Of a DNA stretch of 43,736 bases, positions 1 through 43,736 are shown piece after piece; position 1 is the stretch's first letter; every line of letters begins with the position of its first letter. The DNA lies in assembly GCA_025463365.1 (NCBI GenBank), contig JAOBWM010000114.1, forward strand, positions 1 through 43,736, in the 5' to 3' direction. The stretch comes from Acidimicrobiales bacterium. Its GTDB lineage: Bacteria; Actinomycetota; Acidimicrobiia; Acidimicrobiales; Iamiaceae. Under the pieces are notes generated by a model. The model was not told where the DNA came from. It saw only the letters and a program-made list of their open reading frames with translations, and did no database searches. A program made the translations under genes and the position numbers.

Positions 1-72
1 CGACGACCGAGAGCCCGCCGCCAACGGCCAGACGTTCTGAGGCCGGACCGCGGCTCGCGTGGTGCCAGCCCG

Positions 73-1065
73 CTACTTCTGGTTTTCGCCGCCGAAGATC
101 TCGCTGACCGATTCGTCTTCGAAGACCGCAGAGATGGCATCGGCCACCAAGGGGGCGATCGACAGGACTTCCAGCTTGTCGATCTGCTTCTCGGGCGGCA
201 GGGGCAGCGTGTTGGTGATGACCACCTTCGAGATCACCGAGTTCTTCAGTCGTTCGGTGGCGGGATCGGACAAGACCCCGTGGGTGGCCATGGCCCACAC
301 CTCGGTGGCACCGTGCTCCATGAGCAGATCGGCGGCCGCCACGATGGTGCCCGCGGTGTCGATCATGTCGTCGAGCAGCACGCAGCGCTTGCCCCGCACG
401 TTGCCCACCACGATGGCCGCCACCACGGTGTTGGCCTCGCCCTTGGGCCGGATCTTGTTGACGAAGGCGAGGTCGGCGCCCAGGTGGTTTGCGAGGCGCT
501 TGGCCGCCTTCACGCCACCGGCATCGGGCGACACGATCACGAGGTCGGCCGGGTCACCGGCACCCTTGCAGCACTCGATGAGGATCGGCAGCGCCGTGAG
601 GTGGTCGACCGGCTTGTCGAAGAAGCCCTGGATCTGGCCCGTGTGCAGGTCGACCGACACCACGCGGTCGGCGCCCGCCACGGTGAGCATGTCGGCCACC
701 AGCTTGGCGGTGATCGGCTCGCGACCCTCGGCCTTGCGGTCCTGGCGGGCGTAGCCGTAGTAGGGGCACACGGCGGTGATGCGCTTGGCCGACGCCCGCT
801 TGGCGGCGTCGATCATGATCAGCTGCTGCATCAGCGCGTCGTTCACCGGCATGCCGCCGTGGGTCTGGATGATGAAGACGTCGGCGCCGCGGATGCTCTC
901 GCCGTAGCGGCAGTGCATCTCGCCGTTCGCGAACTGGCGCAGGTTGGTCTCGCCGAGCGGCACGCCGAGGCGCTCCGCGATCTCCTCCGCCAACTCGGGG
1001 TGAGCGTCGCCGCTGTACAGCAGCAGCTTCTTCTTGGTGACGGCTTCCTTCACCTTGCGCAACAC
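73..1065 (-). CDS. prs: Ribose-phosphate pyrophosphokinase
   Basis: Cytosolic enzyme making PRPP from ribose 5-phosphate and ATP, for purine, pyrimidine, histidine, tryptophan and NAD synthesis. The 330-residue length is typical. Visible signatures are the flexible-loop motif YYGYARQDRK (about 102-111), VDLHTGQIQGFF (about 138-149) and the PRPP-binding loop DDMIDTAGT (232-240). The start is GTG, chosen because AGGGA lies 5 bases upstream (1071-1075) and the N-terminus then matches family length. It lies 48 bases downstream of glmU on the same strand; glmU-prs is a common actinobacterial pair, so co-transcription is likely. The usual next gene, rplY, is not seen before the window edge. Identification is secure. 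Confidence 0.97.
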   Translation of the reverse strand: MLRKVKEAVTKKKLLLYSGDAHPELAEEIAERLGVPLGETNLRQFANGEMHCRYGESIRGADVFIIQTHGGMPVNDALMQQLIMIDAAKRASAKRITAVCPYYGYARQDRKAEGREPITAKLVADMLTVAGADRVVSVDLHTGQIQGFFDKPVDHLTALPILIECCKGAGDPADLVIVSPDAGGVKAAKRLANHLGADLAFVNKIRPKGEANTVVAAIVVGNVRGKRCVLLDDMIDTAGTIVAAADLLMEHGATEVWAMATHGVLSDPATERLKNSVISKVVITNTLPLPPEKQIDKLEVLSIAPLVADAISAVFEDESVSEIFGGENQK

Positions 1066-1113
1066 CCGGGTCCCTTTCGTGCGGCAATGGCCGGACGCGC
1101 TGACGAAGATCGC

Positions 1114-2223
1114 TCAGTCGTCCTCGGGCCCGGACGCAGCATAGAACGGCCCGGTGACCGTTCCCTCCGGGATGGAAGCGCCGGGCGCCAAGGCGGCGAA
1201 GGGACCGACCTTCGCGTCGGCCCCGATCTCGGCATCGCGCCCGTTCGACTGCTCGACGACCGCCCCGGCTCCGACCACGCAGTCGACGAGGCGCGTGTGC
1301 GGTCCGATCTCCGCTCCGGCACCGACGACCGTGCTGCCCTGCAGGATCGTCCCCGGGAAGAGCGTGACGTCGGGTCCCAGCTGGACGGTGGCGTCGAGGT
1401 AGGTGCTCGCCGGGTCCACCAGGGTCACCCCGGCGCGCAGCCACCGCTCGTTGGTGCGGCGACGCAACTCGGCCTCCGCGGCCGCCAGCTGGAGGCGATC
1501 GTTGATGCCCTCGGCCTCGGCGGCATCGGCCACGGTGTGCGCGCCGACGCGATAGCCCGCCTCGCGCAGCACGCCCACGACGTCGGTCAGGTAGTACTCG
1601 CCCTGGGCGTTCTCCGGGCTGATCCGCCGCAGCGCAGGGGCCAGGACCGAGCGGCGGAAGCAGTAGACGGCGGTGTTGATCTCGTCGATCTCGAGCTCTT
1701 CAGGCGTGGCATCGGCCTGCTCCACGATGCGGGCCACCTGATCGTCCTTGCCCCGCACCACGCGGCCGTAGGCGCCGGGATCGGGTACGCGGGCCGTGAG
1801 CACCGTGCACGCCGCGTCCGACGCCCGGTGCTCGGCCACCAGCGCGGCGATGGTCGCGGGTCGCAGCAGCGGCATGTCGCCCGGGAGGACGAGCACGTCG
1901 TGGCGATCGCCCTCGGGGCCGTCGTCGTCGGGCAGGCCGGTCAGGCCGACGCTGGCGGCGTCGCCGGTCCCCATCTGGGTGTGCTGCTCCACGAACGTGA
2001 GGTGCAGGTCCGGTTCGGCGGCCTGCAGCTTCTTGGTGACGCGCTCGGCGCCGTGCCCGACGACGACGACCACCCGTCCGGCCGAGCAGTCGGCCAGCGA
2101 GTCGAGCATGTACTGGAGCATCGCCCGGCCCGCGAGGAGGTGGAGCGGCTTCGGGCGGGCGGACCGCATCCGGGTGCCCTCGCCGGCGGCGAGGACGATG
2201 GCCGACAGTTCTCGTTCGGACAT
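1114..2223 (-). CDS. glmU: Short GlmU: N-acetylglucosamine-1-phosphate uridylyltransferase lacking the acetyltransferase site
   Basis: Normally bifunctional, acetylating glucosamine-1-phosphate and then making UDP-GlcNAc for peptidoglycan. The N-terminal uridylyltransferase domain is intact: LAAGEGTRM (11-19) with Lys25, QMGTGDAA, LPGDMPLL, and the GEYYLTD region. A left-handed beta-helix begins near residue 250, but the protein ends at residue 369 where about 456 is usual. It stops just where the conserved GNFVEVKK segment and the acetyltransferase catalytic residues should follow. The FARLRPGA motif has also become FAALAPGA, losing its arginines. The start is ATG at 2223; a longer reading frame upstream shows no homology. 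A TAGACC hexamer sits 7 bases before the start. The uridylyltransferase call is firm; loss of acetyltransferase activity is inferred from the missing residues. Confidence 0.93.
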   Translation of the reverse strand: MSERELSAIVLAAGEGTRMRSARPKPLHLLAGRAMLQYMLDSLADCSAGRVVVVVGHGAERVTKKLQAAEPDLHLTFVEQHTQMGTGDAASVGLTGLPDDDGPEGDRHDVLVLPGDMPLLRPATIAALVAEHRASDAACTVLTARVPDPGAYGRVVRGKDDQVARIVEQADATPEELEIDEINTAVYCFRRSVLAPALRRISPENAQGEYYLTDVVGVLREAGYRVGAHTVADAAEAEGINDRLQLAAAEAELRRRTNERWLRAGVTLVDPASTYLDATVQLGPDVTLFPGTILQGSTVVGAGAEIGPHTRLVDCVVGAGAVVEQSNGRDAEIGADAKVGPFAALAPGASIPEGTVTGPFYAASGPEDD

Positions 2224-2331
2224 GTTGGACGGTCTAGCGCGTGGGGCACCCCCTTCCCAGGTCTCCCCTGCGCCTTCGCCCCCGACCGGATCGGGTACCG
2301 TCCGACCGGGCTGAGCACGAGGGGTGGACCC

Positions 2332-2541
2332 ATGTGGATCGAAGTCGATTCGAACAAGGCCGGCGTGAAGTCCTGGGTCGCGAGCGAGCACGTCGAACGG
2401 TGCGACGTCAACGCCGCCCCCGAGCCCCCGTACGCGGCGCTGACCCTGCGCAGCGGAGCGATCTGCTACATCAGCGACCCCAACTCGATGAAGAAGCTCG
2501 CGCGCCTGATGGGCGTCGACCTCCCGAGAGCCGGCGGCTGA
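2332..2541 (+). CDS. Small hypothetical protein, 69 aa
   Basis: A 69-residue soluble protein without a signal peptide or membrane segment. I do not recognise the family. It begins MWIEVDS and contains an LTLRSGAICYISDPNSMKKLARLMG stretch that looks like a compact beta fold followed by a helix. The start is ATG with a purine-rich GAGGGG about 7 bases upstream. A TACCGT hexamer (2296-2301) could be its -10 box. It is divergent from glmU and convergent with the tRNA gene. Support is coding-like composition, plausible initiation signals and occupation of an otherwise empty gap. A longer reading frame entering from upstream is only the antisense of glmU. Confidence 0.6.
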   Translation: MWIEVDSNKAGVKSWVASEHVERCDVNAAPEPPYAALTLRSGAICYISDPNSMKKLARLMGVDLPRAGG

Positions 2542-2559
2542 CGCAGGCCGCCCATCGGC

Positions 2560-2635
2560 TGGCTCGGGGGGCAGGACTCGAACCTGCGACAGCCGGCTCC
2601 AAAGGCCGGTGTTCTACCAACTGAACTACCCCCGA
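2560..2635 (-). tRNA. tRNA-Gln (anticodon UUG)
   Basis: Read on the minus strand it folds into a full cloverleaf. The 7-bp acceptor stem is TCGGGGG/CCCCCGA, the D-arm has AGTTGGTAGA, and the anticodon loop CTTTGGA is closed by CCGGC/GCCGG, giving anticodon TTG. The T-arm contains GGTTCGAGTCC. The 3' CCA is encoded (2560-2562). A TAACGT hexamer at 2647-2652, 11 bases upstream of the mature 5' end, is a plausible -10 box. It stands alone; no other tRNA is in the window. Confidence 0.96.
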
Positions 2636-2689
2636 AGGTGGAGGCCACGTTAGGCGCCGACCCTCGGTGGCCCGCACCCGTTCCGCCGG

Positions 2690-3790
2690 TCAGCAGGGCT
2701 GGGGCGACGGCACCGCCTGCAGTGCCGGGCCCCAGGAGCCCGACGGCGGCGGCTGGTTCGCAGGCGCCGCCGGCGGGGCTGCGCCGCTGGCGAAGGCGGC
2801 GGCCACGTCACGGAGGCCCTGCGGCTCGAGGACGCTCGCGTTGCCGTGGACCGCATCGGTCACGCGGACCCGGAACGGACGGACTTGATCGCCGGTGATG
2901 TCGCGCACCAGCTGGACCAGCTCGGCGTTCGACGTCCTCGAATCGACCGTGAGGTGGTCGGCAGCCGCGTCGACGAGGCGGACCACCTTGCGGGGGTCGT
3001 GCCCGTCGACCTGGGCCAGCCGGGCCAGCAGGGCCAGGGCGATGGCCTGCTGGCGTTCCATCCGGCCGAGGTCGCTCGTGGGGTCGGACTGCCACCTCCC
3101 CGCTTCGTCGAGGTAACGGAGGTGACGGCTGCGGGCGAGCTGCAACAGTCCCGCCCCGTCGAACGTCGTGCATCCGGCGGGCACGTCGAGACCGATCTGG
3201 CCGTCGCGGATCCGGCTGGCGAACGAGAGGCGGAGACCGCCCAGCGCGTCGCCGATCGCCATCGTCCCGTCGAAGTCCGCCTGGACGTAGCGGTCGACCT
3301 GGAGTCCCGTCACGGACTCGACCGTGCGCACGAGGAGGTTCGGCCCCCCAAGCGACATCGCTGCGTTGAGCCGGCCGTCGCCATGGCCCGCGATGGGAAC
3401 CCACAGATCGCGCGGGAGCGGGAGCACGGCGAGGGTCCGTGCCGCCGGATCGACCCGGGCGAGCACCACCGTGTCGCTGCGGGTGCCGCTGACCCCGGAG
3501 CCGTCGCCGGTGGGACGGGTATCGACGCCTGCGAACAAAACGACTTGGGCACGACCCGGCGGCGGTGTCTCTGCGCCCACCGACGCGACGTGCACCCGCT
3601 GAACCTGGTCGAGCTTGCGGTCGGCGGCGACCACGACCCCCGCCGCAAGGCCGACGGCCACCACCAGGACCCCGAGCGAGGCCCGCGCCAACAGGCGCCG
3701 GCGGCGCCGCGAACGACCGCGGGCGACCACGCGGGTGCGAAAGGCGCGGTCGGGTGTGAAGCCGGCCGGGTCGTCGAGGTGCTCGAACAT
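2690..3790 (-). CDS. LytR-CpsA-Psr (LCP) family cell-wall glycopolymer transferase
   Basis: LCP enzymes attach polyprenyl-linked polymers to peptidoglycan on the outer face of the membrane. This 366-residue protein has an N-terminal cytoplasmic tail ending in a run of arginines (about 20-32), one membrane helix (about 36-56), and an external LCP domain (about 70-300). Motifs include GTRSDTVVLARVDP, PLPRDLWVPI, GRLNAAMSLGG and the VDRYVQADFDG segment. The C-terminus is Pro/Ala-rich. The ATG overlaps the stop of the sigma factor gene as ATGA, so the two are translationally coupled. That pairing suggests the short cytoplasmic tail may contact the sigma factor, as membrane anti-sigma factors do; this is inference. 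The LCP assignment is strong, the polymer substrate unknown. Confidence 0.9.
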   Translation of the reverse strand: MFEHLDDPAGFTPDRAFRTRVVARGRSRRRRRLLARASLGVLVVAVGLAAGVVVAADRKLDQVQRVHVASVGAETPPPGRAQVVLFAGVDTRPTGDGSGVSGTRSDTVVLARVDPAARTLAVLPLPRDLWVPIAGHGDGRLNAAMSLGGPNLLVRTVESVTGLQVDRYVQADFDGTMAIGDALGGLRLSFASRIRDGQIGLDVPAGCTTFDGAGLLQLARSRHLRYLDEAGRWQSDPTSDLGRMERQQAIALALLARLAQVDGHDPRKVVRLVDAAADHLTVDSRTSNAELVQLVRDITGDQVRPFRVRVTDAVHGNASVLEPQGLRDVAAAFASGAAPPAAPANQPPPSGSWGPALQAVPSPQPC

Positions 3791-4350
3791 CACGAGGCTC
3801 CTGGTTCGGGGGCGATCTCGGGGAAGGGGTCGGCATCGAGGCCAGCCCACGCGGTGCGCAGTGCCGCCAGGCCGCGATGGGCGTGCTGCTTGACCGAGCC
3901 CACCGACGTGCCCAGCTCGGAAGCGGTGTCGATCTCGGACCGATCGGCGAGGTAGCGGAGCACCACCACTTCGCGCTGGCGGCGAGGCAGTTGGGCGAGC
4001 AGCCGCCCGAGCTCGATGCGATCAATGGCAGCCGATTCGGCGGACGGGCGCCGGTCCGAACGGTCACCTCGGTCCTCCCCGGTCGACCGGGCCAGGTCGA
4101 CCACCGACTCGGGCCGGCGGGCCCGCCGGCGCAAGGAGTCGAGGGCGAGGTTCGTGGCCACGCGAGCGACCCAGGGTTCGGCATGGCCGCGAACCCGGCG
4201 CCAGCGGGCGTAGGCACGGGTCATCGCCTCTTGGGCGACGTCCTCGGCCTCAGGCCGCGAGCCCAGCAGCCGATAGGCGACTCGGTAGGCCAGCGCCGCC
4301 AGGTCGTCGAAGGACCGGTCGAAGGCGGCGTCGGTCACTCGACGGTTCAT
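3790..4350 (-). CDS. ECF RNA polymerase sigma factor (SigE-family type)
   Basis: A 186-residue group 4 sigma factor directing RNA polymerase to a small regulon. Region 2 spans about 10-80 (FDDLAALAYRVAYRLLGSRPEAEDVAQEAMTRAY is the core-binding and -10 recognition part, given here as its landmark ends FDDLA and RAY). Region 4 spans about 115-165 with LPRRQREVVVLRYL and the helix-turn-helix ending SVGSVKQHAHRGL. The linker is Asp/Arg-rich. I chose ATG at 4350 because AGAAGG (4358-4363) lies 7 bases upstream; the in-frame GTG at 4356 would sit too close. It overlaps the LCP gene by ATGA. No classical anti-sigma gene is adjacent. Confidence 0.93.
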   Translation of the reverse strand: MNRRVTDAAFDRSFDDLAALAYRVAYRLLGSRPEAEDVAQEAMTRAYARWRRVRGHAEPWVARVATNLALDSLRRRARRPESVVDLARSTGEDRGDRSDRRPSAESAAIDRIELGRLLAQLPRRQREVVVLRYLADRSEIDTASELGTSVGSVKQHAHRGLAALRTAWAGLDADPFPEIAPEPGAS

Positions 4351-4486
4351 GGGCACGCCTTCTCAACGCCGCGGGAGCGCGAAAGGTTGACACGCCCGGC
4401 GATCGACCGTCGGCCGTGACGGTCAGGTCCCGCTCAGATCCCGTCAGACAGCACCGCCGCGCCGCGGCGCGCCGAGTCCGGACGCG

Positions 4487-4516
4487 GCACGACCGCCCCG
4501 GTGGGGGCGGTCGTGC
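4487..4516 (-). terminator. Strong hairpin terminator downstream of bS22
   Basis: A perfect 13-bp stem, GCACGACCGCCCC with its complement, closes a 4-base loop. It lies 28 bases past the stop of the bS22 gene and upstream of the sigma factor gene. No T-run follows, as is common in actinobacteria. Confidence 0.75.
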
Positions 4517-4544
4517 GAAGGTCTCGGTGAGCGGGGCTCGCTGG

Positions 4545-4646
4545 TTACTTGCCAGCTGCCCGACGCTGGAAGCGAGTCCGCTTCAGCATCTTCTTGTGCT
4601 TCTTCTTGCGCATGCGCTTACGGCGCTTCTTGATCAGTGAACCCAT
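4545..4646 (-). CDS. bS22-type ribosomal mini-protein (AURKAIP1/COX24 domain), 33 aa
   Basis: A 33-residue, extremely basic protein. It starts [19 protein letters not shown] and ends RRAAGK, closely resembling the mycobacterial small-subunit protein bS22, which lies near the decoding centre of the 30S subunit. Length and the KKRRKRM signature match the family. It is a single-gene unit with a strong hairpin terminator after its stop. The start is ATG at 4646; no good Shine-Dalgarno is visible. It is short and easily missed by gene callers. Confidence 0.93.
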
Positions 4647-4679
4647 GGTGAGGCCAACCTAGCGGCCTGGTCCGCTCGG

Positions 4680-5411
4680 TCAAAAACGGACGGCAGGCGT
4701 GGTGTGCACGACGAGCCCAGCGGCCGGAAAAGCTCCGGCCACGAACCAGGTGCTGCCCGAGCCGGCGAGGACCGGGACCGCTCCGGTGGCATCGCCCAGC
4801 CGATCGCGCCACTCGGCCAGCCGGGGCTCGATGGCGAGAGCGGCCGGTTCGAGGTCGTTGGCGCCGGGTGCGGCGGGACCACCGAGGTCGTCCCATGCTC
4901 GGTACACGGCCGGGGTGGAGCACCCGAACGGCGGGGTCACGAGCGTGTAGGTCCGGTCCTCGTGGGGCAGCGGTTCGAGGGCCTCGCCGATGCCCGTCAC
5001 CCGTGCCCGGCCGCCCCGGATGCAGAACGGCACGTCGGCCCCGAGCTCGGCGGCCGCGATGGCATCGCCGAAGCCGGCCCAGCGGAGCACGGCGGCGGCG
5101 TCGGCCGACCCGCCCCCGAGCCCGGCCCCTGCCGGGATCCGCTTGGTCAGGTGGACATGCGCAGTGCGGCCGGCGAGGCGCAGGGCGCGGCGCACGAGGT
5201 TGTCGTCGTCAGCCGGGACGGCCAGGCCGGTCGCGCCTTCGATCTCGAGGCCGTCGCCTTCGGTGAACACGAGCTCGTCGGCCAGGTCGAGCGAGACCAT
5301 CTCGGCGTCGATGAGGTGGAAGCCGTCGGCGCGCACGCCGGTGACGCGCAGCGACACCGTGAGCTTCGCCGGTGCGAGCACCACCTCGGACCCTGCGGGG
5401 TGGTCAGGCAT
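4680..5411 (-). CDS. ispE: 4-diphosphocytidyl-2-C-methyl-D-erythritol kinase
   Basis: GHMP kinase of the MEP isoprenoid pathway, phosphorylating the 2-hydroxyl of CDP-methylerythritol. It has APAKLTVSLRVTGVRADGFH near the N-terminus with substrate-site Lys16, the ATP-binding loop PAGAGLGGGSADA (93-105), and LGADVPFC with catalytic Asp126. At 243 residues it is shorter than the usual 280-310. The missing residues appear to lie mainly between the ATP loop and the LGADVP motif, plus a trimmed C-terminus. The ATG overlaps the end of rsmA by 8 bases, matching the rsmA-ispE coupling common in Gram-positive bacteria. Motifs are all present, so it is probably active. Confidence 0.94.
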   Translation of the reverse strand: MPDHPAGSEVVLAPAKLTVSLRVTGVRADGFHLIDAEMVSLDLADELVFTEGDGLEIEGATGLAVPADDDNLVRRALRLAGRTAHVHLTKRIPAGAGLGGGSADAAAVLRWAGFGDAIAAAELGADVPFCIRGGRARVTGIGEALEPLPHEDRTYTLVTPPFGCSTPAVYRAWDDLGGPAAPGANDLEPAALAIEPRLAEWRDRLGDATGAVPVLAGSGSTWFVAGAFPAAGLVVHTTPAVRF

Positions 5412-6237
5412 CGGGCGATGGTAGATCGGCCACGGCGTGGGCCAGCCGACCCCAGTCCTGGACCGACAGCCGCTCGGGTCGATCCTCGGGATCGACCCCC
5501 GCTGCCGCGAACGCCTCGGGCGACACGCGCCCGGCCAGCGACCGGCGGAGCATCTTGCGGCGCTGGTTGAACCCCTGCTCCACCAAGGAGGTGAGCAGGT
5601 CGATGTCGGCGTCGGTGGCCGGTTCGGCCCGACGCACGATCTCGACCAGCGCCGAGTCCACCCGAGGCCGGGGCAGGAACACGTCGGGACCGACCTTGCC
5701 GATGATCTTGGCCGTGGCGCGGAGCGCCACCTTGACCGACGGGATCCCGTAGACCCCGCTCCCCGGCCCCGCGGCGAGCCGCTCACCTGCTTCGCGCTGG
5801 ACCATCACCAGCATCCGCTCGATGGCCGGCACGCCGGCGAGGAGGTCGAGGACCAGCGGCGTGGCGACGTTGTAGGGCAGGTTGGCGACAAGGACCCACC
5901 GGTCATGGCCGGCGAGGAGGTCGTCCCAGTCGAGGCGCATGGCGTCACCGGCCACGACCCGCACGTCGAGCCCGGCCACCACCTCTTCGAGGATGGGCCG
6001 CAGGTGCCGGTCGATCTCGACCGCGGTCACCGACGCGCCGGTCTCGGCGAGGGCCAACGTCAGCGACCCGAGGCCGGCACCGATCTCGACCACGGGCGTG
6101 TCGGGGCCGACGCGCGCGAGACGGGCGATGCGCCGCACCGTGTTGGGGTCGACCACGAAGTTCTGGCCGAGGGCCCGGCTCGGTCCCAGATCGTGGCGCT
6201 CGAGGAGCGCAGCGAGCTGGGTGCGGGTGTGGGTCAC
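5404..6237 (-). CDS. rsmA: 16S rRNA (A1518/A1519) N6,N6-dimethyltransferase
   Basis: KsgA-type enzyme that uses SAM to dimethylate two adjacent adenines in helix 45 of 16S rRNA during 30S maturation. The 277-residue protein has GQNFVVDPN (25-32), SAM-binding motif I EIGAGLG (51-57), the acidic VEID, GDAM, and the catalytic NLPYN (119-123). The C-terminal helical domain is present. The start is GTG at 6237, giving MTHTRTQLAALLERH, a normal N-terminus. It begins 24 bases after the RlpA-like gene and overlaps ispE. Confidence 0.97.
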   Translation of the reverse strand: MTHTRTQLAALLERHDLGPSRALGQNFVVDPNTVRRIARLARVGPDTPVVEIGAGLGSLTLALAETGASVTAVEIDRHLRPILEEVVAGLDVRVVAGDAMRLDWDDLLAGHDRWVLVANLPYNVATPLVLDLLAGVPAIERMLVMVQREAGERLAAGPGSGVYGIPSVKVALRATAKIIGKVGPDVFLPRPRVDSALVEIVRRAEPATDADIDLLTSLVEQGFNQRRKMLRRSLAGRVSPEAFAAAGVDPEDRPERLSVQDWGRLAHAVADLPSPDA

Positions 6238-6261
6238 CCGGCCATCATGGCCGGGCCGCCG

Positions 6262-6954
6262 CTACCAGCTGATGGTGACGTTGATCCGGCCGGCGCCCAA
6301 CGGAGCGATCTTCTCGAACACGGTCGCGTCGAGGTCGATGATCGTGGGCGGGCCGAAGGCGCCGCGGTCGCCGACGGTGCACGTGGCGCTCGCACCGTTG
6401 GCCGTGTTGGTCACCGTCACGACCGTGCCCTTGGGCAGCGAGTTGTGGGCGCAGTTCCCAGCCTTCCAGCGATACCAGGTGGCCTGGCCCGACTGGGTGC
6501 GGGCCGGCGCCGCCACCGGCTTCGGGGCCTGGGTCGTGGTGGTCGCGGGCGGCGCCGTGGTGGCGGTGGTGGGCGGAGGCGGGGCCGTCGTCGTCGTCGT
6601 GGTGGGCGGCGCGGTCGTGCTCGTGGTGGTCGGCGCGGCCGTCGTCGTCGTCGGAGCGGCGGTCACGCGGGGAACGGTGATCTGTGCGGCGGCCTTGCGC
6701 AGGCCGTGGATCACCGCTGCCGACGAGTGCGGGGCCGTGGTCTCGGCGACCTTGGTGGCGGAGGATCGGCCATCGACCGACCGCACCGCGGCCTGGTCGA
6801 CGCTGGCCGGGGCGAGCGCGCGGTGGCCTGCGACCACGGCGCCGAGGGAGAAGGCGAGGAGGAGACCGAGGCAGGCCACCCGCCCAGGGCGGGGGCGACG
6901 CCGGCCGGTGGCCAGCGTCAGCTCGGTCTCGGGTAACGGCCCGTTGCTGTCCAT
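6262..6954 (-). CDS. Secreted RlpA-like double-psi beta-barrel protein
   Basis: A 230-residue exported protein. It has a basic N-terminus, one hydrophobic segment (about 25-42) acting as signal or anchor, an Ala/Ser region, a Thr/Pro linker (about 98-150) and a C-terminal RlpA-like double-psi beta-barrel (about 153-230). The barrel shows SGQATWYRW, a GTVVTVTNTANG strand, CTVGDRGAFGPPTIIDLD and a final NVTISW. Such domains occur in cell-wall-active proteins. It occupies the tatD-rsmA interval where mycobacteria encode RpfB and bacilli the related YabE, so a peptidoglycan role in growth or resuscitation is likely, though no transglycosylase or G5 domain is present. TAACGT lies 9 bases before the ATG. 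Confidence 0.85.
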   Translation of the reverse strand: MDSNGPLPETELTLATGRRRPRPGRVACLGLLLAFSLGAVVAGHRALAPASVDQAAVRSVDGRSSATKVAETTAPHSSAAVIHGLRKAAAQITVPRVTAAPTTTTAAPTTTSTTAPPTTTTTTAPPPPTTATTAPPATTTTQAPKPVAAPARTQSGQATWYRWKAGNCAHNSLPKGTVVTVTNTANGASATCTVGDRGAFGPPTIIDLDATVFEKIAPLGAGRINVTISW

Positions 6955-7054
6955 GAGGCGAAGACGTTACGAACGATCGTTACACGACCGCAATACAGGG
7001 CACCGTGACATCCGACACCACAGCCCATCGCCCGCGCGGGCGATCCGGCCCGGC

Positions 7055-7861
7055 TCAGGCAGGGAGGCCGTAGAAGGCGGAGGCGGCGGCCCAGGTGGAG
7101 GCGGCGACGTCCTGCTGGGTTCGGCCCTGAAGGTCGGCAACGGCGGCACCCACGAGCGTCACGAGGGCAGGCCGGTTGCGCTCGCCGCGGTGAGGCACTG
7201 GCGCCAGGTAGGGGGCGTCGGTCTCCACCATGAGCCGCTCGGGCGGGCAGAGGCGGACGGCCGCGCGGACGTCGTCGGCGGTCTTGAAGGTGACGATGCC
7301 GCTGATCGACAGGAAGGCACCGATGTCGAGGCACCGGCGGGCTTCGTCGGCTCCACCGGTGAAGCAGTGGAAGACGGTGCGCTCGGGCACGCCCTCGGCG
7401 GCGAGCACGTCGAACGTGTCGTCCCACGCGGACCGGCTGTGGATCACCAGGGCCAGGCCATGGGCGCGGGCCAGCTGGATCTGGGCGGCGAAGACCTCGC
7501 GCTGGGCGTCTCGCGGCGAGTGGTCGTAGTGGTAGTCGAGCCCGCACTCCCCGACGGCCACGACCTCGGGGTCCGACAACAGCTCCTCGAGGCCGTCGAC
7601 GCCGTCCTTGGCCTCGTGGGGGTGGACCCCGGCGGTGGCGTGGACGCTCTCGTGGTCGGCGGCGATCGCGATGGCGGCGCGGGAGTCGGCCACGTCGCAA
7701 CCGACCGTGACCATCCGCCCGACGCCGGCCGCGTGGGCCGCCACGACCAGCTCGGTCGCTTGTGCGAGGCGCACCTCCTGGGAATCGGCGTCGCCGCCGT
7801 GGAGGTGGCAGTGCGCGTCGGTCCACGGCGCGTCCGCGATCGGCGGCGCGGTGGTGATCAC
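7055..7861 (-). CDS. tatD: TatD family metal-dependent hydrolase (DNase)
   Basis: TIM-barrel amidohydrolase-like nuclease of 268 residues. Metal ligands are visible in order: DAHCH (His17, His19), GECGLDYHYD (Glu105), IHSRSA (His141), FHCFTGG (His165) and ETDAPYLAP (Asp215). The start is GTG at 7861, overlapping the metG stop as GTGA; a longer reading frame upstream is only metG in another frame. metG-tatD is a widely conserved pair. Family members have 3'-5' exonuclease or deacylase activity; the physiological substrate here is unknown. Confidence 0.93.
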   Translation of the reverse strand: MITTAPPIADAPWTDAHCHLHGGDADSQEVRLAQATELVVAAHAAGVGRMVTVGCDVADSRAAIAIAADHESVHATAGVHPHEAKDGVDGLEELLSDPEVVAVGECGLDYHYDHSPRDAQREVFAAQIQLARAHGLALVIHSRSAWDDTFDVLAAEGVPERTVFHCFTGGADEARRCLDIGAFLSISGIVTFKTADDVRAAVRLCPPERLMVETDAPYLAPVPHRGERNRPALVTLVGAAVADLQGRTQQDVAASTWAAASAFYGLPA

Positions 7862-9390
7862 GCCTGGGCCTTCAGCCGCGGGAAGAGCGGTTCGCCCTTC
7901 TCGACCGGGAGGCCGCCCGGGTAACCGCCCCATGCGGCGGCATCGGGCAGCCGCTGCTCGGCGGGCGAACCCGAGAGGCCGATGCGTCGCCAGATCTCGA
8001 CGCTCGCCCGGGTGAGCACGGGGCTGGCCAGGATCGCGACGATGCGCAGCACCTCCAGCGCGTCGCCGAGCACCGCATCGACCGCGGGGCCCGGCTCGAC
8101 CTTCCACGGTTCGGCCGCTTCGAGGGCGGCGTTGGTCTCGCGGATGAGCCTCCAGGTGGCGTCGAGCGCGGCCGAGGGCTGCACCGCCGTCCATGCCGCA
8201 GTGGTGTCGGCCAGCACCTCGACGGCCACCGCCGCGAGCGGGCTGTCGGGCTGGGGGGCCGGGCCGATGCCGTCGCACTTCTTGGCGACGACGGTGGCCA
8301 CCCGGCTGAGCAGGTTGCCGAGGTTGTTGGCCAGGTCCGCGTTGTACCGGGCGATGATCCCCTCGTAGCTGAAGTCCCCGTCGGGGCCGAAGGGCGTGTC
8401 GTGGGTGAAGTGGTGGCGGAACCCGTCGACGCCGACCTCGGCCACGAGATCGGCCGGGAAGATCTGGTTCAGGCTCGTCTTGCTCATCTTCTCGCCGCCG
8501 ACGAGGAGGTAGCCGTGGACGTCGATGTGCGCCGGCGGTTCCTCGCCGGCGGCCAGCAGCATCGCCGGCCAGTACACGCAGTGGAACCGCAAGATGTCCT
8601 TGCCGATGAGGTGGTGGACGTGGGGCCACCACTCGTCGAACCGCTGCTGGTCGGTGCCGTAACCGATGGCCGTGGCGTAGTTGATGAGCGCGTCGTACCA
8701 GACGTAGAAGACCTGTCGGTCGTCCCACGGGACGGGGACCCCCCAGTCGAGCGAGCTCCGGGTGATGGAGATGTCGTGCAAGCCGCCCTTGATGAGGCCG
8801 ATGGCCTCGTTGCGCTTGCCCTGCGGGTTGACCGGCGCCGGCTGGCGCTCGTACCAGTCGAGCAAGGGCTGCTCGAAGGCCGACAGCCGGAAGAACCAGT
8901 TCTCCTCCTCGAACCACTCGACGGGCCGGTTGTGGACCGGGTCGAGGCCCGGGCCGCCGTCGGGGTTGGGCGAGAGGTCGGCCTCCTCGTAGTAGGCCTC
9001 GCACGCCACGCAGTACCAGCCCGCGTAGGAGCCCTGGTAGATGTGGCCGTTGTCGTAGACCTTCTGCAGGAAGGCCTGCACGGCGATGGTGTGGTCCGGA
9101 TCGGTGGTGCGGATGAAGCGGTCGGGCACGATGTCGAGCGACGCCCACGTCTCCTGGAAGCGGGCCGCGGTGCGATCGGCCTGCTCCTGCGGAGTGATCC
9201 CGTTGGCCTCGGCCGAGCGGGCGATCTTCAGGCCGTGCTCGTCGGTACCGGTGAGGAAGAACACGTCGTCGCCGAGGAGCCGGTGCCAGCGGGCCAGGGC
9301 GTCAGCCATGACCGTCGTGTAGGCGTGCCCGATGTGGGGCACGTCGTTCACGTAGTAGATCGGCGTGGTCAGGAAGAACCGGTCGGACAC
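7858..9390 (-). CDS. metG: Methionine--tRNA ligase
   Basis: Class I aminoacyl-tRNA synthetase of 510 residues, the usual length for the short form. It has the HIGH motif (19-22), a connective peptide with a single CxxC (Cys127, Cys130) in GWYCVACEAYYEE, the KMSKT variant of KMSKS (301-305), and a C-terminal anticodon-binding helical domain. There is no C-terminal tRNA-binding appendage. The start is GTG at 9390, with TAGGGT 6 bases upstream (9397-9402) and no Shine-Dalgarno, implying a leaderless transcript. It is the first gene of a probable metG-tatD-rlpA-like-rsmA-ispE run. Confidence 0.97.
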   Translation of the reverse strand: MSDRFFLTTPIYYVNDVPHIGHAYTTVMADALARWHRLLGDDVFFLTGTDEHGLKIARSAEANGITPQEQADRTAARFQETWASLDIVPDRFIRTTDPDHTIAVQAFLQKVYDNGHIYQGSYAGWYCVACEAYYEEADLSPNPDGGPGLDPVHNRPVEWFEEENWFFRLSAFEQPLLDWYERQPAPVNPQGKRNEAIGLIKGGLHDISITRSSLDWGVPVPWDDRQVFYVWYDALINYATAIGYGTDQQRFDEWWPHVHHLIGKDILRFHCVYWPAMLLAAGEEPPAHIDVHGYLLVGGEKMSKTSLNQIFPADLVAEVGVDGFRHHFTHDTPFGPDGDFSYEGIIARYNADLANNLGNLLSRVATVVAKKCDGIGPAPQPDSPLAAVAVEVLADTTAAWTAVQPSAALDATWRLIRETNAALEAAEPWKVEPGPAVDAVLGDALEVLRIVAILASPVLTRASVEIWRRIGLSGSPAEQRLPDAAAWGGYPGGLPVEKGEPLFPRLKAQA

Positions 9391-9396
9391 CGGATC

Positions 9397-9451
9397 ACCC
9401 TAGCGAGGGCCCCCGAACCCCCGGCCTGGGGAATCGTCTCGTCGGTAGGGT
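9397..9451. promoter_or_regulatory. Divergent -10 boxes for metG and the VOC gene
   Basis: Two TAGGGT hexamers face outward: 9397-9402 on the minus strand, 6 bases before the metG GTG, and 9446-9451 on the plus strand, 6 bases before the VOC ATG. With this spacing transcription would begin at or next to each start codon. No clear -35 elements are visible. Confidence 0.55.
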
Positions 9452-9457
9452 CGGAGC

Positions 9458-9829
9458 ATGCGAGTGACGGGGTTCGATCACGTGGTCCTGGTGGTGTCCG
9501 ATGTCGAGCGCAGCGTGGCCTGGTACCACGACGAGCTCGGCCTGGAGGTGGAACGGATGGAGCAGTGGCGTGCCGGCGAGGTCCTGTTCCCATCGCTTCG
9601 CCTCTCACCCGACTCCATCATCGATGTGCTCGCCGGTGAGCGGACCGGGGAGAACGTCAACCACATCGCCGTCATCGTCGAGGACGCCGACCTCGATGCG
9701 CTCGCCGCGTCAGGACGCTTCGACGTCGCCGGCGGCCCCGCCGACCTGTTCGGTGCCCGCGGCCAGGGCCGCGGGCTCTACGTCCGTGACCCCGACGCCA
9801 ACCTCGTCGAGCTCCGCACCTACGCCTGA
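9458..9829 (+). CDS. VOC (glyoxalase/bleomycin-resistance superfamily) protein
   Basis: A 123-residue single VOC module. The paired beta-alpha-beta-beta-beta units give the expected metal ligands: FDHVVLVV (His8), NHIAVIVED (His69) and NLVELRTYA (Glu118). DPDANLVEL is the classic C-terminal signature. This fold serves dioxygenases, glyoxalases and fosfomycin-type resistance enzymes, and the substrate cannot be read from sequence. It starts at ATG with TAGGGT 6 bases upstream. Its last 120 bases are antisense to the 3' end of the converging glycosyltransferase gene. Confidence 0.88.
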   Translation: MRVTGFDHVVLVVSDVERSVAWYHDELGLEVERMEQWRAGEVLFPSLRLSPDSIIDVLAGERTGENVNHIAVIVEDADLDALAASGRFDVAGGPADLFGARGQGRGLYVRDPDANLVELRTYA

Positions 9830-11182
9830 CCGCGGCTCGCCGGCGCCCCACGCGGACCACGCACCGATCCCAACGAGGGCGAGACCGGCGAGGCGCGCCA
9901 CCGTGGGCGATCCCGGGAGCGGTGGTGCCCCGCCCCCCGGGTGGCGGGCGTAGGCGACGAGGAGGACGACGGACGCGGCGCCGAGCCCGGCCCGGGCCCG
10001 CCGGCTTCCTCCCAGCGCGGCCAACGGCAGGTAGATCGCGGCGTACCACGGCAGGATGTAGTCACCGAACGCCAAGGCCACCGTGCCGAGCACGACCGCG
10101 AGCGAGACCGCGTCGGGCCGGCCACCACTCCACCGCAGCCAGGCCACCCCGGCGGCCAGCACCGTGACGAGCAGCGCACCACGGGCCACAGCGATGCCGG
10201 TGTGGCCGATCGTCGCCGACGACCCACCATGCACCGCCACCACGGACCACAGCGACGCACGGGACGGGTTGTGGCCCCAGGATCCCAATGGCTCGAGCGC
10301 GGCACGCCCTCCCGCGACGGCGTAGCCCGCGGCGATCAGCGCGAGCGTCCCGGCGCCGAGGCGGAGCGCGCCGCGTCGATCGCCCGAGCGCCACCCGGCC
10401 ACCGCGAGCGCCGCGACCACCGGGAGCGCCAGCAGCTTCACGCAGCACCCCAGCGCGAGCACGAGCGCGGCGCGAGCCGGCCTCGACCGGCGCGCCAGGT
10501 CGACGCCGAAGAGCACCAAGGCGCCCACGAGCACGTCGTTGTGCCCACCGTTGACGGCCGCGACCATGACCGGCGACACCCCCACGAACAGGCCGAGCCA
10601 CGGTGGCACCGCCCGACGTCGGAGGTGGACGACCGCCGCCACGAGGGACGCGCCGGCGAGACCCTGGAAGCACAGGCGGGCCAGCAGGGGCGAACGCCCG
10701 AACGCCCGGGCCAGGACCGCCGAGAGGGCGGTGAAGGCCGGTCCGTAGACCGAGCGGGCGCCTCGCCAGCCCGACGACAGCTGCTGGAGGAACGGGTCGC
10801 CGGTGAAGTGGGCGGGAGCAACGACGTACGGGTTGGCGTGGTGGAACGTGACGATGCGGCCGTACATGGCGTACTGGTACAGGTCCCGGGAGCCGACCGG
10901 TCCGACGGCGACCGCGCCGATCACCACAGCGATCACGGCGAGGAGGACGGCGGACCACGACAGCGACGGGTCGCGCCGCTCGGCGCGCACCAGCGCGAGG
11001 TGGCCGACCACGACCGCGGCGAGCACCACCCACCGCCCGACGCCGACGACCCGTGCGTCGGTGGCGAGCCACGCGACCTCAGCCACGACCAGCACGACGA
11101 GAGCACCCTTCCGAAGGGTGCGATGGTTCGCGCAATCGATTCCGACGCGTCGAACGCTACCGAAGGATCGCGCTACCGTCAC
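9710..11182 (-). CDS. GT-C fold membrane glycosyltransferase (polyprenol-phosphate-sugar dependent, MptA/B-like)
   Basis: A 490-residue polytopic membrane protein with about 11-13 hydrophobic segments. An early external loop carries GPVGSRDLYQYAMYGRIV and HHANPYVVAP, resembling mycobacterial alpha-mannosyltransferases of the MptA/MptB and GT87 group, which use polyprenyl-phosphate sugars. VNGGHNDVLVGALVLFG and FGDYILPWYAAIYLPLA are further family-like segments. The start is GTG at 11182, overlapping the uracil-DNA glycosylase stop as GTGA. Its final 40 residues are hydrophilic, unlike the rest, and entirely antisense to the VOC coding region. They probably carry no conserved function. Acceptor and sugar are unknown. 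Confidence 0.78.
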   Translation of the reverse strand: MTVARSFGSVRRVGIDCANHRTLRKGALVVLVVAEVAWLATDARVVGVGRWVVLAAVVVGHLALVRAERRDPSLSWSAVLLAVIAVVIGAVAVGPVGSRDLYQYAMYGRIVTFHHANPYVVAPAHFTGDPFLQQLSSGWRGARSVYGPAFTALSAVLARAFGRSPLLARLCFQGLAGASLVAAVVHLRRRAVPPWLGLFVGVSPVMVAAVNGGHNDVLVGALVLFGVDLARRSRPARAALVLALGCCVKLLALPVVAALAVAGWRSGDRRGALRLGAGTLALIAAGYAVAGGRAALEPLGSWGHNPSRASLWSVVAVHGGSSATIGHTGIAVARGALLVTVLAAGVAWLRWSGGRPDAVSLAVVLGTVALAFGDYILPWYAAIYLPLAALGGSRRARAGLGAASVVLLVAYARHPGGGAPPLPGSPTVARLAGLALVGIGAWSAWGAGEPRSGVGAELDEVGVGVTDVEPAALAAGTEQVGGAAGDVEAS

Positions 11183-11877
11183 GGATCACCTGGGGCTACC
11201 GGGCGGACCCCTGCGCCGCGGTCCCTCGCCCGCGTCAACACCCGGTCCAACATGGCGGGAGTGAGCTTGCCGGTGAAGGTGTTCTGCTGGCTGACGTGGT
11301 AGCTGCACAAGATCGTGCGACCATCCGGTAGCGCGACCTCGAGGCCGTGGCCGAACGCAGGGCGGGGGCGGATGCCGAAGTACGAAGCGAGGCCCTGGTA
11401 GGCGAAGCCCCCCAGCACGAGGAACACGCGCGCCTTCGTGAGCAGCGCGAGCTCACGATCGAGGAACGGCCGGCAGCGATCGCGTTCCTGGATGGTCGGC
11501 TTGTTGGCCGGAGGTGCGCAGCGGACCGGGGCCGTGATCCAGGCGCCGGTGAGCTCGAGTCCGTCGTCGATCGAGGTGCTCGTCGGCTGGTTGGCGTACC
11601 CGGCCCGGTGGAGGGCGGCGTAGAGGAAGTCCCCGGAGCGGTCGCCGGTGAACATCCTCCCGGTGCGGTTGGCGCCGTGGGCGGCGGGCGCCAGGCCGAC
11701 GATCACGAGGGTCGCGTCCGGGTCGCCGAACCCCGGCACCGGCCTGGCCCAGTAGTCGTCCTCTCGGAACGATGCCCGCTTCTCGACGCCCACCTGCTCG
11801 CGCCACGCAACCAGGCGCGGGCACGCCCGGCACGACACCACGTCGTCGTGCACCTGTTCGAGCGAGTCGCCGGCCAT
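11179..11877 (-). CDS. Family 5 (UDGb-type) uracil-DNA glycosylase with Fe-S cluster
   Basis: Base-excision repair enzyme removing uracil and other deaminated bases from DNA. The 232-residue protein has four cysteines suited to a [4Fe-4S] cluster (Cys16, Cys19, Cys120, Cys135). The active-site motif GLAPAAHGANRTGRMFTGD (61-79) has alanine where families 1 and 4 have a catalytic acid, typical of family 5. The second motif is HVSQQNTFTGKLT (from 194). I start at ATG 11877; upstream in-frame codons overlap the divergent phosphomutase promoter. It is coupled to the downstream glycosyltransferase by GTGA. Confidence 0.92.
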   Translation of the reverse strand: MAGDSLEQVHDDVVSCRACPRLVAWREQVGVEKRASFREDDYWARPVPGFGDPDATLVIVGLAPAAHGANRTGRMFTGDRSGDFLYAALHRAGYANQPTSTSIDDGLELTGAWITAPVRCAPPANKPTIQERDRCRPFLDRELALLTKARVFLVLGGFAYQGLASYFGIRPRPAFGHGLEVALPDGRTILCSYHVSQQNTFTGKLTPAMLDRVLTRARDRGAGVRPVAPGDP

Positions 11878-11916
11878 CAGGTCATCCTCGCCGATGGGAC
11901 CGGGACCGGCCGCCGG

Positions 11917-11922
11917 TAGATT
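11917..11922 (+). promoter_or_regulatory. -10 box of the phosphomutase operon
   Basis: TAGATT lies 10 bases before the ATG at 11933. No Shine-Dalgarno lies between, so the mRNA would be leaderless or nearly so. Confidence 0.45.
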
Positions 11923-11932
11923 GTCCCGGCCC

Positions 11933-12601
11933 ATGGCTGCCACCACCTCCCGCAAGCGCGCCACCAAGGCCGCGCCCACCACCACGCTCGTGCTCCTCGT
12001 GCGCCACGGCCAGACGCCCACCACCGGCGCGTCCCTGCCTGGCCGGGCTCCCGGCCTGCATCTTGCCGAAGCCGGCCTTGCCCAGGCCCAGGCGGCCGCC
12101 GACCGCATCGGCGGGCTGAAGGAGGTGGATGCCGTCTACGCGTCGCCGCTCGAACGGACCCGCGAGACCGCGGCCCCGATCGGCAAGGCCGCCGGCCAGC
12201 GGGTGAAGGCGGACAAGGGGCTGCTCGAGTGTGACTTCGGCGAGTGGACCGGCGCGCAGCTCGCCGACCTCCGCAAGAAGAAGGAGTGGGACACCGTCCA
12301 GCGCTACCCGAGCGGGTTCCGGTTCCCCGGCGGCGAGTCGTTCCCCGAGATGCAGACCCGCATGGTCTCCACCCTCGACCGCCTCGGGTCCGCCCACCGG
12401 GGCAAGACGATCGTGGCCGTGTCCCACGCGGACCCGATCAAGGCGGCGGTCGCCCATGCCCTCGGCACCCACCTCGACCTGTTCCAGCGGATCGTCATCT
12501 CACCGTGCTCGATCACCGCGATCCTGCAGACGCCCGGCGGGCCGGTGGTGCTCGCCGTGAACTCCACCGGCGACGACCTCAAGGCGCTGGTGCCGTCGTG
12601 A
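11933..12601 (+). CDS. MSMEG_4193-type histidine phosphatase (putative phosphomutase)
   Basis: Histidine phosphatase superfamily protein of 222 residues. The catalytic LVRHGQT (Arg24, His25, Gly26), the ASPLERTRETA segment, Glu99 in LLECDFGEW, and the second catalytic histidine in VAVSHADP (His165) are all present, so it should be active. The substrate is unknown. It heads a trio followed by DUF3090 and an SCO1664-family protein; the same three families lie together in many actinobacteria, including mycobacteria next to mycothiol gene mshC. Junctions are overlapping (GTGA here), implying co-translation. I use ATG at 11933 because an upstream in-frame ATG (11894) falls ahead of the likely -10. 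Confidence 0.9.
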   Translation: MAATTSRKRATKAAPTTTLVLLVRHGQTPTTGASLPGRAPGLHLAEAGLAQAQAAADRIGGLKEVDAVYASPLERTRETAAPIGKAAGQRVKADKGLLECDFGEWTGAQLADLRKKKEWDTVQRYPSGFRFPGGESFPEMQTRMVSTLDRLGSAHRGKTIVAVSHADPIKAAVAHALGTHLDLFQRIVISPCSITAILQTPGGPVVLAVNSTGDDLKALVPS

Positions 12602-13080
12602 CCACCCACGAGTTCTCGAACCTCGGCCGCTTCGCACCGGGCGCCATCGGCGAACCCGGCCACCGGGTCTTCTACCTCCAGGCCTTCGCCGACGGCACCG
12701 AGGTCGCGGTGAAGTGCGAGAAGCAGCAGGCCCAGGCCCTCGCCGACCACCTCGTGAAGCTGCTCGCCGATCTTCCGGGGACCGACGACCCCGTCCCGCC
12801 GGCCGAGGCCCTTCCTCCGAGCGACCTGTCGTGGGCCGTGGGTTCGATCAGCATCGGCGTCGACCGAGCTGACAACCGGATCGTCGTGCTGCTCGAGGAG
12901 TTCGTCGACCCGGAGGAGCCCGACCCTGATCCCGGGCGCATGCGGATCCACCTCACGCGCGAGCAGGTGCGCGCCTACGCCGGCCAGGTCGACATCTTGC
13001 TCGCCACCAGCCGTCCCCTCTGCCGGCTGTGCGAGCAGCCGATCGATCCCGACGGTCATGCCTGCCCCCGACTCAACTGA
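12598..13080 (+). CDS. DUF3090 family protein
   Basis: A 160-residue soluble protein of unknown function, recognised by its FNLGRFAPGAIGEPGxRVFYLQ-like N-terminus (here FSNLGRFAPGAIGEPGHRVF) and the segments VKCEKQQAQALADHL and WAVGSISIGVD. The last 20 residues hold CRLCEQPIDPDGHAC, a CxxC plus a further cysteine suggesting a small zinc-binding knuckle. The start is GTG overlapping the upstream stop. It overlaps the next gene by 23 bases. Conserved linkage to the flanking phosphatase and kinase-like protein suggests one pathway or complex. Confidence 0.92.
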   Translation: MTTHEFSNLGRFAPGAIGEPGHRVFYLQAFADGTEVAVKCEKQQAQALADHLVKLLADLPGTDDPVPPAEALPPSDLSWAVGSISIGVDRADNRIVVLLEEFVDPEEPDPDPGRMRIHLTREQVRAYAGQVDILLATSRPLCRLCEQPIDPDGHACPRLN

Positions 13081-13978
13081 CGCCACCACGGCCGACCACC
13101 TCGCGATGTTGGCGTCGGCCGACCTCGTGATCGAGGGCCGCATGCCGTGGAGCTCCAACGCCACGTTCCTCTGCGAGCTGTGGCCGGGCGGCAGCCGTCC
13201 CGATGCCGGCGTGGCCGACCAGATCACCGAGGACGCCGGCGAGCCCGACGATGCCGGGGTCGATCCCGACGAGTGGGACGAGGACTGGGACGAGGCCGAC
13301 GAGGGCGACGAGGCCGAGGAGCCCGACCGCGCCCACGACCTCGACGGGCGCTCGAAGCCCCCCACCCGGTTGCCCGGCACGGGCGGTCCGCTCGGCCGGG
13401 CGATCTACAAGCCCCACCAGGGCGAGCGGCCGCTGTGGGACTTCCCCGACGGGCTCTACCGACGCGAGGCCGGCGCCTTCCAGCTCGCGTCTGCCCTCGG
13501 CTGGGACTGCATCCCGCCCACGATCGTGCGCGACGGCCCGTTCGGCCCCGGCTCGGTCCAGCTGTTCATCGACGCCGACTTCGACCAGCACCACTTCACG
13601 TTGGTCGAGGACGAAGCCAACCACCCCCAGCTCCGGCGGATGTGCGCCTTCGACATCGTGGCCAACAGCACCGACCGCAAGGGCGGCCACGTCCTCGTCG
13701 ATCCCGCCGGCCACCTGTGGGGCATCGACAACGGCCTGTGCCTGCACGCCGAGTTCAAGCTGCGCACGGTGATCTGGGAGTTCGCCCTCGAACCGCTGCC
13801 GGCTGAGCTCGCGGACGACCTCGCCGCCTTCGTCGAGGCCCCGCTCCCCGACGACCTGTGCGCGATCCTCGACCCGTTCGAGCGCGATGCGCTGCACCAG
13901 CGGGCCCGAGCCCTGCTCGCCGAGGGCCGGTTCCCCACGGACCCAACCGGCCGCCGGTACCCCTGGCCCCTCGTCTAG
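13058..13978 (+). CDS. SCO1664 family PI3/4-kinase-like protein with acidic insertion
   Basis: A 306-residue protein of the SCO1664 family, distantly related to PI3/4-kinase and HipA-like folds. A nucleotide-binding lysine is likely in AIYKPHQGERPLWDFP (Lys118). The catalytic loop resembles FDIVANSTDRKGGH (Asn203, Asp206), and a DFG-like metal motif is GIDNGLCLH (Asp224). Residues about 57-96 form an insertion very rich in Asp and Glu (DEWDEDWDEADEGDEAEE) where relatives usually pass directly to the glycine-flanked strand; this may be a flexible acidic loop. The gene overlaps DUF3090 by 23 bases. Kinase activity is inferred, substrate unknown. Confidence 0.86.
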   Translation: MPAPDSTDATTADHLAMLASADLVIEGRMPWSSNATFLCELWPGGSRPDAGVADQITEDAGEPDDAGVDPDEWDEDWDEADEGDEAEEPDRAHDLDGRSKPPTRLPGTGGPLGRAIYKPHQGERPLWDFPDGLYRREAGAFQLASALGWDCIPPTIVRDGPFGPGSVQLFIDADFDQHHFTLVEDEANHPQLRRMCAFDIVANSTDRKGGHVLVDPAGHLWGIDNGLCLHAEFKLRTVIWEFALEPLPAELADDLAAFVEAPLPDDLCAILDPFERDALHQRARALLAEGRFPTDPTGRRYPWPLV

Positions 13979-14033
13979 CGGTCACCGAACGGTCCGGTCC
14001 CGTGGTCGGGCGACGGGCCAGGATGGTCGGGCC

Positions 14034-14786
14034 ATGACCACCCCCGATTCGTTCCGGACCCTGCTCACCACGGGGGTGCCCCGCGTGGCGGTGCCCTTCA
14101 CCGATGGGACCTCGGACGAGGAGCTGCTCGAGGCCATCGGAGCCGGGCTCGACGTGGCCGAGATCCGCATCGACCTCTTCGCCACCACCGAGCCTGCCGT
14201 GGTGCTCGAACAGGTGCAGCGCTTGGGCGCCGCACCCACGCTCGCCACGATCCGCAGCGCCGCCGAGGGCGGCGGCTGGACCGGCACCGACGCCGACCGG
14301 CTGCGCCTGTTCGAGGTCGTGCTCCCGACCGTCGACGCCATCGACATCGAGCTCTCGTCCCGCGCGATCCTCGCCGAGGTGATCGCGGCGGCGAGGACCG
14401 CCGGCAAGCCCGTGATCGTGTCGAGCCACGACTTCGCGCGGACCCCACCGCTGGAGGATCTCGAGGGCTTCGTCGCGGACGCGCGTGCCGCCGGAGCCGA
14501 CTTCGCGAAGGTCGCGACCCTCGCGCAGGAGCCGGCCGACCTGGCGACGCTCGCCGCTCTCACGATCGGCCATGCGGGCGACGGACTGATCGCGGTGGGC
14601 ATGGGCGAGCTGGGCCCGGCATCGCGGATCTTCCTCCCCATCCTGGGCTCGGCCCTCACCTACGCGGCGGGGCGCCAGCAGCTGGTGTCGGGCCAACTCA
14701 GCCTGGCCGACACCGTGGCGGCATTGGCCGATCTCTCCCCGACCTACGCCGCGGCAGGCGACGAACGGCACACCCCCGAACCTTGA
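14034..14786 (+). CDS. aroD: Type I 3-dehydroquinate dehydratase
   Basis: Third shikimate-pathway enzyme, dehydrating 3-dehydroquinate through a Schiff base. The 250-residue TIM barrel shows EIRIDLF (Glu43), the proton-shuttling histidine in VSSHDFARTPP (His132) and the Schiff-base lysine in ADFAKVATLA (Lys159). MGELGPASRIFLPILGSALTYA lines the substrate site near the C-terminus. Most actinobacteria use the unrelated type II enzyme (AroQ), so type I is less usual. The ATG at 14034 is preceded only weakly by GG-rich sequence. Its stop codon lies inside a palindrome ahead of the next gene. Confidence 0.92.
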   Translation: MTTPDSFRTLLTTGVPRVAVPFTDGTSDEELLEAIGAGLDVAEIRIDLFATTEPAVVLEQVQRLGAAPTLATIRSAAEGGGWTGTDADRLRLFEVVLPTVDAIDIELSSRAILAEVIAAARTAGKPVIVSSHDFARTPPLEDLEGFVADARAAGADFAKVATLAQEPADLATLAALTIGHAGDGLIAVGMGELGPASRIFLPILGSALTYAAGRQQLVSGQLSLADTVAALADLSPTYAAAGDERHTPEP

Positions 14787-14801
14787 CATGATTTGATGTC
14801 A
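14783..14801 (+). promoter_or_regulatory. Palindrome with embedded TTGACA upstream of the diiron oxygenase
   Basis: TGACAT and ATGTCA form an inverted repeat with a 6-base spacer (14784-14801). A consensus -35 hexamer TTGACA (14783-14788) overlaps its left arm. This looks like an operator covering a promoter. No convincing -10 box was found 16-18 bases downstream. Confidence 0.5.
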
Positions 14802-14847
14802 CATGCGACGCTGACCAGGTCCCGTCGCATCCCGGAGGTTCCCTCGC

Positions 14848-15828
14848 ATGACGGCCACGCTCGCTCCCATCTCCGCCACGGCCCCGAAGCCCGAGAGCCG
14901 GCTGCACCAGCTGGTGCCGCGGCTCAACCGCCAGTCCGTCGAGAAGCACAGCGACGCCTACGCCGACATCGACTGGGACAGCCCCGAGCTCGCCATCGGC
15001 GCCGACGATCCCCGCTGCGGCCTGTTCGCGTTCGACCCGCTGGCCCAGACCGACTGGTACCGGGCCCAGACGCCCGAGGTCCAGGCCCGCATCGGCCTGC
15101 ACCGCGTGTGCGCGGCGTTCAAGGTCGGCATGCAGTTCGAGAACCTGCTGCAGCGGGGCCTCCTCTCCTACGCGTTCCGGCTGCCCAACGGCGCACCGGA
15201 GTACCGCTACCTCCACCACGAGATCATCGAGGAGTCGCAGCACTCGCTCATGTTCCAGGAGCTGGTCAACCGCAGCGAGATGCCCGTGAAGGGCATGCCC
15301 TTGTGGCTGCGCCTGGTCGCGCCGCCGTCCGTCACGGTCATCCAGCGCCTGCTCCCGGAGCTCTTCTTCTTCCTCGTGCTCGGCGGCGAGGACCCGGTCG
15401 ACCACCTGCAGCGCCGCCAGCTCCGCGAGGGCACGACGCACCCGCTCGTCGAGACGATCATGAAGATCCACGTCAGCGAGGAGGCCCGCCACATCGCCTT
15501 CGCCCGGACCTACCTCAAGGACCTCGTACCGACGCTCTCAGGGATCCGTCGCCACATGCTCGCCGTACGGGTCCCGCTCGTGCTCTGGATCATGGCTCCG
15601 CTGATGGTCGACCCCACGCGGGAACTGCATCGCCACCATGGGGTGCCCAACGCGGTGCTCCGCCAGGCCCGCACCAGCCCCGACGGGCGCCAGCTGCGGA
15701 AGGATTCGGTCGCCAAGCTTCGCCGCCTCTGCCGCGAGCTCGGCCTCATCACCCCGGTCGCCCGCTTCGCATGGAAGCGCGTGGGCCTCTGGTCGTCCGA
15801 CAGCGGGGAACCGGCCCCGGCCGTCTGA
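14848..15828 (+). CDS. AurF-like diiron oxygenase
   Basis: A 326-residue protein of the AurF (p-aminobenzoate N-oxygenase) diiron superfamily. Metal ligands expected in a four-helix bundle are visible: Glu98 (QFENLLQ), the E-x3-H pair Glu128/His132 in IIEESQHSLM, Glu202 (VETIMKIH), and the second E-x3-H Glu211/His215 in SEEARHIAF. Family members oxygenate amines or unactivated carbons in secondary metabolism or lipid modification. The neighbours do not specify a substrate. The ATG has GGAGG (14834-14838) 9 bases upstream, one of the few clear Shine-Dalgarno sites here. Its stop is 4 bases from the stop of the convergent MerR-like gene. Confidence 0.85.
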   Translation: MTATLAPISATAPKPESRLHQLVPRLNRQSVEKHSDAYADIDWDSPELAIGADDPRCGLFAFDPLAQTDWYRAQTPEVQARIGLHRVCAAFKVGMQFENLLQRGLLSYAFRLPNGAPEYRYLHHEIIEESQHSLMFQELVNRSEMPVKGMPLWLRLVAPPSVTVIQRLLPELFFFLVLGGEDPVDHLQRRQLREGTTHPLVETIMKIHVSEEARHIAFARTYLKDLVPTLSGIRRHMLAVRVPLVLWIMAPLMVDPTRELHRHHGVPNAVLRQARTSPDGRQLRKDSVAKLRRLCRELGLITPVARFAWKRVGLWSSDSGEPAPAV

Positions 15829-15832
15829 CCGC

Positions 15833-16516
15833 CTACCCGTCCGCGGGCTTCGGTTCTTCGAAGTAGGTGCGGACGGCGTCGGCCATGGCATGGTCGAACA
15901 AGATCCCGAGCGCCTGGCTGGCATGGACGCGGAGCTGTTCGACCGAGGACCGGATCTGGTCGAGGTCGCCGCCGGCGTCGACGGCCACGCGAGCCACGAG
16001 GTGCTCGTCGGCCAGCGCCATGAACGCGTCGGCGGCCCGACGACTGGCCTCTTGGACCACCGCCACCGCCTCGAGCATGGCGCCGAGGGGGACGCCCTGA
16101 TCGGCCAGCTCGGCCGCAACCTGCACCAGCCGGGGCATCGGGACGAGGACGTCGTTGCCCGCGAAGGAGATCAGCCCGAGCTCGATGGCCCGGTCGATCG
16201 CCGGGTCGTCGGCAGCGAGCTGCAACCGCTCGATGAGGACCTCCGGCGGCCACCGCTCGGGCGGGGGCTCGGCGTCGGCGAAGGGCGCGACGACGAGATC
16301 GGTCAGGCGTCCGTCGGTCACGACCCGGGAGATGGCGGCAAGGTTCAGGCCCTGGTCCTGCATGGCCTGGATCTGGCTGAGCCGCCGCTGGTGAGCCGGT
16401 CCGTAGTAGCCCGTCCGGCCGACGATCCGCGGCGCGGGCAGCAGGCCCCTCGACTGGTGGGCCCGGATGTTCCGCACGGTCATCCCGACCTCGGCCGCCA
16501 GTTCGTCGATGGTCAT
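15833..16516 (-). CDS. MerR-like transcriptional regulator
   Basis: A 227-residue DNA-binding regulator. The N-terminal winged helix-turn-helix (about 1-70) is MerR-type: MTIDELAAEVGMTVRNIRAHQSRGL is followed by the tyrosine-containing wing TGYYGPAHQRRLSQIQ and the start of a linking helix. The rest (about 85-225) is helical, with no cysteine cluster for metal sensing, so the effector is probably organic. The ATG at 16516 is chosen; a GTG five codons earlier is possible. It converges on the AurF-like gene with 4 bases between stops. Whether it controls that gene, whose promoter is 1.7 kb away, is unknown. Confidence 0.82.
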   Translation of the reverse strand: MTIDELAAEVGMTVRNIRAHQSRGLLPAPRIVGRTGYYGPAHQRRLSQIQAMQDQGLNLAAISRVVTDGRLTDLVVAPFADAEPPPERWPPEVLIERLQLAADDPAIDRAIELGLISFAGNDVLVPMPRLVQVAAELADQGVPLGAMLEAVAVVQEASRRAADAFMALADEHLVARVAVDAGGDLDQIRSSVEQLRVHASQALGILFDHAMADAVRTYFEEPKPADG

Positions 16517-16542
16517 CTCGCCCGGCTCCACGGCCGACGACG

Positions 16543-16971
16543 CTACCGGCCGGGGAACAGGAGCTCGTCGAGGCGGACGGCCACCGGACCGGCGTGTTCG
16601 GGGCGCAGCGCGACCTCGATGGTGCCGCGGTCCGACGCCAGCACGACGATCTCGCCGGTCTTGCCGTAGAACGCCTCGGTCTGGAACCGCACCGGGCGGA
16701 GGAACACCTCGGACACCTCGGTGAAGGTCAGGTCGATGGCGCCTCGGGTGATGGGGAACCCGACCGCAACCGGGTCGGCAACTCGCCAGCGCGCCTCGCC
16801 GTCCGGCAGGGCGCCGAGCGCGAGCACCGCGTCGATCCACGGCCCCCATCCACGCGCCGAGGTGCGACGCAACCGGCACGCCAGATCGATGCCGTCGCCG
16901 CGCAGCAGTGCCCGATGGGTGGCCTCGTGACGACGTTGCTCACCGCCGAAGCGGCCGCGCAGCGGGCTCAC
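16543..16971 (-). CDS. Hypothetical protein, 142 aa
   Basis: I do not recognise this family. It is soluble, with an Arg-rich N-terminus and a more ordered C-terminal half containing [20 protein letters not shown] and [20 protein letters not shown], which looks like a beta-rich domain. It uses GTG at 16971 and lies 26 bases upstream of the MerR-like gene on the same strand, so the two may be co-transcribed. It begins just after the etfA terminator hairpin. Support is coding-like composition and operon position; the exact start is uncertain. Confidence 0.6.
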
Positions 16972-16980
16972 GAACGCGAA

Positions 16981-17007
16981 GGGACCCCAGCGCGTGGCCG
17001 GGGTCCC
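16981..17007 (-). terminator. Hairpin terminator after etfA
   Basis: GGGACCCC pairs with GGGGTCCC across an 11-base loop. It lies 30 bases beyond the etfA stop and before the next gene on that strand. No T-run follows. Confidence 0.6.
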
Positions 17008-17037
17008 GTCGAGATCAACGCGTGCCGAGCGGCTGGA

Positions 17038-18000
17038 TCAGCGGTTCTGGAGCGCTTCCAGGAGCTTGGGCAGCACCTTGTGCACGTCACCGACGATGCC
17101 GAGGTCGGCGATCCCGAAGATCGGGGCCTCCGGGTCCTTGTTGATGGCGACGATGTTCTTGGAGCCCTTCATGCCAACCATGTGCTGGGTGGCGCCCGAG
17201 ATGCCCGCAGCGATGTACACCGTGGGCTTCACGACCTTGCCGGTCTGGCCCACCTGGTAGCTGTAGGGCACCCAACCGGCGTCGACGATGGCACGGGAGG
17301 CGCCGGGGGCACCCTTGAGCGTCTTGGCCAGGTCCTCGATGAGCTGGAACTTGCCGGCTTCGCCGAGGCCACGACCGCCGGAGACGACCACCGCCGCCTC
17401 GTCGAGCTTGGGACCGGTGGTCTCCTCGACGTGGCGGTTCAGCATCTTGGCGGCACCGGCGGCACCGGTGTCGGGGACGGCCAGCTCGGCCACCTCGGCA
17501 GGACCGCCACCGGACTCCTCGGCCACGAAGGACTTCGGGCGGAAGAGGGCGATGGCCGGCGAACCGGCGGCGAACTTGGTCTTCACGATCTGGGTGCCAC
17601 CGAAGATCTGCGTGGAGACGACGATGCCGTCGCCGACCTCGACGTCGGTGTTGTTGGTGAGCACCGGCTTGTCGAGCTTCACCGAGAGGCGGGCGGCGAT
17701 GTCGCGCCCGTCGTAGGTGGTGCCGAACATGATCAGGTCGGGGGCGTCGCCGCCCTCGATGGCAGCCGCGAGGGCCGAGCCCACGTGGACGCCTTGGAGC
17801 TTGCCGCTGAGGTCGCCGGTTGCGAGCACCTTGGTGGCGCCGTGGGCGCCGACCGTTGCCGCGACCTCGTTGCCGTCGCCGCCGGTGAACACCTCGACGG
17901 TGTCGGCGATCTCTCGGGCCTTGGCCAGCATCTCGAGCGAGATGGGAGCGACCTTGCCTTCGACGACCTCGGCGTGGACCCACACCTTGGAAAGAGCCAT
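17038..18000 (-). CDS. etfA: Electron transfer flavoprotein alpha subunit
   Basis: Partner of EtfB in a soluble FAD/AMP heterodimer that carries electrons from acyl-CoA and other dehydrogenases to the quinone pool. The 320-residue protein has the N-terminal ETF domain and the C-terminal FAD-binding domain, with [23 protein letters not shown], the hallmark [12 protein letters not shown] and [10 protein letters not shown]. It lies 31 bases after etfB on the same strand and is followed by a hairpin terminator. No dehydrogenase or ETF-quinone oxidoreductase is in the window, so this is probably the general fatty-acid oxidation ETF. Confidence 0.97.
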
Positions 18001-18031
18001 GTCTGCGTTCCTTTCGATCAGGTGGGGGTTG

Positions 18032-18811
18032 TCAGAGGACCTTGAGGCCGTCGAGGAACTCGACGATCTTCAGGTAGGCCTCGCCGTCGTCCTCGATGAC
18101 CTCGCCGGCCTCGCGGGCGGGAGCAGCCGACACGTCGACGATCTCCTGGCCGGCGCCGGCCCAGCCGACGATGGCGGCATCGAGGCCGAGGTCCGCGACG
18201 GTGAGCGTGTCGACCGGCTTGGACTTGGCGGCCATGATCCCCTTGAAGGAGGGGTAGCGGGGCTCGACCACGCCGGCGGTGACGGAGACGACCGCCGGGA
18301 GGGGCGACTCGCACTCGTCGTAGCCGGCCTCGGTCTGGCGCTGGACCTTCACGATGCCGTCGGCGATCTCCACCGACTTGGCGAAGGTGATCGACGGGAG
18401 GTCGAGGAGGGCGGCGATCTGCTCGGGCACCGTGCCCGTGTAGCCGTCGGACGACTCCGTGGCCGCGAGGACCAGGTCCGCACCCTCCACCCGCTTGATG
18501 GCGGCCGCGAGCACCTTGGCGGTGTCGAGGGCACCGGCGCCCTTGAGGGCGTCGTCGCTCACCAAGATGGCCTTGGCGGCACCCATCGCGAGGGCGGTGC
18601 GGAGACCGGACACCTCGCCGTTGGGGGCCATGGAGACGAGGGTGACCTCGCCGCCGCCGGCCTTGTCGGCGAGCTGCAGGGCCATCTCGACGCCGTACGA
18701 GTCGGACTCGTCGAGGATGAGCTTGCCATCACGCTTGAGGGTGTGATCCGGGTTCAGCGCGCCGGGGTCGGCGGGATCCGGGATCTGCTTGACACAGACG
18801 ACCACGTTCAT
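18032..18811 (-). CDS. etfB: Electron transfer flavoprotein beta subunit
   Basis: The 259-residue EtfB, which binds AMP and docks dehydrogenases. It begins MNVVVCVKQIPDP, with the family signatures LDESDSYGVEMALQL, VEGADLVLAATESSDGYTGTVPEQIAALL and the recognition-loop region near VEPRYPSFKGIMAAKSKP. The gene precedes etfA in the usual order. A TACAGA hexamer lies 10 bases before the ATG, so the transcript may have little or no leader. Confidence 0.97.
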   Translation of the reverse strand: MNVVVCVKQIPDPADPGALNPDHTLKRDGKLILDESDSYGVEMALQLADKAGGGEVTLVSMAPNGEVSGLRTALAMGAAKAILVSDDALKGAGALDTAKVLAAAIKRVEGADLVLAATESSDGYTGTVPEQIAALLDLPSITFAKSVEIADGIVKVQRQTEAGYDECESPLPAVVSVTAGVVEPRYPSFKGIMAAKSKPVDTLTVADLGLDAAIVGWAGAGQEIVDVSAAPAREAGEVIEDDGEAYLKIVEFLDGLKVL

Positions 18812-18853
18812 GGTCGGTGAGTCTGTACGCCCAGGCCGAGGCCGACAAATCCG

Positions 18854-19684
18854 CTAGCTGTCGACCTTCGCCAGGGCGTCGTCAGCGCGGGTGACGATGG
18901 AGTTGCGCCCCATGTAGTTGTCGGATCCGGTGTGGGGGACGTCGGGGTAGCGCACCTTGCGGGCATCGGGCACCGACATGTCGAGGGCCGAATCGACCGG
19001 TGTGACGGCGTCGGCGTCGGACCCGAACACCGTCCACTCGGTGCCGCCGTCGCCCTGCGGGTTGCCGTTCTGGTTGAGCCACTTGATGTCGGTGGCGCCC
19101 GGCTTCATGGTGCTGCACTGGCCCCAGAGGCAGAAGCTCGAGTACCAGGCGGCACCGTTGAACGGCGACCCGAAGGCCACCGCGTCCTGGACCTTGATCG
19201 GAGCACTGAAGCCCGACTCCTTGATGGAGGAGCCGTAGACGGCGCCGCGCACGATGTCGCCACCCATCGAGTAGCCGACGACGTCCACCGTCTTGGCCTT
19301 GGTGGAGTAGGTGGCCGACACGTACTTGGAGAACGCCTTGGCGACGTCCTTCCACGAGGAACCGTTGTCGAACGAGCCCCAGTCGCGCAGGGTCATGTCG
19401 CAGTTCGAGTCGCCCGTGTAGAAGCCGACCTTCACGAACGGACCGGTGAACCCTTCGGACTTCATCTGGCCGATCATCCGGTCGAACGCCCCACCGCAGT
19501 CGGTGCCGCCGCTGGCGGACCACCCATGGACGAGTAGGACCGGGTTGTTCCGGGCCGGTTTGCGGGCCGGTTCGCACGCGGTGGTGGCCGCCGCGATCGA
19601 GACGACGGCGACCAGCGCCACGAGCGCGCCGGCGAACGGCCGACGTCCGGCGCGAATGCGGATGCGGATGCGGGAACGATGCAT
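18854..19684 (-). CDS. Secreted lipase/esterase-like alpha/beta hydrolase
   Basis: A 276-residue exported hydrolase. The Arg-rich N-terminus and hydrophobic core (about 17-34) form a signal peptide, followed by ATTAC (Cys37), a weak lipobox, so it may be a lipoprotein. The mature part opens with [19 protein letters not shown], the oxyanion strand of class 2 lipases. The nucleophile elbow is VGYSMGG; the acid is probably in [10 protein letters not shown] and the histidine in [12 protein letters not shown]. Several cysteines could form extracytoplasmic disulfides. It is transcribed divergently from dagK. Natural substrate is unknown. Confidence 0.85.
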
Positions 19685-19738
19685 CAGTTGTCCTCCCCCG
19701 AGGGTGCGGCGCCTGCGGGCGCACGAGCCACGAGAGCG

Positions 19739-19744
19739 TACCGT
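19739..19744 (+). promoter_or_regulatory. -10 box of dagK
   Basis: TACCGT lies 8 bases before the dagK GTG start, with no Shine-Dalgarno between, which fits leaderless initiation. Confidence 0.5.
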
Positions 19745-19752
19745 GCCCTGGC

Positions 19753-20733
19753 GTGAAGGTCCTGCTCCTGGTGAACCCGTTCTCCTCGTCGGTGACGGCG
19801 CGCACCCGGGTCGTGATCCGCAAGGCGCTCGCCGGCGATCACGACGTCGAGCTCGTCGAGACGAACCGCCGCAACCACGCCACCCGGCTCGCCCAGGGCG
19901 CGGCGGCCGAAGGGGTCGACGTCGTGGTCGCGCTCGGCGGGGACGGCACCGTCAACGAGGTCGCCAACGGCCTGGCCGAGACCCGGACCGCGATGGCGGT
20001 GCTCCCCGGTGGGTCCACGAACGTCTTCGCCCGCACGATCGGCCTGCCCAACGACCCGATCGAGGCCACCGCCGACATCCTCGAGGCCATGGAGGCGGGG
20101 TCGATCCGGCGCGTCGGGCTCGGCTCCGCCAACGGCCGCTACTTCTGCTTCCACGTCGGCGTGGGTTACGACGCGGCGCTCGTGGAGCAGGTGGAACGGC
20201 GCGCGTCGCTCAAGCGCTGGGCCGGACATCCCCTCTTCATGTACGCCGGCATCACCACCTGGATGCGCCACTACGACACGAAGCACCCCCACTTCACCGT
20301 GCGCTATCCCGACGGCGAGGTGGTCACGGACGGCTACTTCACGATCTGCGCCAACACGAACCCCTACACCTACGTCGGCAACCGCCCCTTCGACGTGGCC
20401 CCCGACACCACCCTCGACGACGGCCTCGCGGTCGTCACGGTCCGCTCCCTGCGGCTCGATCGCTTCCTGCGCGTGGCGATCAAGGCCCTCAACGGTGGTC
20501 GGGCGCTGCGAGACGACCATGCCGTGCACCTGCGCACCGACGTCGACGAGGTCACCATCGAGGGCATCGACGGCGTGCCGTTCCCGTACCAGGTCGACGG
20601 CGACTTCCTGGGGGAGATCCGGCGCATCCGCTTCCGCCACGTCCCCGACGTCCTCGACCTCGTCCTCCCCACGGCCTTCACCGACCTCACCGACGTCACC
20701 GACGTCACCGACGTCACCGACGTCACCGACTGA
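19753..20733 (+). CDS. Diacylglycerol kinase family lipid kinase
   Basis: A 326-residue DagK/YegS/sphingosine-kinase-like enzyme that phosphorylates diacylglycerol or a related lipid at the membrane. It shows [15 protein letters not shown], the nucleotide motif [15 protein letters not shown] (about 60-74), [11 protein letters not shown] and DGDFLGE near the C-terminus. The start is GTG at 19753. The last residues are a simple repeat of Asp-Val-Thr built from 9-bp DNA units. Its stop overlaps the bioA start as TGATG. A DagK-domain protein also neighbours whiB1 and pdtaS in mycobacteria, as I recall, and this one is about 3 kb from those genes here. Confidence 0.93.
20680..20730 (+). repeat. 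9-bp tandem repeat at the dagK 3' end
   Basis: One variant ACCGACCTC, four exact ACCGACGTC units, and a final partial ACCGAC encode the Thr-Asp-Val repeat that forms the DagK C-terminus. The units are in frame, so copy-number change would lengthen the tail by 3 residues each. Confidence 0.9.
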
Positions 20734-22025
20734 TGGACCTCGCCGGGCTGCTCGAGACCGACCGGTCCACGGTCTGGCACCCCTACGCGGCGATGCCGGC
20801 GCCCGATCCGGCCCGGCTGGTGACGTCGGCATCGGGGGCGTGCATCGACGTGGTCGATCCGGCGCTCGGCCTGGTGCGGTTGGTCGACGGCATGGCGTCG
20901 TGGTGGTCCGCCGTGCATGGCTACCGCCACCCGGTGCTCGACCGGGCCGCGACCGACCAGCTCGGGAAGATGAGCCACGTCATGTTCGGCGGCCTCACCC
21001 ACGAGCCGGCGATCCACCTCGCCGAGCGGCTGGTCGAGCTGGCCCCGGGCGATCTCGCACACGTCTTCTTCTCCGACTCGGGCTCGGTGGCGGTGGAGGT
21101 CGCCATGAAGATGTGCCTCCAGCACTGGCTGTCGCTCGGGCGACCGTCGAAGCGCCGGTTCCTCACGTGGCGCGGCGGCTACCACGGCGACACCTGGTCA
21201 CCGATGAGCGTGTGCGACCCGGAGGGTGGCATGCACCACCACTGGTCGGGGCTCCTCGCCCAGCAGGTGTTCGCCGACGTCCCACCCGCGGGGTTCGACG
21301 CCGAGCCCGATGAGGCCTACCGCGCCCAGCTGCGGTCCCTCGTGGCGGCCGACGCCGACGACCTCGCCGCCATCATCGTGGAGCCGGTGATGCAGGGCGC
21401 CGGCGGCATGCGCTTCCACAACCCCGCCTACCTCCGCGACCTCCGGGCCCTGGCCGACGAGCACGACGTGCTGTTGATCTTCGACGAGATCGCGACCGGC
21501 TTCGGTCGCACCGGCGCCTTCTTCGCCGCCGAGCATGCGGGCATCGCCCCGGACGTGATGTGCGTCGGCAAGGCGCTCACCGGCGGCTACCTCTCGATGG
21601 GCGCCACGCTGTGCACGCCCCGTGTCGCAGCGGGCATCGCCGCCGGCGAGGTCCCGGTGCTCGCCCACGGGCCGACGTTCATGGCCAACCCGCTCGCCGC
21701 CGCCATCGCCAACGCCTCGCTCGACGTGCTCGACACCGGCGCGTGGTCCGCCGACGTCGCCCGGATCGAGGCGGGATTGCGGTCCGGTCTGTCGCCCCTG
21801 GCTGACGCGCCCGGGGTGGCGGACGTGCGGGTGCTCGGCGCGGTGGGCGTGGTCCAGCTCGACCACGACGTCGACGTGGCCGCGGCGACGGCCGCCGCGA
21901 TCGCAGCCGGCGCCTGGCTCCGCCCGTTCCGCGACCTCATCTACACGACCCCGCCGTTCCTCTGCACCGACGAAGAGATCGCCACCATCACCGCGGCGAT
22001 CGCAGCCGCGGCCGCGGTGGCCTGA
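20733..22025 (+). CDS. bioA: Adenosylmethionine--8-amino-7-oxononanoate aminotransferase
   Basis: Class III PLP aminotransferase making 7,8-diaminopelargonate in biotin synthesis, using SAM as amino donor. The 430-residue protein has the BioA-typical [10 protein letters not shown] near the N-terminus, [33 protein letters not shown], the cofactor aspartate in [14 protein letters not shown] and the PLP lysine in [27 protein letters not shown] is also characteristic. The ATG overlaps the dagK stop (TGATG). No other biotin gene is in the window, so it is detached from bioFDB. Confidence 0.95.
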
Positions 22026-22042
22026 CCGGGATCGATCAGGCC
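22019..22042. terminator. Bidirectional hairpin spanning the bioA and GDPD stop codons
   Basis: GGCCTGA and TCAGGCC pair across a 10-base loop. The TGA of bioA is in the left arm and the TGA of the converging GDPD gene is in the right arm, so one short palindrome ends both genes. Confidence 0.6.
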
Positions 22043-22725
22043 GGGCCGACCACGCGGCGGGCAACATCGGGGACGTTGGTGCACAGCCCGTCGACGCCCA
22101 GCTCGATGAGCTGGGCCATGCGGGTCGGGTCGTCGACGGTCCACACGTTGACGTCGAGCCCGTGGGCCTTCGCCGCGGCCACGTACCCGTCGTCGACGAC
22201 GGGATCCCACGGGTGCAGCGCGGCATGGCCGGCGGCCGCCACCTCCCTCGCGAGCTCGTCCCACGACTTGTCCATGGTGAGGTGCAGGAACGCGGTGGGG
22301 ATCGACGGGTCGAGCTCGTGGACCAGCCCGATGGTCGGGTAGTGGAAGCACGACACCAAGACGTCGGCCTGGGCCTGGCGCCGCTGCACCAGCTCGACGA
22401 CGTGGCGGGCCACCGACTCGGTCACGTCGAAGTCGGTGTCGAGCGGCCAGTTCTTGATCTCGATGTTGACGCTCATGCCCGCACAGGCATCGAGGGCCGC
22501 GTCGAGGTCGCACACGTGGCCGGGCAGCTCGGCCCGCTCGAGGTCGACGATCACCCGGCCGTCGGGGAGGTGATCGTCGTGGTGGACCACGACCTTGCCG
22601 TCGAGCGTGCGGCGGGCGTCGAGCTCGACCCAGTCGGCGCCCAGCTCCTTTGCCAGGTGGAACGCCTCGATCGTGTTCTCGGGGGCAGCCGCCGAAGCGC
22701 CGCGGTGTGCGATGACCCGGACCAT
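22036..22725 (-). CDS. Glycerophosphodiester phosphodiesterase
   Basis: GDPD-family TIM barrel of 229 residues that hydrolyses glycerophosphodiesters to glycerol-3-phosphate and an alcohol. It has IAHRGASAAAPENTIEAF (catalytic His in HRG), WVELDARRTLDGKVVVHHDD (metal Glu/Asp and second His), VNIEIKNWP and the C-terminal VNVWTVDDPTRM and GVDGLCTNVPD. There is no signal peptide, so it acts in the cytoplasm. TACGCT (22732-22737) lies 6 bases before the ATG at 22725, indicating a leaderless mRNA; upstream in-frame codons therefore were rejected. Confidence 0.94.
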   Translation of the reverse strand: MVRVIAHRGASAAAPENTIEAFHLAKELGADWVELDARRTLDGKVVVHHDDHLPDGRVIVDLERAELPGHVCDLDAALDACAGMSVNIEIKNWPLDTDFDVTESVARHVVELVQRRQAQADVLVSCFHYPTIGLVHELDPSIPTAFLHLTMDKSWDELAREVAAAGHAALHPWDPVVDDGYVAAAKAHGLDVNVWTVDDPTRMAQLIELGVDGLCTNVPDVARRVVGPA

Positions 22726-22853
22726 GCGGCGAGCGTAGGGGGCAGCACGCCGGGACCCCCATCGCGGCGTGACGTCTGACACGCCGGTGAACAGTTCCGG
22801 CAGGTCGGTCGGCCGGCGAGTGTCGAACGTGTGAAAATTCTGCGAAAAAGTGC

Positions 22854-22882
22854 TTGCAGGAGGCAGCATCCACGGCTACCGT
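22854..22882 (+). promoter_or_regulatory. Promoter of whiB
   Basis: TTGCAG (22854-22859) and TACCGT (22877-22882) are separated by 17 bases, a good actinobacterial promoter. An A-rich tract (about 22831-22850) lies immediately upstream. It would give a 5' leader of about 100 bases before the whiB GTG. Confidence 0.6.
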
Positions 22883-22930
22883 CTCCTCCGGCCCATCCGT
22901 CCGCTACTCCCCCGCTTGAGCGGAACGGTA

Positions 22931-22957
22931 TGTGAACCGAGTCACGAGAAACTCGTG
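22931..22957 (+). promoter_or_regulatory. CRP-like site and hairpin in the whiB leader
   Basis: TGTGA-N6-TCACG (22931-22946) closely matches the CRP consensus TGTGA-N6-TCACA. Overlapping it, CACGAG and CTCGTG (22943-22957) form a 6-bp inverted repeat with an AAA loop. Mycobacterial whiB1 is known to be controlled by a CRP-family protein. Lying downstream of the predicted -10, the site would act as a block or as an RNA hairpin unless another promoter is used. Confidence 0.5.
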
Positions 22958-22990
22958 GCGACCTGTTTCTTCGTGTCTGGAGGCACACCC

Positions 22991-23287
22991 GTGGCTTTGA
23001 GCTCCGCGCACCTGCTGTCGCTCACCATTGCATCGGACGAGTGGCGGCGCGTCGCTGCCTGTCGCGACACCGACCCGGATCTCTTCTTCCCGGTCGGGAC
23101 CACCGGCCCGGCGATCGAGCAGATCGAGAACGCCAAGGCCGTGTGCCGCCAGTGCGAGGCCCAGACCGACTGTCTCGAGTTCGCCATCGCCACCAACCAG
23201 GACTCCGGCATCTGGGGCGGCACCTCCGAGGAGGAGCGCCGCCAGATCCGCAAGCAGTACGCCGCTCGCCAGCGCCGCACCGCCTGA
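22991..23287 (+). CDS. whiB1: WhiB family Fe-S transcription factor (WhiB1-like)
   Basis: A 98-residue regulator carrying a redox- and NO-sensitive [4Fe-4S] cluster, acting with the primary sigma factor. The four ligands are Cys24, Cys52, Cys55 and Cys61, followed by the GIWGG turn (73-77) and a basic DNA-binding tail RRQIRKQYAARQRR. The start is GTG with GGAGG (22979-22983) 7 bases upstream, among the best ribosome-binding sites in the window; an earlier in-frame ATG would add an unconserved leader. The neighbouring convergent pdtaS gene matches the mycobacterial whiB1-pdtaS order, supporting the WhiB1 subgroup. Confidence 0.95.
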   Translation: MALSSAHLLSLTIASDEWRRVAACRDTDPDLFFPVGTTGPAIEQIENAKAVCRQCEAQTDCLEFAIATNQDSGIWGGTSEEERRQIRKQYAARQRRTA

Positions 23288-23312
23288 GCGTTCCGCTCGA
23301 TCGAACCACTCC

Positions 23313-23337
23313 GATGCCGGCCCGGCGGGCCGGCATC
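23313..23337. terminator. Bidirectional terminator between whiB and pdtaS
   Basis: An 11-bp perfect stem with left arm GATGCCGGCCC and a 3-base loop lies between the two convergent stops, 25 bases after whiB and 17 bases after pdtaS on the other strand. Confidence 0.75.
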
Positions 23338-23354
23338 GTCGCGTCCGGGGTCGG

Positions 23355-24863
23355 TCAGGTCACGAGGACGGCATCGGTGGGGATGCGCAGCTCGACCACC
23401 GTGCCGGGACTGCCGTCGGGCGGCTCGAACAGGTCGATGGTTCCCTGGAGGTCCGAGGTCACCAGGGCCCGCACGATCGACAGGCCCAACCCCTTGACCC
23501 GTTCGATGCTGAACCCTTCGGGCACGCCCACCCCGTTGTCCACCACGCGGATCACGACCTCGTCGGGCTGATCGGACAGCTCCACGCGGACGAGGTTGCC
23601 GTCCGGGCGCTCCACCCCGTCGGGGAAGGCGTGATCGGCGGCGTTCTGCAGCAGTTCGGTGAGCACGACGGCCATGGGCGTGGCCACGTTGGCCGGCAGC
23701 GTCCCGGCCTGGCCGACCACGTCGAACCGGATCTCGCGGTCGGGCGACGACACCGTCTCGGCGACCATCTGCACGAGCGGCCGGAGGATCTCGCTGAAGG
23801 CCACGTCCTCGCCGGCCTCGCGCGACAAGGTCTCGTGCACGATGGCGATGGACCGGATCCGGCGCACCGACTCGGCGATGGCCTCCTTCGACTCCGGCGA
23901 ATCCGTGCGGCGCCCCTGGAGTTGGAGCAGGGACGAGATCGTCTGGAGGTTGTTCTTCACCCGGTGGTGGATCTCGCGGATCGTGGCGTCCTTCGACAAC
24001 AGCAGCCGATCCCGCTGGCGGACCTCGGTGACGTCACGGAACAGGACGACCGCGCCCGACACGCCCTGGCTGTCGAGCATCGGGATCGTCCGCACGAGGA
24101 TGATGACGTCGCCCCGCTCGACCTCCTCGGTGACCGGCTTGCCGACGGCGAAGGCATCGCGGATCGGCTCGTCGTCGAGCCCGAGATCGCCGAGGCGCAT
24201 CCCCTCGGTGTTGGCGTGGACGCCCATGCGGTGCAGCGCCGACACCGCGTTCGGCGAGGCGTACTCCACCGTCGCCGAGCGGTCGAGCACCACGACGCCG
24301 TCGCCGACGCGAGGTGACTCCTTGGCGTCGCTGTCGTCGGCGGGGAACGGGAACTCGCCGCTGGCGATCATCCGGGCGAAGCGGTTGAAGATGTCGACGT
24401 AGGTCCGCTCCAGCTCACCCGGCGAGCGACCCACCGAGGGGGTGGACTCCCGGGACAGCACGGCGATCGTGCGGCCGTCGTGGCGGACCGGGATGCAGAG
24501 CACCCGGACCCGCTCGCGCAGGGCGGCCACGGTGATCTCTCCCTCGATGATCTCACCGAGCCGCATCGAGCGAGCCACGAGCGGCCGCTCCTGCTCGTCG
24601 AGCTGCTCGCCGATGAGGTCGTTGCGGTAGAGGGTCTGGGTGGTCGACGGCCGGACGTGGCCGACCACGACGAACTCGGCTTCGGCGTCGGTGTCCGCCG
24701 CGACGCTCCGGTCGTCCTCGGGCCGCAGGGGCACGAACAGCAGGAGGTCCGAGAAGCAGAAGTCGGCGAGCAGGTTCCACGAGGCCACGAGACGCTGCAG
24801 GTGGACCAACTCGGCCATGCTCAGGCGCGACCGGGTCCGAACGATCTCGGCGAGCGAAGCCAC
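23355..24863 (-). CDS. pdtaS: PdtaS-like sensor histidine kinase
   Basis: A soluble 502-residue HisKA_2-type kinase. The N-terminal half is GAF-like (about 10-165), then a PAS domain (about 185-285), then the phosphoacceptor helix REIHHRVKNNLQTISSLLQLQ (His299/His300) and a HATPase domain with ELLQNAADHAFP, VVDNGVGVP and KGLGLSIVRALV. There are no membrane segments. In mycobacteria PdtaS signals to PdtaR, an ANTAR RNA-binding antiterminator, and lies beside whiB1 as here. No PdtaR is in this window. The start is GTG with TAGGGT 6 bases upstream (24870-24875). Confidence 0.92.
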   Translation of the reverse strand: MASLAEIVRTRSRLSMAELVHLQRLVASWNLLADFCFSDLLLFVPLRPEDDRSVAADTDAEAEFVVVGHVRPSTTQTLYRNDLIGEQLDEQERPLVARSMRLGEIIEGEITVAALRERVRVLCIPVRHDGRTIAVLSRESTPSVGRSPGELERTYVDIFNRFARMIASGEFPFPADDSDAKESPRVGDGVVVLDRSATVEYASPNAVSALHRMGVHANTEGMRLGDLGLDDEPIRDAFAVGKPVTEEVERGDVIILVRTIPMLDSQGVSGAVVLFRDVTEVRQRDRLLLSKDATIREIHHRVKNNLQTISSLLQLQGRRTDSPESKEAIAESVRRIRSIAIVHETLSREAGEDVAFSEILRPLVQMVAETVSSPDREIRFDVVGQAGTLPANVATPMAVVLTELLQNAADHAFPDGVERPDGNLVRVELSDQPDEVVIRVVDNGVGVPEGFSIERVKGLGLSIVRALVTSDLQGTIDLFEPPDGSPGTVVELRIPTDAVLVT

Positions 24864-24869
24864 GGGTCG

Positions 24870-24907
24870 ACCCTACGCGCCGGGCCCGCGACCACCCGTC
24901 CTAGGGT
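24870..24907. promoter_or_regulatory. Divergent -10 boxes for pdtaS and the thioesterase
   Basis: TAGGGT occurs on each strand: minus strand 24870-24875, 6 bases before the pdtaS GTG, and plus strand 24902-24907, 8 bases before the thioesterase ATG. Both fit leaderless initiation. Confidence 0.55.
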
Positions 24908-24915
24908 CACCGCCC

Positions 24916-25365
24916 ATGGTGGCGATGAATCCAGACGACCTGAACGAGTTCCTGGCCATGGCCTTCCCTGGCGGCCAGATGCCGATGCGGGTCACGCGGG
25001 CCGACGACGACGGCGTCGAGATGGTCCGCGACTACGAGGACGGCAGCCTGCGGCCCGGCGGCACCATCTCCGGACCGGTCTTGATGGCCCTGGCCGACGG
25101 CATCGCCTACATGGCCGTGGTCTCACGGATCGGCCCCGAACCGCTCACCGTCACCAGCCACCTCGCCATCGACTTCCTCCGCAAGCCCCCGCCGGCCGGC
25201 CTGCGCGCCGAGGCCGAGATCATCAAGATCGGCCGCCGCCAGGCCGTGATCGCCGTGCGCATCCACTCCGAGCAGGACGACGAACTGGTCGCCTACAGCA
25301 CCGTCACCTACGCGCTGCCCAGCACCCCCACCGTCCCCCGCGCCGACCTGGTGCAGCCGTCGTGA
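24916..25365 (+). CDS. PaaI-type hotdog-fold thioesterase
   Basis: A 149-residue acyl-CoA thioesterase-like protein. The hotdog fold is recognised from RPGGTISGPVLMALADGIAYMAVVSRIG, with the long central helix and probable active-site acid in ALADG, followed by strands LTVTSHLAIDFLRKP and AEIIKIGRRQAVIAVRI. It probably hydrolyses a CoA thioester, but the acyl group cannot be told. The ATG at 24916 is 8 bases after a TAGGGT box; an ATG three codons later is an alternative. Confidence 0.85.
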   Translation: MVAMNPDDLNEFLAMAFPGGQMPMRVTRADDDGVEMVRDYEDGSLRPGGTISGPVLMALADGIAYMAVVSRIGPEPLTVTSHLAIDFLRKPPPAGLRAEAEIIKIGRRQAVIAVRIHSEQDDELVAYSTVTYALPSTPTVPRADLVQPS

Positions 25366-25447
25366 CCACCCGACGCGACGACGAGGACCCGGTCCGGTCC
25401 GACCTCGACCGGCACGCGGCCATGCCCAAGCCGCCGAAGCCGTTCGC

Positions 25448-25990
25448 TCAGAAGGGCACCACGAGGTTGCCGCTGCCCGCCTGCGACGCATCGCAGGTTC
25501 GGTTGGACGTCACGCAGCTCGTGAAGCTCCACGTGTAGAAGGGAGCAGCGCTGGAGCCGAGCCAGTTCGTGCACCCGGCGCTGATCTGGAGGGGCGACTC
25601 GGCCCCCCGGACCGGCACGATGATCAGGTCGACCCCCGCCTCGCTCTGCTGGTCGATGACCTGCGAGCCGGGAGGCTGCACCCGGTCCCCGATGACCGAT
25701 TGGGTGTCGAAGAAGACCTTCCCGTCATCGTCGACGACCCGGGCGAAGGGACGCAACGTCCAGGTCAGATCCAGGTCGGGGGCGTTCACGGGCGCGGTGA
25801 TGTGGACCGCGTTGCAGTTGCGGATGCGCACCTCGATGGCGTGGTGCCCGTCGAGCTCGATCGGCCGGACGCGCCACCGCGCCTCCGAGATCGACTGCCC
25901 GGTGTCGGCGTCGAACTGGATCGGTTGGCACGCCGCCAGCACGATGGCCAGCACGACTGCGGCGGCAATCCTCGAAGCCTTGCGTCCCAT
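25448..25990 (-). CDS. Putative lipoprotein, function unknown
   Basis: A 180-residue exported protein. The signal peptide MGRKASRIAAAVVLAIVLAAC ends in lipobox VLAAC (Cys21), giving a membrane-anchored lipoprotein. The mature part is beta-rich with four further cysteines (in RIRNCNAV, SAGCTNW, FTSCVTSN and RTCDAS), probably two disulfides. I do not recognise the family. GGAGG precedes the ATG by 7 bases. Upstream at about 26027-26042 lies a GTAGG/CCTAC inverted repeat overlapping a minus-strand TAGGGT that could be its promoter. Confidence 0.8.
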   Translation of the reverse strand: MGRKASRIAAAVVLAIVLAACQPIQFDADTGQSISEARWRVRPIELDGHHAIEVRIRNCNAVHITAPVNAPDLDLTWTLRPFARVVDDDGKVFFDTQSVIGDRVQPPGSQVIDQQSEAGVDLIIVPVRGAESPLQISAGCTNWLGSSAAPFYTWSFTSCVTSNRTCDASQAGSGNLVVPF

Positions 25991-26094
25991 GGACCGGCCT
26001 CCTTGCCCGCAGGGCCCCCCAGCCCTGTAGGCAAAACCCTACGCCCCGATCCGTCGCTCGCCCAGGGGCTCAGACGCCTGTCGACCAACGGCCG

Positions 26095-27333
26095 CTAGCG
26101 CCAGATCTGGTCGCCGAGTTGGAGGAGGCCGGCGAGGTCGTGGATGTCGGCGTCGAAGTAGGGAACGGCGGCCACCACCTCGGGGCTGCGGGCCAAGCCG
26201 GCGCGCTGCTCGGCTTCGCGCTTGGCGACGACCTGGTAGTTGAGGAAGCTCTCGCCGATCGTGGCCAGGACCCGGGCGACGTCGTCGTGATCGCCGACGT
26301 CGGGGACCACGCCGGCCAGCTCGTCGGCATCGACGACCAGGCGCTTGGCCACGCCGGTCGTGGCCGTGCGGCGGAGGTAGGCGGGCAGCACCTTGTTGAG
26401 CACGAGGGCGCCGAGGTGGAGCTTGCGCTCGTCGAGGGCGTCGATGAAGAACTCGGCCTCGTGCAGCGGCGCCGCCTCGAGGGTCGAGACCACGAGGAAC
26501 GTCGTGCGGCGGTCGGCCAGGGTCCGGGTGACGGCATCGGCCCGTTCCACGAAGCCCGGTGCCATGGCCTGGAACAGGGAGAAGAACTCGGCGATGTCTT
26601 CGAGGAACTGCGAGCCGAGGATGCGATCGGCGACGGTGTAGAAGGGCTTCGAGGCGAGGCTCATCACCCGGCTCTTCGACGGCGCGGTCAGCCAGCGCAG
26701 CAGCTTGGAGTTGAAGAAGTCGCCCATGCGATCGGGTGCTTCGAGGAAGTCGATGGCGTTGCGGGTGGGCGGGGTGTCCACGACGATCAGGTCGTACTCG
26801 CCTGACGAGTGGATCTCGTACAGCCGTTCCATGGCGATGTAGTCGTGGCTCTGCACGAAGCGCCCGGAGATGTTCTGGTAGATCGAGTTGGCCAGGATCG
26901 CCTTGCGGGTCTTCTCGTCGGGCGCATGGCGAGCGATGAGGTCGTCCCAGGACCGCTTGGTGTCGAGCATGGCGGCCCACAGCTCACCCCGGGGCTCGAC
27001 GCCGGCGGCCTCGAACGCCTCGACGGGCACCCGCACCTCGACGTTGCCGAACTGCTCGAGGCCGAGGGCGCTGGCCAGGCGCCGGGCCGGGTCGACGGTC
27101 AGCACGAGCACCTTGCCGCCGAGGTGCGTGGCCGCCATGGCCGCGGCCGCGGCCGCCGTCGTGGTCTTGCCGACACCGCCGGACCCGCAGGAGATCACGA
27201 TCTCCTTGGTGGCCAGCAGCTGTTCGAGGGTGCGGGCCTTGTCGGCATCGACCCTCGACCCGTCGGTCTTGGATCCCTCGCCCTTCGAGCCACCGCCCTT
27301 GGGCTTGCCCGACTTCGGCTTGGCCGGGGCCAT
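26095..27333 (-). CDS. ArsA/Get3-like ATPase, subunit with altered P-loop
   Basis: A 412-residue SIMIBI-class ATPase. A Lys/Gly/Ser-rich N-terminal tail (1-30) precedes the P-loop GSGGVGKTT (50-58). The deviant Walker A lysine that normally begins this motif (GKGGVGKT) is replaced by serine. Later motifs are VDPARRLASALG, VVDTPPTRNAIDFL and VLNKVLP. The downstream domain resembles the helical domain of ArsA/Get3. It overlaps its partner ATPase as ATGA, so the products probably form a heterodimer. Similar pairs exist in mycobacteria (Rv3679/Rv3680). No ArsB or arsenic genes are present, so an arsenite pump role is unlikely. Confidence 0.9.
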   Translation of the reverse strand: MAPAKPKSGKPKGGGSKGEGSKTDGSRVDADKARTLEQLLATKEIVISCGSGGVGKTTTAAAAAAMAATHLGGKVLVLTVDPARRLASALGLEQFGNVEVRVPVEAFEAAGVEPRGELWAAMLDTKRSWDDLIARHAPDEKTRKAILANSIYQNISGRFVQSHDYIAMERLYEIHSSGEYDLIVVDTPPTRNAIDFLEAPDRMGDFFNSKLLRWLTAPSKSRVMSLASKPFYTVADRILGSQFLEDIAEFFSLFQAMAPGFVERADAVTRTLADRRTTFLVVSTLEAAPLHEAEFFIDALDERKLHLGALVLNKVLPAYLRRTATTGVAKRLVVDADELAGVVPDVGDHDDVARVLATIGESFLNYQVVAKREAEQRAGLARSPEVVAAVPYFDADIHDLAGLLQLGDQIWR

Positions 27334-28274
27334 CAGAGCTCGTCCGCCAGGAGCTCGGCGACGCGCCGGGTGGCGCGGGCACCGTGGCTGCGGGTGAACA
27401 GGTACGGCACGTAGAGCAGCGGGAGGCGTGGATCGAGCGACGCCCGCAACGTGGCCAGGTGCTCGGCGCGGGTGCGGCGCAGCGTCACGGCGAGCTCGGC
27501 GGCATCGAGCACCGGCCCCACGTCACCACCCACCGCTTCGGACAGCGCGGCGGCGTGCGACGGCGAGCGCAGGGATTCGAACAGCGCTTCCTCGCGATCG
27601 GTGAACAGCTCGGGCAGCACCCGGTTCACCACCACGGCGGCCAGGTCGACCTTCGTCTCCGTGCGAAGGCGCTCGGCCAGCTCGATGGTCTCGGCCACCG
27701 GCATCTCCTCGGGAGCGGAGGCGATCACCACGCCGGTCTTGGTGGGGTCGTTGAGGATGTCGAGCATCCATTGCGTCTGGTTGCGCACCATCCCGACCTG
27801 CACCAGCTCGTTGATGCCCTGCGGCGCGGTCAGCTGCCCGACGATGTGGCCGCTGGCCACGGAGTCCACCACGACGAGGTCGTAGTGGTGCTCGCGGACC
27901 TCCCAGGTGAGCTTCCCGACGGTGAGGATCTCCTTCACGCCCGGCGCCGCGTTGGCGATGAAGTCGAACGTGCGGGCCAACGGGCCGATCTTGGCGAGGA
28001 GCGGGATCTTCAGCTGGAGGCTCAGGTACTCCTTGAGCGACTCCTCGGTGTTCATCGACATGGCCCAGAGGTTGGGCTGCAGCTCGCGAGCCTTGAACGC
28101 CGTCGGCCCGGCCTCGTAGAAGTCCGCCAGGTTGCCCTTGGCATCGACCTCGCACACGAGGGTGCGCTTGCCCTGCTCCGCGGCGAGCAGGCCGAGCGAC
28201 GCGGCGATGGTGGTCTTGCCGACGCCACCCTTGCCGGTGACGAAGAGCAGCTTGCGGTCGAGCAGGGCCGTCAT
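27333..28274 (-). CDS. ArsA/Get3-like ATPase, subunit with canonical P-loop
   Basis: A 313-residue partner of the preceding ATPase. It keeps the full deviant Walker A GKGGVGKTT (14-22) with its signature Lys15, then VCEVDAKGNLADFYEAGPTAF, VVVDSVASGHIVGQL (the switch II DxxxxG-like segment) and VVNRVLPELF. It has a shorter helical domain than its partner. The gene is upstream in the operon: DUF3107 lies 19 bases before it and the other ATPase overlaps its stop. Together they may be a targeting or chaperone ATPase at the membrane; the client is unknown. Confidence 0.9.
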   Translation of the reverse strand: MTALLDRKLLFVTGKGGVGKTTIAASLGLLAAEQGKRTLVCEVDAKGNLADFYEAGPTAFKARELQPNLWAMSMNTEESLKEYLSLQLKIPLLAKIGPLARTFDFIANAAPGVKEILTVGKLTWEVREHHYDLVVVDSVASGHIVGQLTAPQGINELVQVGMVRNQTQWMLDILNDPTKTGVVIASAPEEMPVAETIELAERLRTETKVDLAAVVVNRVLPELFTDREEALFESLRSPSHAAALSEAVGGDVGPVLDAAELAVTLRRTRAEHLATLRASLDPRLPLLYVPYLFTRSHGARATRRVAELLADEL

Positions 28275-28293
28275 GGGCGAACCTGGGGGCCGA

Positions 28294-28524
28294 TCAGCCG
28301 CCGAAGCCGATGCGACGGTTGTCGTCGGGCCGGCCGATCTCCAAGTAAGCGATCTTCTCGGCCGGTACCCCGACCTGGCGACCCTTGCGGTCGGTGATCC
28401 ACAGCATCGTGCCGTCGACCAGCGCCGTGGCGATGTCGGCCTTCAGCGCTTCGGCATCGGCGTCTGCAGGCAGCTCGATGTCGAGCTCCTTGGCGGTTTG
28501 GGTGACCCCGATGCGCACGTCCAC
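28294..28524 (-). CDS. DUF3107 family protein, 76 aa
   Basis: A 76-residue conserved actinobacterial protein. It begins VDVRIGVTQTAKELDIELPADADAE (first residue Met in vivo) and ends with DRKGRQVGVPAEKIAYLEIG, a small beta-sandwich-like pattern recognised as DUF3107. The start is GTG at 28524 with GGAGG (28535-28539) 10 bases upstream. It lies 19 bases before the paired ATPases on the same strand, so co-transcription is likely. Function is unknown; linkage here hints at a role with the ATPases. Confidence 0.88.
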   Translation of the reverse strand: MDVRIGVTQTAKELDIELPADADAEALKADIATALVDGTMLWITDRKGRQVGVPAEKIAYLEIGRPDDNRRIGFGG

Positions 28525-28588
28525 GGTTGGTGTTCCTCCGGCGTTGGTTGACCGGCGGCCATCGTAGGGGTCGCTCGCCGTCATCCGG

Positions 28589-29284
28589 TCAGCCGACATC
28601 GGATCCGTCCGGCGGGTCGTCGGTTGGCACGACCTCGTCGTGCCAACCGCGATGGTGAGCCTCGGCCCAGCGCAGCGACACCGGCGTGCCGCGTCGCATG
28701 GCACCCATCGAGACAGGATCCTGGAGGGCCTTGCGGATGTGGCCGACGACGAGCAGGAACAGGCCGACGTACCCGAGGTCGTGGACGAAGGTCGCACCGG
28801 TGCGCCACGAGTCGGAGAAGGGGTCGTGCCACTTCATGAGGGATCCGGTGGCCAGCATCACCGGCAGCGAGCCGGCCACGAGGATGGCGTTGACCTTCTG
28901 GCCGGCGTTGAACTTGCCGACCCGGAGGCTCCCCGTCGCCCGGCTCCGCTTGCGCAGCCAACGCCAGTCGTCGGGCGAGAAGCGGCCGAGACGGCGGGCG
29001 TCGCGCCGCAAGCCACGGTTCCACCGACCGACCAGCACCACCATGAACGGGACGGGGAGGGCGATGCCTGCGTAGAGGTGGATCGTGTTCACCAGGACCC
29101 GGCGGCCCACCAGCGCGGTCAGCGGGTCGACGTACATGATCGAGCCGGTGGCGATCAGGGTCAGCACGAGGGTGGCGTTGGCCCAGTGGAGCCAGCGTTC
29201 GGCTCGATCGAACCGGGTGACGACCTCGCCGGAGACGGCGTCGGCCTCCTGGCGGCCACGCGACCGGGAGCGGAGCGCGGTCAC
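28589..29284 (-). CDS. Cytochrome b561-type membrane subunit
   Basis: A 231-residue integral membrane cytochrome b with four predicted helices. Likely haem-ligand histidines are in ERWLHWANATLVL, VNTIHLYAGIA, and VHDLGYVGLFLLVVGHIRKAL, the pattern of FdnI/HydC-type b-haem subunits. The GTG start overlaps the molybdopterin gene stop as GTGA. It is therefore the probable membrane electron-transfer partner of that oxidoreductase, an arrangement functionally like MsrPQ/YedYZ but with a different membrane subunit family. Confidence 0.85.
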   Translation of the reverse strand: MTALRSRSRGRQEADAVSGEVVTRFDRAERWLHWANATLVLTLIATGSIMYVDPLTALVGRRVLVNTIHLYAGIALPVPFMVVLVGRWNRGLRRDARRLGRFSPDDWRWLRKRSRATGSLRVGKFNAGQKVNAILVAGSLPVMLATGSLMKWHDPFSDSWRTGATFVHDLGYVGLFLLVVGHIRKALQDPVSMGAMRRGTPVSLRWAEAHHRGWHDEVVPTDDPPDGSDVG

Positions 29285-30075
29285 GCGCCGGCGATGGGCG
29301 GATCGTCACGCCCGTTCGATCGGCCGACCCAGCCGTCGACGTCGTAGCCGCGGTGCTCCCAGTAGCCGGGATCGAGGTGGTCCATGACCTCGATGCCGCT
29401 CAGCCACTTGGTGGACTTGTAGCCGTACATCGGGGCGACGTACATCCGAACCGGTCCGCCGTGTTGGTGGGTCACCGGCTTGCCCAACATCTCGTAGGCC
29501 ACCAGCACGTCGTCGCGTCGGGCCTGGGCGAGGCTCAGCGTCTCGGTGTAGACGCCGTCGAACGAGGTGAACCGGAGGTGGGTCGCCCCGTCGCGGACGC
29601 CGACGTGGTCGAGCAGGTCTGCGAGCTTGACGCCCTTCCACTCCACGTCGTGGACCCGCCATCCGGTGACGCACTGGAAGTCGACGGTGAGCGACGTGGA
29701 CGGCAGGTCGAGGAGGTCGGCAAAGCGGAAGGTCTGCGGCCGGTCGACCAGTCCCCCGACCGACAGCCGCCACGCAGCCCGGGACCGGTTCGGGAGGCTC
29801 CCGGTCACCGTGTAGATCCGGAACCGGTCGGCCCCCGGGATCAGGTTGGTGAGCCCCGTCGGATCGCGGCTCGTGATCGGTTCCAGCACGGCGGCGATCA
29901 CCCGTTGCACCTTCGACCCGACGACGATCCCGGCCGCCCCGAGCCCGAGCATGCCCAGGATCGCCCGCCGACCCACCGGCGACCCCCCTCGCTCGGCCGT
30001 CGCATCGCTCCGCGCCCCGTCGGTCCGCGCCCCATCGGTCCCGGCGCCTGCGGCCGAACCCTCGACGGTGTCCAC
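29281..30075 (-). CDS. Exported molybdopterin-dependent oxidoreductase (sulfite oxidase/MsrP family)
   Basis: A 264-residue protein with a twin-arginine-like N-terminus: VGRRAIL (Arg36, Arg37) before a hydrophobic helix (about 39-53). The Mo-cofactor domain carries the metal-ligating cysteine in VDFQCVTGWRVHDVEWKGV (Cys135), then TSFDGVYTETL, HQHGGPVRMYVAPMYGYKSTKWL, all typical of the oxidoreductase molybdopterin-binding domain. It likely acts outside the membrane with the coupled cytochrome b. Sulfite oxidation or sulfoxide reduction is possible; the sequence does not decide. The start is GTG with TAGCCT 6 bases upstream. Confidence 0.9.
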   Translation of the reverse strand: MDTVEGSAAGAGTDGARTDGARSDATAERGGSPVGRRAILGMLGLGAAGIVVGSKVQRVIAAVLEPITSRDPTGLTNLIPGADRFRIYTVTGSLPNRSRAAWRLSVGGLVDRPQTFRFADLLDLPSTSLTVDFQCVTGWRVHDVEWKGVKLADLLDHVGVRDGATHLRFTSFDGVYTETLSLAQARRDDVLVAYEMLGKPVTHQHGGPVRMYVAPMYGYKSTKWLSGIEVMDHLDPGYWEHRGYDVDGWVGRSNGRDDPPIAGA

Positions 30076-30081
30076 GATCCG

Positions 30082-30087
30082 AGGCTA
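30082..30087 (-). promoter_or_regulatory. -10 box of the molybdopterin oxidoreductase operon
   Basis: TAGCCT on the minus strand lies 6 bases before the GTG at 30075. No Shine-Dalgarno is present, so the mRNA is probably leaderless. Confidence 0.5.
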
Positions 30088-30118
30088 CGGACCGATCGCG
30101 ATCCTCACCCCTCGCGGC

Positions 30119-31684
30119 TCAGGCATCGTGCTCGGGCGGCTCGCCCAGCACCGTCGGATCGCCGGGAGCCCGCGGTGCAACCGGTGAAAGCGCCGGTGGT
30201 CCAGCGATCGGTGGCAACGGAGCCAACGGCGCCAGCGGAGGGAGCGGTGGCGGTGGCGCGAGCAGGCCAGCGTGGCCGTGGGCCGACCCGGGATCGGCGG
30301 CGGTCGGCGGCGGCACCCAGCCCGGGGGTGTCGCCGTGCCCGGGGGTGTCGCCGTGCCCGGCGGTGTCACGGGCACCGGGAGTGTCACCGGCTCGCCGGA
30401 GGGTGCGACGGGTGGCGGAACGTCCCACCCGGGCGGTCCGGCGGGAGTGGAGGGCCAGTCCCATCCGGGGCCGTCCATCGCGGCGCCCGCCGGGCGCCAG
30501 TGGCGCGGCTCCGTGTTGCGCTCCTTCGCCGAGCGGGGCCGGCGGATGCCGACGAGGCCCAGGGCGATGAACAGGGCTCCCCACGAGCCGAACCCGCCGG
30601 CCGCGGAGTCACTGCGCGTCCTCGGTGACATCGAGATGCCGGGCGACCACACGTCCTCGGGATGGCTCCGGTCGACCATGAGGACCACCGAACCGCTGGC
30701 CTCCTGCGGACCTGCGAGATGGATGGTGGCGCGATGGCGCACGCCGTCGACCACGAACTGCACCTCGACCGGTCCCTCGTCGGCCACCATCGAGCTGACC
30801 ACCACGGCCCGCACCCGAGCGCTGCGGTTCTCGACCGAGAGCGCCGACTCCCCCGAGAGACTCAGGGCGAACATGCACGACGCGATCCCGATCGCCAGCA
30901 GGATCCACCCGGCGCGGCCGCGCCGGTCGACATCGATCGGGTTGGGCTCGGGGCGACGGTGCCACACCGCCTCGTAGACGAGGCCCGACGGCCACCACAT
31001 GCGGCCCGTGCCGACCTCGCGCACCGCGACGATCCGGCCCGGCTGGATCGCACCGATGACGTCGACCGCTCGGGGAGCCCCGGATGCATCGCTGCCGACC
31101 ACGCGAACGACGGCCCGGGCGCTCGCGCCGACCGCGCTGCCGGTGTCGTACAGCTCGAGGCGCCAGCGCCGGGGGCGCCACCGGCCGGGCCGGGGTACGG
31201 CCTCGAACCGCGTGATCGGGCCGCCCGCGACGGCATGGCGCTCCGAGCGCCGCGCCACGAGCAGCCGGAACACGCCGGCGACCGAGAAGCAGCCAGCGAG
31301 GAAGACACCGAACCAGAACAGGACCGGGGCTTCGACAGGTTGGATGGGAGCATCGAGGTGGACGTCGGGAGCGGGTCCCTTCTCCACCCGGACCCGCACC
31401 GGCCCGATCCGCCGCGGTAGCCGATCGGTGGCGAACTGGATCGCGATGCCGTGCGCCATCGCTCCCGTGTCGGGACGGCGATACGTGACCGGCACGCGAT
31501 CGCCGTGGTTCCAGTTCGACTCGATCTGGGCGGTCAGGTGCCATGCGTCCCGGTCGAAGGATCGCTCGGAGGTGACGTCGGTCAGGTTCACCGCGGCGAG
31601 GAGCAGGAACAGCAAGAAGGACGAGCCGGCCCAGATCCACGGCCGACGCCGCCACCGCTGCTTCTGGTCCCTGCCCGCCGCCAT
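30119..31684 (-). CDS. DUF3592-like membrane protein with Pro-rich tail
   Basis: A 521-residue membrane protein. Hydrophobic helices are near 15-33, 118-140, 285-305 and 395-415. Between the first two lies an external domain containing WNHGDRVPVTYRRPDTGAMAHG, and a second WSPGISMSP-type domain follows the third helix; these resemble DUF3592 modules, though I hold that call loosely. The last 90 residues are Pro/Gly/Ala-rich, including a TPPGTA repeat, and presumably disordered. It starts 9 bases after the mrp stop and is probably read through from mrp. Function unknown. Confidence 0.7.
   Translation of the reverse strand: MAAGRDQKQRWRRRPWIWAGSSFLLFLLLAAVNLTDVTSERSFDRDAWHLTAQIESNWNHGDRVPVTYRRPDTGAMAHGIAIQFATDRLPRRIGPVRVRVEKGPAPDVHLDAPIQPVEAPVLFWFGVFLAGCFSVAGVFRLLVARRSERHAVAGGPITRFEAVPRPGRWRPRRWRLELYDTGSAVGASARAVVRVVGSDASGAPRAVDVIGAIQPGRIVAVREVGTGRMWWPSGLVYEAVWHRRPEPNPIDVDRRGRAGWILLAIGIASCMFALSLSGESALSVENRSARVRAVVVSSMVADEGPVEVQFVVDGVRHRATIHLAGPQEASGSVVLMVDRSHPEDVWSPGISMSPRTRSDSAAGGFGSWGALFIALGLVGIRRPRSAKERNTEPRHWRPAGAAMDGPGWDWPSTPAGPPGWDVPPPVAPSGEPVTLPVPVTPPGTATPPGTATPPGWVPPPTAADPGSAHGHAGLLAPPPPLPPLAPLAPLPPIAGPPALSPVAPRAPGDPTVLGEPPEHDA
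30321..30356 (-). repeat. 18-bp tandem repeat in the Pro-rich tail
   Basis: Two exact copies of an 18-bp unit beginning CCCGGGGGTG, followed by a diverged third, encode TPPGTA repeats on the minus strand. Confidence 0.85.
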
Positions 31685-31695
31685 GGTGGTTTCGG

Positions 31696-32841
31696 TCAGC
31701 TCTCGATGAGGTTGAGGCCGGGGTGGTAGCGACGGGTGGGAGCCAGCTCCACGTCGATCTGCTCGGCGATGGAGGCGAACACGGTGCCGGCCTCGCCGGT
31801 CGGGTCCTCGGCCATGACCGGGTGGCCGCTGTCGGAGCCCTCTCGGAGGTCGTTCAGCAACGGGATCTGGCCGAGCAGCGGGACCTCGAGGCGCTCGGCG
31901 AGCTCCCGGCCGCCGCCCGAGCCGAAGATCTCGTACTGCTTGCCGTCGTCGCCGGTGAACCAGCTCATGTTCTCGATGATCCCACGGACCGGGAGGTTGA
32001 CCTTCTCGGCCATCGCCGCGGCCCGCTGGGCCACCCGCTGGGCGGCGGGCTGCGGGGTGGTGACCACGAACACCTCGGAGCGGGGCATGAACTGGGCGAT
32101 CGAGATGGACACGTCGCCGGTGCCCGGGGGCAGGTCGATGACGAGGTAGTCGGGGTCGTCCCAGAACACGTCGGTGAGGAACTGCTCGAGCGCCTTGTGG
32201 AGCATGGGTCCGCGCCACACGACGGCCTGGTCCTCATCCGCGAAGAAGCCGACCGACATGCACCGCACGCCGTGGGCCTCGGGCGGGACGAGCATCGAGT
32301 CGATCACCTGAGGCGGGTGCTGCACGCCGAGCATGCGCGGGATCGAGAAGCCCCACACGTCGGCGTCGACGAGGGCCACGGACTTCCCGCGCTGGGCCAG
32401 GGCGATCGAGAGGTTGGTGGACACCGACGACTTGCCCACGCCGCCCTTGCCGGAGGCGATCAGCAGGATCCGGGTGCGCGAGGCAGGGTCGGCGAACGGG
32501 ATCTCCCGACCCTCGGAGTGGCCGTGGGTGGGCTGCGAACCGGCGGTGGCCGCCGGGTTGCCGTGCAGCTCCTGGCGCAGGGCGGCCAGCTCGTCAGGCG
32601 ACATGGCGGTGAACTCGATCTCCACCGAGTCGACGTCGGGCAGGACGCTCACGCCGGCGCGGACCCGGGTGTTGATCTCGTTCTTGAGCGGACAGCCGGG
32701 CGTGGTGAGGGCGATGAGCACCTTCACGGCGCCGCCGGCCGAGCTGACCTCCTTGACCATCCCGAGGTCGACGATGCTGCGATGGAGCTCGGGGTCCTCG
32801 ACGGGGCGGAGGGCCTCGATGATCTCGGCGTCGGTGGGCAC
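31696..32841 (-). CDS. mrp: Mrp/NBP35-family iron-sulfur carrier ATPase
   Basis: A 381-residue P-loop ATPase that assembles or transfers Fe-S clusters. The N-terminal MIP18/DUF59 domain (about 1-85) includes TTPGCPLKNEI; the ATPase domain has SGKGGVGKSS (130-139), ALVDADVWGFSIPRMLG, VWRGPMLHKALEQF and VIDLPPGTGDVSISIAQ. The C-terminal CxxC that binds a bridging cluster in many relatives is absent: ENMSWF is followed by TGDDGKQYEIFG. The start is GTG at 32841, with GAGGA 6 bases upstream. It is divergent from a SufR-like regulator, with a palindrome between them. Confidence 0.93.
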   Translation of the reverse strand: MPTDAEIIEALRPVEDPELHRSIVDLGMVKEVSSAGGAVKVLIALTTPGCPLKNEINTRVRAGVSVLPDVDSVEIEFTAMSPDELAALRQELHGNPAATAGSQPTHGHSEGREIPFADPASRTRILLIASGKGGVGKSSVSTNLSIALAQRGKSVALVDADVWGFSIPRMLGVQHPPQVIDSMLVPPEAHGVRCMSVGFFADEDQAVVWRGPMLHKALEQFLTDVFWDDPDYLVIDLPPGTGDVSISIAQFMPRSEVFVVTTPQPAAQRVAQRAAAMAEKVNLPVRGIIENMSWFTGDDGKQYEIFGSGGGRELAERLEVPLLGQIPLLNDLREGSDSGHPVMAEDPTGEAGTVFASIAEQIDVELAPTRRYHPGLNLIES

Positions 32842-32886
32842 AGCTGGTCCTCGATGTGGTGGCGGTTCCGGTGCCCCGGGATTTCC

Positions 32887-32906
32887 CCTATGGGCATAGG
32901 TAGAAT
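32887..32906. promoter_or_regulatory. Palindromic operator overlapping the SufR-like gene promoter
   Basis: CCTATG-GG-CATAGG (32887-32900) is a perfect 6-bp inverted repeat. The plus-strand -10 box TAGAAT (32901-32906) abuts it directly and lies 6 bases before the GTG start at 32913. The palindrome thus sits in the spacer of the sufR-like promoter and upstream of mrp, ideal for repression of both. That the flanking regulator binds it is inference. Confidence 0.65.
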
Positions 32907-32912
32907 ACCGGC

Positions 32913-33659
32913 GTGGCCTCCACGACCCGTAGCCCGAGACCCGATCCACTGACCGCCACCGAGTTCTCCTCGGCGGTCACGGCGATCACGTCGGCCTTCG
33001 GGGACCCCACTCGGCGGGAGATCTACCTCTTCGCCCACGAGTGTCCGGCGGGCGTCACCGCCAGCGAGGTGGCAGAACGCTTCGAGCTCCACCCCAACGT
33101 CGCGCGGCACCACCTCGACAAGCTGGCCTCCGGTGGCCACCTCGAGGTGAGCGTGGCCCGCCTCCCCGGCTCGCCCGGCGCCGGTCGGCCCTCCAAGCGC
33201 TACCGCACCCACGGCGAGGCCATGGAGCTCGACCTCCCGGTCCGCCACGACGACGTCCTCGTGACCCTCCTTGGCAAGGCCCTCGCCATGCTCCCCCGCG
33301 ACCAGGCCGAGGCCATGGCCGAGGAGGTCGGCATCGAGTACGGCCGCACGATGGCCGAGGCGATGGGCGAGGTCGGCGACGTGCAGCGCTCGTTCCGCAC
33401 CGCCCTCCACGCCGTCGCCGACGCCCTCACCGCCCACGGCTTCGCGGCCCACGCCGAGCAGCACGACGGCGGCCTGCGCATCATCTCGGACCACTGCCCC
33501 TTCGGCGACGCCGCCGTCGAGCACCCGGTCATCTGCGCCGTCGACCGCGGGATGGTCCGCGGCATGTTGGAGACCCTCTACCGCGGCGACGCCACGGCCC
33601 TCACCGAGGCATCGAGGGCCGCCGGCGACAAGGCCTGCATCACCACCGTCGGCGCCTGA
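32913..33659 (+). CDS. SufR-like winged-helix regulator with C-terminal cysteine cluster
   Basis: A 248-residue DNA-binding protein. The N-terminal ArsR-type winged helix (about 25-100) includes FGDPTRREIYLF, VTASEVAERFELHPNVARHHLDKL and AGRPSKRYR. The C-terminal sensor domain has Cys195, Cys208 and Cys242 (C-x12-C-x33-C), close to the spacing of Fe-S-binding cysteines in SufR repressors. Together with flanking mrp and cysteine desulfurase genes, this supports a regulator of iron-sulfur assembly that responds to cluster status. The GTG start lies 6 bases past TAGAAT, so its mRNA appears leaderless. Confidence 0.88.
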   Translation: MASTTRSPRPDPLTATEFSSAVTAITSAFGDPTRREIYLFAHECPAGVTASEVAERFELHPNVARHHLDKLASGGHLEVSVARLPGSPGAGRPSKRYRTHGEAMELDLPVRHDDVLVTLLGKALAMLPRDQAEAMAEEVGIEYGRTMAEAMGEVGDVQRSFRTALHAVADALTAHGFAAHAEQHDGGLRIISDHCPFGDAAVEHPVICAVDRGMVRGMLETLYRGDATALTEASRAAGDKACITTVGA

Positions 33660-33777
33660 CCAGCGACCGGCCCCGCCGATTTGTGTCGATTTTCGACCCA
33701 GGAGGTGGATGATCGACAGGAATTCGTGGGTGATGCGTGTTGGCCGGGACGGTTGGGGTGGCCGTAGCCTCGCCCAC

Positions 33778-33825
33778 ATGGCTGACGAGGCAGATCCCGC
33801 GATGCTCATCGGCGCGACGAACTGA
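33778..33825 (+). CDS. Possible 15-aa leader peptide before the cysteine desulfurase
   Basis: An ATG at 33778, 7 bases after TAGCCT (33765-33770), opens a 15-codon frame reading MADEADPAMLIGATN and ending 10 bases before the cysteine desulfurase ATG. The desulfurase has no Shine-Dalgarno, so ribosomes finishing this peptide could reinitiate there. A longer in-frame start at 33709 has GGAGG too close. Upstream at 33685-33697 is a GTCGA-TTT-TCGAC palindrome. The peptide is speculative. Confidence 0.3.
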   Translation: MADEADPAMLIGATN

Positions 33826-33835
33826 TCTGCCTCCG

Positions 33836-34963
33836 ATGACCCGGTCCTACCTCGACCACGCGTCGACCTCACCGCTGCGGCCCGAGGCGCGCGACGCCAT
33901 GGTCGCCGCCCTCGACAGCGTGCAGGGCGATCCCGGTCGCATCCACGAGGAGGGCATGGCGGCGCGGGTCGCGCTCGAGACGGCCCGCGAGCAGGTCGCG
34001 GCGCTGCTCGGTGCCCGGGGACGGGAGGTCGTGTTCACGAGCGGCGCGACCGAGGCGATCGCGGCGGCCGTGTGGGGCGCGGCGCAGCGAGGGCGGGCAT
34101 CGGGGAACCACCACGTGGTGACCGCGGTCGAGCACTCGGCGGTGCGCTTCGCTGCTGAACGCGCCGGCGACGTGACCGTGGTCCCCGTCGACCGCAATGG
34201 CCGGGTCGCGGTCGAGGACGTGCTCGGCGCCATCGGTCCGCAGACGACATCGGTGCACGTGCAGTGGGGCAACCACGAGGTCGGGACGATCCAGCCGGTG
34301 GCCGAGGTCGTGGCGGGATGTCGCGAGCGGGGCGTGCTCGTCCACGTCGATGCGGCCCAGGCAGCGGGCCGGGTGCCCATCGCCTTCGATCGGCTGGGCG
34401 CCGACCTGCTCTCGATCAGCGGCCACAAGCTCGGTGGGCCGACCGGCACCGGCGCCTTGCTCGTACGCCGCGGTCTTCGCATCCCGCCGCTGCTCGTCGG
34501 CGGCGATCAGGAGCGGGCCCGCCGGGCCGGCCTCGAACCGGTCGCCGCGCTGGTCGGCCTGGGCGCAGCCTGTCGGGCGGTGGCATCGACCCTCATCGAG
34601 GAGTCCGCCGCTGCCGCTCGGCTGACCGATCGCATCCGCGCCGGCGCCGCGCTGATCCCGGGAGTCGAGTCCTACGGTGATCGCGACCACCGGCTCCCCC
34701 ACCTCGTCTGCCTGGGGATCGACGGGATCGAGCCACAGGGCGTCCTCCTGGGGCTCGACCGGGCCGGCATCGCGGCCCACTCCGGCAGCGCCTGCTCGTC
34801 GGAATCGCTGGAACCGTCGCCCGTGCTCGAGGCGATGGGGGTCGACGCCCACCGCTCGTTGCGCTTGTCGGTCGGCTGGAACACCACCCACGACGACATC
34901 GATCGCCTGCTGGCCTCGCTGGGCCCGACGATCACCCGGCTGCGGGAGCTGGCCACCGGTTGA
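33836..34963 (+). CDS. Cysteine desulfurase (NifS/IscS-like)
   Basis: PLP enzyme of 375 residues removing sulfur from cysteine for Fe-S clusters or thiolation. It begins YLDHASTSPLRPEA, with FTSGATEAI, the stacking histidine in VEHSAVR, HVQWGNHEVGTIQP, VDAAQAAG, the PLP lysine in SISGHKLGGP (Lys198), and the sulfur-accepting cysteine in HSGSACSSES (Cys320), placing it in the IscS/NifS group rather than SufS. It lies downstream of the SufR-like gene on the same strand, separated by 176 bases holding a possible leader peptide and palindrome. No IscU or MnmA follows. Confidence 0.94.
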   Translation: MTRSYLDHASTSPLRPEARDAMVAALDSVQGDPGRIHEEGMAARVALETAREQVAALLGARGREVVFTSGATEAIAAAVWGAAQRGRASGNHHVVTAVEHSAVRFAAERAGDVTVVPVDRNGRVAVEDVLGAIGPQTTSVHVQWGNHEVGTIQPVAEVVAGCRERGVLVHVDAAQAAGRVPIAFDRLGADLLSISGHKLGGPTGTGALLVRRGLRIPPLLVGGDQERARRAGLEPVAALVGLGAACRAVASTLIEESAAAARLTDRIRAGAALIPGVESYGDRDHRLPHLVCLGIDGIEPQGVLLGLDRAGIAAHSGSACSSESLEPSPVLEAMGVDAHRSLRLSVGWNTTHDDIDRLLASLGPTITRLRELATG

Positions 34964-35044
34964 GCGCATTTCCCCCGGCCGCGGATCGCCGGGCAGGCTG
35001 TCACCCGTTCGCTGCTGCCGCTCGCACCGCCCTCTGGAACCCCG

Positions 35045-35515
35045 ATGCTGATCCACCTCATCCGCCATGGCCACGCCGGGCATCGCTCCGATTGGGATGG
35101 CGACGACGCGCTGCGCCCGCTGGACAAGCGGGGCGAGCGCGAAGCTCAGGCCATCGCCGCCCAACTCGTCGACGCGGCGATCGACGTGGTGTGGTCCAGC
35201 CACCTCGTTCGGTGCCGCCAGACGGTGCTGCCGCTGGCCGAGGCCCGCGGGCTCGAGGTCGTCGACCAGCCGCTCTTCGCCGAGGGCGGCGCCGGTCCCC
35301 CGGCGCTGGAGGCCCTGCTCGCCGAGGCCGCCGCCGGCCGCGCCGTCGCGGCGTGCAGCCACGGGGACGTGATCCCTGCCCTCGTGGAGACCGCTCTCCG
35401 CCGTGGTGCCGCGCTCATCGGCCCGCCGTCGCCGGCCAAGGGCGCCCGCTACGAGCTCGAGGTCGATGACGGCATGGTCGTCTGCATCACCCACGTCCCC
35501 CGACCCGACGCCTGA
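35045..35515 (+). CDS. SixA-like histidine phosphatase
   Basis: A 156-residue histidine phosphatase superfamily protein of the short SixA type. It starts MLIHLIRHGHAGHRSDW with catalytic RHG (7-9), then LRPLDKRGEREAQAIA, SSHLVRCRQTVLPLAEA and the second histidine in AACSHGDVIPALVE. SixA-type enzymes dephosphorylate protein phosphohistidine; small-molecule phosphatase activity is also possible. It lies 81 bases after the cysteine desulfurase and converges on the ccm operon. Confidence 0.88.
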   Translation: MLIHLIRHGHAGHRSDWDGDDALRPLDKRGEREAQAIAAQLVDAAIDVVWSSHLVRCRQTVLPLAEARGLEVVDQPLFAEGGAGPPALEALLAEAAAGRAVAACSHGDVIPALVETALRRGAALIGPPSPAKGARYELEVDDGMVVCITHVPRPDA

Positions 35516-35561
35516 CCCGCCCTCCTGAACCCGACCAGCGGACCCGCCCCTGCTGACCCAC

Positions 35562-36431
35562 TCAGCCGGGAGCGACCGCCGTGGTGGTGGTCGTCGTGGG
35601 AGTCGTGGTGGTGGTGGTTGCCCGGAGGGGGTTCGCCAGGTCCTGTTCGATGTTCTTCTCGAGGCCCATCTGCTGGATCACCTGGGAGGCCTCGGCCGAG
35701 GGGTCGTGGGCCTTGAAGTCGGCGAGGTACTGCTTGGCCTTGGCCGGATCGCCGTTGCGGTAGGCGATGACCGCCCGGAAGGCGCGGGCGTAGCTGTAGT
35801 CCGGGTCGGCCTTCACGGCCTGGTCCAAGAAGCCCTGGGCCGCCTGCTGCAAGGTCAGCCGCTGCGCCTCGGGGAAGCTCGGTGCCGACAACGAGAGCTG
35901 CCACCCGAGCCAGCTCAGGGCCACCACGTTCTGGTCGTCCTTCGCCAACACCTTCTTGAAGCATGCGATGGCCTTGGTCGGGTCCTGGCCCGGTGCCGCC
36001 ATCTTCTGGATGCACGCGTTGGCCTGCTGGCTCGTCGTCTCGGCCACCGTGATGCCGCCCGACGAGGTCTCCCCGGCCTTGCGGGCACCGAGCGACGCGG
36101 CGACGAAGAACCCGGCGAGCACGGCGAACAGGCCCACACCCCCGATGATGGCGACGGTTCGCCTCGTCGATCGTGGGCGGCGGGCATCGGCGAAGGCGGC
36201 GCGCTGCTCGTCCATCGCCCGCAGCGTCTCGGCGGCGCGGGCGGTGTAGTCGTCGCGGAGCGCGGCGTAGTCGTCGTCGTCGAGGTCGCCGACGTCGTGC
36301 TCGCGCTCGAGGTCGGCCAGCGACGCCAGCAGGAAGGTCCGCTGGTCCTCCAGGTGGGCGAGCTGGTCCGCGTCGAGCTTGGGGCCGGTCGGCTTGTCCG
36401 GCTTCTCGGGCTCCGGCGACTCCGGGCTCAC
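35562..36431 (-). CDS. ccmI: CcmI-like TPR protein, last gene of the ccm operon
   Basis: A 289-residue bitopic protein. The cytoplasmic N-terminal part has RTFLLASLADLEREHDVGDLDDDDYAALRDDYTARAAETL, condensed here as LADLEREHDVG and DYAALRDDYTARAAE, the pattern seen in CcmI/CcmH-type proteins before their first helix. One membrane helix follows (about 92-113), then an external TPR-like domain (about 130-265) with paired cysteines in ACIQK and ACFKK, then a Thr-rich tail. CcmI presents apocytochrome c to the CcmFH ligase. The start is GTG overlapping ccmH. The order inside the protein is reversed relative to well-studied two-helix CcmI. Confidence 0.82.
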   Translation of the reverse strand: MSPESPEPEKPDKPTGPKLDADQLAHLEDQRTFLLASLADLEREHDVGDLDDDDYAALRDDYTARAAETLRAMDEQRAAFADARRPRSTRRTVAIIGGVGLFAVLAGFFVAASLGARKAGETSSGGITVAETTSQQANACIQKMAAPGQDPTKAIACFKKVLAKDDQNVVALSWLGWQLSLSAPSFPEAQRLTLQQAAQGFLDQAVKADPDYSYARAFRAVIAYRNGDPAKAKQYLADFKAHDPSAEASQVIQQMGLEKNIEQDLANPLRATTTTTTPTTTTTTAVAPG

Positions 36432-36907
36432 CTGCGGGCATCCTCGGCCGCGAGGGCATCGGCTACCAGCGACCGGTCATCGTCGGTGACGGCGAGGGCG
36501 CCCGGCCGCCAGTCACGGAAGCGGAAGGTGAGCCCGGCGATGGCCACCACCACGACCACGACCGGCAGCGCCCAGACGAGGCCGCTGAAGCCGGAGCCCG
36601 ACGGGTCGAGCAGGAGGTGCTGGCCGGGGTACCGACTGTCGACGAAGTCCCGGATCTCTTCGTCGGAGTCGCCCGCGGCGATGCGCTCGCGGATGAGTAC
36701 GCGCACGGCCTGGGAGGCGGGCGTGTCGCTGGAGGACACGGCTTGGCTCTTGCACGACGGGCAGCGGATCGTGTCGGCCACGTGCTGCGCGCGCTCGCTC
36801 GGGGTGAGCGAGTGCTGAGCGAACGTGCCGAACGCGAGGGCGCCGATGACGACCACCGCCATCGCCGCCCAAGGGAGCCAGCCGACCTTCCGCGTGGCCG
36901 CGCTCAC
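36428..36907 (-). CDS. ccmH: Cytochrome c biogenesis thiol protein CcmH
   Basis: A 159-residue membrane protein with a signal-anchor helix (about 10-29), the external redox motif RCPSCKSQ (Cys49, Cys52; usual form LRCxxCQ), the characteristic three-helix bundle ending RYPGQHLLLDPSGSG, and a second helix (about 112-132). CcmH reduces the CxxCH cysteines of apocytochrome c, with CcmG, before haem ligation. The GTG start overlaps the ccmG stop as GTGA, and its own stop overlaps ccmI. Confidence 0.94.
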   Translation of the reverse strand: MSAATRKVGWLPWAAMAVVVIGALAFGTFAQHSLTPSERAQHVADTIRCPSCKSQAVSSSDTPASQAVRVLIRERIAAGDSDEEIRDFVDSRYPGQHLLLDPSGSGFSGLVWALPVVVVVVAIAGLTFRFRDWRPGALAVTDDDRSLVADALAAEDARR

Positions 36908-37509
36908 GAGCCCGTTCCTGTGCCGGAGGTGGTGGTGAGGGAGGAGGAGGTCTCGTAGGAATCGATGGCGTCGTCGAGTTGGCGACGGGTGATCTCCCCG
37001 GTGAACCGCTCGACCACGATCCCGCTGGGGGCGACGAGGAAGGTCTCCGGGATCTGAGCCACCCCCCAGTCGAGCGAGGTCCTCCCGTTGGCCGAGTCGA
37101 CGACGTTCCAGTCTCCACCACGCTGCTCGAAGAACTTCCGGACCTCGGCCGTGGCCTGCTTGTACACGACGCTCACCACGCGGGCCTTGCCGTCTTTGGC
37201 GTGCTCGGCGGAGAAGGCCCGGAGCTCCGGGTGCTCGTTCACGCACGGCGCGCACCAGGTGGCGAAGAAGTTGACGACGAGCCACCGGTCGTTGGTGCCG
37301 ATGTCGAAGGGCTGGCCGATGACGGCCTTGCCTGCCAACGCCGGCGCCTGCTTGCCGACGACCGGGCTCTCGGTGGCGCGGTCGTCACTGTTCTTGCGGG
37401 TGATCAACAGGGCCACGAGCAGGAGCAGCACGATGCCGACGGCGATGGCGGCGAACTGGACCGACCGAGAGCGAACCGGGGGGCCGGAGGCGGCGGAGGT
37501 GGCGGTCAT
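36904..37509 (-). CDS. ccmG: Thioredoxin-like protein CcmG/ResA
   Basis: A 201-residue membrane-anchored thiol reductase: one helix (about 17-37), then a TlpA/ResA thioredoxin fold outside the membrane with VVNFFATWCAPCVNEHPEL (Cys86, Cys89) and the cis-proline region QIPETFLVAPSG. It keeps apocytochrome cysteines and CcmH reduced. The C-terminus is Ser/Thr/Gly-rich. ATG at 37509 overlaps the ccmF stop as ATGA; a longer upstream frame is only ccmF in another phase. Confidence 0.95.
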   Translation of the reverse strand: MTATSAASGPPVRSRSVQFAAIAVGIVLLLLVALLITRKNSDDRATESPVVGKQAPALAGKAVIGQPFDIGTNDRWLVVNFFATWCAPCVNEHPELRAFSAEHAKDGKARVVSVVYKQATAEVRKFFEQRGGDWNVVDSANGRTSLDWGVAQIPETFLVAPSGIVVERFTGEITRRQLDDAIDSYETSSSLTTTSGTGTGS

Positions 37510-39545
37510 GCGTCGACACCGACGGGGACCGGATCGGGGTCCGAACTGGGGTCGGGATCCCGGTCGGGATCGGGCTCGCGCTCGGGAGCCGGGCCGGATG
37601 CCTCGACTGACGCGGACACCGGATCGGTGGGTCGACGGCGGCTTCCCGGGAACGCGGCCAGCAGCGACCCGAACGCCATCACCGCGCCGCCCGTCCACAG
37701 CCAGACGATCATCGGCTGCACGATCACGCGGATGCGGACCGATCCGCTCTTGGTGGGGGCATCGAGCATGGCGATCAGCACGCTGTCGGTGGCGCGGTTG
37801 CGCACCGTGGGCTTGCCGATCTCCTGGTTGCCGTTCGGGAATCGCTGGATCTTGGGGATGTAGACCTGGCCGTCGACCCGCAGCTTGGCCCCGACCTCGC
37901 GGCGGGCGGCGTCCACATCCGCGGTGGCACCGAGGTAGGTGAGCCGATGGCCCGACACGGTGATCGTGCTCGGGCAGCCCGCCTTGGCGTCGATGCACAG
38001 CCGGGCCTCACGTTCGGTCTGGTAGGCGTGCGACGAGGCGAAGGCCACCGCCACCATCAGCACGCCGATGTGGACGATCATGCCGCCGTTCGTGCGGCCG
38101 AACAGGCCCCGGATGCCCTGGCGACGAGTGGCCAGCGCGAGCTGGCGGAGGGCCGAACCACCCGCGAACCCGGCGAGGAAGAAGGCGAGCAGCGGGGCGA
38201 AGCCGCGGGCCCCGACGAGCAGCGAGAACACGAGGACGGCGGTGCCGATCCACCCCGGCCAGAGCAGGCGGGTGCGCAGCGTCTCGGCCGATGCCTTTCG
38301 CCAGGGCAGCACCGGGGCGATGGCCATGAGGAACAGGAGCGTGAGCCCGATCGGCATGGTCATGCGCTCGAAGTACGGCACCCCGACGGTGACCCGCTGG
38401 CTGCTCAGCGCCTCGGAGATCAGTGGGAAGACCGTGCCGAGCAGCACCACGAAGGCGAACGCTGCGAACACGACGTTGTTGAGGAGGAACGCTCCCTCCC
38501 GCGATGCCGGCGAGTCGATCCGCGCCGGCGAACGCAGCCGATCACCGCGCCACCCCACCAGCCCGACCGTGACGACGACGATCACCGCGAAGAACCCCAG
38601 CAGGAGGGGGCCCACGGTGGAGTCCGAGAAGGCGTGCACCGAGTCGAGGACGCCGGAGCGGGTGAGGAAGGTGCCGAGGATCGTGAGGGCGAACGTGGCG
38701 CACAGCAGCGACAGGTTCCACACGCGCAACATCCCGCGCCGCTCCTGCACCATCACCGAGTGGATGAAGGCCGTGCCGGTGATCCACGGCAGGAACGAGG
38801 CGTTTTCCACGGGGTCCCATGCCCAGTAGCCGCCCCAGCCCAACACCTCGTGCGACCACCAAGCCCCGAGGATGATGCCGATGGTGAGGAACGTCCAGGC
38901 GAAGAGCGTCCACCGGCGGGTCTCCACCAGCCAGCCTTCGCCGAGTCGGCCGGTGACCAGCGCGGCGATGGCGAAGGCGAACGGCACCGTGAACCCGACG
39001 TAGCCCAGGTAGAGCATCGGCGGGTGGATCGCCATGAGGGGGTGGTTCTGCAGCAGTGGGTTGGGGCCGGGACCATCGAGCGGTGGGTTCGCCAGCGTGT
39101 GGAACGGGTTGGTCGGGCCCAGCATCAGCCCGAAGAAGAACGTGCACACCACGAACATGGTGAGCATCGCCCAGGCCACGAGCGGGTCGGTGAGCCGGGC
39201 CCGGAACTTGAGGACCACCGCCACCGTGAACCCGGCGAGGATCAGCGACCACAGCAGGATCGAGCCTTCGAGCGCACCCCACAGCGTGGCGAAGTTGTAG
39301 AGCGCCGGCGTGGCCGACGAGCCGTTGGTCGCGACGTACTTGAGCGAGAAGTCCCGGGTGATCAGGGCCCGTTCCATCGCCGCGAACGAGACGACGGCAC
39401 CGCCGAGGACCATGAAGGCGTAGGTGCGCGCCATCCGAAGGAGGTCGGGCCGGTTGCCCCGCAGCCCGATCGCCAGGGTCACGATGGCACCGAGGGACCC
39501 GACGAAGCCGAGGACCACACCGAAGGAGCCGAGCGCTGCGTTCAC
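37506..39545 (-). CDS. ccmF: Haem lyase subunit CcmF
   Basis: A 679-residue polytopic membrane protein catalysing haem attachment to apocytochrome c with CcmH/I. It has about 14-15 helices, the histidines in NHPLMAIHPPMLYLGY (His168, His174), and the WWD haem-binding motif WGGYWAWDPVENASFLPW (237-254). External loops near the C-terminus form a beta domain (about 515-600). The end is an unusual acidic tail of alternating Asp-Pro and Arg. The start is GTG overlapping ccmE as GTGA. This is the signature gene of System I maturation. Confidence 0.97.
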   Translation of the reverse strand: MNAALGSFGVVLGFVGSLGAIVTLAIGLRGNRPDLLRMARTYAFMVLGGAVVSFAAMERALITRDFSLKYVATNGSSATPALYNFATLWGALEGSILLWSLILAGFTVAVVLKFRARLTDPLVAWAMLTMFVVCTFFFGLMLGPTNPFHTLANPPLDGPGPNPLLQNHPLMAIHPPMLYLGYVGFTVPFAFAIAALVTGRLGEGWLVETRRWTLFAWTFLTIGIILGAWWSHEVLGWGGYWAWDPVENASFLPWITGTAFIHSVMVQERRGMLRVWNLSLLCATFALTILGTFLTRSGVLDSVHAFSDSTVGPLLLGFFAVIVVVTVGLVGWRGDRLRSPARIDSPASREGAFLLNNVVFAAFAFVVLLGTVFPLISEALSSQRVTVGVPYFERMTMPIGLTLLFLMAIAPVLPWRKASAETLRTRLLWPGWIGTAVLVFSLLVGARGFAPLLAFFLAGFAGGSALRQLALATRRQGIRGLFGRTNGGMIVHIGVLMVAVAFASSHAYQTEREARLCIDAKAGCPSTITVSGHRLTYLGATADVDAARREVGAKLRVDGQVYIPKIQRFPNGNQEIGKPTVRNRATDSVLIAMLDAPTKSGSVRIRVIVQPMIVWLWTGGAVMAFGSLLAAFPGSRRRPTDPVSASVEASGPAPEREPDPDRDPDPSSDPDPVPVGVDA

Positions 39546-40063
39546 TTGTTGGTGCTCTGGTCGCCCTTGACCCGGTTCGGATGCTTGGTGTCGTAGTCCT
39601 TGTAGTTCTCGTCGTGCTTCACGAGCAGCCGATTGCTCTCGAACTGCGTCTGCGCCGCGTTCCAGTGGCCTTCGGCGACCACCGGGATCCCGTCGCGGAA
39701 CATCGCCGGCTCGGAGCCCGTGTGGCGGACCTCGACCTTCACGCGGTGGTACTCGACGGTGAAGAACGTGGCGCTCTTGCCGTCCTTGGGCGTGCCCACG
39801 ACGGTGCCCTGGAGGCGGAACCTCTTGGTCCCGAGGCTGGCCTTCTGGGCCACCGCCTCATCCGCGTTCTTGAAGTAGAGGCTTGCGCCCTGGGCCTGGA
39901 TCACGATGAACACGAGGATGACAGCCAGGACCGCAAGCACAGCGAAGGGCGCCCACCGGCGACGAGCGCTCCGCAAGGCACGCCCCGGGAGGTCGTGGCG
40001 CGGGGTGAGGTCGAGGCCGCCGTCATCGAGGTCGCGGTCATCGGGTGCGTCGATCACATCCAT
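39542..40063 (-). CDS. ccmE: Haem chaperone CcmE
   Basis: A 173-residue haem chaperone. A cytoplasmic N-terminal stretch, one helix (about 38-56) and an external beta-barrel lead to LLVKHDENYKDY, in which His150 is the covalent haem ligand and Tyr154 the axial ligand; this is the bacterial histidine type, not the cysteine variant. The ATG at 40063 lies inside the end of ccmD (10-base overlap). It carries haem from the CcmABCD complex to CcmF. Confidence 0.95.
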   Translation of the reverse strand: MDVIDAPDDRDLDDGGLDLTPRHDLPGRALRSARRRWAPFAVLAVLAVILVFIVIQAQGASLYFKNADEAVAQKASLGTKRFRLQGTVVGTPKDGKSATFFTVEYHRVKVEVRHTGSEPAMFRDGIPVVAEGHWNAAQTQFESNRLLVKHDENYKDYDTKHPNRVKGDQSTNK

Positions 40064-40218
40064 CGCCGATCTTCGGGCGGGAGCTGCTTGGTCACCCTGC
40101 GCCCCCGCACGATCACGAAGACCGCATACCCGATCAGGGCCACGAAGGTCACGAGGTAGGCGGCGGTCACGTAGTTCCACCCGCCGGTGAGGGCGGCGAG
40201 CACGACGGCGGCGATCAT
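40054..40218 (-). CDS. ccmD: CcmD-like small membrane protein, 54 aa
   Basis: A 54-residue protein with one membrane helix (about 16-37). NYVTAAYLVTFVALIGYAVFV followed by RGRRV matches the CcmD pattern of an aromatic start, a single helix and basic end; the preceding GGW is also typical. CcmD releases holo-CcmE from the CcmABC complex. The ATG overlaps the ccmC stop as ATGA, and its stop lies within ccmE. It is too short for many gene finders; position between ccmC and ccmE makes the call convincing. Confidence 0.85.
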   Translation of the reverse strand: MIAAVVLAALTGGWNYVTAAYLVTFVALIGYAVFVIVRGRRVTKQLPPEDRRWM

Positions 40219-41072
40219 GCCAACACCTCCCCGCCCGACAGGTCGGCGTGGTCGGCGTGGTCGGCGTGGTCAGCGTGGTCGGCGTGGTCAGCGTGGTCGG
40301 CGTGGTCGCCTCGATCCGCCCGCCCCTCGGCCCGGCGCTCGGCGAGGGCGATGTCGAGGCCCTTGGCCTCCAGCGCGTCCTCGGCGTACTGGAGCCGGAA
40401 TCGGTGGATCATCAGCCAGACGTAGACGGCGACGCCGAGGACCATCCCGACCATGAGGGTCAGGAGCTTGAGGCCGTCGATCGTGGGGTTGAAGCGGCTG
40501 ATGGTGGCGGCCTGGTGCAGGCTCCGCCACCAGTCGACCGAGAAGTGCACGATGGGCACGTTCACGAACGCCACCAGACCGAGCACGGCGGCCCGCTTGG
40601 CCCGGGCGGCCGGGTCGATCACGGCGCGGCGCAGGGCGAGGTAGCCGAGGTAGAGCACGAACATGAGCGCCGTGCTGGTGAGGCGCGGATCCCACTCCCA
40701 CCAGGTGCCCCACGTGATGTGGCCCCAGATCGAACCCGTGGCGAGGGTGAGGGCGGTGAACACCACGCCGACCTCGGCCGAGGCTGCGGCCAGCGCGTCC
40801 CAGCCGGCCGTGCGCTTCCAGAGGTACATCCCGCTGGCCAGCGCCGTGACGCCGAAGGCCACGTAGCAGGCGACGGCGACGGGCACGTGCACGTACATGA
40901 TGCGAACGGTCTCGCCCATGCCCTCGCGGCCGGTATCGGACGGCGAGATGGCCAGGGCGAGGCCGAGGAAGCCGGCGGTGGCCACCAGGAGGATGACCCC
41001 GTAGATCCGACTCCCGGGCGAACCGGTGCCATCGGGGTGCGGGCGCAAGATGCCGGCTTCGGCGGGTGTCAC
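40215..41072 (-). CDS. ccmC: Haem-handling protein CcmC with (DHA)7 tail
   Basis: A 285-residue membrane protein that loads haem onto CcmE. Six helices surround the WWD motif WGTWWEWDPR (121-130), with conserved histidines in MYVHVP (His62) and PIVHFSVDWW. The final 30 residues contain seven perfect Asp-His-Ala repeats (about 256-276), encoded by a 9-bp tandem repeat; I know of no such tail in typical CcmC. With six helices both ends face the cytoplasm, so the tail would be a histidine-rich cytoplasmic appendage. The start is GTG overlapping the ccmB stop as GTGA. Confidence 0.95.
   Translation of the reverse strand: MTPAEAGILRPHPDGTGSPGSRIYGVILLVATAGFLGLALAISPSDTGREGMGETVRIMYVHVPVAVACYVAFGVTALASGMYLWKRTAGWDALAAASAEVGVVFTALTLATGSIWGHITWGTWWEWDPRLTSTALMFVLYLGYLALRRAVIDPAARAKRAAVLGLVAFVNVPIVHFSVDWWRSLHQAATISRFNPTIDGLKLLTLMVGMVLGVAVYVWLMIHRFRLQYAEDALEAKGLDIALAERRAEGRADRGDHADHADHADHADHADHADHADLSGGEVLA
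40242..40304 (-). repeat. Seven-copy 9-bp tandem repeat encoding Asp-His-Ala
   Basis: Seven contiguous in-frame units of GTCGGCGTG (units 4 and 6 are GTCAGCGTG) encode (DHA)7 on the minus strand near the ccmC 3' end. The synonymous variation is confined to one codon position, and every unit preserves the residues. Confidence 0.95.
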
Positions 41073-41755
41073 GATTCCTCCAGGAGGGGCTCGAAGGCGA
41101 AGAACCCGATGGCGAGGTAGATCAGGGCGAAGATCGCCAGCAGCCCGAACCACCTCCACCCGGCCCCCGACGTGCGCTCGTAGGCGGCAGCGAAGGCTTG
41201 GGTGGCGGCGATGAGCACTGGCGCGACCACCGGGAGCAAGAGCAGCGGCAACAACGTGTCGCGCACCCGCAGACCGGCGGACAGGACGCCGTAGAGGCTA
41301 CCGGCGGCGGCCAGGCCGGCGGTAGCCGCGGCACACGTCGCCACGAGGAGCAGGGGCCCATGGGGTGTCGCGCCGTAGAAGAGGGTGACCCCCGCCCCGA
41401 GGGCGATCTCGAGCACCGCGAGGTGGAGCGCGATGCCCACCGCCTTGCCCAGGAAGATGCCCGCGGGGTCGAGGCCCGAGAGGCGCAGGGCATCGGCCAC
41501 GCCGTCGGCGGTCTCCACGGAGAACGCCCGCTGGATCGCGAGGAGCGTCGAGAAGAGGACCGCGAGCCAGAAGAGACCGGGCGAGGCCTCGCGCAGGATC
41601 CGCCGGTCGGGGTCGAGCGCGAAGGCGAACAGGATGAGCACCAGGAGCGCGAACGGGAGGAGCTGGTTGGTGGTGACGCGGCTGCGCCACTCGAGCCGCA
41701 GGTCCTTGCCGACGACCAGGCGGGCGTCGCGGAGGATGGCGGCACCGTCAGGCAA
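41069..41755 (-). CDS. ccmB: Haem exporter permease subunit CcmB
   Basis: A 228-residue membrane permease with six helices, partner of the CcmA ATPase in releasing holo-CcmE. Typical features are VGKDLRLEWRSR near the N-terminus, ADGVADALRLSGLDP in the cytoplasmic loop, and LLPLLLLPVVAPVLIAAT. There is no ATG or GTG close to the expected N-terminus; TTG at 41755 overlaps the ccmA stop by 8 bases and gives a normal length, so it is the best start. Its own stop overlaps ccmC. Confidence 0.88.
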   Translation of the reverse strand: MPDGAAILRDARLVVGKDLRLEWRSRVTTNQLLPFALLVLILFAFALDPDRRILREASPGLFWLAVLFSTLLAIQRAFSVETADGVADALRLSGLDPAGIFLGKAVGIALHLAVLEIALGAGVTLFYGATPHGPLLLVATCAAATAGLAAAGSLYGVLSAGLRVRDTLLPLLLLPVVAPVLIAATQAFAAAYERTSGAGWRWFGLLAIFALIYLAIGFFAFEPLLEES

Positions 41756-42419
41756 CGGGCACCGCCGGGGGCTCGGGGGCGGCGACCGATGCGGTGCCGC
41801 CGGCGATGGTGATCGTGCGGTGGGCGACGGCGACGGCCCGGTCGAGCTCGTGCGACGCGAACAAGACGGTGGCCCCGGCCCCGACGGCGTCGACCATGAG
41901 GCCGTCGACGAGGTCCCGCCCGGCCTGGTCGAGGGCGGCGTGGGGTTCGTCGAGCAACCAGAGACGAGGGCGGCGGGCGACGAGGATGGCGAGCGACGTG
42001 CGACGGCGCTGGCCGGCCGACAGCCGGGCGACAGGGACGTCGGCGAGGCGGCCATCGAGGCCCAGGCGGGCGAGGGCGGCATCGGCGTCAGCCACCAGCG
42101 AGCCGCTGGCCCGGACCCAGAACCGCACGTTCTCCGCGACGGTCAGGTCGTCGTACAGGCCCCCGGCATGGCCGAGCAGCCCGACGAGCGGCCGCACCGC
42201 TCGGCGATCGGCCACGAGGTCCACGCCGAGCACCTCGGCCTCGCCCTCGACGACCGGGACCAGGCCGGCACAGGCCCGCAGGACCGTCGTCTTGCCGGCA
42301 CCGTTGGGACCCTGCAGGAGCACGATCTCGCCCGCGACGACATCGAGGTCGACACCGGCCAGGGCAGGGAACCGCCCGAGCAGGCAGACCGCAGAACGGA
42401 ATCTGACGACGGTCTCCAT
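41748..42419 (-). CDS. ccmA: Haem exporter ATP-binding subunit CcmA
   Basis: A 223-residue ABC ATPase, first gene of the operon. It has Walker A GPNGAGKTT (37-45), signature LSAGQRRR, Walker B LWLLDEPHAALD and switch histidine in FASHELD, with the CcmA-type short length. The ATG at 42419 gives METVVRFRSAV; TACCGT (42430-42435, minus strand) lies 10 bases upstream and is probably the operon promoter. The ATPase drives release of haem-loaded CcmE from CcmC/CcmD. Confidence 0.94.
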   Translation of the reverse strand: METVVRFRSAVCLLGRFPALAGVDLDVVAGEIVLLQGPNGAGKTTVLRACAGLVPVVEGEAEVLGVDLVADRRAVRPLVGLLGHAGGLYDDLTVAENVRFWVRASGSLVADADAALARLGLDGRLADVPVARLSAGQRRRTSLAILVARRPRLWLLDEPHAALDQAGRDLVDGLMVDAVGAGATVLFASHELDRAVAVAHRTITIAGGTASVAAPEPPAVPVA

Positions 42420-42429
42420 GAGCGGCAAA

Positions 42430-42500
42430 ACGGTACCGGGGTGCCCTGCCTCACAACGATTCGGCGCCGCGGCGGAACCACGTGGTCCGTCGTTTATCCT
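42430..42500. promoter_or_regulatory. Divergent -10 boxes for the ccm operon and the sortase
   Basis: Minus-strand TACCGT (42430-42435) lies 10 bases before ccmA, and plus-strand TATCCT (42495-42500) 8 bases before the sortase GTG. No other promoter signals for these units are visible. Confidence 0.45.
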
Positions 42501-42508
42501 CACGCCCC

Positions 42509-43579
42509 GTGCTGTCAAGGATCATGGGCGGGTTCGGCCGTTCCCTCATCACGGCTGGGACCTTGATCCTGCTGTTCGTGGCGTACCAGCTCTGGGGGAC
42601 GGGCCTGCAGGAGGCCAAGTCCCAGGACAAGCTGGACAGGGAGTTCGACAAGATCACCGCGAAGGCGGCCACCAGCACCACGACGTCCACGCCGACCACG
42701 ACCACGACGGCACCGCCCCCCGGGGTGACCGCCACGACCGGGCTGACGGTCACGCCCACCAAGTTGTTGCCGGTGGACCTCCCCCTTCCGAAGTACGGGG
42801 CCGCCGTCGCTCAGATCAAGATCCCCAAGATCGGGATCACCCGGACGGTGGTCGAGGGCGTCGGGCTCGACCAGCTGAAGCGGGGGCCGGGCCACTACCC
42901 CGAGACGCCACTCCCCGGCCAGGCCGGCAACGCCGCCATCGCCGGGCACCGCACCACCTACGGCCAGCCGTTCCACAACGTCGACAAGCTGGAGATCGGC
43001 GACCAGATCGAGGTCACCACGGCCCAGCGCCCGAACGAGCCGTTCGTGTACAGGATCGACAAGATCCTGATCGTGCAGCCGGACCAGACCGAGGTCCTGT
43101 TGCCCACCAAGCGGAAGGATGGTCGGCTGGAGAACCGCCTGACCCTCACCGCTTGCGAACCCAAGTATTCGGCGGCCAAGCGGCGGATCGTGTCGGGCAT
43201 CCTCATCGGGCAACCCGTGCCCGACATCAAGGGCCAGCCTGAAGCCCGCAAGCGGGCGATCGAGAAGCGGAGCAAGGGTGGCGACGACAGCGCGGCCACC
43301 ATCGACGGCGGCCTGAGCGGTGTCGGCCAGTCCAAGACGCCGGTGATCGTGTGGGGCCTCGTGTGCGCGCTGATCTGGTTCGCCACGTGGCTGGCCCAGA
43401 CGGCGGTTCGGCGAACCATGCGCCGGCGGGCCGCCGAGGACCCGGACGGCCGGGGCCACCCGAGCCGGGCCCAGCGCCTGGTCGCCTGGACGCCGTACCT
43501 GGTCGGGCTGCCGATCTTCCTCGTGGCGCTCTACGTGTTCTTCGAGAACTTCGGGCGCCTGCTCCCCGGCAACTACTGA
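42509..43579 (+). CDS. Class E sortase
   Basis: A 356-residue membrane transpeptidase that would anchor LAxTG-type proteins to peptidoglycan. An N-terminal helix (about 11-30) is followed by a Thr-rich linker (about 54-72) and the sortase barrel with QIKIPKIGITRTVVEG, catalytic AGHRTTYG (His148), LTLTACEP (Cys216) and KRRIVSG (Arg225/226). TLTAC replaces the more usual TLTTC. Two further C-terminal helices (about 285-305 and 332-352) are an addition to the core. GTG at 42509 is 8 bases after TATCCT; ATG at 42524 is an alternative. No sorting-signal substrate is encoded here. Confidence 0.9.
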   Translation: MLSRIMGGFGRSLITAGTLILLFVAYQLWGTGLQEAKSQDKLDREFDKITAKAATSTTTSTPTTTTTAPPPGVTATTGLTVTPTKLLPVDLPLPKYGAAVAQIKIPKIGITRTVVEGVGLDQLKRGPGHYPETPLPGQAGNAAIAGHRTTYGQPFHNVDKLEIGDQIEVTTAQRPNEPFVYRIDKILIVQPDQTEVLLPTKRKDGRLENRLTLTACEPKYSAAKRRIVSGILIGQPVPDIKGQPEARKRAIEKRSKGGDDSAATIDGGLSGVGQSKTPVIVWGLVCALIWFATWLAQTAVRRTMRRRAAEDPDGRGHPSRAQRLVAWTPYLVGLPIFLVALYVFFENFGRLLPGNY

Positions 43580-43736
43580 GCCGAGCCGACCTGCTCGGCA
43601 GCCACCTCAGCGGCGGTCGGGGCGACGGACACCCCGACCGAGGCACCGATGGCGTGGACGCCGCCGTCGACGTGGACGATCTCGCCGATGGTCGCCGGGA
43701 ACCAGTCCGACAGCAGCGCCACCACCGCCTTGGCCG
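43573..43736 (-). CDS. fabI: Enoyl-ACP reductase FabI/InhA, 3' end only
   Basis: Only the last 54 codons are in the window; the gene enters from the right edge. The segment ALLSDWFPATIGEIVHVDGG followed by VHAIG is the characteristic C-terminal part of FabI/InhA-type NADH-dependent enoyl-ACP reductases of fatty-acid synthesis. An Ala/Val-rich tail ends at TAG. It overlaps the 3' end of the converging sortase gene by 7 bases. Confidence 0.85.
   Translation of the reverse strand, partial: AKAVVALLSDWFPATIGEIVHVDGGVHAIGASVGVSVAPTAAEVAAEQVGSAQ

What the first reader, a model, noticed from the sequence alone, without database searches (positions are those of the whole stretch)
1114..2223. GlmU with no acetyltransferase active site
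The uridylyltransferase domain is intact, but the protein ends at residue 369, before the catalytic residues of the acetyltransferase. The arginines of the last conserved motif are also changed (FARLRPGA to FAALAPGA), suggesting loss is old rather than a recent nonsense mutation. The 48 bases to prs hold no remnant. Bacteria need glucosamine-1-phosphate acetylation for UDP-GlcNAc, so another enzyme or a separate acetyltransferase should exist in this genome.
Basis: partly seen in the sequence, partly recalled or inferred. Interest (0 to 1): 0.6.

Follow-up and report, generated by a model that had tools for sequence, protein, structure and literature searches.

The report
GlmU without acetyltransferase, replaced in trans
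Across an order of bacteria (Acidimicrobiales) a cell-wall sugar enzyme has lost one of its two usual activities, and an unrelated small acetyltransferase found in nearly all of the genomes examined is the best candidate for having taken that step over.

Summary
Window 1114-2223 (-) encodes a 369-aa GlmU with an intact uridylyltransferase domain that stops before the acetyltransferase (AT) active site. It is no local mutation: 49 of the 119 order genomes (Acidimicrobiales) that matched were read directly, including finished ones, and all end early. Most GlmUs of other orders in the class are full length.

No second GlmU and no order-wide stand-alone GlmU-type AT was found.

A 144-aa GNAT-fold protein ("c6", own genome contig C204) is the best replacement candidate. 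It is in 75 of 77 order genomes with a GlmU match. Outside the order, eight genomes of one family lost the AT domain independently, at another point, and all eight have c6. Five of the other 114 class genomes have it, four of them one genus with full GlmU.

c6 carries the Glu-Asp pair of eukaryotic GNA1, but fold comparison does not single GNA1 out. Activity and substrate (GlcN-1-P or GlcN-6-P) are unproven. The best precedent is Mimivirus. Phylogenetically these are about two losses, so the link is suggestive, not proof.

The parts
1114..2223 (-). short glmU, 369 aa, monofunctional GlcNAc-1-P uridylyltransferase (stop codon at 1114-1116)
1504..2223 (-). uridylyltransferase domain (about residues 1-240)
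1171..1461 (-). truncated left-handed beta-helix stub (about residues 255-351), about as conserved as the N-domain among the 30 closest order proteins
   Evidence: Hexapep match; per-column conservation
1177..1200 (-). FAALAPGA, where full GlmU has the AT-site arginine (LRPG)
1141..1155 (-). TGPFY, terminal motif shared (with variants) by the closer order relatives and by part of the divergent ones
1066..1113 (.). 48-base gap between glmU and prs

Best explanation
In Acidimicrobiales GlmU became a monofunctional GlcNAc-1-phosphate uridylyltransferase by an ancient loss of the acetyltransferase half (the loss is shown by sequence). The acetylation step was taken over in trans by an unrelated small GNAT-family enzyme, c6 (own genome G000:C204:29036-29467, minus strand, 144 aa), acting on glucosamine phosphate with acetyl-CoA (inferred). 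If c6 is the enzyme, I judge GlcN-1-P slightly more likely as substrate (about 55%, pathway order unchanged, because GlmM shows no visible change) than GlcN-6-P (about 35%, eukaryote-like order) or UDP-GlcN (about 10%). A second lineage of the class (part of family f31) has the same gene and lost the whole AT domain independently.
For: Truncation across the order. No other GlmU in the own genome and no order-wide GlmU-type AT (weak, diverse hexapeptide matches of 54 bits or less in 39 of 61 genomes). c6 came out of a clustering of 87 GNAT matches in 6 order genomes, 5 of 6. It is in 121 of 124 order genomes, and in 75 of 77 of those with a GlmU match. Outside the order c6 is strong in 13 of 122 class genomes: 8 of f31, all with GlmU ending near position 240 of 452; 4 of f42 with intact GlmU; and G395. 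The f31 short GlmUs group with full-length f31 GlmUs, not with the order (6 of 8 rows). c6 is strongly conserved (72% mean column identity over 38 named members) and its AlphaFold model has a GNAT fold at pLDDT 96.5. Its invariant Glu-Asp pair (IEDVVVD) aligns with the T. brucei protein 3fb3 and corresponds to the Glu104-Asp105 that bind the sugar hydroxyls in C. elegans GNA1 (PMC3413214 passages). The profile finds GNA1 structures at E 2e-8 to 4e-4 (3fb3 as GNA1 is recalled). Precedent: Mimivirus pairs a GNAT with a GlmU-N-like single-domain enzyme (PMC9614988 passages).
Against: Only about two independent losses, so the genome counts are not independent trials. c6 is missing from 2 of 77 order genomes with GlmU (G122, G145; 170 and 120 contigs; four genus-mates of G145 have it) and from G217. 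c6 also occurs in 4 f42 genomes and G395 with full GlmU, and in 8 genomes of other classes, 7 of them with full GlmU, so it must have some use beside GlmU. The fold search does not prefer GNA1 over other GNATs, and the best PDB profile match is 1z4e, not a GNA1. c6 lies next to a PAC2 gene in the order loci looked at, not next to glm genes. Four other GNAT clusters are in 6 of 6 genomes, including G122, and were not tested outside the order. No activity is known.
Confidence: 0.62

Rival explanations
1. Another GNAT supplies the acetylation, for example the fast-evolving c4 cluster (motif LPGDR.TKN), the c2 cluster, or a broad-specificity enzyme, and c6 co-occurs for an unrelated reason.
For: c4, c2 and two further clusters (RimI-like and MshD-like by eye) are each in 6 of 6 sampled order genomes, including G122, which lacks c6.
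Against: c4 is poorly conserved (25-38% identity to the first row), unusual for an essential cell-wall enzyme. c2 resembles phosphinothricin-type GNATs (by eye, not scanned).
Confidence: 0.2
2. A stand-alone left-handed beta-helix acetyltransferase, diverged beyond the profile, works in trans with the GlmU stub.
For: The stub is conserved among close relatives and could be a docking surface. Hexapeptide proteins exist in the genome.
Against: The AT-only profile gave no order-wide partner: 22 of 61 genomes had no match at E <= 1e-6, and the matches are weak and differ from genome to genome. The two in the own genome look like sugar O-acetyltransferases (by eye). The f31 clade and the order genomes G330 and G356 lack the helix stub altogether.
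Confidence: 0.1
3. No de novo acetylation: the cells live on salvaged GlcNAc, or build walls and sugar nucleotides without it.
For: Part of the order also lacks a recognisable GlmU (19 of 96 order genomes, none at E <= 1e-30).
Against: glmM was found in 14 of 14 and a GlmS homologue in 13 of 14 order genomes checked, so GlcN-1-P is apparently made. Many members have genomes of 3-5 Mb. The uridylyl motifs and the stub of the short GlmU are conserved.
Confidence: 0.05

Closest known systems
Bifunctional bacterial GlmU (TIGR01173)
   Same: N-terminal uridylyltransferase motifs and the start of the left-handed beta-helix
   Different: AT catalytic residues and about the last 100 profile positions are absent
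Mimivirus UDP-GlcNAc pathway (L619, L316, R689), PMC9614988 passages
   Same: a GlmU-N-like single-domain uridylyltransferase combined with a separate GNAT acetyltransferase; L316 acts on GlcN-6-P and, five-fold less preferred, on GlcN-1-P
   Different: viral, activities measured; R689 is 255 aa (like the f31 form) while the usual order form keeps a helix stub; relation of c6 to L316 not tested
Eukaryotic GNA1 (glucosamine-6-phosphate N-acetyltransferase)
   Same: GNAT fold, Glu-Asp pair, similar size
   Different: no cysteine in the c6 consensus; fold search does not single GNA1 out; substrate unknown
Apicomplexan GNA1, PMC5838249 (abstract, sections 7 and 8)
   Same: precedent for an independently evolved GNAT in the GNA1 role
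   Different: eukaryotic, rescues a yeast GNA1 mutant; no bacterial GlmU involved

Membership tests
Bifunctional GlmU | uridylyltransferase active-site motifs | tested here: met
   GTRM Arg, PK Lys, GTG Thr, YGR Gly, IVE Glu and the GD.PL Asp in 30 of 30 order proteins; the Asn of E-x-N in only 25 of 30, the window's included (31 of 32 full-length)
Bifunctional GlmU | AT active-site Arg, Lys, His, Tyr, Asn and later Lys | tested here: not met
   Arg and Lys in 0 of 30 order proteins; the other four without counterpart (a non-matching letter in one row at the Tyr and at the Asn); all six in 32 of 32 full-length class proteins
Bifunctional GlmU | profile score above the NCBIfam cut-off | tested here: not met
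   354.5 bits, cut-off 366.85
Monofunctional GlcNAc-1-P uridylyltransferase | intact N-domain without AT | tested here: met
Monofunctional GlcNAc-1-P uridylyltransferase | measured uridylyltransferase activity on GlcNAc-1-P | not testable with these tools
   needs purified protein
GNA1 (for c6) | GNAT fold | tested here: met
   PF00583 E 1.7e-15 for the named c6 L292; AlphaFold model; the listed Foldseek and VIA matches are GNATs
GNA1 (for c6) | Glu-Asp pair that binds the sugar hydroxyls | tested here: met
   E79 and D80 invariant in 38 of 38 named members, aligned with IEDVVVD of 3fb3; role from PMC3413214
GNA1 (for c6) | conserved active-site cysteine (not directly involved in catalysis in C. 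elegans) | tested here: not met
   no Cys in the c6 consensus; the cysteine from PMC3413214 passages
GNA1 (for c6) | closer to GNA1 than to other GNATs | tested here: inconclusive
   GNA1s at ranks 4 (3fb3), 11 and 18 of Foldseek among many other GNATs; profile E 2e-8 to 3fb3 but better to 1z4e and three others
GNA1 (for c6) | acetylates GlcN-6-P | not testable with these tools
   enzyme assay needed
Stand-alone GlmU-type left-handed beta-helix AT | order-wide homologue of the AT domain | tested here: not met
   22 of 61 genomes without any match at E <= 1e-6

The most novel reading that the evidence does not exclude
Bacteria of the order Acidimicrobiales, and independently part of one family outside it that holds the same gene, make UDP-GlcNAc by an acetyl-first route like eukaryotes: a GNA1-like GNAT acetylates GlcN-6-P, GlmM converts GlcNAc-6-P, and a monofunctional GlmU finishes. 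Gain of the GNAT by horizontal transfer then allowed repeated loss of the GlmU acetyltransferase domain, with genus g88 (f42) caught in the two-enzyme state.
Probability: 0.25. Interest if true: 0.78.

Novelty: new variant of a known kind. Interest (0 to 1): 0.64.

Why it matters
UDP-GlcNAc synthesis is usually treated as uniform in bacteria, and GlmU's acetyltransferase as an antibacterial target (general knowledge). An order in which GlmU has lost that half, with a second independent loss in its class, breaks the rule and gives a natural series (no GNAT; both enzymes; GNAT plus truncated GlmU) for studying how an essential step is displaced. If right, 'bifunctional GlmU' would be a wrong label for the order, and a conserved GNAT that reaches no NCBIfam cut-off (two members scanned) gets a testable function.

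Tried and rejected
Rejected: sequencing error or recent nonsense mutation. Second GlmU in the genome (next matches are 71 bits or less). Hexapeptide proteins at C218 and C32 as AT (look like O-acetyltransferases by eye; not order-wide). The 1152-aa GlmS homologue next to glmM as carrier of the missing activity: Pfam finds only SIS and GATase_6; G014 and G055 have short GlmU with normal GlmS, and G003 has the long form with full GlmU. Change in GlmM as a sign of a new substrate: no fixed difference in 13 order versus 3 outgroup sequences, GGEQSGH loop in all 16 (a weak test).

Checked as possible counter-examples: ten further class genomes outside the order gave GlmU matches weaker than 1e-140 without being f31-short. 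Six of the seven I examined are cut by a contig end (G009, G098, G119, G183, G191, G257); G127 is in two adjacent pieces; G170, G178 and G276 were not examined. Seventeen class genomes outside the order had no match at 1e-30 and were not followed.

Led nowhere or weak: the fold search could not rank GNA1 above other GNATs. A degenerate DNA pattern for the HL.Y motif had no match in the window. PHROGs had one weak match of unknown function. Literature: the listings, judged by title and abstract start, showed no paper on GlmU of Acidimicrobi* or on a GNAT replacing GlmU's acetyltransferase in bacteria; the library holds open-licence papers only, and the two papers holding both words were not opened. 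An early ORF extraction picked wrong strands and was redone; one search failed on a script error and was redone. Rows dropped because the pattern did not find them: one search lacks L073, L278, L279 and the four f42 rows; one search lacks L235, L375, L377, L378, L380 and L349; one search recovered the f31 and G395 rows by tblastn.

Full report
1. The observation. Window 1114-2223, minus strand, is an open frame of 369 codons. The protein matches the GlmU profile TIGR01173 at positions 2-344 of 452 with 354.5 bits, below the cut-off of 366.85. The own genome (4.31 Mb, 219 contigs, 98.4% complete) shows no other GlmU: the next matches are partial, of 71 bits or less, among them two hexapeptide tails.

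2. Order-wide, not local. In 296 genomes of the class, 96 are of the own order: 77 have a GlmU match, with best E between 3.1e-110 and 5.5e-33, and 19 have none at 1e-30. Of 183 matched genomes outside the order, 166 score 1e-140 or better; 17 are weaker, 7 of them the f31 genomes of paragraph 4, and the rest mostly cut by contig ends where examined (see Tried and rejected). With the window protein as query, 119 of 148 order genomes match; 117 of the 119 align to residue 337 or beyond, and G330 and G356 stop near 257. I read the protein ends directly in 49 of the 119. The 30 best matches give 360-376 aa. Nineteen further ones, chosen for divergence or finished assemblies (G002, G014, G027 and G190 are single-contig), give 255-404 aa. 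The complete genome G406, outside that search, gives 319 aa. None of the 20 proteins has the HL.Y or NYDG motif of the AT site. The 32 full-length class proteins are 460-506 aa. Six uridylyl residues are intact in 30 of 30; a seventh, the Asn of E-x-N, in 25 of 30. The AT Arg and Lys are replaced in all 30; G214 of the second set keeps the Arg. In the 30, the helix stub (residues 240-360) has mean column identity 0.73-0.83 against 0.74-0.81 for residues 1-240; the last residues are variable (0.41). A TGPF(Y/F)-type end is shared by the close relatives and by part of the divergent ones. G330 and G356 (255-259 aa) have no helix at all. So this is an ancient, maintained, apparently monofunctional enzyme. 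Named c6 relatives are mostly labelled Acidimicrobiales or members of it, a few only Actinomycetota, Acidobacteria or Solirubrobacterales; the closest is an Aquihabitans MAG, family Iamiaceae.

3. Looking for the missing acetyltransferase. An AT-only profile from 19 full-length class GlmUs gave only weak hexapeptide matches (54 bits at most) in 39 of 61 order genomes and nothing in 22. glmM was found in 17 of 17 genomes checked and a GlmS homologue in 16 of 17 at 1e-50 (14 of these 17 are order genomes; the miss is G330 of the order). The two lie within a few kb in 15 of the 16. I then listed PF00583 (GNAT) matches in six order genomes, five small and the own one: 87 proteins. Reciprocal best hits gave four clusters in 6 of 6 genomes and three in 5 of 6. 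One of the latter, c6, is a 144-residue protein with an IEDVVVD motif; I chose it for follow-up because of that motif. A five-row profile of c6 was run on 246 class genomes.

4. Co-occurrence. c6 is in 121 of 124 order genomes. Of 77 order genomes with a GlmU match, 75 have it; the misses are G122 and G145 (170 and 120 contigs). Of 19 order genomes without recognisable GlmU, 18 have it (not G217). Among 122 class genomes outside the order, 13 have a strong match (E 5.2e-50 or better): eight of f31, four of f42 (genus g88), and G395, which is 8% contaminated. Five more have weak matches (3e-23 to 5e-15). In one search those eight f31 genomes have a GlmU ending at profile position 239-244, the helix gone. 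Their proteins are 248-259 aa; G394 has a TAG counted inside its matched stretch. G007, another f31 genome, has full GlmU and no c6. The four f42 GlmUs have all AT residues checked, and G395 has a full-length GlmU. A Fisher test of 8/8 against 5/114 gives 1.3e-9, but the genomes are related, and the GlmU of each of the 114 was not checked one by one. Counted as events there are about two losses, both in lineages with c6.

5. Independence. In an N-domain tree the order GlmUs form one clade (29 of 29, support 0.92). Six of the eight f31 short GlmUs form another (0.94), with full-length f31 GlmUs (L030, L266) as nearest neighbours. So the f31 truncation is separate, and it is at a different place. 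In c6 trees the f31 and f42 sequences fall among order sequences, suggesting transfer from the order. In the midpoint-rooted tree five f31 rows, the f42 rows and one named row form a clade at 0.92. In the tree rooted on two distant homologues they are mixed with 15 other rows at 0.81. Treat this as suggestive. c6 lies beside a PAC2-like gene in order loci I read (named by Pfam in one, by eye in the others) and in other surroundings in f31 and f42.

6. Outside the class. Of 396 phylum genomes, 54 have c6 at 1e-25: 45 of the order, one f42, and eight of other classes. Seven of those eight have full GlmU and one (G635) a GlmU read in two adjacent pieces in different frames. So c6 does not by itself imply GlmU truncation; it looks permissive and mobile.

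7. What c6 is. Profile search of the PDB gives GNATs: the top match is 1z4e at 9e-15. GNA1-type entries are 3fb3 (T. brucei; GNA1 identity recalled) at 2e-8, C. parvum 6yug at 4e-6, C. elegans 4ag7 at 5e-6, 3cxp and 2huz at 1-2e-4 and Arabidopsis 3t90 at 4e-4. Among the five printed alignments only 3fb3 shares the Glu-Asp pair. In C. elegans GNA1 these residues bind the 3- and 4-hydroxyls, Lys136 and Arg164 the phosphate, and Tyr149 stabilises the leaving thiolate (PMC3413214 passages). c6 has invariant Tyr127 and Arg141 that may correspond; that mapping is by eye. Its consensus has no cysteine. The model is a confident GNAT, and the structural neighbours do not decide between GNAT functions. 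In the two c6 proteins scanned no NCBIfam cut-off is reached; the best is RimI, at 41-44 bits against 86.

8. Mechanism. Shown: loss of the AT site, retention of the uridylyl motifs, presence and conservation of c6. Inferred: c6 acetylates a glucosamine phosphate. GlmM carries no visible change, which favours GlcN-1-P and an unchanged step order. GNA1 resemblance favours GlcN-6-P. Mimivirus L316 uses both, preferring GlcN-6-P, and works with R689, a GlmU-N-like protein (PMC9614988 passages). That virus is the closest described arrangement I found. The listings showed no paper on such a system in bacteria.

9. Verdict. Observation confirmed.

Noticed in passing
own genome G000:C57, locus L133:5470-8928 (-), protein P0002: The GlmS homologue next to glmM is 1152 aa instead of about 610. 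Pfam finds only SIS and GATase_6, and the C-terminal part matches no family. Frames of 812 or more occur in 11 of 13 order genomes with a match and in G003 of another order; G014 and G055 have the normal size.
   Followed up: partly
order genomes G039, G059, G075, G181, G187, G202, G205, G211, G242 and others: 19 of 96 order genomes show no GlmU at 1e-30 although 18 of them have c6; G406 (one contig) has a very divergent form. The uridylyltransferase itself may be replaced or far diverged there.
   Followed up: partly
L455 (G356) and L456 (G330), family f90 of the order: GlmU of 255-259 aa with no helix stub at all: further shortening within the order.
   Followed up: partly
L218:1215-1760 (-) and orthologues in five other order genomes (cluster c4): Fast-evolving GNAT in 6 of 6 order genomes with motif LPGDR.TKN, in the own genome beside a NUDIX gene and two proteins without any Pfam match.
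   Followed up: partly
L262-L265 and L381-L384 (family f42): Full-length GlmU with all AT residues checked, together with c6: a possible intermediate state before domain loss.
   Followed up: yes
G635:C21:872727-874036: GlmU read in two adjacent pieces in different frames in a c6-bearing genome of another class; frameshift or split gene not distinguished.
   Followed up: no
order GlmUs L061, L069, L073, L074, L076: The Asn of the E-x-N motif of the uridylyl domain is Cys, Gly or Ala in 5 of 30 order proteins.
   Followed up: no
window 2560-2635 (-): tRNA-Gln (TTG anticodon) upstream of glmU, the only tRNA found in the window.
   Followed up: no
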